DNA from: Buchnera aphidicola (Chaitophorus sp. 3695)
Lineage (GTDB): Bacteria; Pseudomonadota; Gammaproteobacteria; Enterobacterales; Enterobacteriaceae
Direction of reading: 5' to 3'
NCBI RefSeq assembly: GCF_964058985.1
Contig: NZ_OZ060379.1
Coordinates: 310,001 to 374,000 of the forward strand
Length of the DNA: 64,000 nt
Shown piece by piece: positions 1 through 64,000 of the stretch (position 1 is the first letter of the stretch; each line of letters starts with the position of its first letter). The notes below the pieces were generated by a model, which ran no database searches, had not been told where the DNA came from, and saw only the letters and a list, made by a program, of their open reading frames with translations. Made by a program: the position numbers and the translations under genes.

Positions 1-1370
1 GGAATAGAAGGTCCTACTTTTAAAAGATCTTTTTTATGCTCATTTTTGATAGATTTAATTTTACCATATTCTAATCCACATAGCACTATATCTCCTTTTT
101 TTAATTCACCCTCTTTAATTATAATATTTGATACTATTCCTCGACCTTTTGCAAGAAAAGATTCTATTACAATTCCTGTAGCCATTCCTTTTGAATAAGT
201 AGATAATTCTAAAATTTCAGATTGTAATAATATACTATTTAATAGAGTTTTAATTCCTTTTTTTAATTTTACAGAAATTTTAACAAAAATATTTTCTCCA
301 CCTAATTCTTCAGGTAAAATATTATATTTCATTAATTCATTATTAATTTTTTCAAGATTAATATTATTTTTATCAATTTTATTAATCGCAACGATAATAG
401 GAACTTTAGCAAATTGTGCATGTTGAATGGCTTCAATAGTTTGAGGCATCACTCCATCATCTGCTGCAATTATTAAAACTACAATATCAGTAATTTGAGC
501 TCCTCGCGCGCGCATAGAAGTAAAAGCTGCATGCCCTGGAGTATCTAAAAAAGTAATTTTTTTATTATTTATTACAACATGATAAGCTCCTATACTTTGG
601 GTAATACCTCCTTTTTCTTTTAAAGCCATAGAAGTTTTACGAATACAATCTAATAAAGAAGTTTTTCCATGATCTACATGACCCATAACAGTCACAATTG
701 GGGGTCTTAAAATTTTTTCTTTAGATATATCAAATTTTCTATCTTTTATAATAGATTTTTCTAAAAAGTTTTTATGAATTAGTTTTACTTGAAATCCCAT
801 TTCTTCAGAAATAAGTTGAGCTAGATCTAATTTTAAAGATTGATTTATAGAAAGATTAATACCTGCATCGGACATTTTTTGAATTACTATAGAATTTTTT
901 ATACCCATTTTATTAGATAATTCTATGACAGTTATTTTATCAAAAATAGTAATTTTTTTATTTATAATATTTTTAGGTTTATGAAAAACTTGTTTTAAAA
1001 AATTTTTTTGAATATTTTGTTGTGAATATTTAAAATTTTTTTTAAATCTAGTAGAAATATTATAATATTTTTTTGTTTTTATAAAATTTTTTTTTAATTT
1101 ATCTTTTATATTTAATTCTGATTTAAAATTTTTTATATTTTTTTTTTTTTTATTAAAAAAAGAATCTTTTTTGTATATATTTTTTTTTTTTAAGAAAGAT
1201 TTTTTTGATTGAGCATTTTTTTTACTAAATTTAAAATCATTTTTATTTTTTTTTTTTGAACTATTCAAAACTTTTTTAAAGACAGATTTTTTGTTCTTAA
1301 ATGAAGGTTTTTTATCAACATTATATATATATTTTTTTTTTATATCTTTTTTAAAATCTTTTTTTCTCAT
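1..1370 (-). CDS. infB: Translation initiation factor IF-2 (partial, 3' end off the window)
   Basis: IF-2 is the GTPase that places fMet-tRNA on the 30S subunit and promotes 70S joining. The frame is open from the ATG at 1370 to the window edge, so only the first 456 or so residues are seen. The first 150 residues are low-complexity and rich in Lys, Asn and Phe. The G domain follows: GHVDHGKT at about residue 230, then DTPGHAAF, then NKID. In E. coli the same G motif lies near residue 394, so the N-terminal region is much shortened. The gene follows nusA as in E. coli, but with an unusually wide 201-bp gap. Domain II and the fMet-tRNA-binding C-terminus lie outside the window. Identity is certain. 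Confidence 0.97.
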   Translation of the reverse strand, partial: MRKKDFKKDIKKKYIYNVDKKPSFKNKKSVFKKVLNSSKKKNKNDFKFSKKNAQSKKSFLKKKNIYKKDSFFNKKKKNIKNFKSELNIKDKLKKNFIKTKKYYNISTRFKKNFKYSQQNIQKNFLKQVFHKPKNIINKKITIFDKITVIELSNKMGIKNSIVIQKMSDAGINLSINQSLKLDLAQLISEEMGFQVKLIHKNFLEKSIIKDRKFDISKEKILRPPIVTVMGHVDHGKTSLLDCIRKTSMALKEKGGITQSIGAYHVVINNKKITFLDTPGHAAFTSMRARGAQITDIVVLIIAADDGVMPQTIEAIQHAQFAKVPIIVAINKIDKNNINLEKINNELMKYNILPEELGGENIFVKISVKLKKGIKTLLNSILLQSEILELSTYSKGMATGIVIESFLAKGRGIVSNIIIKEGELKKGDIVLCGLEYGKIKSIKNEHKKDLLKVGPSI

Positions 1371-1571
1371 TTTTTCTCTTATTTATTTAGTTTAAAAAAT
1401 ACAATAACTTTACGAATTAATTATTTTTATCTATTTTTTTATTAATATAATATTTTTTATTAATTTAATTACTTTAAAAAAAAAAATAAGAAATACATAT
1501 TATATAATAATATTTTACATGTATTTTTTTTTAATTCCAAACAAATTATGAAAAATTTATAATATGATGAA

Positions 1572-3053
1572 TTATTTATTAAACCAACAAATATTTCTTG
1601 CAGACATGATAAATTCTCCTATTTTTTTAGAACTTAATTCTTGAATATCTAATAAATCACTTATACTTTGATTAGCTAAATCTTCTATAGTATATATTTT
1701 ATGTTGAAAGAACTTAGATACAATAGATTCATTCATACCTTTTATATTCAGCATTTGTTCTTTTAAAAAAATAAGATTTTTTGGTTTTTCAAAATTTTTA
1801 GATGTTAATGATAATGCTTGTTTTGCACGTTCTTTTATTGATAAAAATAATTCTTTATTCATATTAGTTTTTTTTAAAAAAATATTTTCAGGAATTGATA
1901 ATATCTCTTCAATTGTTTTAATATTATTTTTAAAGAACAAAGAAAAAGTTTTTTTATCAATATTTAAACATTTTTTAAAAATTTGATAAGTTTTGTTTTG
2001 AATTTTTTTATTTTTTATCTCTAATTCTTGTGTAGTCATTACATTTAATTCCCATCTACTTAATTGTGATGCTAATCTAACATTTTGTCCATTTCTACCA
2101 ATAGCTTGAGCTAAATTTCTAAAATCTACAGAAATATCTATAAATTTTTTAATTTTATTCACTGTAATAGAAACTATTTCCGCTGGAGCCATTGCATTTA
2201 AAACAAAAGAAGAAAGATTTTTATTCCATAAAACTATATCAATTCTTTCTCCAAAAAGTTCATTTGATACTGCTTGTACTCGAGCTCCTCGCATACCAAC
2301 ACAAGCTCCTACAGGATCAATTCTTTGATCAGTAGTTTTAACAGCTATTTTTGATCTTGAACCTGGATCTCTTGCTATTCTTTTAATTTGAATAATTCCT
2401 TCTCCGATTTCTGGGACTTCAATTTTCAATAATTCTGTTAACATCTCTGGTCTAGATCTACTTAACAATAATTGAGATCCTTGTTTTTCATATTTAATTT
2501 TATAAAGTATACTTTTCACTCTATTACCTAAACGAAAATTTTCTCTAGGAAGCATCTCTTTATTAAATAATAATCCTTCTGCATTATCTCCCAAATCTAA
2601 AATTACGAAACTTCTGTTTATTTTTTTTACTATTCCAGTAAGAATATTTCCTTGTTTATTTTTAAAATTCTTAACAATAATAGATCTTTCAGCTTCTCTG
2701 ACTTCTTGAACAATTACTTGCTTAGCTGTTTGTGTAGTAATTCTATCAAATTTAATTGATTTAATTGGTTCTTCTATATAATCATTTAATTTAATATTTT
2801 TATTTTCATAATATGCTGCATCAAAAGTAATTTCTTTTGTAGGATGCGTAACATTTTGTACAACTAACCATCTACGATATGTTTTAAAACTTCCATCTAT
2901 TTCGTTAATAACTACTTTAATGCATATATCTTGCTTATATTTTTTTTTTGTAGCTTTAGATAACGCTTTTTCTAATGCTTTAAAAATAATTTTTTTAGGA
3001 ATAGATTTTTCGTTAGAAACAGATTCAATTACTGATAAAATATTTTTTTTCAT
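1572..3053 (-). CDS. nusA: Transcription termination/antitermination factor NusA
   Basis: NusA binds RNA polymerase and nascent RNA and controls pausing, Rho-independent termination and rRNA antitermination. The product is 493 residues against 495 in E. coli, so it is full length. An N-terminal polymerase-binding domain is followed by an S1 domain (about 135-200), two KH domains carrying the conserved [10 protein letters not shown] and [13 protein letters not shown] stretches, and two C-terminal acidic-repeat (AR) domains. In E. coli rimP precedes nusA. Here nothing lies between nusA and the terminator downstream of tRNA-Leu, so rimP and metY are missing from this locus. A promoter must therefore lie in 3054-3174. 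Confidence 0.97.
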
Positions 3054-3174
3054 TTAATTTACCTTATATAAAATTTTTTAATGCATTTTATAAATTTTTT
3101 AAAATTATATAATATAAAATTATTATTTACTTTTTTTTAATTAAAAAATTTTTAAAAAATTTATTTATTTTAAT

Positions 3175-3201
3175 AAAAAACCCCGTTTATACGGGGTTTT
3201 T
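3175..3201 (-). terminator. Rho-independent terminator of the secG-leuU transcript
   Basis: A CCCCGT / ACGGGG stem (3181-3186 with 3191-3196) closes a TTAT loop. It is flanked by an A tract at 3175-3180 and a T tract at 3197-3201, so it reads as a terminator on both strands. On the minus strand it sits about 85 nt after tRNA-Leu and before nusA, and so ends the secG-tRNA transcript. Its GC-rich stem stands out in this AT-rich sequence, which suggests selection. Confidence 0.9.
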
Positions 3202-3287
3202 ATTCAAAATAATAATTTTAAAATATTTTAAAAATAAACATTTATAATAAAATCTTTAAAAAAGATTTAATTTTAAATATTATTTAA

Positions 3288-3378
3288 TACCGAGGACGGG
3301 ACTTGAACCCGTACATCTAATGTTATTTTAGATACTACTACCTCAAAGTAGCGTGTATACCATTTTCACCACCTCGGT
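3288..3378 (-). tRNA. leuU: tRNA-Leu (anticodon GAG)
   Basis: A cloverleaf with a 7-bp acceptor stem (ACCGAGG with CCTCGGT), discriminator A, and an anticodon stem CTACT/AGTAG around a TTGAGGT loop, giving anticodon GAG. It has a long class II variable arm, as expected for leucine, and an intact T-loop GGTTCAAGTCC. It lies just downstream of secG, the same order as E. coli secG-leuU. The 3' CCA is not encoded and must be added by the CCA enzyme. Confidence 0.97.
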
Positions 3379-3428
3379 TATTGAAAATTATAAAAACACA
3401 CTATAATTTCTATAGTAAAACTAATATT

Positions 3429-3659
3429 TTATAATATACAATTATTTATATTACATTGCAAAAGACTTAATATTAAAAATAAAAATGCAAAAATAATAGT
3501 TAAACGAGTCAAAAATTCATTCGAAGTAGATATATCAAATAAATTTTTATTAATATTTTTAGTTCCAATATTTATAGAACTAAGATTTTTTTGCAATAAA
3601 ATTAAAATAATTAATGTTATCGAAATAAATAAATATAAACATAAAAAGAAAATACGCAC
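3429..3659 (-). CDS. secG: Preprotein translocase subunit SecG
   Basis: SecG is the small accessory subunit of the SecYEG inner-membrane channel. The 76-residue product has two hydrophobic segments (about residues 3-22 and 54-68) separated by a polar loop containing NEFLTRLT, which matches the NFMTRMT stretch of E. coli SecG. It is shorter than the E. coli protein (110 residues) because the hydrophilic C-terminal tail is missing. The gene sits upstream of tRNA-Leu(GAG), as in E. coli. Small size and composition lower the per-residue signal, but motif and position agree. Confidence 0.92.
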   Translation of the reverse strand: MRIFFLCLYLFISITLIILILLQKNLSSINIGTKNINKNLFDISTSNEFLTRLTIIFAFLFLILSLLQCNINNCIL

Positions 3660-3872
3660 TGTAAAATACCTATTTTAAATTATAATTTTTATATATTATA
3701 TTAATATTGACTTAAAAAATTATTTTAAATAATTTTTTTTAAAAATAAATATAATAAAACTCATGAAATATTCAATTAAAAATTTTTAAAAAAAATTTTA
3801 ATATAACTTATATTTTTATATAAAAATAATATTAATCTATTTATATAAATAAATGTTTTAAAATATATAAAT

Positions 3873-5684
3873 TTATATTTTTTTTCTTTGCATTAAAGAA
3901 TCTATTTGATCAGAATTAATTGTTTCATATTTCATTAATGCATTTTTCATAGCATGTAATATATCTATGTTTGATTTTAAAATTTTTTTAGCTCTATTAT
4001 AATTATTATCAATGAAAAATTTTATTTCTTGATCAATAATTTTTGCTGTACTACTCGAACAATTTAAATTTTTTTGAAATGATTTTCCTAAAAACATTTC
4101 TTCTTCTTCTTGTAAATATAATAAAGGACCTAATTTTTTTGAAAAACCCCATTGTGTAACCATATTTCTTGCTAAATTCGTTGCAACTTTAATATCATTT
4201 GATGCTCCTGTAGAAACATATTCTTTTCCATATATTATTTCTTCTGCTAATCTTCCTCCATATAAAGTAGAAATTTGACTTTCTAATTTTTGTTTATTAA
4301 TACTTAAATGATCTTCAACAGGAAAAAAAAAAGTTACACCTAACGCTCTTCCTCTAGGAATAATGGTAACTTTATGTATAGGATCATGTTCTGGAACTAA
4401 TCTACCTACAATAGCATGACCTGCTTCATGGTATGCAGTAGCTTCTTTTTGTATTTCAGTCATAATCATAGATTTTCTTTCTGCGCCCATCATAATTTTA
4501 TCTTTAGCTTGTTCAAAATCTTCCATAGCAACAAAAGCGTGATTATGACGAACAGCAAAAAGAGCAGCTTCATTAACTAAATTTGCTAAATCTGCTCCAG
4601 AAAATCCAGGAGTACCACGAGCAATAATTAAAGGATCAAAATCTTTTTCTAATAAAACTTTTCTAGAATGCACTTTTAATATTTCTTCTCTACCTTTGAT
4701 ATCAGGTAATGGTACAAAAACTTGACGATCAAATCTTCCTGGTCGTAATAAAGCAGGATCTAAAACATCTGGACGATTTGTTGCTGCTATTACGATTACT
4801 CCTTGATTTCTATCAAATCCATCCATTTCAACTAATATTTGATTTAATGTTTGTTCTCTTTCATCATTTCCTCCTCCTAAACCAGTTCCTCTTTTTCTTC
4901 CAACAGCATCAATTTCATCAATAAAAATTATACATGGAGATAATTTTCTTGAATTCTCAAACATATCTCTTACTCGCGATGCACCTATACCTACAAACAT
5001 TTCAACAAAATCTGATCCTGATATTGTAAAATATGGTACTTTAGCTTCTCCAGCTATAGCTTTTGCTAATAAAGTTTTTCCAGTACCTGGAGGTCCTATC
5101 ATTAAAACTCCTTTTGGTATTTTCCCTCCTATTTTTTGAAATTTTTTTGGATTTATGAGATAGTCTACTAATTCTTTTACTTCTTCTTTAGCTTCATCAC
5201 AACCTGCAACATCTGAAAAATTTATTTTAATTTCGTTTTCTTTTAAAAATTTTGCTTTGCTTTTACCAAAAGATAACGCTCCTTTTCCTCCCATTTGTAT
5301 TTGTTTAATAAAAAACATCCACATTAAAAATAATATTATCATAGGAAACCAAGAAATAAACATAGATAAAAATAAATTCATTTTATAAGGTTTGATCCCT
5401 ACAATTTTAATATTTTTTTTTAAAAGAGTATTTAATAAATTTGGATCATTCATAGGCATAAATGTAAAATATTTACTATGATTTTTTTTAAAAACATGAA
5501 TATTGTGTCCATCTAAAATTACTTCACGAATCTTATTTTGATTTACTTCTGATAAAAAAGTAGAATAATTCACTTGATAATTATGTGAATGTGTAAAGTT
5601 AAAATTTTGAAATATGGACATTGTAATCATAATTAAAATAAACCACAGAATAAAATTTTTAACTATTTTTCTCAAGAGATTCAC
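3873..5684 (-). CDS. ftsH: ATP-dependent zinc metalloprotease FtsH
   Basis: FtsH is the membrane-anchored AAA+ protease that degrades unassembled membrane proteins and regulatory factors. Two membrane segments (about residues 11-26 and 104-126) flank a periplasmic domain. Walker A GPPGTGKT is at 197-204, followed by Walker B IIFIDEID, the second region of homology and the HEAGH zinc site. The C-terminal tail is about 40 residues shorter than in E. coli. The start is doubtful. GTG at 5684 directly abuts an AGGAG, which leaves no spacing. TTG at 5675 lies 8 nt after the same AGGAG and gives an N-terminus beginning [11 protein letters not shown], close to E. coli. The gene follows rlmE by 38 bp, as in E. 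coli. Confidence 0.97.
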
Positions 5685-5722
5685 TCCTCATTACTTAAAT
5701 TAAAATATTTAAACTTTAAAAA

Positions 5723-6352
5723 CTATTTTTTTATATACTTTGCAATAATAAAAATTTCACGAGATCGGAATCTAGAAGCTTGTGGTTTATAAATTTTAAC
5801 TTGAGAAAATTTTTTTTTTATAAATTGATAATATATATTAAAACTTTCTCCTTGAAAGCTTTTTGTTATAAATACACCATTTTTTGATAATATTTTAATT
5901 GATAAATTTAAAGCAGATCTACTTAAAGATATTGATTTATGCATATCAATTATAGGATATCCACTTATATTTGGAGATATATCAGACATACATACATCTA
6001 CTTTTTTATATTTTAAATTCTTCAATATTAAAGAACATGTATGCATATCTTGAATATCTCCTTTTATAAAAATTACACCTAAAATAGGTTTCATAAAAGA
6101 AATATCACATGCAATAATCTTCCCTTGAGATCCTATTTTTTGTAAAGCATATTCTGACCAACTGCCTGGAGAACATCCAATATCTAAAATAATATTTCCA
6201 TTTTTGAAAATATTAAATTTGTTGTGTATTTGATCTAATTTAAACCAAGCGCGAGAACGTATTTTATTTTGATGAGTTTTACGTACATAAAAATCTTTAA
6301 AATGACGTCTTAACCAAATTTTAGAACTAGAATTTTTTTTTTTGTTATTCAT
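5723..6352 (-). CDS. rlmE: 23S rRNA 2'-O-methyltransferase (U2552) RlmE/FtsJ
   Basis: This enzyme methylates U2552 in the A loop of 23S rRNA on the 50S subunit, using S-adenosylmethionine. The 209 residues match the E. coli enzyme (209). The SAM site ILDIGCSPGSWSEYAL is near residue 58, the DISPNISG stretch carries the catalytic Asp, and the catalytic Lys sits in ITKSFQGE. The basic N-terminus (SSKIWLRRHFKDFYV) is the RNA-binding part. The rlmE-ftsH order is ancestral. Nothing is missing from the catalytic core. Confidence 0.96.
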   Translation of the reverse strand: MNNKKKNSSSKIWLRRHFKDFYVRKTHQNKIRSRAWFKLDQIHNKFNIFKNGNIILDIGCSPGSWSEYALQKIGSQGKIIACDISFMKPILGVIFIKGDIQDMHTCSLILKNLKYKKVDVCMSDISPNISGYPIIDMHKSISLSRSALNLSIKILSKNGVFITKSFQGESFNIYYQFIKKKFSQVKIYKPQASRFRSREIFIIAKYIKK

Positions 6353-6569
6353 ATATCATTTTAAAATATTTAAAAAAATATGTTTAATTATTAATTTTAA
6401 AAATTTCAGAAAAAATATTTTAAAAAACTTATTTTAAAAAATCATTTAAAACTGATATTATCAGTTATAATCAAGATTATTTTAATTTAAATTTATATTA
6501 ACACTTTTTATAAAAAATAATAAAGATCTAATAAAGGTTAAATAAAAAAGTATATTAAAAATATATTTA

Positions 6570-7049
6570 TCATATATATTCAATTTTTAATACTTTATAT
6601 GTTACTTTTCCAGATGGAGTATGAACTTTTAAAAAATCATTTTTCTTTTTACCTATTAAACTTCTTGCAATAGGAGAATTAATTGAAATCATTTGTTTTT
6701 TAAAATTAGATTCATCATCTCCAACAATTTTATAAGTATAAATATTTTTTGATAAAACATGCAAAACAGTCACTGTAGCACCAAAAAATATTTTTTTAAA
6801 CGTAGATAGATTTTTTATGTCTATAACATTAGCATTTGATAATTTAAATTCAATTTCTCTAATTCTTCCTTCACAAAAACTTTGTTCTTCTTTAGCAGCA
6901 TGATATTCTGCATTTTCTTTTAAATCTCCATGAGACCGAGCTATAGCAATAGATAAAATAATTTTAGGTCTCTTGATTTTCTTTAAAAAATTTAATTCTT
7001 TTAACAACTTTTTTTGACCTTGTACCGTCATTAAAATTTTATTGATCAC
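6570..7049 (-). CDS. greA: Transcript cleavage factor GreA
   Basis: GreA enters the RNA polymerase secondary channel and stimulates cleavage of backtracked RNA. The 159 residues equal the family length (158 in E. coli). An N-terminal coiled coil carries the acidic tip in HGDLKENAEYHAAKEEQ (about residues 40-56), with the catalytic Asp and Glu present, followed by the globular domain with GDDE and SINSPIARSLIGK. Because this genome has long poly(A) runs that provoke polymerase slipping, retention of a proofreading factor is worth noting (inference). It is separated from rlmE by 217 bp with no gene. Confidence 0.97.
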   Translation of the reverse strand: MINKILMTVQGQKKLLKELNFLKKIKRPKIILSIAIARSHGDLKENAEYHAAKEEQSFCEGRIREIEFKLSNANVIDIKNLSTFKKIFFGATVTVLHVLSKNIYTYKIVGDDESNFKKQMISINSPIARSLIGKKKNDFLKVHTPSGKVTYKVLKIEYI

Positions 7050-7313
7050 ATTTATGCCTTGATTTTTATAATTGATTTATACGAAAAAAAAATAATTATA
7101 TTGACTTATCATAAATTTAATTTAAAAAAATATAATATATTAATTAATAAATAAATTAAAATTCAATAGTAAAATAATAAATACATTAATCTATAAATAA
7201 AAATATAAAATTTTATTTTAATACATGATATATTAATAAAATTAATTTTATTTAAAAAAATATATTATGAATAAATTTTAAATATATTATAAGTTAAAAA
7301 ATTTTAAAAAAAA

Positions 7314-7559
7314 ATGAAAAATAAAATAAAAGAAATTCTAAACCAAAAATTAAAATTAAACTATATAAAAATTATACAAGATAATAATTATTATAAAATA
7401 ATAGCAGTAGGAGATATATTTTCCGAAATTAACATAGTTAATAGACAAAAAATAATATATTCTCCTTTAATATCTTATATTCAAAAAAATAAAATACATG
7501 CAATTTCAATTAAAGCATATTCTACGAATGAATGGAAAAAAATTAATAAAAAAAAATAA
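7314..7559 (+). CDS. ibaG: BolA-family protein IbaG (YrbA)
   Basis: A small BolA-like protein (81 residues; E. coli IbaG is about 84). Family members bind monothiol glutaredoxin and Fe-S clusters. The conserved core is visible: YYKIIAVGDIF, then a substituted QKIIYSPLISYI, then KIHAISIKAYSTNEW near the C-terminus, which contains the invariant His. The IHAISIKAYxxxEW block closely matches the E. coli protein. The gene begins a plus-strand group after the divergent greA. In E. coli ibaG is followed by murA, and no murA is here. Confidence 0.88.
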   Translation: MKNKIKEILNQKLKLNYIKIIQDNNYYKIIAVGDIFSEINIVNRQKIIYSPLISYIQKNKIHAISIKAYSTNEWKKINKKK

Positions 7560-7640
7560 AAAATTTTGAATAAATAAATTTTTGTATAAAATATAAATTT
7601 TTAAAAAAATTTTATATACAATAAAATTTTTTATTTTTTG

Positions 7641-7669
7641 TTGACATTATACAAAAAATTTTATGTATT
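7641..7669 (+). promoter_or_regulatory. Putative sigma-70 promoter for rplU-rpmA
   Basis: A perfect TTGACA -35 box at 7641-7646 lies upstream of rplU. With 17-bp spacing the -10 would be TGTATT (7664-7669), a poor match; TATGTA two bases earlier gives 15-bp spacing. The -35 is unusually clear for this genome, but the -10 assignment is uncertain. Confidence 0.5.
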
Positions 7670-7720
7670 TAATATCTTTTACTTATAAATATAAATACAA
7701 CTATAAATTGGAGTATTTTT

Positions 7721-8041
7721 ATGTATGCAGTACTTATGAATGGAGGAAAACAGTATAGAGTTAAAATAGGTCAAATATTAAGACTAGAAAAAATTAATTG
7801 TAAAATTGGAAAAGTTATAAAATTTAATAATATTTTACTAGTTAAAAAAAATGAAAAAATTTTTTTAGGTCAACCTATTTTAAAAAATACTGTCATAAAA
7901 GCTTGTGTTTATAAACATGGACGAAAAAAAAAAATTAATATAATTAAATTTAATCGTCGAAAACATTATAAAAAAAAACAAGGACATAGACAAAATTATA
8001 CAAGTGTAAAAATTATACATATTAATTTATTTAAGGAATAA
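7721..8041 (+). CDS. rplU: 50S ribosomal protein bL21
   Basis: bL21 binds 23S rRNA beside bL20 on the solvent side of the large subunit. The 106 residues compare with 103 in E. coli. MYAVLMNGGKQYRV at the start and the basic C-terminal half ending in KKQGHRQNYTSVKI are family signatures. The start is supported by TTGGAG 8 nt upstream. rpmA follows 3 bp later, preserving the ancestral rplU-rpmA-obgE cluster. Confidence 0.98.
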   Translation: MYAVLMNGGKQYRVKIGQILRLEKINCKIGKVIKFNNILLVKKNEKIFLGQPILKNTVIKACVYKHGRKKKINIIKFNRRKHYKKKQGHRQNYTSVKIIHINLFKE

Positions 8042-8044
8042 AAA

Positions 8045-8314
8045 ATGGCACAGAAAAAAGCTGGAGGATCTAGTCGAAACGGACGAGATTCACATTCGAA
8101 ACGATTAGGAATAAAAAGATTTGGTGGGGAATTTGTAAATGCAGGTTCAATAATCATTAAACAACGAGGAACAAAATTTCATTCAGGTTTAAATACTAAA
8201 TGCGGAAGAGATCATACAATCTATGCAGTGAAATCTGGGATTGTTGAATTTAAAAAAAATGGTCTATATAAAAAAAAAATTATTAATATTATTGAAAAAA
8301 ATAAAATTTTATAA
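8045..8314 (+). CDS. rpmA: 50S ribosomal protein bL27
   Basis: bL27 has an N-terminal tail that reaches the peptidyl-transferase centre. The 89 residues compare with 85 in E. coli. The opening [20 protein letters not shown] is near-identical to the family, followed by [20 protein letters not shown]. The ribosome binding site AAGGA lies inside the end of rplU, so the two genes are probably translationally coupled. The C-terminal tail is richer in Lys and Asn than usual, like the rest of this genome. Confidence 0.98.
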
Positions 8315-8348
8315 ATAATTTATATTTATATTTTTATTATAAAATTAT

Positions 8349-9409
<1,061 letters not shown>

Positions 9410-9457
9410 ATACATCTTAATATCAAATCTAATTTAAGATTTAAATAAAGATGCTCT

Positions 9458-9508
9458 TATACAAGTTAAAAATTGATCGCAAAAAATTTAAAATATTTAA
9501 CTTGTATA
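9458..9508. terminator. Long stem-loop between convergent obgE and rpsI
   Basis: A perfect 13-bp inverted repeat TATACAAGTTAAA / TTTAACTTGTATA (9458-9470 with 9496-9508) closes a 25-nt loop in the gap between the two converging genes. A second, weaker ATCTTAA/TTAAGAT pair lies just before it. Position and symmetry suggest a bidirectional terminator or 3'-end stabiliser. Confidence 0.6.
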
Positions 9509-9525
9509 TAATAATATAAAATAAA

Positions 9526-9918
9526 TTATCTTTTAGAAAATTGCGGTCTACGTCTAGCTTTTCTAAATCCAACTTTTTTTCTTTCTACCTGACGAGAATC
9601 ACGAGTCACAAAACCTAATTTTTTTAAAATTTTTAAAAAAGTACTATCAAATTCAATTAAAGCACGTGTAATTCCTTGTCTAATTGCTCCTGCTTGTCCA
9701 GAAATACCTCCGCCTTTTACAGTAATATAAAAATTTAATTTGTTAATCATATTTACAGCTTGTAAAGGTTGTTCAATAAGCATACATGATGTTTTTCGAC
9801 TAAAATATTTATTTAATTTTAAATTATTAACAATAATATTTCCATTTCCAAGTGTTAAAAAAACACGTGCAGAAGATGATTTTCTTCTACCTGTACCATA
9901 ATTTCGTACTTTTTCCAT
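9526..9918 (-). CDS. rpsI: 30S ribosomal protein uS9
   Basis: uS9 lies in the small-subunit head, and its C-terminal tail touches P-site tRNA. The 130 residues equal the E. coli length. The conserved [16 protein letters not shown] opens the protein. [19 protein letters not shown] is in the middle, and the basic tail ends in QFSKR, with the terminal Lys-Arg that contacts the anticodon loop. It follows rplM by 20 bp in the ancestral rplM-rpsI operon. Confidence 0.98.
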
Positions 9919-9938
9919 TTTAATTTTATATCCTAAAT

Positions 9939-10373
9939 TTAAATTGTAAGTAAAATCGGTTTTTGAGATTGATGATTATGAAAATCTTTAGAATATACTT
10001 TTAATTTTTTGAATATTAATCTTCCTAACGGGCCTTTTGGTAACATTCCATATACAGATTTTTTAATAATTTCTTCCGAATTATTTAAAAAAAGATCAGA
10101 AAATTTCTTTTTTCTTAATCCTCCCACATGACCAGTATGGTAATAATATAATTTTTTTTTAAATTTTTTTCCCGTAACATGAATTTTAGAAGAATTAATT
10201 ACGATAATATAATCTCCAACATCAATATTTGGAGTATATATACTTTTATGCTTTCCACGAAGATAATGTGCAATTACACTAGATAAACGTCCTAGTATTT
10301 TTCCAGTCGCATCAACATAATACCAATTTCTTACAAAATCTTTCTTAGATGCTGAAAAACTTTTTATATTCAT
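9939..10373 (-). CDS. rplM: 50S ribosomal protein uL13
   Basis: uL13 is an early-assembly protein of the large subunit. The 144 residues compare with 142 in E. coli. Motifs include [16 protein letters not shown] at about 17-32, [25 protein letters not shown], and [11 protein letters not shown]. An AGGAT-type ribosome binding site precedes the ATG. It is first in the rplM-rpsI operon. Its promoter must lie in or beyond the 30-base homopolymer about 35 bp upstream of the start codon. Confidence 0.98.
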
Positions 10374-10406
10374 ATCTTATCCTTATAATATATAATTTTT
10401 AGAAAT

Positions 10407-10439
<33 letters not shown>

Positions 10440-10638
10440 CAAAATATAATTTTTTATGAATTATTAAAATAATAACATTATTTTTTTTTAAATACATTTT
10501 TTTTACATGAAAAAATTTTATAAAAATGTTATTTAAAATAAAAATTTTATTTAAAAAAAAATAAAAATCTTTATAATAAGAACTAATAAACTTTGTTTTA
10601 TATAAAATAAAAAAATACAAATAAAAAATAGGTTACTT

Positions 10639-11489
10639 ATGAAAAATCAAAAAAATTTACTTAAATTGAGAAAAAAAATTAATCGTATTGATAAATCTTT
10701 TTTAAAATTATTATATAAAAGAAAATTAATTTCAAAAAAAATTATAAATGAAAAAATTAATATTAATTATCCAATAAAAGATTCTGTGCGAGAAAAAGAA
10801 ATTTTTAAAAAAATTACAGATAAAGGAAAAAAATATAATTTGAATAAAAAATATATAAAAAAAATTTTTACAATCATTATCAAAAATTCAGTAAAAATTC
10901 AAAATAAAATTTATAAAAAAAAAAAATCTAAAATTATTAAAATATCTTTTTTAGGTCCTAAAGGATCATATTCTTATCTAGCTGCTTTAAAATATGTTAA
11001 AAAAAAAATAAAATTTTCCATGAAGTCCCATGTAAAACATTTACTCAAGTTATAAAAAAATTAAAAAAAAATATTGTAAAATATGCTATTTTACCTGTAA
11101 AAAATAATTCTTCTGGAAATATTAAAGAAACTAACAAATTATTAAAAAAAAATAAATTTTTTATTAAAAAAAAAATTATAATGAACATTAATCATTGTCT
11201 TATTTCAGCACAAAAAAATTCTTTTCAAAATATAAAATTAATTTATAGCCATATAGAACCTATTAAACAATGTCAATTATTTATAAAAAAATTTCCTTTA
11301 TGGAAAATTAAATACACTAATAGTTCTTCAGAAGCTATAAAAAAAATATCTCAAAAAAAAAAAAAATATATAGCAGCAATAGGAAATAAAGAATCTTGTA
11401 TACTTTATAATTTATATATTATTAAAAAAAATATTTCTAATCACAAAAAAAATAAAACATTGTTTTATGTATTAAAAAAAAATCATTAA
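10639..11489 (+). CDS. pheA: Bifunctional chorismate mutase/prephenate dehydratase, frame broken at an A10 run, no ACT domain
   Basis: PheA turns chorismate into prephenate and then phenylpyruvate, for phenylalanine synthesis. The first frame (10639-11055) encodes the all-helical chorismate mutase domain (about residues 1-100) and the start of the dehydratase with SFLGPKGSYSYLAA. It then runs out of frame at the A10 tract 10999-11008. The rest of the dehydratase continues in the next frame, through VKYAILPVKNNSSG, NHCLISA and AAIGNKES, to a stop at 11489. One added A joins them without any other stop. The protein ends just after NKTLFYVL, equivalent to the TRF catalytic motif with Arg replaced by Leu, so the phenylalanine-binding ACT domain is absent. 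Either slippage rescues it or it is becoming a pseudogene. Confidence 0.9.
10999..11008 (+). other. A10 frame-break and possible slippage site in pheA
   Basis: Ten consecutive A. As written, codons after this run read in a frame that stops at 11055. With eleven A, translation passes into the frame encoding KNKIFHEVPCKTFTQV and the rest of the dehydratase. RNA polymerase slipping on such runs is documented in insect endosymbionts. Confidence 0.8.
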
Positions 11490-11594
11490 AAATGTTAAAA
11501 TAATTTTATTAAAAAAAAAATTATAAAAAATAACTATTATATAAAAATTTATTAAAATAAATAATTTTATTAAAATAATTTTGAGTAAAATCAA

Positions 11595-12938
11595 ATGTTT
11601 AAAAACCTAACTAAGCGTTTTAAAAGAATTATAAAAAATATTTCTAATAGAGGACGAATTACAGAAAAAAATATTAAAGAAACATTGAGAAAAATAAGAA
11701 TTGCATTACTAGAAGCAGATGTATCTTTGATAGTTATTACAAAATTTATTAAAAAAATTAAAAAAAAATGTATTGGTAAAGTTATAAATAATTCTTTAAC
11801 ACCTGGACAAGAATTTATAAAAATTGTTAAGCATGAATTGATAGAAATAATTGGAAATAAAAATCATTCTATAAAAATCTTGCCAAAAAAATTATCTATT
11901 TTTTTAATTATAGGATTACAAGGAGCAGGAAAAACTACAAGTATTGGAAAACTATCTAAAGTATTTCGAGATAAATTTAAAAAAAAAGTTTTAGTAACGT
12001 CTACAGATATATATAGACCTGCTGCCATTAAACAATTAAAAATTATTGCTTCTAAAATTCAAATTGATGTTTTTAAATCTAACAATTCAGAAATACCAAT
12101 AGATATTTCAAAAAAAGCTATAGAATATGCTAAAATAAAAAAATACGATATTTTAATTATAGATACTTCTGGACGATTACATATTAATACAAAATTAATG
12201 AAAGAAATACAAAATTTGCATAAATATATTAATCCTATAGAAACAATTTTTGTAATTGATTCAATGATTGGTCAAGATTCTATTAATATAATTAAAAAAT
12301 TTCAAAAATTTATTTTAATCACAAGCATTTTTTTAACTAAATTAGACTCAAATGCAAGATGTGGAGTTGCATTATCAATAAAATATTTAACGGATATTCC
12401 AATTAAATTTATTGGTAATGGAGAAAAAGTGGATGATATCGAACTTTTTAATGCAAAAAATATTGCTTCTAAGATTTTAGGCATGGAAAATATTTTATCT
12501 GAAATTCAATCTATAGAACAAAAACTTGATAAAAATTATATTAATAAATTAAATACACAAATTAAAGATTATAATTCATTTAATTTAAACGATTTTTTAA
12601 AACAAATATATCAAATAAAAAAAATCGGAAATATTCAGTTTTTATTAAAAAAATTACCAATTAGTTCTGATATTAAAAATAATATTTTATTTCAAATGAA
12701 TGATTCTATGATATTAAAAATAGAATCAATAATTAAGTCTATGACCATAAAAGAAAGAAATTATCCTAATATTATTAAAATATCGAGAAAAAAAAGAATT
12801 GCATTAGGTTCTGGAACAACCATACAAGATATAAATAAACTTTTAAAACAATTTAAATCTATAAAAAAAATTATGAAAAAAATAAAAAATATTGGATTTA
12901 TAAAACTATTTAATAAAATTAAACAAATGATTTTATAA
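11595..12938 (+). CDS. ffh: Signal recognition particle protein Ffh (SRP54)
   Basis: Ffh with 4.5S RNA forms the SRP, which targets nascent inner-membrane proteins to FtsY. The 447 residues compare with 453 in E. coli. N domain (1-90), then G domain with GLQGAGKTT near residue 108, DTSGRLH and TKLD. The M domain follows, with RIALGSGTTIQDINKLLKQF as the RNA-binding helix-turn-helix. The E. coli counterpart has many Met in the signal-sequence groove; here Ile replaces many of them, an AT-driven shift. It lies upstream of rpsP, as in E. coli. Confidence 0.97.
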   Translation: MFKNLTKRFKRIIKNISNRGRITEKNIKETLRKIRIALLEADVSLIVITKFIKKIKKKCIGKVINNSLTPGQEFIKIVKHELIEIIGNKNHSIKILPKKLSIFLIIGLQGAGKTTSIGKLSKVFRDKFKKKVLVTSTDIYRPAAIKQLKIIASKIQIDVFKSNNSEIPIDISKKAIEYAKIKKYDILIIDTSGRLHINTKLMKEIQNLHKYINPIETIFVIDSMIGQDSINIIKKFQKFILITSIFLTKLDSNARCGVALSIKYLTDIPIKFIGNGEKVDDIELFNAKNIASKILGMENILSEIQSIEQKLDKNYINKLNTQIKDYNSFNLNDFLKQIYQIKKIGNIQFLLKKLPISSDIKNNILFQMNDSMILKIESIIKSMTIKERNYPNIIKISRKKRIALGSGTTIQDINKLLKQFKSIKKIMKKIKNIGFIKLFNKIKQMIL

Positions 12939-12998
12939 ATATATAATTTCTCTTATATAAATACAAAATTTTATTTAATTTTTAAAGGAAGATTAAAA

Positions 12999-13241
12999 AT
13001 GGTGAAAATAAGATTATCTAGACACGGATCTAATAAAAAACCTTTTTATCAAATTATTGTTACTGATAGTAGATCAGCAAGAAATGGTCGTTTTATTGAA
13101 AAAATAGGTTTTTTTGATCCAATTTGTAAAAATAAATTAAATTCATGTAAAATTAATCTAGATAAATTAAAATATTGGATTCAAAAAGGCGGACAAACTT
13201 CTAAAAGAGTAAAAAAAATAATGAAAATATATATTAAATAA
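12999..13241 (+). CDS. rpsP: 30S ribosomal protein bS16
   Basis: bS16 is needed for assembly of the small-subunit body. The 80 residues (82 in E. coli) begin MVKIRLSRHGSNKKPFYQII. The family block DSRSARNGRFIEKIGFFDP follows. AAGGAAG gives a strong ribosome binding site. It is first in the rpsP-rimM-trmD-rplS operon, and its TAA is directly followed by the rimM ATG with no gap. Confidence 0.98.
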   Translation: MVKIRLSRHGSNKKPFYQIIVTDSRSARNGRFIEKIGFFDPICKNKLNSCKINLDKLKYWIQKGGQTSKRVKKIMKIYIK

Positions 13242-13751
13242 ATGATTAATAAACATTTAAATCAAATCATTATAGGTAAAATTTGTTCACCTTATGGAAT
13301 TTTAGGATGGAATAAAATGTTTTCTTTTACTGAAAACAAAAAATCTATCTTTAAATATAATCCTTTATTTTATTGTAAAAAAAATATTATATATTCTTTA
13401 AAAATTATTCAATGGAAAACTATAAAAAATTATTTTCTAATAAAAATTCAAAATATAAATAATCGAAATAAAGCTTCTTCATTTAAAAATATAAATATAT
13501 TTATTTATTCTGAACAAATCAAAAAAAAAAATAATGAGTATCTTTGGAGAGAAATTCTTTCATGTCAAGTTTTTAATATAAATAAAAATTTTTTAGGAAT
13601 AGTAATAAATATTATTAGAACACATACAAATGATATTTTAGTAATTAAAAAAAATGACTATAAAGAAATATTAATTCCTTTTGTAAAAAAAAAAATTATT
13701 AAAACAATTAATATTAAAAAAAAAATAATTCTAGTTAATTGGAGAGAATAG
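13242..13751 (+). CDS. rimM: Ribosome maturation factor RimM
   Basis: RimM binds uS19 and helps the 30S head mature. The 169 residues (182 in E. coli) show the N-terminal PRC-like barrel opening IIGKICSPYGILGWNKMFSFTE and the YLWREILSCQVFN block that starts the C-terminal domain. It ends with TAG. The start codon abuts the rpsP stop, suggesting coupled translation. The GGAGAG near its 3' end doubles as the ribosome binding site for trmD. Confidence 0.93.
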   Translation: MINKHLNQIIIGKICSPYGILGWNKMFSFTENKKSIFKYNPLFYCKKNIIYSLKIIQWKTIKNYFLIKIQNINNRNKASSFKNINIFIYSEQIKKKNNEYLWREILSCQVFNINKNFLGIVINIIRTHTNDILVIKKNDYKEILIPFVKKKIIKTINIKKKIILVNWRE

Positions 13752-13754
13752 AAT

Positions 13755-14542
13755 TTGAAAAAAAAAAATATTATAAAAAAATTTTTTATAAATTTTAAAA
13801 TAATTACAATTTTTCCTGAAATGTTTAATTCAATAATAAATTATGGAATTCTCTCAAGAGCAATAAAAAAAAAAATTATAAAATTAACTGTGTTAAATTT
13901 GAGAAATTTTAGTAAAAAAAAAAATAAAAGTGTAGATGATAGACCTTATGGAGGAGGACCAGGAATGATTATGAGTTTTCTTCCATTAAAAATGGCAATA
14001 ATAAAATATATAAAAAAAAAAAATATTATATAATTTATTTATCTCCTCAAGGAAAAAAGATTAATCAAAATAATTTAAAAAACTTTTCTAAAATTAAAAA
14101 CATCATATTAATTTGTGGAAGATATCAAGGAATTGATCAAAGATTTATAAAAAAATTTGTAGATCAAGAATTATCTATTGGAGATTATATATTAACAGGC
14201 GGTGAATTGGCAGCAATGGTATTTATAGATGCAATTTGCAGATTTATACCAGGTGTTATTAAAAAAAAAAATATTAAACATCAAGATTCTTTTTCTAAAA
14301 CTTTATTAGATTATCCTCATTATACTAGACCAAGAATTATAGACAAGATGAAAGTACCAGATATTCTTTTATCAGGAAATCATAAAAAAATTAAAATTTG
14401 GAGATTAAAAAAATCCATTGAATATACTCTTTTTAAAAAACCAAAATTATTTAAAAAAAAAAAATTTAATGCCAAAGAAAAAATTTTTTTAAGTAAAATA
14501 CTTCAATTAAAAAATAAAAATATCACTACTTTTAAAAAATAA
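13755..14542 (+). CDS. trmD: tRNA (guanine-37-N1)-methyltransferase, frame broken at an A12 run
   Basis: TrmD makes m1G37 in tRNAs reading CNN codons and prevents ribosomal +1 frameshifting. It is essential in bacteria. The start is TTG at 13755, 8 nt after GGAGAG. The first part carries [12 protein letters not shown] and [13 protein letters not shown], then stops at 14033 just past an A12 run. The next frame carries on at the right place with [39 protein letters not shown] and PHYTRPRI, and stops at 14542. One added A gives a complete protein of about 262 residues (255 in E. coli), with the trefoil knot and the catalytic Asp of the interdomain linker. All conserved blocks are intact on both sides, so I read it as a functional gene rescued by slippage, or as an assembly error. 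Confidence 0.92.
14012..14023 (+). other. A12 frame-break and possible slippage site in trmD
   Basis: Twelve consecutive A. Read as written, the frame meets TAA at 14031-14033. Reading thirteen A gives four AAA codons followed by TAT TAT ATA ATT and the rest of TrmD. Confidence 0.85.
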
Positions 14543-14547
14543 AAAAA

Positions 14548-14892
14548 ATGAATAATATATTAAATATTATAGAAAAAAGACAAATAAAAAAAGATATACC
14601 AAAATTTCGCTCAGGAGATACAATAGAAGTACAAGTTTGGGTGATAGAAGGCACTAAAAAACGTTTACAATCTTTTGAAGGAATTGTTATTTCTATTAAA
14701 AATAGATTTTTACAATCATCTTTTTGTGTTAGAAAAATATCAAATGGTGAAGGAGTAGAAAGAGTTTTTCAAACTCATTCTAAAAATATTGAAAAAATAT
14801 TTATCAAACGTAAAGGTTTTGTTAGAAAATCTAAATTATATTATTTACGTAAAAAATTTGGTAAATCTGCAAGAATTAAAGAAAAAATTTAA
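14548..14892 (+). CDS. rplS: 50S ribosomal protein bL19
   Basis: bL19 lies at the 30S-50S interface. The 114 residues compare with 115 in E. coli. The protein contains [20 protein letters not shown] at 22-41, [13 protein letters not shown], and [12 protein letters not shown], all family signatures, and ends in a basic [20 protein letters not shown]. It is the last gene of the rpsP operon. Confidence 0.98.
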
Positions 14893-14931
14893 TTCGTTAA
14901 ATAATTTATTATAATTAATTATTTTTTAAAT

Positions 14932-14965
14932 AAAAAAAAGCAGTCATAGCATTAAGTGTGACTGC
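14932..14965 (-). terminator. Rho-independent terminator of tldD
   Basis: Stem GCAGTCA / TGACTGC (14940-14946 with 14959-14965), extended by one G-U and one A-U pair. On the minus strand the stem is followed by eight T (14932-14939 on the plus strand are A). It lies 44 bp after the tldD stop and 48 bp after the convergent rplS. The U tract lies on the tldD side. Confidence 0.85.
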
Positions 14966-15008
14966 ATATAAAAATATTTAAAAATTTATAAATTTATACA
15001 ATTTAAAA

Positions 15009-16457
15009 TTAATTTGTTCCTCCTATAGTTAAAGAATCTATTTTAATAGTTGGTTGACCTACAGAAACAGAAATATTTTGTCCTTCTTTAGAACATAGAC
15101 CAGTGCCATTATCCATTTTCAAATCATTTCCAACCATGGATATTTTTTTCATAATTTCTATTCCAGAACCAATCAAAGTTGCTTCTTTAATTGGATAAAT
15201 AATTTTTCCTTGTTTAATTAAATATGCTTCAGATGTAGAAAAAACGAATTCTCCAGAAGTAATATCAACTTGACCTCCACTAAAATTAACTGCATATATT
15301 CCATAATCTACACTTTCTATAATTTCTGATATAGTAGATTTTCCAGAAAGCATATATGTGTTAGTCATACGAGGTAAAGGAAGATATGCATAAGATTCTC
15401 TTCTCCCATTTCCTGTTGAAATTGTATTCATAAGGTGCGCATTAAATTTATCTTGTAAATATTTTTTTAAAATACCTTTTTCTACTAAAACATTGTATTT
15501 ACCTGGAGTTCCTTCATCATCAATTGATATAGAACCTTTAGAATATTTTTTTGTACCATCATCAACTATTGTACATAAATTAGAAGCTACTTTTTTATTT
15601 ATTTTATTACTATATATAGATAAATTTTTACGATTAAAATCACCTTCTAACCCATGACCCACAGCTTCATGTAATAATACTCCTGGAAATCCTGAACCTA
15701 ATACTACAGGAAATGAACCTGAAGGAGCTTTTTTGGAATTTAAATTTAAAATAGAAATTCTAGCTGCTTCTTTCGTTAAATTTTCTAAATTTAAAAAACC
15801 ATTTTTATTTTTTTTTAAAAAATATTGATATGTACTTCTAACACCTCCTCCATTAGTTCCAATTTCACGTTTTCCATGATCTTCAGATAAAATATAAATA
15901 GAAAGAGATACTAAAGGTCTAATATCTGTAGATAAAACACCATCCGTAGATGCAACTAATATATTTTCATATGTTCCAGATAAACATGCGTTTACTTGAG
16001 AAATTCTTGAATCATATCTACGAGCAATTTCATCTACTTGACGTAAAATATTTAATTTTTCTTTATTTGTTAAAGAATTTAAAGGATTTTCAGATCTATA
16101 AAAAGATTTATTCGAATTATAAATAAAATTTTTATTTTTTTGACGTTCTTTATTTTTTAAAATATTTTGTACTAGATTTGTAATTTTTTTTAATCCAGTT
16201 AAATTTATTTGATTTGTATAAGCAAAGCCATTCATTTGATTATAAATTGCTCGTAATCCTATTCCTGTATCAACATCATATGTTCCATTTTTAATAATTT
16301 TGTTTTCTAATATCCATGATTCACTTAATTTTAATTGAAAATATATATCAGAATAATCTATAGTTTTCTTAGATAAATCAGATAATATAGAAAAAATATC
16401 TTCTATACTAATATTATTTTTTAATAATATATTATTTATCACTGTATTAAAATTCAT
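15009..16457 (-). CDS. tldD: Metalloprotease subunit TldD
   Basis: TldD pairs with PmbA/TldE to form a peptidase that trims small unfolded peptides, shown for microcin B17 maturation and CcdA turnover. The 482 residues match E. coli (481). The metal site HEAVGHGLEGD follows SGFPGVLL in the middle of the protein. Other conserved blocks are GRRESYAYLPLPRMTNTY and GGQVDITSGEFVFSTSEAY. The partner gene is not in this window. Its natural substrate in a symbiont is unknown. Confidence 0.96.
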   Translation of the reverse strand: MNFNTVINNILLKNNISIEDIFSILSDLSKKTIDYSDIYFQLKLSESWILENKIIKNGTYDVDTGIGLRAIYNQMNGFAYTNQINLTGLKKITNLVQNILKNKERQKNKNFIYNSNKSFYRSENPLNSLTNKEKLNILRQVDEIARRYDSRISQVNACLSGTYENILVASTDGVLSTDIRPLVSLSIYILSEDHGKREIGTNGGGVRSTYQYFLKKNKNGFLNLENLTKEAARISILNLNSKKAPSGSFPVVLGSGFPGVLLHEAVGHGLEGDFNRKNLSIYSNKINKKVASNLCTIVDDGTKKYSKGSISIDDEGTPGKYNVLVEKGILKKYLQDKFNAHLMNTISTGNGRRESYAYLPLPRMTNTYMLSGKSTISEIIESVDYGIYAVNFSGGQVDITSGEFVFSTSEAYLIKQGKIIYPIKEATLIGSGIEIMKKISMVGNDLKMDNGTGLCSKEGQNISVSVGQPTIKIDSLTIGGTN

Positions 16458-16645
16458 ATACGCTCACTTTTTAAATACAAATTATTTAAGATCTTCAAAT
16501 TTTATAAAATAAATTATAAAATTATTTTAAATTTTATTTTTTAGATATAAAAAAATTTTATATTTCAAAATTTATTTTATATTTTGTATCTTATAATATA
16601 TATTGTATAATATAATTTAATTTAATTAATCAACAGAAATATAAT

Positions 16646-17098
16646 ATGCAAAATAAATTTAATATATTATTAATTAATGGACCAAATTTAAATCTTTTAG
16701 GATCTAGAGAAAAAAAAATTTATGGGAATATATCTTTATTAAAATTAGTCAAAAATTTAAAAAAATATGCTCAAAAATATTATATAAAAATTAGTCATAT
16801 ACAATCTAATGCGGAACATGTATTAATTGATGAAATACATCGTGCAAAAAAAAAAATTAATTATATAATCATTAATGCTGCTGCTTTTACACATACTAGT
16901 ATTGCTTTAAGAGACGCTTTATTAGCTGTAAATATTCCATTTATCGAAGTACATATATCTAATATTTATTCTCGAGAAAATTTTCGTTCACATTCATGGA
17001 TTTCAGACATTTCTAATGGAGTTATCTGTGGATTAGGTATAGACGGTTATAAATGGGCATTAAAAACAGCAATTCAAAGATTATATAAAAAAATATAA
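16646..17098 (+). CDS. aroQ: 3-dehydroquinate dehydratase, type II
   Basis: AroQ dehydrates 3-dehydroquinate in the shikimate pathway, feeding chorismate to pheA nearby and to tryptophan synthesis. The 150 residues are typical for the type II dodecamer. Visible are [21 protein letters not shown] with the catalytic Tyr, [16 protein letters not shown], and the His-Ser region [19 protein letters not shown]. coli uses the unrelated type I enzyme (AroD), so this is not the E. coli form. The gene is divergent from tldD. Confidence 0.97.
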
Positions 17099-17249
17099 TT
17101 AATATTTTTTATGTTATATAGTATAAAAATACTTATAAAAATATAAATATTTAATATACTTATACAAAAAATTTTAAATATTTAATGTGTATTTTAAAAA
17201 ATATCTGTATAAATTTTAATTTTATTAAATAAAAAATTTTGAATTTAAA

Positions 17250-18209
17250 TTAAATTTTTTGATCTAGTTTATAGATTAATTCAATCATATCTTGCGGTAA
17301 ACCAATCTTAAAAGACATTTTTTTATTTGTAATTGGATGAAAAAATTTCAATTTAGAAGCATGTAAAGCTTGTCTAGGAAAATTTTTAATTACATTAAAT
17401 AATTTGCTATTATTATTTAAATCTTTAAAAAAATTTAAATAATATTTATATTTTTTATCTCCAACTATAGGATGTTTAATATATAACATATGAACACGTA
17501 TTTGATGTGTTCTACCTGTTTCCAATCTAATTTTTAACCATGTACATGTACTAAATTTTTTTCTAACTTTATAATGTGTTACTGCATTCCTTCCATCTAA
17601 AGAAACTGTCATATGAGTTCTATAAAATTTATGTCTTTTAATAGGAGCATTAATTACATCTCCAAATTTTATTTTTCCTAAAACAACAGCATCATATTCT
17701 CGATTAATTTTTCTTAATTTTATCATTTTTTTTAAAATAAAATATGAAGAAATTGTTTTAGCAATAATAATTAATCCTGTAGTATCTTTATCTAATCGAT
17801 GAACTATTCCTGTTTGAGGAATTTTTTTAATATTTTTATAATAAAATATTAATCCATTTAATAAAGTATTATGTTTATTTCCATAGCCTGGATGCACAAC
17901 TAAAGATGATGGTTTATTTATTATCAATAAAAATTTATCTTCATAAACAATACTTAGATTTATTTTTTCAGATACTAAGGACTTGTCTTTCTTAAAAAAT
18001 TTTTTCACATTTAAAATATCTCCTTCCATAATTTTAAAATCAGGAGATTTAATAATTATATTATTTACTAAAACATAACCTTTATGTATACATCTCTTAA
18101 AATAATTTCTAGAACATATAGGAAATAATTTTGATAACGCTTTATCGATTCTAAATTGATTAAATATTTTTTTAGGAACTTTTTTTTCTAATAAAATAAA
18201 ATTTTTCAA
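17250..18209 (-). CDS. rluD: 23S rRNA pseudouridine synthase RluD
   Basis: RluD converts U1911, U1915 and U1917 in helix 69 of 23S rRNA to pseudouridine. The 319 residues (326 in E. coli) comprise an N-terminal S4-like RNA-binding domain (about 15-75), with RIDKALSKLFPICSRNYFKRCI, and the catalytic domain with GIVHRLDKDTTGLIIIAK, where the Asp is catalytic. ETGRTHQIRVHM comes later. RluD and RluC share these motifs; the length and the LVVHPGYGN block favour RluD. Confidence 0.92.
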   Translation of the reverse strand: MKNFILLEKKVPKKIFNQFRIDKALSKLFPICSRNYFKRCIHKGYVLVNNIIIKSPDFKIMEGDILNVKKFFKKDKSLVSEKINLSIVYEDKFLLIINKPSSLVVHPGYGNKHNTLLNGLIFYYKNIKKIPQTGIVHRLDKDTTGLIIIAKTISSYFILKKMIKLRKINREYDAVVLGKIKFGDVINAPIKRHKFYRTHMTVSLDGRNAVTHYKVRKKFSTCTWLKIRLETGRTHQIRVHMLYIKHPIVGDKKYKYYLNFFKDLNNNSKLFNVIKNFPRQALHASKLKFFHPITNKKMSFKIGLPQDMIELIYKLDQKI

Positions 18210-18454
18210 ATACCTTTATCCTTTGTAAAATTTAAATTTTAAAATAATTAATTTAAAATATAACTTATTAAAAACTTTAAATATTAATTATAAAGTATAT
18301 CATTTAGTAAAAATTAATAAAAATTTTTTATATACTAAAAATATATAAATGTTATTTAAAATTATTACTAATTAAATATTCAATATAATAAAATTATTTA
18401 ATTATTAAAAAATTAATAAAAAAATTTTAAATCATCATAATATTTTGGATTAAT

Positions 18455-21121
18455 ATGTATAAAAAAACAGAAATAATACGTCAAACATTTTTGAATTTTT
18501 TTAAAAATAAAAATCATATAATTTATCCTAGCAGCTCTTTAATTATTGATAATGATCCAACATTACTATTTACTAATGCAGGAATGAATCAATTCAAAGA
18601 TATTTTTTTAGGTTATAAAACAACTAAAGATAAAAAAATTGCAAGTGCACAATATTGTTTACGTACAGGTGGAAAACATAATGATTTAGAAAATGTTGGT
18701 TATACATCTAGACATCATACATTTTTTGAAATGTTAGGAAATTTTAGTTTTGGCAGTTATTTAAAAAAAAAATCTATCATATACGCATGGGAACTTCTTA
18801 CTGAAAAAAAATGGTTTAATATTGATCCAAATAAACTTTTAGTAACTATATATGAATATGATATAGAATCATATAAAATTTGGAAAAATATCATAGGATT
18901 ATCTAATAATAAAATAATTTCTATAAAAAATAAAAATAATGTTCAATATACATCAGATAACTTTTGGAATATGGAAAAATATGGACCATGCGGTCCTTGT
19001 ACAGAAATTTTTTATGACTATGGAGAAAGTGTACATGGAAATATTCCCGGATCTAAAAAAGATATAGGAGATCGTTTTCTAGAGATATGGAATATTGTTT
19101 TTATTGAATATCATAAATTACCAAAAAAAAAATTTATTAAATTAAAATCTCCATCAGTAGACACAGGTATGGGTTTAGAAAGAATATCTTCTGTTTTGCA
19201 AAATGTTAAATCAAATTACGATATAGATATTTTTCGTCAAATTATACAAGGTATTAAAAAAAAATTTAATATATCTAATAAAGTAAACCATAAAGCTTTA
19301 CAAGTAATATCTGATCATATTCGTTCTAGTGCGTATATTATTGCTAATAATGTTTTTCCTTCTAACGAACATCGAGGTTATGTTTTAAGAAAAATTATTA
19401 GACGAGCTATTAGACATGGACGATCTATTGGATTAAAAAAATGTTTTTTTTATAAGATAGTACCTATATTAATTAAATCTATGAATCAAGCTAATCATAT
19501 TTTAATTCATAATAAAAATCAAATTGAAAACATATTAAAAATGGAAGAGTTACAATTCTCAGATACTTTAAATAAAGGATTAAAAATTTTAAAAGAAGAA
19601 GTCAAGAATTTAAAAAATAATATATTAGATGCTAATATAGTATTTTATTTATATGATACATTAGGATTTCCAATAGATTTAACTCAAGACTTTTGCAAAG
19701 AAAAAAATATTCAAATAGATATGAATAAACTTAAAAAAAAAATCAAAAAACACAAAAAATTAAATATACAAGAAAAATATCAAAATAAAAATAAATTATC
19801 AATATCTATTAATAAAAAAACAAATTTTATTGGATATAATTTTAGTAAACAAAAAACTATTGTAAAAAAAATTTATATTGAAAATAAATCAATTAATAAA
19901 ATTAATAAAAAAAATAAAGGACAAATAATTTTACAAAGCACTCCTTTTTATGGACAATCTGGTGGGCAAATTGGAGATAGTGGAACAATAAAATCAAAAG
20001 ATGGAATTTTTAAAGTTTACAATACCACAAAATATGGAAACATTATTATTCATCATGGAAAAATTTCTTTAGGAAAAATAAAAAAAAATACTTTAGTTAC
20101 AGCTAAAATTGATATAAAAAAAAGAAAATTAATTGAAAAAAATCATACTGCTACGCATTTACTACACGCTGGATTAAAAAAAATTTTAGGAGAAAATGTT
20201 TTACAAAAAGGTTCTTTAGTTAACGAAAAAAAAATTAGATTTGATTATACTTATTTTAAAAATTTAAGTTTTAAAAAAATTAAAAAAATTGAAAAAACAG
20301 TTAATAAATATATTCAAAAAAATATTAAAGTGATAAGCTTTACTACAAAATTTAAAAATGCTAAAAAAAAAAAATACGTATTTCTTAAAAATAAAATTTA
20401 TCAAAATAATGTTAGAATTATTTCAATTAATTCAATTTCAAATGAATTATGTAGTGGTACTCATGTATCTAAAACAGGAGAAATTATTCTTTTTAAAATA
20501 ATAAATGAAAGTAGTATATCATTTGGAACTAGAAGAATTGAAGCTGTAACTTATAAAAAAGCTTTTAAAGAAACTTATAAAAAAGAAAAAAAATTAAATA
20601 CCATACAAAAGCTAATACAATCAAATGATTCTGATTTAATAAAAAAAATTCAAAATATTTTAATAATGCAAAAAAAATTATTAAAAAATAATAAAAATAT
20701 TACAGAAAAATTATTAATTTTATTAATAAAAAAAATATCTAAAAAATATATTAAAATTAATAATCATTATATCTTTTTTTACATACTATATAATGAAAAA
20801 AATTCATATATTTTAAAAATTATAGATCAGTTACAAAAAAAATTTCAATCAAGTGTTATTATATTAATAAATATATCAAAAAAAATTTATTTAAAAATTA
20901 AAATTAGTAAAAAATTAAGTAAAATTATTCCAGCAAATACACTTATTTTAAAAATTTTTAAAAAAATTTCAGGTAAAGGAGGAGGAAATATGAATTTTTC
21001 TGAAGGAATTATAAATTCTTCTCTATCTATAAATAAAATAATAAAAAAATGCAAAAAATTAACTTTTGCTAAAATTCAAAAAAAAATAAATAATTATAAA
21101 TTTAGTACAAAAAATTATTAA
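18455..21121 (+). CDS. alaS: Alanyl-tRNA synthetase
   Basis: AlaRS charges tRNA-Ala and edits Ser/Gly mischarging. The 888 residues compare with 876 in E. coli, so all domains are present. The class II core has [20 protein letters not shown] and [20 protein letters not shown]. The editing domain carries HTATHLLH and the zinc-binding ELCSGTHV, and the C-terminal region has [12 protein letters not shown]. In E. coli csrA follows alaS, as it does here. Confidence 0.98.
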
Positions 21122-21201
21122 AAAAATTATATAAAATAATTTTATATCTATATACTAAAATTATATGGAATTTTAAAAAAAATATTTTAAGGAGAAAAAA
21201 A

Positions 21202-21384
21202 ATGTTGATTTTAACCAGAAGAATTGGAGAAACATTAATTATAGGAGATGAGATTACAGTAACAGTATTAGGAATAAAAGGAAATCAAGTACGTATAGGT
21301 GTTAACGCTCCAAAAAAAATTTCTGTACATAGAGAAGAAATATATCAAAGAATACAAGCTGAAAAAAAAAATAAAAAAATATAA
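21202..21384 (+). CDS. csrA: Carbon storage regulator CsrA
   Basis: CsrA is a small dimeric RNA-binding protein that represses or stabilises mRNAs by binding GGA motifs in their leaders. The 60 residues (61 in E. coli) start [40 protein letters not shown] follows, with the RNA-binding Leu4 and Arg44 equivalents. AAGGAG precedes the start. It is one of few regulators left in such a genome, and its antagonist sRNAs were not seen here. Confidence 0.98.
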
Positions 21385-21457
21385 ATTTTTTATAAAAAAT
21401 ATTTCAATAAAATTATTTTCTATAAATATTTATATTATATAAAAAAAATATAAAAAA

Positions 21458-21485
21458 TTGACTTTATAAAAGAAAAAAGTATAAA
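21458..21485 (+). promoter_or_regulatory. Sigma-70 promoter of the tRNA-Ser/tRNA-Arg unit
   Basis: TTGACT at 21458-21463 and TATAAA at 21480-21485, spacer 16 bp, about 40 bp before the mature 5' end of tRNA-Ser. One mismatch in each box makes it among the best promoter matches I saw in the window. Confidence 0.7.
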
Positions 21486-21524
21486 ATAGATGTATTAAAT
21501 TATTTAAAAAATAAAATTTATTAA

Positions 21525-21614
21525 AGTGAGATGGCCGAGTGGTTTAAGGCGCTCTCCTGCTAAGAGAGTATGTATTTAAAAAATGCATCGAGGGTTCAAA
21601 TCCCTCTCTCACTA
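21525..21614 (+). tRNA. serV: tRNA-Ser (anticodon GCT)
   Basis: Acceptor AGTGAGA pairs with TCTCACT, the anticodon stem CTCTC/GAGAG holds a CTGCTAA loop giving GCT, and a class II variable arm is present. It reads AGC/AGU codons. It lies after csrA and before tRNA-Arg, like the E. coli alaS-csrA-serV-argV region. CCA is not encoded. Confidence 0.97.
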
Positions 21615-21671
21615 TTTTCTTAAATTTTATTTTTAATAATAAAAATTATATTTTAAATATATTTGATTTAC

Positions 21672-21745
21672 GCATCCGTAGCTCAGTTGGATAGAGCACT
21701 CGGCTACGAACCGAGAGGTCGAGGGTTCAAATCCTTCCGGATGTA
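21672..21745 (+). tRNA. argV: tRNA-Arg (anticodon ACG)
   Basis: Acceptor GCATCCG pairs with CGGATGT (last pair G-U). The anticodon stem CTCGG/CCGAG holds CTACGAA, giving ACG. The A34 would become inosine through TadA, allowing CGU/CGC/CGA reading. It is nearly identical to E. coli argV. CCA is not encoded. Confidence 0.98.
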
Positions 21746-22064
21746 ATAAAAATTTAAAAAATAAAAAATTATTTTTAATAAAATCTGTAAATTTATAAAA
21801 TTATTAAAAATATTTATTTAAAATAAATTTATAATTATAATTTATACAATATTTAAAATATCTTGTCTAAAATAAAAAATTTTTTATAAATATTAAATTT
21901 AAAAAATACATAATTTATAAAATTTTTTTATCTGATAATTATATTTAAAAAAAATATTATATAAAATTAAAAAAAAATTCAATTAAAATAGATCTGAAAT
22001 TTTTATATAATTCATTTTAAATATATATTTTAAAAAAAAATTAAAAAAAATATTTAAACAAATT
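21746..22064. other. Gene-free spacer between tRNA-Arg and rpiA
   Basis: A 319-bp, almost pure A/T stretch between tRNA-Arg and the stop codon of the converging rpiA. I find no open frame with protein similarity, no clear terminator stem and no RNA signature. It is probably a remnant of deleted sequence. Confidence 0.6.
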
Positions 22065-22730
22065 TTAACTTTTATTTAAAATAGTTTGAACTTGAGTATA
22101 ATTACTAATTAATAAAATATCAGGTTGTCTTTGTGAAAAAATTCCTACAGAAATTACTCCAGGTATATTGTTAATTTTTTTTTCTAAGTATATAGGATTA
22201 TTAATATACAGATTTTTAATATCTAATATATAATTATTATTATCGGTAATAACTTTTTTTCTTTTTTTCACTATTCCACCAAGTTTTTCTAATTCTTTTT
22301 TTACATATTTATAAGACATAGGCAAAACTTCTATTGGTAAAGGAAATTTTCCTAAAACATTTACTTTTTTAGTATAATCAATCATACAAACAAATTTTTT
22401 AGATGCTGATGCTATAATTTTTTCCTGCATTAAAGCAGCTCCTCCACCTTTAATCATATCCATATTATTATTTATTTCATCTGCACTATCAAAATAAATT
22501 GAAATATAATCTACATCATTTAATGCAATTACAGGGATACCATTTTTTTTTAAACTAATTGTGGTATGATTAGATGAAGACACAGCGCCTTGAATACTAT
22601 CTTTAATCTTTCTTAAATATTTAATAAAATAAGATATAGTTGAACCCGTTCCTATACCAATTATTTTTTTTTTAGGTATATATCTTAAAGCATATTTTGC
22701 TACTATTTTCTTTAAATTTTTTAATGTCAT
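22065..22730 (-). CDS. rpiA: Ribose-5-phosphate isomerase A
   Basis: RpiA interconverts ribose-5-phosphate and ribulose-5-phosphate, supplying ribose for nucleotides. I place the start at ATG 22730, which gives MTLKNLKKIVAKYALRYI, aligned with the E. coli N-terminus, and 221 residues (219 in E. coli). An upstream in-frame ATG at 22763 would add 11 non-conserved residues. Conserved blocks are IGIGTGSTISYFI, GAVSSSNHTT, DSADEINNNMDMIKGGGAAL and GKFPLPIEVLPM. Confidence 0.96.
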   Translation of the reverse strand: MTLKNLKKIVAKYALRYIPKKKIIGIGTGSTISYFIKYLRKIKDSIQGAVSSSNHTTISLKKNGIPVIALNDVDYISIYFDSADEINNNMDMIKGGGAALMQEKIIASASKKFVCMIDYTKKVNVLGKFPLPIEVLPMSYKYVKKELEKLGGIVKKRKKVITDNNNYILDIKNLYINNPIYLEKKINNIPGVISVGIFSQRQPDILLISNYTQVQTILNKS

Positions 22731-22924
22731 TTGATCAATACCAATAATTATTTTATAAAACATTTTAATATAATTTTATAAATACTATTTATATTAAAAA
22801 ATAAAATTAATTCAAGTTAAAATATAAAAATATTTAAAGAAATATTTTTAATAAATTTAAAAATAATATTATTTTTTTATTTAATTTTAAAAAAAAAGTT
22901 TAAATTACATTTATATTTATTTAA

Positions 22925-22996
22925 CTGGGGTACCTGGATTCGAACCAGGGATGTCGGTATCAAAAACCGATGCCTTAACCTCTTGGCTATACCCCA
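22925..22996 (-). tRNA. glnU: tRNA-Gln (anticodon TTG)
   Basis: Acceptor TGGGGTA pairs with TACCCCA, discriminator G, anticodon stem TCGGT/ACCGA around TTTTGAT giving TTG. It closely matches E. coli glnU. It is the last of three minus-strand tRNAs in the order Met-Leu-Gln, the start of the E. coli metT operon. CCA is not encoded. Confidence 0.97.
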
Positions 22997-23014
22997 AATT
23001 TTTTAATTAAAATA

Positions 23015-23098
23015 TACGGAAGGCGAGATTTGAACTCGCAAACCCAATTAGGCGCCAGAACCTAAATCTGGTGCGTCTACCAATTTCGCCACTTCCGC
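23015..23098 (-). tRNA. leuW: tRNA-Leu (anticodon TAG)
   Basis: Acceptor GCGGAAG pairs with CTTCCGT (terminal G-U), anticodon stem CCAGA/TCTGG around TTTAGGT giving TAG, with a class II variable arm. The sequence from the D arm to the anticodon is almost identical to E. coli leuW. It sits between tRNA-Gln and tRNA-Met. CCA is not encoded. Confidence 0.97.
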
Positions 23099-23143
23099 TT
23101 TTTTATATTTAACTTTCTATATTATAATATAAATTAATAATTT

Positions 23144-23217
23144 TAGCTATGATGGGAATTGAACCCATGACCTCAGCGTTATGAGTGCTGTGCTCTGACC
23201 AACTGAGCTACATAGCT
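23144..23217 (-). tRNA. metT: Elongator tRNA-Met (anticodon CAT)
   Basis: Acceptor AGCTATG pairs fully with CATAGCT, so it lacks the 1-72 mismatch of initiator tRNA. The anticodon loop CTCATAA gives CAT. It corresponds to E. coli metT and heads the Met-Leu-Gln cluster. CCA is not encoded. The 267 bp between it and glnS should hold its promoter, which I cannot assign with confidence. Confidence 0.95.
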
Positions 23218-23484
23218 AATTTTTTTATATTATATTATTCTAAAATGAATTTAAAATATTTTTTATTATTTAATTATAAAAATAAATTAAAAAATACTCT
23301 TTATAAAAAAATATGATGAATTAATATTTTAACATAAAAATTATAATTTTATTAATATTTCTTAAATTTAAATTTTTAAAATTATATCATATAAAACATA
23401 AAAATTCTATTAAGAAATAAACATTTTAAAAAGATTATTTATTAAAAATATTTATGAAAATAATATCTTTTATCTTATAAATTA

Positions 23485-25149
23485 ATGGAAAATAAAATAA
23501 TGAAAATTCATAAAATTAATAATTTTATTTATAAAATTATTAATAAAGATTTAAAAAATAAAAAATATAAAAAAATACATACTAGATTTCCACCAGAACC
23601 AAATGGATTTCTACATATTGGACATGCTAAATCAATATATTTAAATTTTGAAATTTCAAAAATATACAATGGAAAATGTAATTTAAGATTTGATGATACT
23701 AATCCTAATACTGCAAGTAAAATTTATGTTAAATCTATTAAAAAAGATATTAAATGGATGGGTTATATATGGAATAAAAAAAGTTTTTACGTATCTCAAT
23801 ATTTTAATAAACTATATAAATATGCACAAAAATTAATAAAAAATAATTTAGCATATGTAGATAAATTATCTAAAAAAGAAATAAAGGAATATAGAGGTAC
23901 TTTAAAAAAAAAAGGACAAAATAGTCCTTATAGAAATCAAACTATTGAAAAAAATATGAAACTATTTAAAGATATGAAAAATGGAAAATTTCAAGATGGA
24001 GATTTATGTCTCCGAGCAAAAATTAATATGAATTCTGCAAATATAGTTATGCGAGATCCTGTTCTATATAGAATAAAAAAAAAATTACATTATCGTACAA
24101 AAAATAAATGGTGTATATATCCAACATATGATTTTAGTCATTGTATCTCAGACTCTATAGAAAAAATCACTCATTCCTTATGTTCATTAGAATTTTTAGA
24201 TAATAATCAATTGTATCAATGGATTTTAAGAAATTTAAACATAAAAAAACATGCTAAACAATATGAATTTTCTAGATTAAATTTAGAATATACTATTCTT
24301 TCTAAACGAAAATTAAAAGTTTTAATAGAAAAAAAAATTGTTTCAGGATGGAACGATCCTCGAATGCCAACAATATCTGGATTAAGAATTAGAGGATATA
24401 CTCCTAAATCCATTAAAAATTTCTGTAAAAAAATAGGAGTATCTAAAAAGAATCATTTAATTGAATTTTCTTTATTAGAATATTGTATACGAAATCATTT
24501 GAATAATATCGCTTGTCGATTTATGGCGATTATAAATCCATTAAAAATTGTTATTATAAATTTACCTAGAAAATATAAAGAAAAAATAATCGTTAATAAT
24601 CATCCTTTATATCCAGATATGGGAACTCATAAAATTTATTTTAATAAAATTATATATATTGATAAAAATGATTTTCAGGAAGTAGCAAATAAAAAATATA
24701 GAAGATTAACTATAAATCAAGAAGTAAGATTACGTTATTCATATGTTATTAAAGTAAAAAAAATTAAAAAAAATAGTCTTGGTTATATAAAAAAAATTTA
24801 TTGTACATATGATAAAAATACTTTAAATAAAAATCCTGTAGATAGAAAGATAAAAGGAGTTATTCATTGGATTTCTAAAAAAAATTCTATTCCAGCTAAA
24901 TTTAGAATATTTCAACATATTTTTTCAATTAAAAATCCAGATTCAGTGAAAAATTATTTAAAATATATTAATCATGAATCAATTAAAATTCAAAATGGAT
25001 TTGTTGAAAAAAGTCTTATTAAAAACGTCAAAAAAAAATTTTTTCAGTTTGAAAGAGAAGGTTATTTTATAATTGATAAAAAAGAAACTATTAAAAATAA
25101 AAAAATTACTTTTAATAAAACTATCTCGTTAAAAGGAAAAAAATACTAA
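23485..25149 (+). CDS. glnS: Glutaminyl-tRNA synthetase
   Basis: GlnRS charges both glutamine isoacceptors. The 554 residues equal the E. coli enzyme (554). The class I signatures are RFPPEPNGFLHIGHAKS, with HIGH at 44-47, and LSKRK in place of KMSKS. Also present are RFDDTNP, the block GWNDPRMPTISGLRIRGY, and the two C-terminal anticodon-binding barrels. Met6 is an alternative start. The gene lies next to the tRNA-Gln cluster. Confidence 0.98.
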   Translation: MENKIMKIHKINNFIYKIINKDLKNKKYKKIHTRFPPEPNGFLHIGHAKSIYLNFEISKIYNGKCNLRFDDTNPNTASKIYVKSIKKDIKWMGYIWNKKSFYVSQYFNKLYKYAQKLIKNNLAYVDKLSKKEIKEYRGTLKKKGQNSPYRNQTIEKNMKLFKDMKNGKFQDGDLCLRAKINMNSANIVMRDPVLYRIKKKLHYRTKNKWCIYPTYDFSHCISDSIEKITHSLCSLEFLDNNQLYQWILRNLNIKKHAKQYEFSRLNLEYTILSKRKLKVLIEKKIVSGWNDPRMPTISGLRIRGYTPKSIKNFCKKIGVSKKNHLIEFSLLEYCIRNHLNNIACRFMAIINPLKIVIINLPRKYKEKIIVNNHPLYPDMGTHKIYFNKIIYIDKNDFQEVANKKYRRLTINQEVRLRYSYVIKVKKIKKNSLGYIKKIYCTYDKNTLNKNPVDRKIKGVIHWISKKNSIPAKFRIFQHIFSIKNPDSVKNYLKYINHESIKIQNGFVEKSLIKNVKKKFFQFEREGYFIIDKKETIKNKKITFNKTISLKGKKY

Positions 25150-25345
25150 TAATTAGAATTTTATAATAAATATTTTTATATAAAATATATAAAAATTATT
25201 ATCTAAAAGAATAAAAAAGTATTTTGTTAATAAAGTAATATTATTTTAAAAAAATAAATTACTATACTATCTTAAAAGTATATTTAAAAAAAAAAAAATA
25301 AATTAAATTTATATAATTATAAAATTAAAACTATATTAAGTTAAA

Positions 25346-26169
25346 TCAAAGTATTATAAATACTTATTAAAAATATAAAAAAATTTATAATAAAAGATTA
25401 TATAAAAAGATTAAGATCTAAATTGCTATAAAATATTTAATTATACTAAAAATTAATCTTTATAATGCATTACTATAGATCAAGTATATTTAAAAATTTT
25501 AAAAAAAATTAAATAAATTATACTTATAAATCTTTTAATTTAAATAAACCAAAAAGAAATTTATTAAAATGAGATAAAAATTAAATAAAATATTAATTCC
25601 TCAAAGATTTTAAAAATAAAAGTATCTAGTGTTAAACTATTATATACAATATATTAAATAAAAAATATAATATTTTTAAAAATTTACTGAAAATTAAAAG
25701 TTTTTATTATTAAATTTTTAAGAAATACAATAGAAATAAAAAATAAAATTCTATTGAATTTTCTTTATATATTATAAAAAACTCTTATTATATCTTTAAT
25801 TTAAAAAATCAAATAAAAGATAAATTATTTTAAAACATGTTAATAAAAAAATTTAAATATATGAGATTGAGAAATAAAAATTATATCTTAAAAAAGTAAT
25901 TTATCTTAACTCTTTATATCAAAAAATACTATTTTAAAATGAAATAAATATAAAAACTAAGAAAACAAAAATTTTTTATAAAATCAAAAATAAATGATTT
26001 AAAAAATCAAAGAATTTGTGAAAAAAAAATTAATTAAAATTATTAAAAAGTATTTTTTTTTATTACATATAAATTTCATTTAGAATTTATATCTAAATCT
26101 CAAAATAAACATTTCTTATTTACAGGATTAATTCAAAAATCTAAAAAACATAAAAAATTAATAAAATAA
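25346..26169 (+). pseudogene. pyrG: Decayed CTP synthase gene
   Basis: Colinear fragments of CTP synthase, in shifting frames and with stops, fill the space just before eno, where pyrG lies in E. coli. Clearest matches to the glutaminase half: LYNA at 25458 (LPDA), KLNKILIPQRF ending at 25610 (GLDAILVPGGF), LKVFIIKFLRN at 25691-25726 (MQVALIDYARH), then NF and TLIISLI (EF and PVVALI), MRL at 25861, and FHLEFISKSQNKHFLFTGLI at 26074 ([20 protein letters not shown]). Distances between fragments agree with E. coli to within about 12 nt. A weaker SKYYKYLLK at 25346 may be the end of the synthase domain; most of that domain is deleted. The catalytic Cys region is destroyed, so it cannot work. Confidence 0.87.
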
Positions 26170-26207
26170 TAATATTCATTTATATATAAAAATATGATGA
26201 GGTAAAA

Positions 26208-27515
26208 ATGTCTAAAATAATGAGAATTATTGGTCGAGAAATTATTGATTCTAGAGGAAATCCTACTGTAGAAGCAGAAGTACATCTTAAAAATGGTTTA
26301 ATTGGAAGAGCTTCAGTTCCTTCTGGTGCATCTAAAGGTTCTAAAGAAGCTTTAGAAATTAGAGATGGAAATAAAAAACGTTTTCACGGTCAAGGTGTAA
26401 AAAAATCTATTTCATTAATCAATAATTTAATATCTAAAAATTTATTATATAAAGACTCTTTAGATCAAAAAAATATTGATAAAGTAATGATAGAATTAGA
26501 CGGAACTAAAAACAAATCTATATTAGGAGCAAATACTATATTAGCTGTTTCTCTAGCTAACGCAAAAGTTGCTTCTATGTTTAAAAAAATTTATTTTTTT
26601 GAACATATTGCAGATTTAAATCATACTTCTAAAAAATATTCTATGCCTCTTCCTATGATGAATATCATTAATGGAGGAAAACATGCAAATAATAATATTG
26701 ATATTCAAGAATTTATGATACAACCAATATCTGCTAAAAATTTTAAACATGCTGTGAGAATAGGATGTGAAATTTTTTATTCATTATCTAAAATATTAAA
26801 AAAAAAGAATATGAGTACAGCTGTAGGAGATGAAGGAGGATATGCTCCAAACATAAATTCTAATGAAGAAGCTATTCTTTTAATATTAGAAGCAATAGAA
26901 AAATCTGGATATATTATTAAAAAAGATATTACTCTAGCAATAGACTGTGCAGCATCTGAATTATATGATATTAATTCTAAAACATATTATTTAAAAGGAG
27001 AAAATAAAAAATTTAATTCTTATGAATTTACTCAATATTTAAAAGAACTATCATCTAAATATCCCATTTTATCTATTGAAGACGGACAATATGAATCTGA
27101 TTGGGAAGGATTTTCTTATCAAACTAAAATTTTAGGAAAAAATATTCAAATAGTAGGAGATGATTTGTTTGTAACAAATAATAAAATTTTAAAAAAAGGA
27201 ATTAAAAATAATATTGCTAATTCTATTTTAATCAAACCAAATCAAATTGGAACATTAACAGAAACATTAAAAACTATTCAAACAGCAAAAAAATCAAATT
27301 ATAATGTAATTATTTCACATCGTTCTGGAGAGACTGAAGATGTTAGTATTTCAGATTTATCTGTTGGTACATCAGCTGGACAAATTAAAACTGGTTCATT
27401 AAGTAGAATAGATAGAATTGCAAAATACAATCAATTAATTAGAATTGAAGAATATTTAGGACACTCTCACGTAAAATATAATGGTATTAAAGAATTAAGA
27501 ATTAAAAAAAAATAA
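26208..27515 (+). CDS. eno: Enolase
   Basis: Enolase converts 2-phosphoglycerate to phosphoenolpyruvate, and in E. coli it also joins the RNA degradosome. The 435 residues compare with 432 in E. coli. Motifs are [71 protein letters not shown] and [15 protein letters not shown]. The metal-binding acidic residues and the catalytic Lys in [10 protein letters not shown] are present. The ribosome binding site is GATGAGG. Confidence 0.98.
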
Positions 27516-27539
27516 TATATTTTTTAAAAAATTAAATAC

Positions 27540-27602
27540 GTAGTAAAATACTTTATTGAAAAATATTCTATTTTACTACATCTAATATTTGTAAATTTTT
27601 TT
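27540..27602 (+). terminator. Terminator after eno
   Basis: A perfect 11-bp inverted repeat GTAGTAAAATA / TATTTTACTAC (27540-27550 with 27569-27579) lies 25 bp after the enolase stop, with an 18-nt loop. A T-rich stretch ends near 27602. The stem has little GC, so strength is uncertain. Confidence 0.6.
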
Positions 27603-27832
27603 AAAATTAAAAATATTGTATTATAAAATACATAAAAAATTAATATTATTATTATGTATTGATATCTAATTTATAAAAAAATAAATTAATAGAATCAAAC
27701 TATTTATCAAAAATATTTTTATTATTTTTAATTAATTTAAATATACAAAATACTCTAAAAATAAATTAATATTTCTAATAAAATTATTCTAAACATTTAA
27801 TATATTTATTACTATAAAAAAATATTATACAC
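27603..27832. other. Gene-free spacer between eno and the polA fragment
   Basis: The rest of the 317-bp gap holds A/T-rich sequence with no frame I can match. In E. coli the queE, queD and cys genes lie near eno. None is present here, so the sulfate-reduction genes are absent at this position. Confidence 0.55.
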
Positions 27833-28741
27833 ATGAAATTTTATAAAAAAAAAATTGTTATAATTATTGATGGAACAAATTATTTATATAGAGCATACTT
27901 TACTTTTAAAAAATTTAAAAATAAAAATGGTCAACCAACAGGAGCAATATATGGCATGTTACTCATGTTAAGAAAAATTTTTTATGAATATCAACCTAAA
28001 AAAATAATTATAGTCTTTGATCATAAAAAACAAACTTTTAGAAAAAAAATATATGAAAAATATAAATCTAATAGAGTTAAAATCCCAGAAGATTTAAAAA
28101 ATCAAATTAAAAAAATTATTAAAATTATAAAATATATGGGAATTACAGTTTTACAAATACCAGGAATTGAAGCAGATGATATTATTGGAACAGTTGCTAA
28201 AAATCAAAGTAAAATTGAAAAAAGAATATTAATTTTAACAAATGATAAAGATCTTACACAATTAATTAATTCTAAAATACAAATATTAAATCATCAAAAT
28301 AAAATCATTACTAAAAAAGAAGTAATTAAAAAATTTGGTATAAAACCTAAATTAATAAAATATTTATTAGCAATAGCTGGAGATCAATCAGATAATATTC
28401 CTGGAATACCTGGAATTGGAATTAAAACAGCTCAAAAAATTCTTAAAAAATTTAAATCTTTAAAAGAAATTTATAAAAATTTAAAAAAATTATCATTATT
28501 AAATATTAGAAATGCAAAAAATTTACATAAAATATTTAAAAAAAATAAAAAAATTGCTTTTATGTCTTATAATTTATCAAAAATACAATTAAAAATAGAA
28601 CCATCATTACTAAAAAAAAAATTTAAATTAAAAAAACCTATAATAAAAAAAATTTTAAATCAATTTAAAAAAAATGATTTTACTAGTTTAATAAAATCTT
28701 TTAAAAAAAAAAATTGGTTCAATGAAAATATCCCAAAATAA
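27833..28741 (+). CDS. polA: Stand-alone 5'-3' exonuclease domain of DNA polymerase I
   Basis: This domain removes RNA primers and flaps during Okazaki-fragment maturation and repair. The 302 residues match only the N-terminal 5'-nuclease of E. coli Pol I: IIIDGTNYLYRAYFTF, PTGAIYGML, GIEADDIIGT, ILTNDKDLTQL, and the helix-hairpin-helix GDQSDNIPGIPGIGIKTAQ. The metal-binding Asp residues are kept. The proofreading and polymerase domains are missing, so gap filling must use another polymerase. It is closer to PolA than to Xni, which lacks several of these acidic residues. It converges on engB, with 1 bp between the stop codons. Confidence 0.93.
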   Translation: MKFYKKKIVIIIDGTNYLYRAYFTFKKFKNKNGQPTGAIYGMLLMLRKIFYEYQPKKIIIVFDHKKQTFRKKIYEKYKSNRVKIPEDLKNQIKKIIKIIKYMGITVLQIPGIEADDIIGTVAKNQSKIEKRILILTNDKDLTQLINSKIQILNHQNKIITKKEVIKKFGIKPKLIKYLLAIAGDQSDNIPGIPGIGIKTAQKILKKFKSLKEIYKNLKKLSLLNIRNAKNLHKIFKKNKKIAFMSYNLSKIQLKIEPSLLKKKFKLKKPIIKKILNQFKKNDFTSLIKSFKKKNWFNENIPK

Positions 28742-28742
28742 A

Positions 28743-29351
28743 TTATCTATATCTTTCAATATATAAATTATTTAAAATATTTTTTAATTCTAAAACTCCA
28801 ATTTTTTTTACAGATGAAAATAATTGAACTGATGCAACAATTTTTAAACATGAAAGTATTTTTTTTGCTAAAATATATTTTTTATATCTTAAATTATAAT
28901 TAATTTTATCACATTTATTTAATAAAATAATTATTTTAACATTCATTTTATTTAAAAAATTCATAATTTCTAAATCAATTTTTTTAAAAAAAAAATTAAT
29001 ATCTACTATAATTATTACGCCAACAACAATCTTTCTTAACTTTAAATATTCTTTAATTTTTTGTATCCATATCATACTAAAATTTTTACTAAATTTAGAA
29101 TAACCATATCCTGGAAAATCTATGATTCTAAAATTTTCATGAATTTGAAAAAAATTTATTAATTGAGTACGTCCAGGTGATTTACTAACACGAGATAATT
29201 TCTTTTGATCACATAATACGTTTATCAAAGTAGATTTTCCTGTATTTGAATAACCAAGGCACGCTACTTCAATGCCAGAATAAATATTTATATCATAAAT
29301 ATTTAAAAAACTCTTTAAAAAAATAGCAGAATGAAAATTTAAATTTTTCAT
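28743..29351 (-). CDS. engB: Ribosome biogenesis GTPase EngB (YihA/YsxC)
   Basis: EngB is a small GTPase needed for 50S assembly. The 202 residues compare with 210 in E. coli. The G1 motif is GYSNTGKST at 33-41, where most homologues have GRSN, so Arg is replaced by Tyr. Next come SPGRTQLINFF, the G3 region RIIDFPGYGYSKFS and LLNKCDK. It is near polA in E. coli too (yihA-polA), supporting the polA assignment of its neighbour. Confidence 0.95.
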   Translation of the reverse strand: MKNLNFHSAIFLKSFLNIYDINIYSGIEVACLGYSNTGKSTLINVLCDQKKLSRVSKSPGRTQLINFFQIHENFRIIDFPGYGYSKFSKNFSMIWIQKIKEYLKLRKIVVGVIIIVDINFFFKKIDLEIMNFLNKMNVKIIILLNKCDKINYNLRYKKYILAKKILSCLKIVASVQLFSSVKKIGVLELKNILNNLYIERYR

Positions 29352-29578
29352 GTATTCCTTATATTTAAATTAAAAATTTTTAAAAATAAAAAAAAAATAA
29401 GAATATTTTTATACAAATAAAAATTAAAATATATATTATATAATATAATTTTTATAAATATCATATATATTATATATAATATTCATAAATATTAATTAAA
29501 TTAAAAAATCTATTTTTTTTTTTAAAAATCATATATTATCTTTTTATACAAACTAGATATTTTATAAGGATTATTTTA

Positions 29579-31396
29579 ATGAATCAAAAATTTAGAAATA
29601 TAGCAATTATTGCTCATGTGGATCATGGAAAAACTACATTGATCGATAAATTACTTCAACAATCAGGAGTATTTAAAAATCATGAAGAAAAAAAAGAACG
29701 AGTAATGGACAGCAATGATTTAGAAAAAGAAAGAGGTATTACTATTACTTCCAAAAATACTTCTTTAATATGGAATGGATATAAAATTAATATCGTAGAT
29801 ACTCCAGGACATGCTGATTTTGGAGGTGAAGTAGAACGAGTATTATCAATGGTAGATTCAGTTTTATTAGTAGTTGATGCTTTAGATGGACCTATGCCTC
29901 AAACTAGATTTGTTACAGAAAAAGCATTTAAATATAATATTCATCCAATTTTAGTAATTAACAAAATAGATAGAAAAAACGCACGCCCAGATTGGGTTAT
30001 AGATCAAATTTTTGATTTATTTGTTAATTTAAATGCTACTGATTCTCAATTAGATTTTCCTATAATATATACATCTGCTTTATTAGGTTTATCTGGATTA
30101 GATTACAACGCATTAGAAAAAAATATGACTCCACTATTTAAATCTATAATTAAGTACACTCCTGCTCCAAAAAAAAATATTAAAAGAAAATTTAAAATGC
30201 AAATTTCACAATTAGATTATGATAATTATCTTGGAGTTATTGGTATAGGAAGAATTCGATCAGGATGTGTAAAATTAAATCAAAATATAAAAATTATCGA
30301 TAAAAAGGGAAAAAACTATTTTGGAAAAATTAACAAATTATTAACATATTGTGGATTAAAAAAAATTGAAATAAAAAAAGCATATTCAGGAGACATTATA
30401 GCAATTACTGGTATAGAAAATTTGAAAATTTCAGATACAATATGTGATATAAAAAATAATAAACCTATTCCTAAATTAAATATTGATGAACCAACAGTAA
30501 AAATGTTTTTTTCAGTAAATTCTTCTCCTTTTTCTGGGAAAGAAGGTAAATATATTACTTCAAGACATATCTTAGAAAGATTAAACAAAGAAAAAAAACA
30601 TAATGTAGCACTAAAAGTAGAAGAAACAAACGATGCAAGCGTTTTTTGTGTATCAGGAAGAGGTGAATTGCATTTATCTATTTTAATAGAAAATATGAGA
30701 AGAGAAGGATATGAAATAGAAGTATCACGTCCTAAAGTAATATTTAAAAAAATAAATGGAATAAAAAATGAACCATTTGAAAATATTGTTTTAGATATAG
30801 AAATAAAACATCAAGGAGTGATTATGAAACATCTAGGAGAAAGAAAAGGAGAAATAAAAAATATGATTTCAGATAATAAAGATAGAATTAGATTAGAATA
30901 CATTATATCTAGCAGAGCTTTAATTGGTTTTCGCTCTGAATTAATAAATATTACTTCTGGAACAGGATTATTTTATTCATCTTTTAGTCATTATGCAAAA
31001 TCCTCTAAATTAAATATTGGACAAAGAAGAAATGGAGTATTAATATCAAATAATACAGGAAATGCAGTCGCTTTTGCTTTATTTAACTTACAAAATCGAG
31101 GAAAATTATTTTTAGGTCATGGAGCTCAAGTATATCAAGGTCAAATTATTGGAATGCATAGTAAATCTAACGATCTGACTGTAAATTGTTTATTAGGAAA
31201 AAAATTAACTAATATGCGAGCTTCTGGAACTGATGAAGCTATAAATTTAGTTAAACCAATAAATTTTACACTAGAACAAGCAATGAGTTTTATTAATGAT
31301 GACGAACTAATAGAAATTACACCTAAATCTATTCGTTTAAGAAAAAAAATATTAACAGAAAGTCAAAGAAAACAAGCTTCTAGAAAAAAAATATAA
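29579..31396 (+). CDS. typA: Ribosome-associated GTPase TypA/BipA
   Basis: BipA is an EF-G-like translational GTPase that binds 70S ribosomes and supports 50S assembly at low temperature. The 605 residues equal the E. coli length (607). G motifs are [10 protein letters not shown] at 11-20, [20 protein letters not shown] and NKIDR. The family-specific C-terminal domain carries RMRA-like [16 protein letters not shown] precedes the start. It is divergent from engB. Confidence 0.98.
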
Positions 31397-31406
31397 ATTA
31401 AAAAAT

Positions 31407-32033
31407 CTATTTTTTTAATAAATTACTAATTAAACTTTTATATTTAAGACTTTGATAATAAATAGATAATTTACAAGAAGAAATAATAGATTTTAAATTA
31501 GAAAGAGCTAAATTAAAATTATCATTAATTATTAAGTAATCATATTCTAAATAATGTTTAATTTCTTTTGAAAAATTTTTCATTCTATTTAAAATTACTT
31601 GTTCATTATCTTGATTCCTTTTTTTTAATCTTAAAAATAATTCGTTCTTAGATGGAGGTAATAAAAAAATACTTTTTACATTAAGAATTTTTTTTTTTAT
31701 TTGTTGAGCTCCTTGCCAATCTATATCTAAAAATATATTTCTTCCTGTAGATAATAATAAATTAATATTTTTTAATGACGTTCCATAATAATGATCAAAA
31801 ACTTTAGCATATTCCAAAAATTCTTTTTTATAAATCATTAATTTAAATTTTTTTTTAGAAATAAAATTATAATCTACTCCATTTATTTCTTGAGATCTGA
31901 TATCTCGAGTTGTAAATGAAATAGATATATTCATTTTTAAAGATTTTTCTTTTTTTATAAAAGACTTAATTAAACTAGATTTACCAGTACCACTAGGTGC
32001 AGAAATTATAAAAAGCATTCCTAATTTTTTCAT
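31407..32033 (-). CDS. gmk: Guanylate kinase
   Basis: Gmk phosphorylates GMP to GDP. The 208 residues (207 in E. coli) carry the P-loop SAPSGTGKSSL at 11-21. The GMP-binding stretch is SFTTRDIRSQEINGVDYNFI, then YYGTSL, and FLDIDWQGAQQI is the Asp-containing block. It converges on typA with only 10 bp between stops. Complete and expected to be active. Confidence 0.97.
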   Translation of the reverse strand: MKKLGMLFIISAPSGTGKSSLIKSFIKKEKSLKMNISISFTTRDIRSQEINGVDYNFISKKKFKLMIYKKEFLEYAKVFDHYYGTSLKNINLLLSTGRNIFLDIDWQGAQQIKKKILNVKSIFLLPPSKNELFLRLKKRNQDNEQVILNRMKNFSKEIKHYLEYDYLIINDNFNLALSNLKSIISSCKLSIYYQSLKYKSLISNLLKK

Positions 32034-32173
32034 ATAAAAAGTTTATACTCATAAATGTTAATATAATAAAAATTACTTAAAATATTTCTTTATTAAAAGA
32101 TTTAAAAAAATTTTCATAAAATTATTATTTATTAAAAATTTAAATATATAAATTTTCATACACAATAAAAATT

Positions 32174-33130
32174 TTAATAATTATAGAAATAACTATTATT
32201 TATTTTATAAATAAAATTATTTTTAAAAAATTTATTTAGAACTACTTGAGCATAAACAAATTTTTTATTTATTATTACTGAAGTTAATAAAACACCTTTT
32301 TTTATCCAAGAATGTTTATTTTTTATGTAAACTAAATCTCCAGAAATAAATTTATCATATTGATATAAACTATATAAAGTACATAAACATTTATTATTTA
32401 ATTTTTTATATTTTATTTTAGATATTTGTTCTTGTCCAATATAACATCCTTTATTAAAACTTATTGCATAAGGAAATTTGTGTAAATTAATATTTTGTGG
32501 AAAAAAATTAATACAATTATTTTTCTCAATAATTGGAATATTTTCTTCAATATCTACAGATAACCATTGTTCACTTTGATTAAATACAGCATTTTTTTGA
32601 ATTTTTTTTAAAAAATTGAAAACGTTTTGACGCGGATAAATAAATAAAAATCTTTCTATATTTTTTTTAAACCATAAAATTGTTATATCATCTTTATGTA
32701 CGACAGGACTTTTTTTATTTGGTAAAATTTTAATTTTTTTATTTAAATAAAAACGTGCTTCTTTTCCTAATATTCCTAATAAAGTAAATTTTTTATCTAC
32801 AGTAATTCTTACATTAGAAAATACAGCATATTTTTTCATTTCCTTAATTTGTTTTTTATATGTACTTTTATGTAAAATATAAAAATAACTATTTTTTTTT
32901 TTAAAAAGCAACATTGTACTCCAAACTTTTCCTTGATAATTACAATGTCCGCAAAAAAAATATTGATTAATAGAAAAAAATTTAATATCTGCGGTAATTT
33001 GACTTTGCAAATATTTTTTTTTATCTTTTCCAGAAATTTTTACTAAAATCAATTTATCTAAACATACAATAGAAAAAAATATATTTTCTGTAGGTAAAAT
33101 AACATTCTTTTGGAAATAGAAATTTTTCAT
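32174..33130 (-). CDS. ygfZ: Folate-binding Fe-S cluster repair protein YgfZ
   Basis: YgfZ is a tetrahydrofolate-dependent protein that helps Fe-S enzymes such as MiaB keep their clusters. The 318 residues compare with 326 in E. coli. The diagnostic motif KGCYIGQE is at 227-234, with the functional Cys at 229. The surrounding sequence is diverged and Lys/Phe-rich. MiaB, whose activity falls in E. coli ygfZ mutants, is encoded about 5 kb away. The gene is divergent from prfB. Confidence 0.92.
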   Translation of the reverse strand: MKNFYFQKNVILPTENIFFSIVCLDKLILVKISGKDKKKYLQSQITADIKFFSINQYFFCGHCNYQGKVWSTMLLFKKKNSYFYILHKSTYKKQIKEMKKYAVFSNVRITVDKKFTLLGILGKEARFYLNKKIKILPNKKSPVVHKDDITILWFKKNIERFLFIYPRQNVFNFLKKIQKNAVFNQSEQWLSVDIEENIPIIEKNNCINFFPQNINLHKFPYAISFNKGCYIGQEQISKIKYKKLNNKCLCTLYSLYQYDKFISGDLVYIKNKHSWIKKGVLLTSVIINKKFVYAQVVLNKFFKNNFIYKINNSYFYNY

Positions 33131-33340
33131 AATTTTAAACTTATCGAGAAATTTTTTTCAAATAAATAATAATTAAATATTATATGAAAATATAATTATT
33201 GAAAAGAAAAATATTTAAATTAAAATACATAATTTTTTAAATCATTTTAAAATATTAAATCTTTATACATTAAAAAATATATAAGGAATTTCTAATAAAT
33301 ATCATTTATATTATATTTATTTAAATAAGAAAATAAAAAT

Positions 33341-34439
33341 ATGAAAATAATTAAAAAAATTTTAAAAAAAATTTTAAAATATTCTACTAAATTTAAAAAA
33401 ACTAAGGAATATCTTTAAATTAACAAAATATCAAGAAAAATCTAAAGAAATTAATAAAAAATTAGAAAATAAAAAAAATTGGAAAAAAATAAATTTAATT
33501 ACAAATCTTAATAAAAAAAAAAAATATATTAATAAAAAAATGAATTTATTAATATCTATAAAAAATGAATTAAAAGAAAATAAAAATTTATTAAATTTAT
33601 CTCATGAACTTAATGATTTATCAATATTACATGAAATTAAAAAAAATTTATCCAAAATAAAAAATCAAATTGAAAATTTAAATTTTTATAATATGTTTAA
33701 AAAAGAATATGATAAAAAAAATTGTTATATTGAAATTCAATCTGGATCTGGTGGAATAGAAGCTCAAGACTGGTCTAAAATGTTATTTAAAATGTATTTA
33801 AAATGGGCTCAAAAAAAAAATTTTAACACTAAAATAATTTCAGTATTATATGATGAATTTAATGGTATAAGATCTGCTACTATTCAAATTAAAGGACAAT
33901 ATTCATTTGGATGGCTGAGAACAGAGTCAGGAATACATCGATTAATACGTAAAAGTCCTTTTAATACAGGAAATAAAAGACATACTTCTTTTAGTTCAAT
34001 TTTCGTTTATCCTATTATTAAAAAAAATAAAAAAATTAACATTAAAAAATCAGATTTAAAAATAGATGTATATAAAGCTTCTGGAGCAGGAGGCCAACAT
34101 GTAAATAAAACAGAATCAGCTGTTAGAATCAAACATATACCAACTGGAATTATTGTTAAATGTCAAAATAATAGATCTCAACATAAAAATAAAAAATATG
34201 CAATTCAACAAATCATTTCAAAAATTTTTACTATGCAATTAAAAAATCAAGCTTTAAAAAAAAAAGAGATCGATTTTAAAAAGTTAGAAATTAATTGGGG
34301 AAATCAAATTAGATCATACATATTAGATGATTCTCGTATTAAAGATGAAAGAACGAAATTAGAAACGAGAAATACACAAAAATTTTTAAATGGAAACATC
34401 AATAAATTTATTAAAAAAAGCTTAAAACTAGGATTATAA
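33341..34439 (+). CDS. prfB: Peptide chain release factor RF2 with programmed +1 frameshift
   Basis: RF2 ends translation at UGA and UAA. A short zero-frame leader starts at ATG 33341 and runs 25 codons to CTT then TAA (33416-33418). The body continues in the +1 frame from AAA 33417 to 34439. Joined, the product is 365 residues, exactly the E. coli length, and the shift falls at the same codon (stop at codon 26). Body motifs: SGSGGIEAQDWSKML, the GGQ region ASGAGGQHVNKTESAV, and NRSQHKNK. The codon-recognition tripeptide position reads SPF, typical of RF2. Reading from the later ATG at 33540 would lose the N-terminal domain. Confidence 0.96.
33404..33419 (+). promoter_or_regulatory. RF2 recoding (+1 frameshift) site with a UAA stop
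   Basis: An internal Shine-Dalgarno-like AAGGA (33404-33408) stands at the same distance from the slippery CTT (33413-33415) as AGGGGG in E. coli. The zero-frame stop is TAA, whereas the textbook site is CTT TGA C. A slip of the CUU-decoding tRNA to UUU gives AAA as the next codon. Confidence 0.9.
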
Positions 34440-34442
34440 AAT

Positions 34443-35942
34443 ATGAAAAAAAAAATTAAAAAAATTCCCTTTAAAAAAAAAGATACAAATAACGAATTTA
34501 TAAATAGAAAATTAAAACTAAAAGAACTAAAAAAAAAAGGATTTAACTTTCCAAATAAATTTCAAAAAAAACATTATTTTAATCAAATATATATTAAATA
34601 TAATTCTCAAAATAGAAATGAACTTCAAGATAATCAAAATAACATTCAAACCGCAGGAAGAATAATCCAAAAAAGAATTATGGGTAAAGCAATTTTTATG
34701 CGTTTACAAGATTCTGAAGGAGAAATTCAAATATATTCTAAACAAAATTCTTTAACTTCTAAAACCAATAATTTTAAAAAATTTAAAAGTCTTGATTTAG
34801 GAGATATTATAGGAGTAATTGGTATAATTTTTAAAACTAAAACGAATGAATTAACTATACATTGTCAAAAATTTATTTTATTAACAAAAGCACTTAGACC
34901 TCTTCCAGAAAAATTTCATGGATTAGTAAATAAAGATACAAGATATAGAAAAAGATACTTAGATTTTATTTCTAATAATAGTTTAAAAAAAACATTTCAA
35001 ATACGATCTAAATTAATATCTATGATTAGAAATTATATGCATAAAAAAAAATTTTTAGAAGTAGAAACACCTATGTTACATAATCTTCCTGGAGGAGCTA
35101 TTGCTAAACCTTTTATTACATATCATAATTCTTTAAGCAAAAAAATGTATTTAAGAATTGCTCCGGAATTATATTTAAAACGTTTAATTATAGGAGGATT
35201 TGAAAAAATATTTGAAATTAATAGAAATTTTAGAAATGAAGGTGTATCTTCACGTCATAATCCAGAATTTACAATGATGGAAATATATATTGCTTACTCT
35301 AATTATAAATATCTAATGAAATTTTTAGAAAATTTAATGCAATATTTATCAAAAAAAATTCACCATAATTATATAATTGAATATAAAAAAAATTTTTTTG
35401 ATTTAAGTAAACCATTTTTAAAACTAACAATGAAAGAATCTATTATTAAATTTAATAATTTTATAGATCCAAAAGATTTAAAAAATTTAACTCAATTAAA
35501 AAAAATTACAAATAAATTACAATTAAAAATTAAACATACATGGGGAATAGGAAAAATTATTACAGAAATATTTGAAAAAACAGTAGAAAAAAAACTTATA
35601 AATCCAACTTTTATTACAGAATATCCAATAGAAGTATCTCCTTTAGCAAGAGAAAAGAATCACGATAAATATTTTTCTGACAGATTTGAATTTTTTATTG
35701 GAGGTTATGAAATAGGAAATGGATTTTCAGAATTAAATGATCCTACAGAACAAAAGAAAAGATTTAAAATGCAAAATAAAAAAAAAAAATACGATAAAGA
35801 TTATATATTAGCTTTAGAACATGGTATGCCTCCTACAGCTGGATTAGGTATTGGAATTGATCGATTAACCATGATTTTTACAAATCAAAAAAACATTAAA
35901 GATGTCATAATGTTTCCTAATATGAGATTTATTAAAAAATAA
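34443..35942 (+). CDS. lysS: Lysyl-tRNA synthetase
   Basis: A class II synthetase that charges tRNA-Lys, in heavy demand given the lysine-rich proteome. The 499 residues compare with 505 in E. coli. The N-terminal OB fold includes GRIIQKRIMGKAIFMRLQD. The catalytic core has FLEVETPMLHNLPGGAIAKPF, motif 2 FEINRNFRNEGVSSRHNPEF, and motif 3 GLGIGIDRLTM. It follows prfB with a 3-bp gap, as in E. coli prfB-lysS, so the two are co-transcribed. Confidence 0.98.
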   Translation: MKKKIKKIPFKKKDTNNEFINRKLKLKELKKKGFNFPNKFQKKHYFNQIYIKYNSQNRNELQDNQNNIQTAGRIIQKRIMGKAIFMRLQDSEGEIQIYSKQNSLTSKTNNFKKFKSLDLGDIIGVIGIIFKTKTNELTIHCQKFILLTKALRPLPEKFHGLVNKDTRYRKRYLDFISNNSLKKTFQIRSKLISMIRNYMHKKKFLEVETPMLHNLPGGAIAKPFITYHNSLSKKMYLRIAPELYLKRLIIGGFEKIFEINRNFRNEGVSSRHNPEFTMMEIYIAYSNYKYLMKFLENLMQYLSKKIHHNYIIEYKKNFFDLSKPFLKLTMKESIIKFNNFIDPKDLKNLTQLKKITNKLQLKIKHTWGIGKIITEIFEKTVEKKLINPTFITEYPIEVSPLAREKNHDKYFSDRFEFFIGGYEIGNGFSELNDPTEQKKRFKMQNKKKKYDKDYILALEHGMPPTAGLGIGIDRLTMIFTNQKNIKDVIMFPNMRFIKK

Positions 35943-35970
35943 ACTTTACTAAATAAAAAAATAATAAAAA

Positions 35971-37215
35971 ATGAACATTCTAATAAGAAAAAAAAATAAA
36001 GTTAATTCAAAAAAAATTTTAAAAATTATTAAAAAGTATAAAACTCCAATTTGGATATATAATAAAAAAACAATTCAAAAAAAAATATCAAAACTAAAAA
36101 AATTTGATATTATTAGATTTGCTCAAAAAGCATGTTCGAATATTCATATATTAAAAATTATGAGAAAAAATAAAGTAAAAGTTGATGCTGTTTCTTTAGG
36201 AGAAATTGAACGAGCTTTATACGCTGGTTTTAAAGGAAACAGTGAAGATATTATTTATACTTCTGATATTATTGAAGATGATACATTAGAAAAAGTTATT
36301 TTACATAATATTCCAATTAATATTGGATCTATAGATATGATTAAAAAAATTGGTAAAAGATCTCCAAAACATAAAGTGTGGATAAGAATAAATCCAGGAT
36401 TTGGACATGGACATAATAAAAAAACAAATACAGGAGGAAAAAATAGTAAACATGGAATTTGGAATTTAAAAAAAGCTTTTAAATTAATTAAAAAATTCAA
36501 CTTAAAATTAATTGGACTACATATCCATATTGGATCTGGTGTAAATTATATTCATTTAAAAAAAGTCTGTCATGCAATGTTAAAAGAAGCAACATCTATA
36601 AATCATAAAATATCTTATATATCAGCAGGTGGAGGTTTAACTATTCCTTATAAAAGTTATCAGGACAAAGTTAATATTGAAGACTATTATCAAATATGGA
36701 ATAAATCCAGAAATCAAATTTCTAAAAAACTAAATTGTAAAATTAAACTAGAAATAGAACCCGGACGATTTTTAGTTGCTGAATCTGGTTTATTAGTATC
36801 TAAAATAGAAAGTATAAAAATTGTAAAAAATAGAACATTTATACTTTTAAATTGTGGATTTAATGAATTAATACGTCCAGTATTATATGGAAGTTACCAT
36901 TATATTTCTGTGTTACCTATGGATAATAGAACTTTAGATTATGCAAAAAAAATAGAAGTAATTGTTGGCGGTCCTTTATGTGAATCAGGAGATATATTTA
37001 CACAAAAAGAAAATAATATTTTATATACCATAAAAATACCAATAGTTAAAATTGGTGATTACTTAATAATTCATGATGTAGGAGCATATGGATCATCAAT
37101 GTCTTCTAATTATAATAGCAGACCTTTAATTCCTGAAATTTTAGTAAAAAAAAATAGTTTTATACAAATAAGAAGACGACAAACTATAAAAGAAATGTTA
37201 TCTTTAGAACTTTAA
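35971..37215 (+). CDS. lysA: Diaminopimelate decarboxylase
   Basis: LysA decarboxylates meso-diaminopimelate to lysine, the last step of lysine supply to the host. The 414 residues compare with 420 in E. coli. The PLP-binding Lys is at about residue 53 in FAQKACSN. HIHIGSGV, the glycine loop SAGGGLTIPY, EPGRFLVAESG and the substrate-binding GPLCESGD are present. asd, which feeds the same pathway, lies 7 kb downstream. The regulator lysR, adjacent in E. coli, is absent. Confidence 0.97.
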   Translation: MNILIRKKNKVNSKKILKIIKKYKTPIWIYNKKTIQKKISKLKKFDIIRFAQKACSNIHILKIMRKNKVKVDAVSLGEIERALYAGFKGNSEDIIYTSDIIEDDTLEKVILHNIPINIGSIDMIKKIGKRSPKHKVWIRINPGFGHGHNKKTNTGGKNSKHGIWNLKKAFKLIKKFNLKLIGLHIHIGSGVNYIHLKKVCHAMLKEATSINHKISYISAGGGLTIPYKSYQDKVNIEDYYQIWNKSRNQISKKLNCKIKLEIEPGRFLVAESGLLVSKIESIKIVKNRTFILLNCGFNELIRPVLYGSYHYISVLPMDNRTLDYAKKIEVIVGGPLCESGDIFTQKENNILYTIKIPIVKIGDYLIIHDVGAYGSSMSSNYNSRPLIPEILVKKNSFIQIRRRQTIKEMLSLEL

Positions 37216-37843
37216 TGCTATGCTTAAATTTCATATAAAATATTTATTAATATTTTAAATATTAAATTGAAACAACAAATAGAATATGTTTGTTTTCTTT
37301 AAAATAATATTTTTAAATGTTTATTTAAAAAATTATTTTAAATATTTTTAATTATAATTAACACAATATTTTATATAAATAAAAAATTATTTTATATTTA
37401 AAATTTTTAAATAATTTAATATATTTATTAATTTTATAAAAAATAATTAAATAAATTATATTATAAAAGACATTACTAATATTTTTACATATAAAAAATT
37501 AAAAAAATTAAAAATATATTTCAAATTATTAAAAAATAAGAAAAATAAACAATATAAAAAAAATTAGAACTTTATTTTTTTTAGTTACTAAATAAAAAAT
37601 CAATTTTAAAAAAAATAATATATAAATTATTTTAAAAAAATAATATTTCTATTATTATTTCAAAATATTATATTTATTAAAAAAATTCAATATATTTTAA
37701 AAAAAATATTTAAAATTAATTAATCTATAAAAATAATATAAAAATACAAAAAATAAAATCTAAAATTTTAAAATTAAAAAATTAAAAATATTGTTTTTTA
37801 CATAAAGTCTGATATTAAAATATAAATATATTTCAAAATATAA
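37216..37843. other. Eroded 628-bp spacer between lysA and miaB
   Basis: No intact gene. In E. coli lgt and thyA are adjacent and lie not far from lysA, and as I recall both sit between lysA and miaB in other Buchnera. A faint, stop-containing match to the ThyA block HLYxNHxxQ may begin at 37722, and a possible C-terminal trace lies near 37795. Neither is strong enough to call a pseudogene. Apart from the hairpin after lysA the stretch is featureless A/T. Confidence 0.4.
37274..37300 (+). terminator. Putative terminator after lysA
   Basis: An 8-bp stem AACAAATA / TGTTTGTT (37274-37281 with 37287-37294, one G-U pair) with a GAATA loop, followed by TTCTTT. It lies 58 bp after the lysA stop. 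Confidence 0.55.
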
Positions 37844-37861
37844 ATGTTATTAAAAAAAATC

Positions 37862-39181
37862 ATGAAAAAAATACATATAAAAACATGGGGTTGCCAGATG
37901 AATGAATATGATTCATCTATAATATTTCATGTACTTCAAAAAAAATTAAAATATATTGCAACAAAAAATGCAGAAAAATCTGATTTAATCATTTTAAATA
38001 CATGCTCTATACGAGAAAAAGCACAAGAGAAACTATTTGATCAATTAGGAAGATGGAAAAAATTAAAACATATAAATAAAAAATTAATTATAGCTGTAGG
38101 AGGATGTGTAGCTGCACAAGAAAAAAAAAATATTTATAAAAGAGCACCATATGTAGATATAATTTTTGGACCAAAAACAATTCATCGTTTACCTAAAATC
38201 ATTAAAAAAATTTATAAAAAAAGAAAAAAAATTATAAATATTCAATCAAATAGTTTAAAAAAATATAAATTTTATAAACATCATTCTTTAAAAAAGATTA
38301 GTGAATATATTTCTATTATGGAAGGGTGTAATAAATGCTGTTCGTTTTGTATTGTTCCACATACTCGAGGCAAAGAAATCAGTCGAAATCCTGAAGAAAT
38401 TTTATCTGAAGCAAATTTTTTAGCGAATAACGGAACTAAAGAAATAATTTTATTAGGGCAAAATGTAAACTCATATAAAGGTAAATCTATTAATAAATCT
38501 ATTTTAAAATTATCAAATTTAATAAAATTAATATCTAAAATTGATCAAATAAAAAGAATACGTTTTATTACAAGCAATCCTATGGAATTTACAGATGATT
38601 TAATTAAAATTTATAAAAAAGTACCAAAATTAGTTAGCTATTTACATTTACCTGTACAAAGTGGTTCAAATAGAATTTTAAAAAAAATGAGAAGAGCCTA
38701 TAATATTTCAATATATAAAAAAATTATACAAAAATTAATTTTATATAGACCGAATATACAAATTACTTCTGATTTTATTATTGGTTTTCCTGGAGAAACA
38801 AGAGAAGATTTTCAAAAAACATTAAAATTAATTGATGAAATAAAATTTGATATGAGTTTTAGTTTTATTTATTCAAAACGACCTGGTACACCAGCAGCAC
38901 GTTTATTAGATTCTGTTAGTTTACAAGAAAAAAAAGAAAGATTATATTTTTTACAAAAAAAAATACAAAAAAATACAAAATTTTGGAGTAAAAAAATGAT
39001 TGGAACACGTCAAAAAGTATTAGTAGAAAAATTTATATACAAAAATAATATAAAAAAATTATTTGGAAAAACTCAAAATAATAGAACAGTTTTATTTAAA
39101 GGATCTAAAAAATTAATTGGAAAAATTATTAATGTTAAAATTAAAAACGCACATATGCAAACTTTAAAAGGAGAATTATAA
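37862..39181 (+). CDS. miaB: tRNA-2-methylthio-N6-dimethylallyladenosine synthase MiaB
   Basis: MiaB is a radical-SAM enzyme with two Fe-S clusters that adds the methylthio group to i6A37 in tRNAs reading UNN codons. I place the start at ATG 37862 (MKKIHIKTWGCQMNEYDSS), which matches E. coli; an in-frame ATG at 37844 adds six residues. Cluster I Cys are in WGCQMN, NTCSIRE and GGCVA. The radical-SAM triad is GCNKCCSFCIVPHTRG, C-x3-C-x2-C. A TRAM domain ends the protein. ybeY follows in the ancestral order; ybeZ, between them in E. coli, is missing. Confidence 0.97.
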   Translation: MKKIHIKTWGCQMNEYDSSIIFHVLQKKLKYIATKNAEKSDLIILNTCSIREKAQEKLFDQLGRWKKLKHINKKLIIAVGGCVAAQEKKNIYKRAPYVDIIFGPKTIHRLPKIIKKIYKKRKKIINIQSNSLKKYKFYKHHSLKKISEYISIMEGCNKCCSFCIVPHTRGKEISRNPEEILSEANFLANNGTKEIILLGQNVNSYKGKSINKSILKLSNLIKLISKIDQIKRIRFITSNPMEFTDDLIKIYKKVPKLVSYLHLPVQSGSNRILKKMRRAYNISIYKKIIQKLILYRPNIQITSDFIIGFPGETREDFQKTLKLIDEIKFDMSFSFIYSKRPGTPAARLLDSVSLQEKKERLYFLQKKIQKNTKFWSKKMIGTRQKVLVEKFIYKNNIKKLFGKTQNNRTVLFKGSKKLIGKIINVKIKNAHMQTLKGEL

Positions 39182-39234
39182 AATATTTTATTAAAATAAA
39201 AATTTTTAAAATATTTAATTTTATATAATTTTAA

Positions 39235-39696
39235 ATGATTAAAATAAATATGAAATATTCCGTAGAAATAAAAAAAAATATTCCAAAAAAAAAATTAATA
39301 AAAAAATGGGTTAAAAAAATTATAAAAAATTCTATAAAAAAAACAATAATTACAATAAAAATTGTTAATAAAAATAAAATAAAAAAATTAAATTATCTTT
39401 ATAAACATAAAAATAAACAAACAAATATTTTATCTTTTACTATTATAGATCCTCAAGAAAATAATAATACATTCTTAATGGGAGATTTAGTAATTTGTAA
39501 AAGCATTATTGAAAAAGAATCAAAAAAATATTGTATAAAAATATCTGAACGATGGGCACATATGATTATTCACGGTGTATTGCATTTAATGGGTTATGTA
39601 CATAATAATTTATCTAGTCAAAAAAAAATGGAAACATTAGAAATCAAAAACATGATTTCTTTAGGATTTAAAAATCCATATTTTTATAATAAATAA
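39235..39696 (+). CDS. ybeY: Endoribonuclease YbeY
   Basis: YbeY is a zinc-dependent RNase involved in 16S rRNA 3'-end maturation and 70S quality control. The 153 residues (155 in E. coli) contain the H-x3-H-x5-H zinc site as HGVLHLMGYVH near residue 120. The usual GYDH reads GYVH here, but all three zinc His are kept. NKQTNILSF matches the TDVLSF block. It precedes corC as in E. coli ybeY-ybeX. Confidence 0.93.
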   Translation: MIKINMKYSVEIKKNIPKKKLIKKWVKKIIKNSIKKTIITIKIVNKNKIKKLNYLYKHKNKQTNILSFTIIDPQENNNTFLMGDLVICKSIIEKESKKYCIKISERWAHMIIHGVLHLMGYVHNNLSSQKKMETLEIKNMISLGFKNPYFYNK

Positions 39697-39783
39697 TGTT
39701 AATTTAAAAATATTTAACTTTAATTATAAATATAATTTATATAAAAATATTTATAATATTAATTTAAAAGAGATATACAGAAT

Positions 39784-40332
39784 ATGTATAACAAAAAAGG
39801 ATTTATTTTAAAATTTTTTAACAAAATTTTTAGCGAAGAACCACAAGATAAAAAAGAACTATTATATTTTATAAATAAATCTAAAAAAAATAAATTAATT
39901 GTACAAAATACTTATAACATTGTTAAAAAAGTAATTAATTTAGAAAATAAAAAAGTAAAAGATATCATGGTTCCTAGAACTCAAATGATTACATTAAATA
40001 TTCATGATACATTAAAAAAATGTTTAAAAATCACTATTCAATCATCGTATTCAAGATTTCCAATCATGAGTTATGATAAAAATCACATCATAGGATTTTT
40101 AATAGCTAAAGATTTATTTAAAAATATATACAATGATCAAAAAAATTTTTTATTAAAAAAAATAATTAAAAAACCTGTAATTATTCCTGATAGCCAAAAT
40201 CTTAATAGAACCTTAAAAGAATTTTATCTTAATAAAAATTATATGTCTATCGTTATAGATGAATTTGGAATTATTACTGGATTAATAACTATTAAAGATA
40301 TTTTAAAGCATTTGTTCAAAAAAATAAAATAA
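39784..40332 (+). CDS. corC: CorC/YbeX-like CBS-domain protein, C-terminally truncated
   Basis: CorC-family proteins are linked to Mg/Co efflux and, for E. coli YbeX, to ribosome and RNA metabolism. The 182 residues cover the N-terminus and both CBS domains (KVKDIMVPRTQMITL and SRFPIMSYDKNHIIGFLIAKDL, then VIIPDSQNL and SIVIDEFGIITGLITIKDIL). The protein ends straight after the second CBS domain. The roughly 100-residue CorC_HlyC domain of the E. coli protein (292 residues) is absent, and no trace of it follows. lnt, next in E. coli, is also missing. Confidence 0.9.
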   Translation: MYNKKGFILKFFNKIFSEEPQDKKELLYFINKSKKNKLIVQNTYNIVKKVINLENKKVKDIMVPRTQMITLNIHDTLKKCLKITIQSSYSRFPIMSYDKNHIIGFLIAKDLFKNIYNDQKNFLLKKIIKKPVIIPDSQNLNRTLKEFYLNKNYMSIVIDEFGIITGLITIKDILKHLFKKIK

Positions 40333-40425
40333 TTAAAATTCTTTTAAGATTCTCATATAATTTTTTTTAAAAAAATAATAAAAAATTTTAAAGTATTTAT
40401 AAGAAATTACATATAAGGAATATAA

Positions 40426-42927
40426 ATGAAGAAAAAATATGATTTTATTAAAATTGAAAAACAAATACAATATAAATGGAAAAAAAAAAATAGTTTTCAA
40501 GCTTTCGAAAATTTAAAAAAAAAAAAATATTATTGTGTTCCTATGCTTCCTTATCCTTCTGGAAAATTACATATAGGTCATGTAAGAAATTATACAATTA
40601 GTGATGTCATATCAAGATATCAACGAATGCTAGGAAAAAATGTTTTACAACCAATAGGATGGGATGCATTTGGATTACCTGCTGAAATAGCAGCAATCAA
40701 AAATAAAGAAAAACCAAAAGATTGGACACAAAAAAATATTCAATATATGAAAAAACAATTAAAATCTTTAGGTTTTAGTTATGATTGGAACAGAGAAATC
40801 TCTACATGTAATCCAAAATATTATAAATGGGAACAATGGTTTTTTATTCAACTATATAAAAAAAAATTAGTATATAAAAAAACTTCTTTAGTAAAATGGT
40901 GTAAAAAAGATAAAACTGTTTTAGCAAATGAACAAGTTATTAAAGGAAAATGTTGGAGATGTGATACTAAAGTTATTTTAAAAAATATTCCACAATGGTT
41001 TCTAAAAATAAGAAAATATGCAGAAGAATTATATCAAGATATAAAAACATTAAAAATGTGGCCTAAAAAAGTTAAAAATATGCAAAAAAACTGGATTGGA
41101 AGAACTAAAGGAATAGAAATAAATTTAACATTAAAAAAAAATAAAAAAATTATTCAAGGATATACTATTAGACCTTATAGTCTATTAGATGCAGAATATA
41201 TAGCAATAGCTCCAGATCATGAATCTGTTATAGAATTAATTAAAAATAATTCTAAACTTTATAAATTTATTAAAAAACAAAAAAAAAAATTAGCATCTGT
41301 TTCAAATTTTAAAAAAATTCAAAATATCGGAATAAATACAAATGAAATTGCAATTAATCCTTTAAATAAAAAAGAATTACCAATTTGGATCGCTAATTTT
41401 GTTTCTATTGAATATGGAAAAAATATTATTATTGCATCTCCTAAACATAATTTAATAGAATTTAATTTTTATAAAAAAAATATAAATTATTTAAAAAATA
41501 ATTCTTTGAAAATTTCAAAAAAAAATATTTTTAAAATTAATAAAAAAATATTATTTCAAGTAAAAAATAAAAAAATAGGAAAAATTACAAAAAAATATAA
41601 ATTACAAGATTGGAACATATCTAGACAAAGATATTGGGGCGCTCCAATTCCAATAGCAACAACAAAAAACAATAAAATCATAACTATTCCAGAAAAAAAA
41701 TTACCAGTATTATTGCCTAAATTTAATGATTATCATAATCAAGATAAATTAAAAAAATGGACTAATATAAAAATAAATGGAGTAAACGCAATAAGAGAAA
41801 ATGATACATTTGATACTTTTATGGAATCTTCTTGGTATTATACTAGATATACATGTCCAAACTTTTCAAAAGGTATGATTGATTTTAATACTGCAAAATA
41901 CTGGTTACCAATAGATCAATATGTAGGAGGAATTGAACATTCTACTATGCATTTAATATATTTTAGATTTTATCATAAATTATTAAGAGATTTTAATTTA
42001 GTTTCGCATAATGAACCAGTCAAAAAATTATTATGCCAAGGTATGGTTTTATCAGATGCATTTTATTATTTAAAAAATAAAAATACACGAGTATGGATTA
42101 ATCAAAAAAATCTTAAAATAAAAAAAAATGATAAAGGACAAATTATTTCTATAAAAAACTTAAATCACAAAAAAGTTATTTATGCAGGAATAATGAAAAT
42201 GTCTAAATCTAAAAATAATGGCGTCAATCCTCAAAAAATTATTAAAAAATATGGAGCAGATTCAATAAGATTATTTATTATGTTTGCAGCACCAGTAGAA
42301 TCTGATTTATATTGGAATGAACGTGGATTAAAAGGAATGCATAAATTTTTAAAAAAAATATGGAATATATGTTATATAAATATATCTATTTTTAAAAAAA
42401 ATAAAAAAAAAAATTTTAATTCATATCAAAAAGAAAATCATAAAACATACTCTTATTTATTTGAAACAATATTAAAAGTTTCTCAAGATATTCAAAAAAA
42501 ACAATCGTTTAATACTGCTATATCTCATATTATGAAATTTTTTAAATATTTAAAAAAAAATGTTATAAAAAAAAATAATCATTATATAATAATTAGAGAA
42601 TGTTTAATTGTTATTTTAAAATTATTAAATCCATTTACTCCACATTTTAGTTATAAAATTTTAAAAAAATTTCAAAAACAATCTAATTTTAATATACATA
42701 ATTGGCCTGAAATAAATAAAAAATATATTTTATCTCCAATAAATAAAATTATTATTCAAATTAACGGAAAAATATGTTGCATTATTTCAACTAAAAAAAA
42801 ATTATCTGAAAAAGAAATTTTTAATAAAGCTATCAAAAAAAATCAAGTCATAAAAAAACTTAATACAAAAAAAATTATAAAAACATTTTTTATTCCTGAA
42901 AAAATTTTAAATTTAATCACAACATAG
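40426..42927 (+). CDS. leuS: Leucyl-tRNA synthetase
   Basis: LeuRS charges leucine tRNAs; two of these (GAG, TAG) are encoded in this window. The 833 residues compare with 860 in E. coli. LPYPSGKLHIGHVRNYT contains HIGH at 49-52, the editing domain (about 220-400) is in place, and the KMSKS loop reads MKMSKSKNNG. The editing region is diverged. The normal threonine-rich editing peptide TxRPxT appears as TIRPYS, so proofreading may be weak. AAGGA precedes the start. Confidence 0.97.
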   Translation: MKKKYDFIKIEKQIQYKWKKKNSFQAFENLKKKKYYCVPMLPYPSGKLHIGHVRNYTISDVISRYQRMLGKNVLQPIGWDAFGLPAEIAAIKNKEKPKDWTQKNIQYMKKQLKSLGFSYDWNREISTCNPKYYKWEQWFFIQLYKKKLVYKKTSLVKWCKKDKTVLANEQVIKGKCWRCDTKVILKNIPQWFLKIRKYAEELYQDIKTLKMWPKKVKNMQKNWIGRTKGIEINLTLKKNKKIIQGYTIRPYSLLDAEYIAIAPDHESVIELIKNNSKLYKFIKKQKKKLASVSNFKKIQNIGINTNEIAINPLNKKELPIWIANFVSIEYGKNIIIASPKHNLIEFNFYKKNINYLKNNSLKISKKNIFKINKKILFQVKNKKIGKITKKYKLQDWNISRQRYWGAPIPIATTKNNKIITIPEKKLPVLLPKFNDYHNQDKLKKWTNIKINGVNAIRENDTFDTFMESSWYYTRYTCPNFSKGMIDFNTAKYWLPIDQYVGGIEHSTMHLIYFRFYHKLLRDFNLVSHNEPVKKLLCQGMVLSDAFYYLKNKNTRVWINQKNLKIKKNDKGQIISIKNLNHKKVIYAGIMKMSKSKNNGVNPQKIIKKYGADSIRLFIMFAAPVESDLYWNERGLKGMHKFLKKIWNICYINISIFKKNKKKNFNSYQKENHKTYSYLFETILKVSQDIQKKQSFNTAISHIMKFFKYLKKNVIKKNNHYIIIRECLIVILKLLNPFTPHFSYKILKKFQKQSNFNIHNWPEINKKYILSPINKIIIQINGKICCIISTKKKLSEKEIFNKAIKKNQVIKKLNTKKIIKTFFIPEKILNLITT

Positions 42928-42977
42928 TTAAATGAGTTTTTAAAAAATAAAAAATAATAACATCATATGTATATTCA

Positions 42978-43970
42978 ATGAATCATATAAATTTAAAAAA
43001 AATTATAAATAATATTTATAAAAAAAAAAAATATAACTATATAATTTATGGAACAAAAAATATTCTCATACAAAAGTATCAAGATATAATTTTAAAAACA
43101 TTTAATAAGATAAATCTTATAAACTATAAAAAAATTGAAATAAAAAATCAAAAAAATTGGGAAAATTTTTTTTATGAATGTAAAAAAAAAGATTTTTTAT
43201 TTAAAAAAAAAATAATTATTTTAAAAATATTTACTAATAATATACAAAAAAAAATTATTGATAAAATAAAAAAAAATAATATTTTATTTAAATCTAATAT
43301 TATTTTATTAATTTTAAACGAAAAAAATTATAAAAATATTATTAAACAAAATATGGAAAATATTTTTTTACATAATTTTACTTTTATTCCATGTTTTGAA
43401 TTAAACAAAGAAGAATTTTTAAATTGGATCGAAGAATATCTAGAAAATAATTTAATTAAAAATACAGCAAAAATTTTTTTATATAAAAATTATTATTCAA
43501 ATATTGAATTATTACATCAAAATTTAGATATGATTGCGTTAGTTTTTCCAAACCAAGAAATTACTATCAATCATATAAAAAAAATAATTTTTACAGAAGA
43601 AACATATACAATATTTCAATGGATTCATTATTTATTTTTAGGGAAATATAAAAAATCTTTATTAATATTAAATAATTTATATAAAAATAAAATTTCTCCT
43701 TTAAGTTTAATAAGATACTTAGAAAATCAAATAATTATATTGATTTTGTTAAAAAAAGAAAAAAATTATATTAAAAAAAAAAAAATTTTGAATGAAAAAA
43801 GAATTTGGAAAAATACACAAAAATTTTATATTTATGCTAGTAAAAAAAATAATTATAAAAGTTTGTTAAAAATTATAAGGTATTTAACGAGAATCGAAGT
43901 ATCTATTAAAAAAATTAAGAAAAAATCAATATGGATAATTCTAAAAGAAATATCTTTAATGTTTAATTAA
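42978..43970 (+). CDS. holA: DNA polymerase III subunit delta
   Basis: HolA (delta) opens the beta sliding clamp within the clamp loader. The 330 residues (343 in E. coli) are highly diverged and Lys/Ile-rich, with NYIIYGTKNILIQKYQDII matching the N-terminal clamp-binding region and LNWIEEYLENN further on. I rely partly on position: leuS-lptE-holA is the E. coli order, and lptE is lost here. The assignment is likely but not motif-proof. Confidence 0.83.
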   Translation: MNHINLKKIINNIYKKKKYNYIIYGTKNILIQKYQDIILKTFNKINLINYKKIEIKNQKNWENFFYECKKKDFLFKKKIIILKIFTNNIQKKIIDKIKKNNILFKSNIILLILNEKNYKNIIKQNMENIFLHNFTFIPCFELNKEEFLNWIEEYLENNLIKNTAKIFLYKNYYSNIELLHQNLDMIALVFPNQEITINHIKKIIFTEETYTIFQWIHYLFLGKYKKSLLILNNLYKNKISPLSLIRYLENQIIILILLKKEKNYIKKKKILNEKRIWKNTQKFYIYASKKNNYKSLLKIIRYLTRIEVSIKKIKKKSIWIILKEISLMFN

Positions 43971-44027
43971 AAAAAAATAAATTAATATAAAAATTTTATA
44001 AAGATTGATAATTAAATTATATAAACA

Positions 44028-44255
44028 ATGAAAAAAAAAAATATTTTAAATTTAATAGGACTTAGATGTCCGGATACTATGCTTTTCTTAAAAAAAAAAC
44101 TCCGATCATTAAAAATCGGAGATTTAATTATAATTATCACAGATGATATAACAACAAAAAAAGAAATACCTCTTTTATGTAATTTTTTAAATTATATTTT
44201 AATCAAATCTAATATTTTAAAAATTCCTTACTCATATTTTTTAAAAAAAAAATGA
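44028..44255 (+). CDS. tusA: Sulfur carrier protein TusA
   Basis: TusA accepts persulfide sulfur from IscS and passes it along the Tus relay to MnmA for 2-thiouridine at the tRNA wobble position. The 75 residues (81 in E. coli) contain LIGLRCPDTMLFLKKKLR, where the Cys near residue 13 is the sulfur carrier. The usual CPxP motif reads CPDT, so the second Pro is replaced. DDITTKKEIPLLCNF matches DDPATTRDIPGFCTF. TusE is encoded at 60.6 kb. The gene ends with TGA. Confidence 0.9.
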   Translation: MKKKNILNLIGLRCPDTMLFLKKKLRSLKIGDLIIIITDDITTKKEIPLLCNFLNYILIKSNILKIPYSYFLKKK

Positions 44256-44276
44256 ATATTTTAAATTTAAAAATTT

Positions 44277-45401
44277 TTAAACTAAAAATTTTAACATTCT
44301 TCTTAATGGTTCAGCTGCTCCCCATAATAATTGATCTCCTATAGTAAAAGCAGATAAATATTTTGATCCAATGTTTAATTTTCTCAATCTACCTATAGGA
44401 ATGTTTAAAGTTCCTGTTACAGATAATGGAGTTAATTCTTTTAAAGTAGATTCTTTATCATTTGAAATAACTTTCACCCATTTATTATCATTTGATAATA
44501 TTTCTTCTATTTTATGTAAACTTATATCTTTTTTTAATTTGATAACAAAAGATTGACTATGACAACGCAAAGAACTTACTCGTACGCATGTTCCATCAAT
44601 TAAAACTCTGTTGTTATTTTCAGTTGATAAAATTTTATTAGTTTCTGATTCCATTTTCCATTCTTCTTTACTTTGCCCATTTGGCATACTAGAATCAATC
44701 CATGGAATTAAATTTAAGATTAAAGGTATCAGAAAATTTTTTTTTGGAAAATCAAAATTTTTTGTAATACTAGTAATATTTTTTTCAATTTTTAAAATAG
44801 ATTGAGAAAACGTAGATTTTTTAGATAAATATTGATTTAAAAAATTAATTTGCTCTAATAATTCTTTAATATATTTGGATCCAGCTCCAGAAGCAGCTTG
44901 ATAAGTAGAAAAAGAAACCCATTTAATTAAATTTTGACGAAATAATCCACCTAAAGCTAACATCATTAAACTAACAGTACAATTTCCACCTACAAAAGTT
45001 TTAATTCCATTATAAATAGCATTTTTTATATGCATATGATTAATTGGATCTAAAACAATTAAAGCATCTTTATTCATTCTTAAATCTGATGCCGCATCTA
45101 TCCAATATCCTGACCATCCAGAAGAACGTAAAATTGGAAAAACTTTTTGAGTATATAAGCTACCTTGACATGTTATAATAATATCTAATTTCTTTAATTC
45201 TTCTATATTATAGGCATCTTTTAAGAAACCTGGAAATAAAAAATTACTAAATTTAGGATTTTTTTCACCAATTTGAGAAGTAGAAAAGAAAATTGATTTA
45301 ATATGTAAAAAATCTTTTTCTTCTAACATTCTTTTTAACAATACAGATCCTACCATACCTCTCCAACCAATAAATCCAACTTTTTTTTTCATAATATTCA
45401 T
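44277..45401 (-). CDS. asd: Aspartate-semialdehyde dehydrogenase
   Basis: Asd reduces aspartyl phosphate to the semialdehyde, the branch point to lysine, threonine and methionine. Using ATG 45401 it has 374 residues; ATG 45392 gives MKKKVGFIGWRGMVGSVL, closer to E. coli (367). The NADP site is GWRGMVGS. The catalytic Cys is at 141 in VGGNCTVSLMML. The His of LRCHSQ is near 280, and GDQLLWGAAEPLRRML closes the protein. It converges on tusA. Confidence 0.97.
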   Translation of the reverse strand: MNIMKKKVGFIGWRGMVGSVLLKRMLEEKDFLHIKSIFFSTSQIGEKNPKFSNFLFPGFLKDAYNIEELKKLDIIITCQGSLYTQKVFPILRSSGWSGYWIDAASDLRMNKDALIVLDPINHMHIKNAIYNGIKTFVGGNCTVSLMMLALGGLFRQNLIKWVSFSTYQAASGAGSKYIKELLEQINFLNQYLSKKSTFSQSILKIEKNITSITKNFDFPKKNFLIPLILNLIPWIDSSMPNGQSKEEWKMESETNKILSTENNNRVLIDGTCVRVSSLRCHSQSFVIKLKKDISLHKIEEILSNDNKWVKVISNDKESTLKELTPLSVTGTLNIPIGRLRKLNIGSKYLSAFTIGDQLLWGAAEPLRRMLKFLV

Positions 45402-45647
45402 TAAAGATTAAATATTAAAAATTTTTTAATAAAATTTTTAAAAAATAATCACCTCTTAGAATTTTTAAAAAAAAATAAAAATATTTAAAAAATTAATTTT
45501 ATAATATTATATTAAAATATTTTAAAAAAATATTTTTATATATATAAAATTTAAAAAATAAAATTATTTTAAATAAATTATTATTATATAATTAATAATA
45601 TTTATTATAACCGATTTTAAAAAAAAAAATAAAAATGGAAAAAAATA

Positions 45648-46241
45648 ATGCAAACAATAATTTCTATTACTATATTACTAATTTTAATTATGGATCCATT
45701 AGGTAATTTACCTGTATTTATGACTGTTTTAAAAAACTTTAATTCAAAAGAACGTCGTCTAATATTAATTAGAGAAATGTGTATCGCTTTATGTATTATG
45801 ATACTTTTTTTATTCTCTGGAGAAAATATTTTAAATTTTTTAAATTTAAAAACAGAAACTGTATCTATTTCTGGAGGAATAATATTATTTTTCATTGCTA
45901 TAAAAATGATTTTTCCAAATCATGAAAATGAAAATCATGTAAAAGTTGTTCATGAAGAACCATTTTTAGTGCCTTTAGCAGTACCCTTAGTAGCTGGACC
46001 TTCTGTTTTAGCTACTTTAATGTTACTATCTCATCAATATGCAAAAAATATGAATTATTTAATTATTTCTTTATTCATTTCTTGGAGTATAACATTAATT
46101 ACATTATTAATGTCTGATGCTTTTCTAAATATCTTTGGAAAAAAAGTAGTAAATGTTTTAGAAAGATTAATGGGACTAATATTAATTATGTTATCCACAC
46201 AAATGTTTCTTAACGGTATAAAAATATGGTTAAAAAGTTAA
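45648..46241 (+). CDS. yhgN: MarC/YhgN-family inner-membrane protein
   Basis: A multi-pass membrane protein of the MarC/UPF0056 family; its transported substrate is not established. The 197 residues equal E. coli YhgN. About six hydrophobic segments are visible. Conserved blocks are ILIMDPLGNLPVFM, KTETVSISGGIILFFIAIKMIFP, PLAVPLVAGPSVLATLMLLSHQ and ERLMGLILIMLSTQMFL. YhgN is next to asd in E. coli, as here (divergent). Retention in a genome this small suggests a needed exchange role (inference). Confidence 0.93.
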   Translation: MQTIISITILLILIMDPLGNLPVFMTVLKNFNSKERRLILIREMCIALCIMILFLFSGENILNFLNLKTETVSISGGIILFFIAIKMIFPNHENENHVKVVHEEPFLVPLAVPLVAGPSVLATLMLLSHQYAKNMNYLIISLFISWSITLITLLMSDAFLNIFGKKVVNVLERLMGLILIMLSTQMFLNGIKIWLKS

Positions 46242-46479
46242 TTTAAAACAAATTAAAAAATTATATTTTACATAAATATTTAGAAAAAAATCGAATATAA
46301 AAAATTTATTATCTAATACAAAATAAAAAAATTTTTTATATTTAATAAATATAAATTTTTTAAAAATTAAATTATCTTTAATAACAAAATAATTTATATT
46401 TAATATAAATAAAAAAATATATTAAATATAAAATTCTTTATATATTTTCATTAATTATAAAAAATTTTAAGAGTAAAAT

Positions 46480-47649
46480 ATGCTTATCAATGAAATGAAA
46501 AAAATTAATATAAAAAAAAAAAAAATATTAATTAGATTAGATTTAAATGTACCTATTCAAAATAATAAAATTACATCATATGCTCGTATTAAAGCATCTT
46601 TGCCTACAATAAAGTTAGCATTAAAAAATAAATCAAAAATTATGATTTTATCTCATTTAGGACGACCTATAGAAAATAAATTTGATAAAAAATATTCATT
46701 ATTTCCAATATTTAAATATTTAAAAAAGAAAATAAAAAATACAAAGATTCATTTTTTAAAAAACATATATGATCAAATAAAAATTAATTATGGAGAAATT
46801 ATAATATTTGAAAACGTACGATTTAATCTCGGTGAAAAAGAAAATAATACAAAATTAGCAAAAAAATATGCTTCTTTATGTGATATTTTTGTTATGGATG
46901 CATTTGGTACTGCTCATAGAATGGAAGCATCTACTTACGGAGTAGGAATGTTCGCAAAAATTTCATGTGCAGGACCTTTACTTATGTCTGAAATTAAATC
47001 TTTAAAAAAATCTATAAAAAAACCTAAAAGACCATTAATAACAATATTAGGAGGATCAAAAATATCTACAAAATTTAATGTTTTAAAAAAATTAGCTAAA
47101 ATATCAGATACTACAATAGTAGGAGGAGGTATAGCAAATACGTTTTTAGCCATTAAAAATAATATTGGAAAATCTCTTTATGAAAAAAATTTTGTTAAAT
47201 TAGCTAAAAAACTTCTAGAAAAATATAATATTATTATACCTATTGATTCAAGAACATTAAATGTACATGATAAAAAAAATACATATCTAATGAAAGATTC
47301 TAATTTAATTTCTGATAATGAAGAAATTATGGATATAGGTGATCAAAGTATAAAAAAAATAATTAAAATAATAAAAAAAGCAAAAACTATTATTTGGAAT
47401 GGTCCTGTAGGAGTTTTTGAATCTAAAAAATTTCGTTTAGGAACAGAAAAAATTTCTTATGCTATTGCAAATAATAAAAATTCTTTTTCTTTGGCTGGAG
47501 GAGGAGATACATTAGCTGTTATAGAGATGTTTAATATAAAAAAAAAAATTTCATATATTTCTACTGGAGGAGGAGCATTCCTAGAATTCATTGAAGGAAA
47601 AAAATTGCCATCTATTCAAATGTTACAAAAAAAATATATAAAAAATTAA
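46480..47649 (+). CDS. pgk: Phosphoglycerate kinase
   Basis: Pgk makes ATP from 1,3-bisphosphoglycerate. The 389 residues compare with 387 in E. coli. The N-domain substrate-binding segment is RLDLNVPIQ. SHLGRP, FENVRFNLGEKEN and MDAFGTAHR follow. The C-domain has LGGSKISTKFNVL, the nucleotide site TIIWNGPVGVFE and the GGGDTLA loop. It is followed by fbaA 28 bp later, the ancestral epd-pgk-fbaA arrangement without epd. Confidence 0.98.
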   Translation: MLINEMKKINIKKKKILIRLDLNVPIQNNKITSYARIKASLPTIKLALKNKSKIMILSHLGRPIENKFDKKYSLFPIFKYLKKKIKNTKIHFLKNIYDQIKINYGEIIIFENVRFNLGEKENNTKLAKKYASLCDIFVMDAFGTAHRMEASTYGVGMFAKISCAGPLLMSEIKSLKKSIKKPKRPLITILGGSKISTKFNVLKKLAKISDTTIVGGGIANTFLAIKNNIGKSLYEKNFVKLAKKLLEKYNIIIPIDSRTLNVHDKKNTYLMKDSNLISDNEEIMDIGDQSIKKIIKIIKKAKTIIWNGPVGVFESKKFRLGTEKISYAIANNKNSFSLAGGGDTLAVIEMFNIKKKISYISTGGGAFLEFIEGKKLPSIQMLQKKYIKN

Positions 47650-47677
47650 TATAACTATAAGGAATTATAAAAATTAT

Positions 47678-48763
47678 ATGAAAAAAATTAATAAAAAAAT
47701 GCCTATAGGTGTTTTAAATGGATCTGAAACTAAAGAAATTTTTGAATTAGCTAAAAAAAATAATTATGCTATACCATCTATTAATTGTATTAATACTGAT
47801 TCTATAAACACTATATTAAAAACAGCTAACTATATGAAATCTCCTGTAATTATACAGTTTTCATATGGAGGATCTACTTTTCTTTCTGGAAAAGAAAACA
47901 CTAATAATAAAAAATTATTTCAAGAAGCAATAGATGGAGCTATATCAGGAGCTCAACATATTCATTTAATGTCAAAATATTATAATATTCCAATTATCTT
48001 ACATACTGATCATTGTAATAAAGAATTATTACCTTGGATTCAAGGTTTAATTAAGGTTGGAGAAAAATTTTTTAAAGATCATCAACGTCCTTTATTTTCT
48101 TCTCATATGTTAGACTTATCACAAGAATCATTAAAAAATAATATCAAAACTTGTTCTAAATATTTAAAAAAAATGAATAAGATAAATATGCTTTTAGAAA
48201 TTGAACTTGGTTGTACTGGAGGAGAAGAAGACGGAATTGATAATACAAATTTAGAAAAAAAATACTTGTATACAAAACCAAAAGAAGTCAATTACGCCTA
48301 TCAAAAACTTTCTAAAATTAGTCCACTTTTTTCAATTGCAGCATCTTTTGGAAATGTTCATGGAGTATATAAAAAAGGAAATATAGATTTAAAACCTAAA
48401 ATATTAAAAAAATCTCAAATATATGTACAACACAAAAACAATATATCTCAAGTTAATCCTTTAAATTTCGTTTTTCACGGAGGTTCAGGATCATCTTTAT
48501 CAGATATTCATAAATCTATTAAATATGGTGTTGTAAAAATAAATTTTGATACAGATATACAATGGTTTACATGGGAAGGTATATTAAAATTTTATAAAAA
48601 ATATAAAAATTATTTACAAAGTCAATTAGGTAATCCTCAAGGTATTAACCAACCTAATAAAAAATATTATGATCCAAGAAATTGGATAAAAAAATCGCAA
48701 AATAATACTTATTTAAAACTACAAAAAATCTTTAAAAATTTAAATGCAATCAATATACTATAA
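47678..48763 (+). CDS. fbaA: Fructose-bisphosphate aldolase, class II
   Basis: FbaA splits fructose-1,6-bisphosphate into two triose phosphates. The 361 residues compare with 359 in E. coli. Zinc ligands lie in LHTDHCNKELLPW, FGNVHGVYKKGN and FHGGSGSSL, with the activating Glu region ELGCTGGEEDG. It ends RNWIKKSQ. Expected as pgk's operon partner. An AAGGA lies upstream of the start. Confidence 0.98.
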   Translation: MKKINKKMPIGVLNGSETKEIFELAKKNNYAIPSINCINTDSINTILKTANYMKSPVIIQFSYGGSTFLSGKENTNNKKLFQEAIDGAISGAQHIHLMSKYYNIPIILHTDHCNKELLPWIQGLIKVGEKFFKDHQRPLFSSHMLDLSQESLKNNIKTCSKYLKKMNKINMLLEIELGCTGGEEDGIDNTNLEKKYLYTKPKEVNYAYQKLSKISPLFSIAASFGNVHGVYKKGNIDLKPKILKKSQIYVQHKNNISQVNPLNFVFHGGSGSSLSDIHKSIKYGVVKINFDTDIQWFTWEGILKFYKKYKNYLQSQLGNPQGINQPNKKYYDPRNWIKKSQNNTYLKLQKIFKNLNAINIL

Positions 48764-48992
48764 AAAATTATTATAATTTATCATTATTTATATAAATTTA
48801 TTCAATCTTTTATAATATAAAATAAAAATTAATATTTTAAAAAAATATAAAATCGTTTATTATAAAAGATCAAACAAAATAAAATTATTAAGAAATTTTA
48901 TTTTATAAAACTATAACTTTATTTATAATAATTGAAATTTTTTAAAAATATTTCATTTATTTAATAAATACAATTTCATTGGATTTAAAAAT

Positions 48993-49655
48993 ATGTTGAA
49001 ATACATACTTATAATTATTGCGATCGTTCTAGCATTAGGTCATATAAGTACTGTTCAACCAACATTTTTTATTGCAATTCTTGGAACATTAGGAATGGCT
49101 ACAGGATTAACTCTGCAAGGAACTATATCAAATTTTACTGCTGGAATTTTATTAAAAATTTTTAGACCTTTCAAGTTAGGAGAATATGTCAGTTTAGAAA
49201 AAATATCAGGAACAATATTAAACATAGATATATTTTATACAATTTTACGTACAATAGATGGTAAAATTGCTGTTATTCCTAATAATAGAATTATGTCTGG
49301 AGAAATTGTAAATTATTCTAGAGCTTCTATTCGAAGAAATGAATTTTTTATACATGTTGCTCATGATTCTGATATCAAACTAGTAATTTCAGTATTGAAA
49401 AAAGTTGTCAATAAAGAAGAACGCGTTGTGCAAAATCCAGATGTATTAATTGGACTTCATGAATTATCTCCAAATTCTTTAAATTTTGTAGTAAGATGTT
49501 GGAGTAAAACACAAGAATTACAAATAGTATATTGGGACCTAATGTATAAGTTTAAAAAAGAATTAGATAAAAATAATATTCACATTGCATGTTCTGATCA
49601 TTTTTCAAAATTTCTAAAATCTAAAAAAATAAAAAAAATATCAAAAAAAAAATAA
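48993..49655 (+). CDS. mscS: Small-conductance mechanosensitive channel, N-terminally truncated
   Basis: MscS opens under membrane tension to release solutes in hypo-osmotic shock. The 220 residues match E. coli MscS only from late TM2 on. The pore helix TM3 is complete (GTLGMATGLTLQGTISNFTAGILL in the alignment, with its Gly/Ala packing partly kept). The beta domain follows with RPFKLGEYVSLEKISGTI, and then the vestibule with RRNEFFIHVAHDSDI. TM1 and most of TM2 (about 65 residues) are absent. Upstream in the same frame about 19 more codons resemble MscS back to a TGA at 48933, without a start codon, so the 5' end has decayed. fbaA-mscS is the E. coli neighbourhood. Confidence 0.88.
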   Translation: MLKYILIIIAIVLALGHISTVQPTFFIAILGTLGMATGLTLQGTISNFTAGILLKIFRPFKLGEYVSLEKISGTILNIDIFYTILRTIDGKIAVIPNNRIMSGEIVNYSRASIRRNEFFIHVAHDSDIKLVISVLKKVVNKEERVVQNPDVLIGLHELSPNSLNFVVRCWSKTQELQIVYWDLMYKFKKELDKNNIHIACSDHFSKFLKSKKIKKISKKK

Positions 49656-49740
49656 CAAATCATAAAAAGTAATTAAATTATAAAATTATTTAGCATTAAA
49701 ATAATTCAATTTAATTACTTGAAATGTATTAAAAAAAATT

Positions 49741-52700
49741 ATGATAAAAATTTATACTTCTAATGATTTAAATTATTTAATAAGAAAAATATGTAGTTTT
49801 ATAAAAAAAAAAAATAACAATATATTTTTAAAAGAAATAATTATTGTAGAAGATAAAGCAATGATTTCTTTTATTGAAAATAAAATATCAAAAATTCTTG
49901 GAATAAATAGTAATATTTCTTATATTTCAATTAAAAAATTTATATTTAATATTTTAAAAAAAAATATATATAATAAAAAATTTTTATTCAACGAATCATG
50001 CATTTTATGGGAATTAATAAGTTTATCTCCAAAATATACGAAATATTTTTCATTTAACAAAAAAGATTCAGATTTAATTAAATTTAAATATTTTAAAACT
50101 TTATCAAAAATTTTATATGAATACTCTATTCATCGTCCAAATTGGATTGTAGATTGGGAAAATAAAAAATATACTATATTAAATAAAAATAATACACTAT
50201 ATAATATACAAAAAAAAATCTGGAATAAAATAATTTATACTAAAAAAATACAAAAAAAATATCATATTCCCTATCTAATTAAAAATTTTAATAAAAATAA
50301 TATTCAATCTATAAATTTACCTAATCGATTATTCTTATTAAATCCATGTAATTATGCATTTACATATTTTAAAATTTTAAAAAAAATTAGTAATATTACA
50401 GAAATTTATTTTTTTATATGTACTCCATTTCAAAATTTAAATTCTCTGAAAAAAAAAAATTATAATAATTCAAATTCTTTTATCTCTCATTGGTATAAAG
50501 ATCATTTAAAACAAATAAAATACATCTTTAATTTAACAACAAATATTAAACAAAAATATATCATTAATTATAATAAAACCTTATTAGGAAATATTCAAAA
50601 TCAAATTAAAAATATACATACAAATAATATTTTAAAAAAAAAAAATAATTTTTCTAATGATGACTCAATTTCAATTCATGAATGCCATAGTTATTTAAGA
50701 GAAATAGAAATTTTATATGATAATATATCATACATCTTAAATACAAATAAAAATATTGAACCTAAACATATTATCGTTAAAACAGAAAACATTGAAAACT
50801 ATATTCCATTTATTCAATCAGTTTTCATTTCAGAAAATCAAAAAAATAAAATTCCTTTTAAAATTTATAAAAAAAAATTTTCTAATAGTAAAATTTTGTA
50901 TATTTTTAATAAAATTTTAGAATTACCAGAAAATAAATTTAAATCTGAAAAAATATTAAATTTTTTAAATTTTTCTTTTATTTCTAAAAAATTTTTAATT
51001 AATAAAAAAGAATTTAAAATAATAAAAAAATGGATTAAAGATACAAATATTAGATGGGGAATTGATCAAAATCATAAAAAAAAAATACATCATATCCCTA
51101 TTAATCAAAATACTTGGAATGAAGGTATTAAAAAAATTATTATGGGATATGGAGTAAAAAATTATATTTTATGGAAAAAAATTCTTCCATATAATATTAA
51201 CGAAAAAAAAGAAATCAAAATATTAGAAAAGATTTTATTTTTTATAAAAATTTTAAAAAAATGGAGAAAAAAGTTATCTACTAAAAAAAATATTTATTCT
51301 TGGAAAAAAATATATTTACAAATAATTAATGATTTTTTTTATTTAAATGTAAAACAAAAAAAAAAAATTAAATATATTGAAAAAGAATGGAATATAATTT
51401 TAAAAAATATTTCAAACAGTTCATATAAAAAAAGAATATCAATTAAAATTATTCAATATGAAATTAATAAAAAATTAAAAAATATTTTAACATATAACAA
51501 AAATAATTATAATTGTATAACATTTTCTCATTTTAAAAATTTTAGAACAATCCCTTTTAAAATTACCTATATATTAGGTATGAATTATCATGAATTTCCT
51601 AAAAAAAATATTCAAAAACATGAAAATTTATTATATATAGACAAACAAAATAATAACTATAAAAAAAATTCAGAAGAATATTTTATGTTCTTAGAACTAT
51701 TATATTTTACTCAAAAAAAAATTTTTATTAGTTATATAAATAATTCATATGATTCAATAAAAAACCAATCTTATTCTATAATTTTAAATCAATTTAATAT
51801 ATACATACAAGAAAATTTTTTTTTAAAAAAAGATTTCTTTAAAAATTTATTATTTATACATCCAAAATATAGTTTTGAAAGAAAAAATTTTCATATAAAA
51901 AATAATTTTCATAGTTTTCATTCAAAATGGATTTTATCAAAAAATACAAAAAAAAAAATTAGCTTTAAAAAAAATATTAAAATACCATTATCATATAAAA
52001 TAAAAAATATACATATCAAAAATTTATTATCTTTTTGGAATAATCCTATTAAATATTTTTTTCATAATAGATTAAAAATTTTTTATCAAAGAGAAATATT
52101 AGATAATTATAATCAAGAACCTTTTTACATAGATAAAAAAAATCATTATTTATTAAGTGAAAAAATTCTTAACTATATGATTTTTAAAAAAGATCTAGAT
52201 AGTTTATTTAAAATAATATCTTCTATGGGAATTTTACCTCATGGAAATCTTGGCAAAACTTACTTAAATTATCAATTTAAAAAAATAAAAAAAATATTTA
52301 TAAAAATTAAAAAAATGAATATATCTTTAAAAAATAAATATATTGAATTTAAAATAAATAGATATATTATTCAAGGAAATTTAAAAAATATTACTGAAAA
52401 AGGTTTATTACGTTGGAAATCTTTTAATTTAAATCACTATAACAAAATTACTTTCTGGATAGAACATTTAATATATTGTATTCAAAATGGAAAATATCAT
52501 AGCTCTTATATAGGTATGAATAATAAAATTACTTTTAGAAATCTTAAAAAAGATTTAGCTGAAAAATATTTATTAAAATATATTTTAGGATATATTCAAG
52601 GATTAAAAAAACCAATAATTTTAACAAACACAGGATTAAGTTGGTTTCATTATATGTATGATAAAAAAAAAAAAAAGATCTCCAATAAAAATAAAATTAT

Positions 52701-52875
52701 TAAATATAGTAAAAAAAAAATTATAGATATATGGAATGGAAATAAATATGTATTAGGAGAAAAAAAAGATCCGTATATTAAAAAACTTTATACATTATTT
52801 CATCATAACTTTATACAAAAAACATGTCAAACATGCAAATATTGGATGCTTCCAATATATGAAAATTCAATATAA
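49741..52875 (+). CDS. recC: RecBCD subunit RecC
   Basis: RecC recognises Chi and splits the DNA strands within the RecBCD helicase-nuclease. The 1044 residues compare with 1122 in E. coli; the protein is strongly diverged and Lys/Asn-rich. Segments that still match are the N-terminal IYTSNDLNYLI, FKNFRTIPFKITYILGMNYHEFP near residue 600 and the region around PIKYFFHNRLKIF. It is followed by recB; the ptrA protease gene between them in E. coli is lost. Identity rests on these and on position before recB-recD. Confidence 0.93.
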   Translation: MIKIYTSNDLNYLIRKICSFIKKKNNNIFLKEIIIVEDKAMISFIENKISKILGINSNISYISIKKFIFNILKKNIYNKKFLFNESCILWELISLSPKYTKYFSFNKKDSDLIKFKYFKTLSKILYEYSIHRPNWIVDWENKKYTILNKNNTLYNIQKKIWNKIIYTKKIQKKYHIPYLIKNFNKNNIQSINLPNRLFLLNPCNYAFTYFKILKKISNITEIYFFICTPFQNLNSLKKKNYNNSNSFISHWYKDHLKQIKYIFNLTTNIKQKYIINYNKTLLGNIQNQIKNIHTNNILKKKNNFSNDDSISIHECHSYLREIEILYDNISYILNTNKNIEPKHIIVKTENIENYIPFIQSVFISENQKNKIPFKIYKKKFSNSKILYIFNKILELPENKFKSEKILNFLNFSFISKKFLINKKEFKIIKKWIKDTNIRWGIDQNHKKKIHHIPINQNTWNEGIKKIIMGYGVKNYILWKKILPYNINEKKEIKILEKILFFIKILKKWRKKLSTKKNIYSWKKIYLQIINDFFYLNVKQKKKIKYIEKEWNIILKNISNSSYKKRISIKIIQYEINKKLKNILTYNKNNYNCITFSHFKNFRTIPFKITYILGMNYHEFPKKNIQKHENLLYIDKQNNNYKKNSEEYFMFLELLYFTQKKIFISYINNSYDSIKNQSYSIILNQFNIYIQENFFLKKDFFKNLLFIHPKYSFERKNFHIKNNFHSFHSKWILSKNTKKKISFKKNIKIPLSYKIKNIHIKNLLSFWNNPIKYFFHNRLKIFYQREILDNYNQEPFYIDKKNHYLLSEKILNYMIFKKDLDSLFKIISSMGILPHGNLGKTYLNYQFKKIKKIFIKIKKMNISLKNKYIEFKINRYIIQGNLKNITEKGLLRWKSFNLNHYNKITFWIEHLIYCIQNGKYHSSYIGMNNKITFRNLKKDLAEKYLLKYILGYIQGLKKPIILTNTGLSWFHYMYDKKKKKISNKNKIIKYSKKKIIDIWNGNKYVLGEKKDPYIKKLYTLFHHNFIQKTCQTCKYWMLPIYENSI

Positions 52876-52893
52876 AATTTTTACTATTAAAAA

Positions 52894-55800
52894 ATGAATA
52901 TATTAAATAATATATTTTTAATTCCATTTAAAGGAATTAAAATAATTGAAGCTTCAGCAGGAACAGGTAAAACATTTACAATTATTTTATTATATTTACG
53001 TTTATTATTAGGAATTAATAATAAAAAAAAATATTTAGTAAAAGAAATTTTAATTATTACTTACACTAAAAATGCCAAAATAGAAATTCAAAATAGATTA
53101 GAAAAAAACATCTATCATTGCTATATAGACTGTTTGTCTAAAAAAACAAAAAATTTGCATTTTAAACAATTATTTCAAAAAATTAAAGATTATAAAAATG
53201 CAAGTATTTTATTAAAAAAAGCTTATATAGAAATTCATAATGCATCAATTTATACTATTCATGGATTTTGTAAATATATATTAAACATTAAAAATTTTAA
53301 TCATGATTATTCTTGTACAAAAAAAAAATATCAAGAAGAAATTTTATATAAAAAATCTGTATATACTTTTTGGAGAAAATTTTTTTATCCTTTAGACACA
53401 GAAATATCAAATATAATTTTTAAATACTGGAAAAATCCAGATAATCTTTTATTAGAAATTGTTCAATTTTTAAGCATTAAATCAAAAATATATTTTAAAA
53501 ATAAAAAAAAAGTAAAAAATATTTATGAAAAACATTATGATAATATAAAAAAAATAAAAAATTTTAAAAAAAAATGGACTAACATAAATATTTTATTAAA
53601 CGAAAATTTTTTAAAAAAAAAATTTAATAAAAGAATATATAATCAGAAAAACATTTCTAGATGGATAAAAAAAATTACAAAATGGACTTTAAAAAAAACT
53701 AAAAATTATAGCATTCCAAACGAATTGAAATATTTTGTAAAAGAAAAGATAGAATTAAATTGTTATAAATTTCATAAAACAGATTTTTTATTTTTAAAAA
53801 TTATAAAAAAATTTTTAAAAATTAAATTTTCTTTAAAAGAAAACATTATTTTTTATGCAATCAAAAAAATACCAAAAATTTTAAAAAAAATTAAAAAAAA
53901 AAAATTTTGCTTTGATAATTTAATTACTTCTATGCTGTTATTTTTAAAAAATAAAAAAAATTTAGCACAGTTTATAGAAAAAAAATTTCCGATAGCATTT
54001 ATTGATGAATTTCAAGACACAGATAATCAACAATACAATATTTTTAAAAAAATATACCGAAATAAAAAAAAATCTTCTTTAATATTAATAGGAGATCCTA
54101 AACAATCTATTTATAATTTTAGAGGAGCTGATATATTTTTTTATCTAAAAAATACATTTAAAATATCTAATTTATATACTTTAAAAATAAATTGGAGATC
54201 TTCAAAAAAATTAATAGATAGTATAAATTTATTATTTAAAAGACATAAAAATAGTTTTATCTTTAAAGAAATACAATATAAATCTATTTTATCTTCTCAA
54301 AATTCTTCAAAAAAAAAATTTATTATTGATAACAAAGAACAACCTGCAATTACATTTTGGTTACATAAAAATAAAAATAAAAAAATAGATGATTATAACA
54401 ACTGGATTTCTAAAAAATGCGCTGAGAATATTTCTTATTTAATTTCAAAGATAAAAAATAAAAAAGCTATCTTAGAAACTGAAAATAATAAAAAAAAATT
54501 AAAAATAAAAGATATCTGTATTTTAGTAAAAAATTTTAAAGAATTTGAAATATTAAAATTACAATTTAAAAAAAAAAATATCAATACTTATTATACTTCT
54601 AATAAAAAATCTATTTTTAAAAAAAGCATCATAAAAGAAATTTTTTATATACTACAATCTATTTTAAATTATTCGAATGAATATTATTTTAATAGAGCTA
54701 TTACTACTTCTATTATATCAAAAAATTTTTATACTTTAATTCAATTAAAAAAAAAATATCTTAAACTATCAAAATTAAAAAACAAATTTATTCAATTTTT
54801 GAATATATGGAAAAAAAAAGGAATTTTAAATCTCATTAAAAATATTATTTATCAAAGCCCTATTTATGAAAAATATTTTTTTAATGGTCAAAAAAAAAAC
54901 TGTATTTCAAATTTAATTCATTTAGGAGAAATTTTAGAAAAAAAATCTATACTGAAAAAAAATTTATTTTTTTTATTAACATGGCTTAAAAAAAAAATAT
55001 ATCAAGATAATCAATATAATGAAAATTATTCTCAAAGATTAACTTATAATAATAAAAATTGTATTAATATAACTACTATATATAAATCTAAAGGATTACA
55101 ATATCCAATTATTTGGATTCCATTTATTTCAAATTTTTTATCTTTTCAAAAACTTATTTTCCATGATAGAAAAAAATTTCATATTCTAACAAATATTAAA
55201 AAAAAAGAAAAACAAATAAAATTAGAAAAAGAAGAAAAATTATCAGAAGAAATTCGTTTATTATATGTTGCTATCACTCGCGCTATATTTCATTGCAGTA
55301 TAGGTGTTAGTCCATTTATAAATATGAAAAAAATACACAATCAAACAAAATTTCATAATAGTGGATTAGGATACATATTGCAGAAAGGAAAAAAAATGAA
55401 TATTAAAGAATTTAAAAATGAAATTAAAAAAATTAATTTAAATAAAAATATTCATATTACTTCTAAAAATTTAATTCCAGATTATATAAAAAAAAATAAA
55501 AATAAAAAAAATATTATAGAAAAAAATTATCTTCAAAGAATCTTTAAAATAGAAGAAAATACAAGTTATACTAAAATATGTAAAAAAAAAATAGAAATAA
55601 AAAATATAAAAAAAAAAAATAAAAAAAATAATTGTCAAAATAAAACAAATAAATTAACCAAAAATTATTTTCCTAAAGGAAAAAAATATGGAATTTTTTT
55701 ACATAAAATACTTGAACACATAAATTTTAAAAAAAAAAATCATTATTTAATTTTAAAATTTTTAAAAAATATAAAATTAAAAAAAAATTGGTTTTCTATA

Positions 55801-56373
55801 ATAGAAAAATGGATTAATTTAATTTTATTAAAACCTTTAAATAAAATTAAAATAAATCTATACAGTTTAAATAAAAAAGATTACATAAAAGAATTTAAAT
55901 TTTCTTTACCATTAAAAAAAAATATTAATATTCATTTAATTGATAAAATATTAAATATAAAAAATAAAAATATCAATAAAAATTTTAAAGAAAATTTTAA
56001 TACAAAACATAAAATTTTAACTGGAAGTATTGATTTAATTTTTACATTTAATAAAAAATTTTATGTAATAGATTATAAATCTAATTTTTTAGGAAAAAAT
56101 TCTAAATTTTATAATAAAAAATATTTAAAAAAAGAAATTATAACAAATAAATACTATATTCAATATTATTTATATTCTATTGCACTGCATAGATTTCTTA
56201 AATTAAAATTAAAAAATTATAAATTTAAAAAAAATTTTGGAGGGTTTTATTATATTTTTTTACGTGGAATCAATCAAAAAAATAAAAATGGGATTTTTTT
56301 TTGTAAACCTAAATATTATTTAATTAAAAAATTAAATAATTATTTTTTTAAAAAACAAACAAAAAAAAAATAA
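52894..56373 (+). CDS. recB: RecBCD subunit RecB (helicase-nuclease)
   Basis: RecB is the 3'-5' helicase and the only nuclease of RecBCD. The 1159 residues compare with 1180 in E. coli. Walker A is ASAGTGKTFTI at 20-30. FIDEFQDTDNQQYNIF is the helicase II motif, then GDPKQSIYNFRGAD, and KSKGLQYPIIWIPF plus RLLYVAITRA are motifs V-VI. The C-terminal nuclease keeps GSIDLIF and VIDYKSNFLG, including the two Asp and the Lys needed for cleavage. Both activities should be intact despite heavy AT drift. Confidence 0.97.
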   Translation: MNILNNIFLIPFKGIKIIEASAGTGKTFTIILLYLRLLLGINNKKKYLVKEILIITYTKNAKIEIQNRLEKNIYHCYIDCLSKKTKNLHFKQLFQKIKDYKNASILLKKAYIEIHNASIYTIHGFCKYILNIKNFNHDYSCTKKKYQEEILYKKSVYTFWRKFFYPLDTEISNIIFKYWKNPDNLLLEIVQFLSIKSKIYFKNKKKVKNIYEKHYDNIKKIKNFKKKWTNINILLNENFLKKKFNKRIYNQKNISRWIKKITKWTLKKTKNYSIPNELKYFVKEKIELNCYKFHKTDFLFLKIIKKFLKIKFSLKENIIFYAIKKIPKILKKIKKKKFCFDNLITSMLLFLKNKKNLAQFIEKKFPIAFIDEFQDTDNQQYNIFKKIYRNKKKSSLILIGDPKQSIYNFRGADIFFYLKNTFKISNLYTLKINWRSSKKLIDSINLLFKRHKNSFIFKEIQYKSILSSQNSSKKKFIIDNKEQPAITFWLHKNKNKKIDDYNNWISKKCAENISYLISKIKNKKAILETENNKKKLKIKDICILVKNFKEFEILKLQFKKKNINTYYTSNKKSIFKKSIIKEIFYILQSILNYSNEYYFNRAITTSIISKNFYTLIQLKKKYLKLSKLKNKFIQFLNIWKKKGILNLIKNIIYQSPIYEKYFFNGQKKNCISNLIHLGEILEKKSILKKNLFFLLTWLKKKIYQDNQYNENYSQRLTYNNKNCINITTIYKSKGLQYPIIWIPFISNFLSFQKLIFHDRKKFHILTNIKKKEKQIKLEKEEKLSEEIRLLYVAITRAIFHCSIGVSPFINMKKIHNQTKFHNSGLGYILQKGKKMNIKEFKNEIKKINLNKNIHITSKNLIPDYIKKNKNKKNIIEKNYLQRIFKIEENTSYTKICKKKIEIKNIKKKNKKNNCQNKTNKLTKNYFPKGKKYGIFLHKILEHINFKKKNHYLILKFLKNIKLKKNWFSIIEKWINLILLKPLNKIKINLYSLNKKDYIKEFKFSLPLKKNINIHLIDKILNIKNKNINKNFKENFNTKHKILTGSIDLIFTFNKKFYVIDYKSNFLGKNSKFYNKKYLKKEIITNKYYIQYYLYSIALHRFLKLKLKNYKFKKNFGGFYYIFLRGINQKNKNGIFFCKPKYYLIKKLNNYFFKKQTKKK

Positions 56374-56384
56374 AATATTAAATC

Positions 56385-58178
56385 ATGATTAAATTAATAA
56401 AAAAACTAGTTAAACAAAAAATATTTCATAAAATAGATTATTATTTTGCAAAAAATATAGCAGATAAATCTGAATCATTACTATTGATCACTGCAGCATA
56501 TATAAGTTTATTAAATAGAAAAGGATACACTTTTTTGTCTTTAAAAAAAATTAAAAAAAATAAAATATTTTCAAAAAAAATTATTGATAAAATTAAGAAT
56601 ATTAAAAATATAAAAAAAGAATTATTAAAAAGCAAATCTGTAGGAAAAAAAAATAAAAATTTTCCATTAATAATTGATAGAAAAAATTTATATTTAAATA
56701 AAATATGGATTATTGAACAAAAAATATTAAAGTTTTTAACATATAAATATAATCTAAAAGAATATAGTTTAAATGTATGGAAAAAAATTTTTCAAGAAAA
56801 TTTTTATAAAAAATCTCATATTGAAAAAAAAATAGCAATTATTTTATGTTTATTAAATAAATTTACAATTATATTAGGTTCTCCAGGAACAGGAAAAACA
56901 CAATTAATTTCTAAGATTATTTATGCATTTATTAAAATTTCAAAAAAAAGAAAAATTATCTTAGCTTCTCCTACAGGAAAAGCAAGTTCAGTATTAATTG
57001 AATCTATTAAAAAAAATAAATATTTATTAAATATCAAAAATAAATATCAAAAATATATTCCTAATATTGCATTTACTTTGCATGATTTATTTAAAATAAA
57101 TAATTATTATGAAAATAATTTTTTTTATAAAATAAAAAAAATTAATTATGATTTATTAATCATTGATGAATCATCTATGATAGATATTTTTATGTTAGAA
57201 AAAATTATTGATAGTATTGATAAAAATGGACAAGTAATATTTTTAGGAGATCCAAATCAATTACCTTCTATCAACAGTGGATCTTTTTTAAAAGATATTT
57301 TTTCTATATATAAAAAAATAGAAAATAAAGATATATACTTAAAATTAATAGATCTAATTAAAAAAAAATATTTTAAAAAAAACCAAAAATTTATAAAAAA
57401 AAATATTTTTTTTTTAAAAAAAAAATATCGATTTAAAAAAAAATCTGATATTAACAAATGCGCTAAAATAATTAAAAACTTTCAAAAAAAAAAAATTAAA
57501 AATATTTTTAATAATAAATTTAATAACATTAAATTTTTTGTTATAAATAACTCTTGTTTTTCATATAAAAATATGATTAAAAAAATATTTAAAATGTATA
57601 AAAATTATTGGAATATGATTTTTAAAAAATATCCATATAAAAAAATTTTAAAATACTTTAATCAAATAAGAATTTTATGTGTATTAAAAAAAGGAATTTT
57701 TGGTGTAAGTGGGATTAATAAAATATTTAAAAAAATGATTTTTAAAAAATATTTTATTAAATCTATCAAAACAAATAAATGGTATATAGGTAAACCTATA
57801 ATTATTTTAAAAAATAAAAAAAATTTAAACTTATTTAATGGAAGTATTGGTATTACTCTATTAGATAAAAAAAAAAATATGCAGGTATTTTTCTTAATGA
57901 ATAATGGAGAAATAAAAAATATTCCAATAAATTTATTACCTAAATATAAAACTACATGGGCTATTACTATTCATAAATCACAAGGATCAGAATTTAAAAA
58001 AATAAATATAATATTTCCATTAAAAATTAATAAAATTATGAGTAGAGAAATTATTTATACAGGAATAACTAGGTCTAAAAAAAAAATACATATATTTTCT
58101 AAAAAAAGTATTTTTTTAAAATCAGCAAAAAATAAAATTATTAGACAAAGTGGATTTATAAAGAAAATAAAAATTTAA
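56385..58178 (+). CDS. recD: RecBCD subunit RecD (5'-3' helicase)
   Basis: RecD is the second motor of RecBCD and drives the 5' strand. The 597 residues compare with 608 in E. coli. Walker A GSPGTGKT is at 165-172, Walker B DLLIIDESSMID follows, then GDPNQLPSINSGSFLKDI and the C-terminal TWAITIHKSQGSEFKKI. It starts 12 bp after recB. argA, next in E. coli, is missing, and the initiator tRNA follows on the other strand within 4 bp. Confidence 0.96.
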   Translation: MIKLIKKLVKQKIFHKIDYYFAKNIADKSESLLLITAAYISLLNRKGYTFLSLKKIKKNKIFSKKIIDKIKNIKNIKKELLKSKSVGKKNKNFPLIIDRKNLYLNKIWIIEQKILKFLTYKYNLKEYSLNVWKKIFQENFYKKSHIEKKIAIILCLLNKFTIILGSPGTGKTQLISKIIYAFIKISKKRKIILASPTGKASSVLIESIKKNKYLLNIKNKYQKYIPNIAFTLHDLFKINNYYENNFFYKIKKINYDLLIIDESSMIDIFMLEKIIDSIDKNGQVIFLGDPNQLPSINSGSFLKDIFSIYKKIENKDIYLKLIDLIKKKYFKKNQKFIKKNIFFLKKKYRFKKKSDINKCAKIIKNFQKKKIKNIFNNKFNNIKFFVINNSCFSYKNMIKKIFKMYKNYWNMIFKKYPYKKILKYFNQIRILCVLKKGIFGVSGINKIFKKMIFKKYFIKSIKTNKWYIGKPIIILKNKKNLNLFNGSIGITLLDKKKNMQVFFLMNNGEIKNIPINLLPKYKTTWAITIHKSQGSEFKKINIIFPLKINKIMSREIIYTGITRSKKKIHIFSKKSIFLKSAKNKIIRQSGFIKKIKI

Positions 58179-58181
58179 TAT

Positions 58182-58255
<74 letters not shown>

Positions 58256-58410
58256 ATATTTAGTTAATATAACATTTATATTATTAAAATACAATATTTT
58301 TATATATAAATATATTATTTTAATATCTATGAAAAAAAAATATTTAATATATAATAAAAATATCTACGCAAAATAATTATTTTATAAAATAATTTTTACA
58401 AAGGAAAAAA

Positions 58411-58884
58411 ATGAAAATTATTCAAGCTAAACTAATAACAAAAAAAGCAAAAATCGCTATTATTACTACAAGATTTAACGAATTTATTAATGATAAATTA
58501 CTAAAAAGTTGTATTCAAACATTAAAGAGAATCGGAAATATAGAATCAAATAATATAACTGTAATAAAAATACCAGGTGCATATGAAATCTCTATTATTT
58601 CAGAAATTATTGCATATCAAAAAAAATATCATGCAATTATAGTTTTAGGAACTATTATAAAAGGAGAAACGAGGCATAATAAATTTATAGAAAATTCACT
58701 TACATATGGATTATCTAAAATTAGTATTCAACATAGAATTCCCATTATTACAGGTATATTAATGACAAAAAATATTAATGAAACTTTAGAAAGATGTGGA
58801 ATTAAAATAAATAATAAAGGATCTGAAGCAGCTATATCCACTTTAGAAATTATTAATATTATTAAAAAAATTAATCAAAAATAA
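58411..58884 (+). CDS. ribH: 6,7-dimethyl-8-ribityllumazine synthase
   Basis: RibH (ribE in E. coli naming) condenses the pyrimidine and butanone phosphate precursors into lumazine, the penultimate riboflavin step. The 157 residues equal the family length (156). Conserved: ITTRFNEFIND, IPGAYEISII, VLGTIIKGETRHNKFI with the catalytic His, and ERCG. It lies beside ribD and nusB, as in the E. coli ribD-ribE-nusB operon, but with the two rib genes swapped. Confidence 0.97.
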   Translation: MKIIQAKLITKKAKIAIITTRFNEFINDKLLKSCIQTLKRIGNIESNNITVIKIPGAYEISIISEIIAYQKKYHAIIVLGTIIKGETRHNKFIENSLTYGLSKISIQHRIPIITGILMTKNINETLERCGIKINNKGSEAAISTLEIINIIKKINQK

Positions 58885-58969
58885 AATTTTTTAAAAAAAT
58901 ACTTTATATAAAATATTTTATACTTGATTAAATCATTCACTATTTCTAAATAATTTTCATAGAGAACAT

Positions 58970-60085
58970 ATGATTAATCATAAGAAATATATGAAATATG
59001 CAATAAAATTAGCAAAAAAAGGAACTTTTACTACTTCTTCAAATCCAATAGTAGGTTGTGTTATTGTTAAAAATAATATTATAGTGGGAAAAGGATGGCA
59101 TAAAAAAAGAGGTTCTGAACATGCTGAAATTATTGCTTTAAATATGGCTAAAAATCTATCTTACGGAGCAATAATGTATGTTACACTTGAGCCATGTTCA
59201 CATTATGGTTTAACAAGTCCATGTTATAAAAAAATTATTTCTTCTGGAATACGTGAAATTTTTATTTCTATTAAAGATCCTAATCCTAAAGTAAATGGTA
59301 CAAGTATACAAAAATTAAAAAAGTCAGGAATAAAAGTACATGTGGGATTATTAAAAAAAAAAAATAAATTTCTAAATAGAGAGTTTTTTAAATGGATTAA
59401 AACAAAAAATCCCTGGATAAATCTTAAAATAGCAATGTCATTTGATGGTAAAATAGCTACTAAATCTGGAGAAAGTAAATGGATTACATCAAAAAAATCA
59501 AGACAAGAAGTACATAAATTACGTGCAAAAAATGCAGCAATACTGACAACAAGTAATACAGTTCTTCATGATAATCCTTTATTAAACGTTCGTTTAAAAG
59601 AAATGAACTGTTTAGATAAAAAATATTTTTATAAAAAAAAATTTATACAACCTATAAGAATTATAATCGATAGTAAAAATAGAATTCAAAAAAATCATAA
59701 AATAATTCAAATTAAGAGTAAAATTTTCTTAATTAGATTAAAAAAAGATAAAAAAAATTGGCCAAATCATGTAAAACAAATAATTATTCCGGAATATAAA
59801 AAAAAAATAAATTTAATACTATTATTTAAATTTTTAGGAACCTTAAATATAAAAAATATTTTAGTAGAATCCGGATCTATTTTTTCATCTTCTTTACTAT
59901 CATTAAATATCATTGATGAACTTATAATATATTGCGCTCCAATTATATTAGGTAATAAATCTAAACCTATTTTTTTACTTAATCATATAAAAAAAATTTC
60001 TCAATCTAAAAAAATAATTTTTAGAAAAATATCTAAAATAGGTAAAGATTTATGTATTAAAATTAATTTTAAAAAAAAACAATAA
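58970..60085 (+). CDS. ribD: Bifunctional riboflavin deaminase/reductase RibD
   Basis: RibD deaminates and then reduces the GTP-derived pyrimidine in riboflavin synthesis. The 371 residues compare with 367 in E. coli. The deaminase half has [12 protein letters not shown], the zinc ligands [13 protein letters not shown] and [14 protein letters not shown]. The reductase half has [20 protein letters not shown] and [13 protein letters not shown]. Both active sites look complete. nusB follows 29 bp later. Confidence 0.97.
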
Positions 60086-60114
60086 ATTATATAATCCAAT
60101 CTAATGAGAAAAAA

Positions 60115-60531
60115 ATGAAGATTTATTTACGTAAAAATTCTAGAATATGTATTGTACAAGCATTATATTCTTGGCAATTATCTAATAATAAAATTTATAA
60201 AATAAAAAAATTTTTTTATGAAAAGTATAAAAAAATAGATTTTCAATATTTTAATGAAGTTTTTACAGGAATTATAAAAAATAAAATTAAAATAGATAAT
60301 TTAATAAAACCATATATCTTAAGAAATTTAAATCGATTAAGTGAAGTAGAAAAATCAATTTTAAGAATGTCTGTTTATGAACTGTTTAAAAGAAAAGATA
60401 TTCCTTATAAAGTAATTATTAATGAAGGAATAGAAATATCTAAAATTTTTGGATCTAAAGATAGTCATAAATTTATTAACGGTGTATTAGATAAAGCAGC
60501 ATTTAAAATACGTTTTAAAAAAATTGCATAA
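60115..60531 (+). CDS. nusB: Transcription antitermination factor NusB
   Basis: NusB with NusE binds boxA in rRNA leaders and supports antitermination. The 138 residues (139 in E. coli) form the all-helical fold. Visible are [38 protein letters not shown] and [29 protein letters not shown]. Co-location with ribH and ribD is the enterobacterial norm. thiL, next in E. coli, is absent here. Confidence 0.97.
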
Positions 60532-60624
60532 TATTTATTTATATATTTCCATAAAAATATAAATAATTTACAATAATTATAAAAAATAATAATTCTTAAA
60601 ATTTATATAAGTATTAAAATAATT

Positions 60625-60909
60625 ATGATGATAAAAAAAATAAAAAAATGGAATAAAAAATATGCTATTAATGTAGCAAAAAATGAAGGTATTAAAATGC
60701 AATCTAAACATTGGAACATAATTTATTTTGCAAGAAATTTTTATTTAAAATTTAATATGTCTCCTCCTATAAGAATATTATTAATAGCTATTAATAAAAA
60801 ATCTCAAAAAAAAATTAATAGTTTTTCTTTAATTAAATTATTTCCTAAAAATCCCTCAATGCAAATCAGTAAAATTGCTGGTATTCCAAAACCGAATAAA
60901 TGTTTATAA
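60625..60909 (+). CDS. tusE: Sulfurtransferase TusE (DsrC family)
   Basis: TusE takes sulfur from TusBCD and hands it to MnmA for tRNA wobble 2-thiouridine. The 94 residues (109 in E. coli) carry EGIKMQSKHWNIIYFARNFY. They also carry FNMSPPIRILL and the C-terminal IAGIPKPNKCL, with the penultimate Cys that carries the persulfide. The N-terminus is about 15 residues shorter. With tusA at 44.0 kb, two members of the relay lie in this window. It converges on cyoE with 3 bp between. Confidence 0.93.
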   Translation: MMIKKIKKWNKKYAINVAKNEGIKMQSKHWNIIYFARNFYLKFNMSPPIRILLIAINKKSQKKINSFSLIKLFPKNPSMQISKIAGIPKPNKCL

Positions 60910-60912
60910 AAT

Positions 60913-61804
60913 TTAAAAAAAATCAATACATAAAAAAATATTAAATAAAATTATATAAATAATAGAAAATTTAAAAATTTTTATTGCCCATTTTTTTTTA
61001 TAAAAATAAATATTATAATAACCTTCTGAAATTATTGATAACCAAAAATAACCTAAAAATAAAAAAATAAAACTATTTAAAAAATTTAAAAAATATACAA
61101 TATTTAAAATAAAAATTAAAAAAGTTAAAATAATTACATAAAAATACATATGATCTAAAGTTGTACGAAAATTATTTACTATAGGAAAAACAGGTATTTT
61201 AGCTTTTTTATAATCTTTTAAATATATTAAATAAATTGCATATGAATGAGGTATTTGCCAAAAAAAATGAATTAAAAATAATATAATAGAAATAAAATTA
61301 AAATAATGTTCTATTGAAAAATATCCTATTATAATTGGACATGATCCAGAAAGTGCTCCAATAATAGTAGCATATTGAGATTTTTTTTTTAATAAAATAG
61401 TATATATAATAACGTAAATAAATAAACCAAATAAAGATATCATATATACTAATTTATTTAAAAATAATAATAATGTTAAACTTCCAAGAAAAAATAAAAA
61501 AAAAGAAAAAATATAAGCAGAATTTATTGAAATATATTTATTTACTAAAACTCTTTTTTTCGTTCTTTTCATTTTTTTATCATTTTTTATATCTAAAATA
61601 TTATTTAAAACGCATCCACAAGCTATCATAAAAAATAAACCTATAATTATAGCTAGAAATATTCTATAATTAAAAATATTTGTTTTTAAAGCAAAAAAAT
61701 ATCCAGCTAAAGCTGAAAATATATTAGCTACAATAATCCGTGGTTTTATAATTTCAAAATAATAAAAAAAAAAATTTTACATATTTTTTAAAAACATATT
61801 GCAT
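60913..61804 (-). CDS. cyoE: Heme o synthase (protoheme IX farnesyltransferase), 5' frame broken at a T11 run
   Basis: CyoE farnesylates heme b to heme o for the bo3 oxidase. The frame with family similarity is open from 61776 to 60913 (287 codons; E. coli 296), with IIKPRIIVANIF, then CGCVLNNILDIKNDKKMKRTKKRVLV and LIHFFWQIPHSYAIYL. The prenyl-diphosphate Asp box reads NNILDIKND where E. coli has NNYIDRDID. The first ATG in that frame is at 61629, which would remove the first membrane helix and about 50 conserved residues. The only well-placed ATG upstream, at 61804 and overlapping the end of cyoD, reads in another frame. It joins if one T is lost from the T11 run. Otherwise the protein is truncated. 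Confidence 0.85.
61764..61774 (-). other. T11 (mRNA sense) frame-break and possible slippage site at the cyoE 5' end
   Basis: Eleven A on the plus strand. From ATG 61804 the frame reads FKKYVKFFF and then hits TGA. With ten T it continues as YYFEIIKPRIIV, the conserved start of CyoE. An ATG at 61782 in the conserved frame is followed at once by TAA. Confidence 0.65.
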
Positions 61805-62117
61805 AATGATTGATATTCCTCATAATCCATATAGAACCAGTTAAAATAATAGATACAATGGTTAATGTAAATATTATGGAGAAAAAATTCCAATAGTTTT
61901 TATTAAAATCATCTAGATGTAAAAAAAATAATATATGCATTAAAACTTGTATAAAACAACATAATGTAATAAAAAAATATAAATAATTTTTTGAAAATAT
62001 ATTATAAATTACTATATAAAAAGGAAAAATAGATAAAATTAAAGATAAAATAAAAACTAATATATAAAAAAAAATTGATGTCTTAAAAAAACTTTTTTTT
62101 TTAATATTTAAAATCAT
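61788..62117 (-). CDS. cyoD: Cytochrome bo3 oxidase subunit IV
   Basis: CyoD is the small accessory subunit of the quinol oxidase and helps its assembly. I place the start at ATG 62117, which overlaps the cyoC stop as ATGA. This gives 109 residues, the E. coli length (109). A start at 62162 would add 15 residues within cyoC. Three membrane helices are visible, with IQVLMHILFFLHLDDFNKNYWN and GSIWIMRNINH matching E. coli. Confidence 0.94.
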   Translation of the reverse strand: MILNIKKKSFFKTSIFFYILVFILSLILSIFPFYIVIYNIFSKNYLYFFITLCCFIQVLMHILFFLHLDDFNKNYWNFFSIIFTLTIVSIILTGSIWIMRNINHYAICF

Positions 62118-62737
62118 TGTATTGCTCCACATAAATAAACAAAAGTAAATAAAAAAATCCATATAATATCAAGAAAATGCCAAAAAATACTTAAACATAA
62201 AATTCTAGTTCTAACAATTTTGTCTATTCCTAAAATATAAATTTGAAAAATCATTAAAATAATCCAAAATAAACCACAAATTACATGAAAACCATGTAAC
62301 CATAATAAAGTATAAAATGATGAAAGAAATCCACTTCTACTAGGAAGATAATTATTTTTAAATAGATTTAAAAATTCTATTACTTCCATAGTAATAAAAA
62401 AAAATCCTAATATAAATACAAAAAATAGAAATAACATTACCATAAACGAATTACATTTTTTTACAAAATTAATTGCTATACTAAAACATAAAGAACTTAA
62501 TAATAAAAAAAATGTTTCTAAAAAAACAAATTTTAAATTAAAAAAATCTTTTCCAGATGGACCGTTTGAAATATTATGAATCATTACAAAATAAACTGCA
62601 AAAATAGTAGAAAAAATAATACAATCACTCATAATATAAATCCAAAAACCAAAAATAGTTTTTCGACAAACTTTAACTTTTTCTGATAAATTATTTTTTT
62701 TTTTTGGAAAAAAGTTATTTAAAAAATTTTTAAGCAT
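62114..62737 (-). CDS. cyoC: Cytochrome bo3 oxidase subunit III
   Basis: CyoC is the five-helix subunit III of the heme-copper quinol oxidase. The 207 residues compare with 204 in E. coli. Conserved stretches are TIFGFWIYIMSDCIIFSTIF, NGPSGKDFFNL, the LLWLHGFHVICGLFW helix, and WHFLDIIWIFLFTFVYL at the C-terminus. The stop overlaps the cyoD start by four bases, implying translational coupling. Confidence 0.97.
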   Translation of the reverse strand: MLKNFLNNFFPKKKNNLSEKVKVCRKTIFGFWIYIMSDCIIFSTIFAVYFVMIHNISNGPSGKDFFNLKFVFLETFFLLLSSLCFSIAINFVKKCNSFMVMLFLFFVFILGFFFITMEVIEFLNLFKNNYLPSRSGFLSSFYTLLWLHGFHVICGLFWIILMIFQIYILGIDKIVRTRILCLSIFWHFLDIIWIFLFTFVYLCGAIQ

Positions 62738-62747
62738 AATTTTTACT

Positions 62748-64000
62748 CTATTTATTTAAATTTTTATAATAATTATTTTCTATTTTTCTAATTATTTTCT
62801 TTTTAATACGTTTCTTTTTATCTTTAAAAAAACTTTTATATACAAAAATAAAAATAACATTAATAATAGAAAAAAAGAAAAGCCACCAAATATGCCATAC
62901 CGCAGAAAATCCTAAAATTAATAGAAATAAACTAATAATAATTCCATATATATTATTTTGAGGAATATATAAATCTTTATATTTATACAAATTTTTTAAA
63001 TCATTTTTTAAAAAAGAATTTTTTTCTTTTATTTTCCAAAATATATCTCTAGCATATACTTTTGGTATAATAAAAAAATTATAATCTGGAACTGGAGAAG
63101 ATATACTCCATTCTAAAGTTCTTCCATTCCAAGGATCTCCTGTAACATCTAAATTTTTTTTACGTTGTACAATAGAAACTATAAATTGTATAACCTGAGA
63201 TATAATTCCTAAACCAATTAAAAATACTCCAATACAAGCAATAGATAATAAAAAGTGAAAATTAAAATCTATATTTTGACTTAATCTACGAGTCATACCC
63301 ATAAATCCTAAAAAATATAATGGAATAAAAGCAAATAAAAAACCTATAATCCAAAAGAAAAAAGAAACTTTTCCCCAAAATTCATTTAATATAAATCCAA
63401 AAACTTTAGGAAACCAATATGTAATTCCTGCAAAACAACCAAATACCACTCCTCCAATAATAACATTATGAAAATGAGCAACTAAAAATAAACTATTATG
63501 CAAAACAAAATCTGCCGGAGGTAAAGATAATAATACTCCAGCCATTCCTCCTATAGAAAAAGTTATTAAGAAACCAATAGTCCATAACATGCAAGAATGA
63601 AAATAAATACGCCCTCTATACATCGTAAACAACCAATTAAAAATTTTTACTCCAGTAGGTACTGCAATAATCATTGTAGTAATTCCAAAAAAAGCATTTA
63701 CGTTAGCTCCAGCTCCCATGGTAAAAAAATGATGTAACCATACTATAAAAGATAAAACAGTAATAACTAAAGTTGCCCAAACTAATGAAACATATCCAAA
63801 TAAAGATTTTCTAGAAAATGTAGATACTATTTCAGAAAAAATACCAAAAGCAGGAAGTACTAAAATATAAACTTCAGGATGTCCCCAAATCCAAATTAAA
63901 TTAATATACATCATCATATTTCCACCTAATTCATTAGTGAAAAAATGAAATCCTAAATATCGATCTAAAGTTAATAAAGTTAAAGTTACTGTTAATACTG
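62748..64000 (-). CDS. cyoB: Cytochrome bo3 oxidase subunit I (partial, 5' end off the window)
   Basis: CyoB carries heme b, heme o3 and CuB and pumps protons while reducing oxygen. The frame stays open to the window edge, so the 417 visible residues are the C-terminal two thirds. WGHPEVY gives the CuB His and the cross-linked Tyr. [13 protein letters not shown] gives the other two CuB His, and [10 protein letters not shown] gives the heme o3 and heme b ligands. The [17 protein letters not shown] stretch just inside the edge confirms continuation. cyoA should lie beyond. Confidence 0.98.

Follow-up and report, generated by a model that had tools for sequence, protein, structure and literature searches.

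The prfB gene of Buchnera aphidicola (Chaitophorus sp. 3695) raises the question of whether a +1 programmed frameshift site can still serve as a regulatory switch when its leader ends in UAA, in place of the RF2-only stop UGA. The site lies in the window, i.e. the whole stretch of 64,000 nucleotides that was analysed (positions 310001-374000 of a genome of 472,039 bases), and coordinates refer to the forward strand of this window unless stated otherwise. The zero-frame leader of 25 codons (MKIIKKILKKILKYSTKFKKTKEYL, 33341..33415) opens with ATG at 33341 and closes at codon 26 with TAA (33416..33418, followed by A), where family comparison finds TGA in most relatives. The slip codon CTT (Leu, 33413..33415), which a +1 slip would convert to TTT, stands directly 5' of this stop, and the SD-like element UAAGGA (33403..33408) can form six Watson-Crick pairs with the 3' end of 16S rRNA; the anti-SD pattern was found in one copy in each of the 11 genomes of the window's genus. 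The frame reached by the +1 shift (33417..34439, with its closing TAA at 34437-34439) encodes a complete RF2 with SPF and GGQ motifs, which was assigned to family TIGR00020 (414 bits, cut-off 370), and its 340 residues and the 25 leader codons add up to a protein of 365 residues. The gene lysS (lysine--tRNA ligase, annotated by search, 34443..35942) lies directly 3' of prfB, as it does in E. coli.

These features had been read in a preliminary description of the DNA (a 25-codon leader with its stop at codon 26, a slippery CUU, a prfB frameshift site with UAA, a 365-residue joined protein), and the leader-stop observation is confirmed together with them. Near the shift point the RF2 frame offers no ATG, GTG or TTG as a start, the first being ATG at 33540, so that full-length RF2 requires a change of frame. 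The zero-frame cassette codons AAG and CTT are rare in this genome (4.0% of Lys codons and 7.5% of Leu codons, respectively), and their presence at the right places, combined with the family geometry, puts the site beyond chance.

The cassette was compared with the known forms of prfB. It shares the 25-codon leader, CTT, the SD-like element and RF2 in the +1 frame with the E. coli and general site (AGGGGG TAT CTT TGA C), but has UAA for UGA, A for C after the stop, and Lys instead of Asp as the first residue in the +1 frame. An SD-like AAGGA with E. coli spacing had been described: the element is present, but the spacing differs, because the best pairing is made by UAAGGA, 1 nt nearer the P site than in E. 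coli and than in 45 of 46 less AT-rich relatives (anti-SD C4 opposite -7, not -8). Among the features of the prfB motif, the slip codon (CUU, rarely UUU) is CTT here and the stop (UGA or UAA, never UAG) is TAA, and the C that usually follows the stop, which is not a defining feature, is absent (TAAA). With TAA as leader stop and prfA in the genome, the stop is not RF2-only and the site is not filed under the canonical RF2-specific (UGA) autoregulatory switch; its slip and stop codons are those of the CTTTAA sub-type of the motif. Single-ORF prfB genes, from which the frameshift has been lost, share gene and protein with the window and have neither a leader stop nor a need for frameshifting.

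The translation machinery required for such a site is encoded. RF1 competition at UAA had been proposed, with a check for prfA elsewhere in the genome: the genome has a match to the RF1 gene at its positions 148559-149569, which allows RF1 to compete for the leader stop. The window carries tRNA-Leu(GAG) (3288..3378, reverse strand), the expected reader of CUU and slipping tRNA, and also tRNA-Leu(UAG). The residue before SGAGGQ in RF2 is Ala in the window (Ala in 79 and Ser in 22 of 101 rows), and Baggett 2017 (PMC5373646) describes the Ala variant, in E. coli, as sharing UAA decoding with RF1. Ribosome densities given there for two RF3-bearing E. coli strains are 83 and 87 for prfA and 737 and 526 for prfB, i.e. 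about 6-9 times higher for prfB, and by analogy RF2 may still be dominant in UAA termination in the window organism. In pieces spanning about 94% of the genome, 353 ORFs of at least 100 aa end in TAA (298), TAG (28) or TGA (27), which makes UAA the main task of both release factors; the demand for RF2 and for its regulation may be small, UGA closing just 27 of these ORFs. The prfA genes of the 11 genomes of the window's genus (L014-L024) end in TGA in 10 cases, though TGA is rare there. These 10 stops overlap the ATG of the following ORF, which would explain their retention, and where the RF1 gene ends in TGA, RF1 synthesis depends on RF2.

We consider it probable, at roughly three chances in four, that the prfB +1 programmed frameshift in the window works and belongs to the UAA sub-type, with feedback from both RF2 and RF1. 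The cassette elements, an intact RF2 under purifying selection, the genes for RF1 and the tRNA, the anti-SD and UAA at the same site in related genomes are observed; slippage, its efficiency and the feedback are what we infer. Once ribosomes had translated the 25 leader codons, CUU would occupy the P site and UAA the A site, with UAAGGA bound to the 3' end of 16S rRNA; RF1 or RF2 would then terminate in competition with the slip of tRNA-Leu(GAG) from CUU to UUU, which would place AAA in the A site and yield the 365-residue RF2. RF2 would retain feedback on its own synthesis while RF1 added to termination, and with RF1 taking part the switch would report total UAA-release capacity, not RF2 alone; it is plausible that the feedback is weakened or altered at this site. 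On the simplest account, the variant would have originated by an AT-biased G-to-A change, RF2 still reading the new stop and the loop surviving with RF1 as a second input. UAAA combines a stop and a context expected to give strong termination, and with the SD in a shifted register the efficiency of the predicted frameshift could be low.

A count of UGA and UAA across related strains, which had been called for, gave three TAA (G000, the window's genome, with G005 and G009) and eight TGA in the 11 genomes of the genus, the three forming one clade in the RF2 tree (support 100/100). The cassette with TAA is identical in G005 (L026, from Buchnera aphidicola of Chaitophorus viminalis), whose RF2 is 86% identical and which is the nearest of the named relatives found, and the SD of G009 is slightly different. 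RF2 of the UAA genomes is intact and under purifying selection (over the RF2 body, the three give dN of 0.059-0.070 and dS of 0.27-0.33); the leader, with few sites, gave no clear purifying selection among the same genomes. With UAAA and a shifted SD, the window cassette, also that of G005, is one of the least canonical UAA cassettes; its SD pairing nevertheless exceeds that of seven of the eight UGA sisters in strength. Duplex energies were -6.0, -6.0 and -7.3 kcal/mol in the three UAA genomes of the genus, against -7.3 kcal/mol in the UGA sister G004 and -4.2 kcal/mol or weaker in the remaining ones.

For the survey of the family, RF2 5' ends from 101 genomes were classified by script: 92 of the 149 family genomes were read (90 outside the window's genus, G000 and G009), the further nine were genus members, and the unread genomes are all of at least 2.7 Mb except G061, G087 and G112. 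The script returned 67 TGA, 15 TAA, no TAG and 19 genes without a site. One of the latter, L097 (G111), does carry a site, CTT TGA C at an atypical offset, which the AT-rich counts below do not include; after this correction 18 of 101 genes are without a recognisable site, most of them with the leader fused in frame. Among the 82 scripted sites, the stop lies 224 codons 5' of GGQ in 75, a 25-codon ATG leader is present in 75, and the slip codon is CTT in 76, TTT in five and GTT in one; TAG was found as leader stop neither here nor among the 52 sites of the genus-level sets. All 46 sites at loci above about 38.5% GC are TGA C, and the 36 sites at AT-rich loci (below about 38.5% GC) comprise 15 TAA and 21 TGA. 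On the RF2 tree (78 of the 101 rows), TAA takes 12 changes (bootstrap trees range from 10 to 12), of which five or more lie on well-supported branches, in a tree that is weak (37 of 75 inner branches open, bootstrap unsettled, many rows of odd composition); a tree of the 36 AT-rich sites only gave 11 changes.

The best surviving alternative, though an unlikely one, is that the site is a constitutive relic: UAA together with RF1 would have removed the useful feedback, slippage would proceed at a fixed rate and the site would persist by inertia. That RF1 reads UAA, that AT-biased mutation favours G to A and that the window cassette has neither the 4th-base C nor the canonical SD register all fit such a relic. 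The further claim that it cannot be lost fails on the 18 family genes without a recognisable site, and the frequency of loss in relatives indicates that inertia is not forced. Loss takes 15 changes on the RF2 tree (78 rows, L097 being mislabelled as lost), at least four of them well supported. Among the 19 scripted-siteless genes, 14 have an in-frame ATG for RF2 that precedes GGQ by 248-251 codons. This is close to where the leader used to start (25+224 = 249) and is what fusion of the frames would produce. Only two of the 19 retain an SD-like string at the matching place, which speaks for a working element where the site is present. According to Lim 2026 (PMC13245932), single-nucleotide deletions that remove the frameshift arise in laboratory lines with reduced frameshifting.

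The fate of UGA at the site also speaks against a relic. Gene ends were compared in reciprocal pairs, using symbiont stretches with genomes with and without the site pooled and G104 left out: E. coli genes ending in TGA have symbiont counterparts ending in TGA in 11 of 65 cases (51 TAA, 3 TAG), and those ending in TAA have a TGA end in 31 of 278, so that gene ends have lost most trace of the ancestral stop. At the frameshift site, TGA stands in 21 of the 36 AT-rich cases, against 11:51 (TGA:TAA) at gene ends (Fisher p=5e-5, relatedness ignored; the same p with L097 included). With relatedness likewise ignored, the comparison gave 8/11 against 2:20 in the window's genus (p=4e-4) and 13/25 against 9:31 outside it (p=0.018). 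There is thus still a tendency for TGA to stay at the site, with UAA as a tolerated departure. The retention may reflect either the RF2-only stop or the Asp/Glu that UGA forces after the shift, to which part of the excess is perhaps due, and the two are not separable here: Asp/Glu follows the shift position in 5 of 16 lost-class rows with a letter (one of them L097), against the 21 of 36 AT-rich sites (p=0.13). Gene-end TGA retention was 7/22 in UAA-site and 3/34 in UGA-site genomes (p=0.07, TAG left out).

Low UGA usage was considered as the driver of UAA and rejected: UGA use overlaps between the two site types in AT-rich family genomes, and the genus of G098 shows the opposite (UGA ends in 2 of 78 ORFs from five UGA-site genomes and in 33 of 245 ORFs from 13 UAA-site genomes, p=0.006). 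That UAA at the site is not predicted by UGA usage counts on the side of the relic.

Two genus-level sets were read in addition, both of which we guess, from size and GC, to be aphid symbionts as well. In the genus of G083 (36 genomes), every one of the 30 prfB genes extracted has TGA. For the 24 genomes of the G098 genus, the script gave 16 TAA, four TGA and four without a site; reading of the last four gave TGA in L261, frame fusion in L282 and L283, i.e. loss of the site in two of 24 genomes, and TAA in L275, inferred from the translation beside an N-run that breaks the gene and kept outside the counts of 16. On the tree of this genus the TGA rows form one starred clade and the lost rows another, and TAA takes two changes. 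The codons AGG GGG stand in frame at 15 of the 16 scripted UAA sites, where AGG and GGG make up about 4% of Arg and Gly codons, and such retention of G-rich SD codons in very AT-rich genomes weighs against a relic. On sequence grounds it is a better sign of constraint than the contrast between cassette and leader, which was not significant in the 16 UAA rows (invariant positions 10/12 in the cassette and 31/57 in leader codons 2-20, p=0.10) and to that extent suits a relic; downstream of the cassette 16 of 30 positions are invariant, and mean identities are 0.979 (cassette), 0.916 (leader) and 0.925 (downstream). These comparisons suggest that reduced symbiont genomes have acquired UAA more than once and that most of a group can retain it. 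A more ambitious extension, tentative and on balance doubtful, would make UAA prfB a distinct stable switch state with pooled RF1 and RF2 sensing, of repeated origin in insect symbionts, selected across most of a genus and tolerated where a strong SD (and a 4th-base C) offsets the better stop.

The evidence that a stronger SD or a C in the 4th position provides such an offset is suggestive only. SD pairing scores differ between UAA and UGA sites over all 36 AT-rich sites (p=0.004) and less clearly outside the window's genus (p=0.07; duplex energy p=0.053, hexamer energy p=0.10), and outside that genus the 4th base is C at 9/12 UAA and 3/13 UGA sites (p=0.017). Supported branches supply five phylogenetically independent pairs, a number with which no significance is reachable, and the window's own clade, with UAAA, runs counter to compensation by the 4th base.

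Slippage of RNA polymerase at the A-run upstream of the shift point, which would restore the frame in place of the ribosome, is highly improbable. Poly-A slippage is known in Buchnera, and an A7 run lies within a 38-nt stretch open in both frames; the longest A-run, however, varies from 6 to 9 within the genus, whereas CTT is present in 11/11 and an SD-like AGG or AAGG in 9/11 of its genomes. A sequencing or assembly error at the leader stop, for which nothing speaks besides the rarity of UAA, can practically be dismissed, since the window shares the TAA with two related assemblies, at the same place in three assemblies of related species on one 100/100 branch.

UAA at the prfB site is already known as a rare variant. 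The consensus YTT_TRA_C is given in Antonov 2013 (PMC3711429), and Prince 2025 (PMC12421855) finds CTTTAA in 1.4% of the 8,164 genomes with the motif. It is described there as poorly tolerated, scattered at random and without broad fixation in clades, and early surveys are credited with one non-TGA case. In contrast to that picture, UAA is concentrated here in AT-rich symbiont genomes and occurs in most of one 24-genome genus. No report of UAA prfB sites in Buchnera was found in the open-access literature, as far as its text was available, and within the same limits it is, as far as searched, new that UAA is concentrated in symbionts, originated more than once and persists in most of one genus. 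The reason for the conservation of prfB autoregulation is still debated in both Lim 2026 (PMC13245932) and Prince 2025 (PMC12421855). Symbionts in which UGA gave way to UAA several times, with relatives that lost the site several times, are a natural experiment on this textbook case and allow a direct test of selection on RF2-specific sensing versus a merely weak leader stop.

Class-wide, a strict-pattern search of 369 genomes, which misses degenerate cassettes (the window's own among them) and in which TAA matches only were counted, gave two matches, one of them in prfB; the prfB of the other genome is located elsewhere. The prfB match, L315 (G364), comes from a gammaproteobacterium of ~2.2 Mb and is a canonical cassette with TAA at a locus of 57% GC, so the UAA variant is not confined to AT-rich symbionts.

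Several family sites depart from the usual form in other ways. The slip codon is TTT for CTT in L069, L084, L106, L080 and L081, with TAA in L069 and L084; in the available part of Prince 2025 (PMC12421855) TTT is reported solely with TGA. In L063 (G017), L003 (G006) and L107 (G141) CTT TGA is present and the SD-like element is nearly gone. L102 (G131) has the slip codon GTT and an ATG in the RF2 frame right after an SD-like AGGAGG, which may allow internal initiation. L099 (G126) carries a TGA inside the RF2 frame where relatives have Trp, which may reflect recoding, decay or error. The RF2 frame of L079 (G062) is without the usual start at the expected place and is likely to have its leader in another frame beside long A-runs, possibly a case of polymerase slippage.
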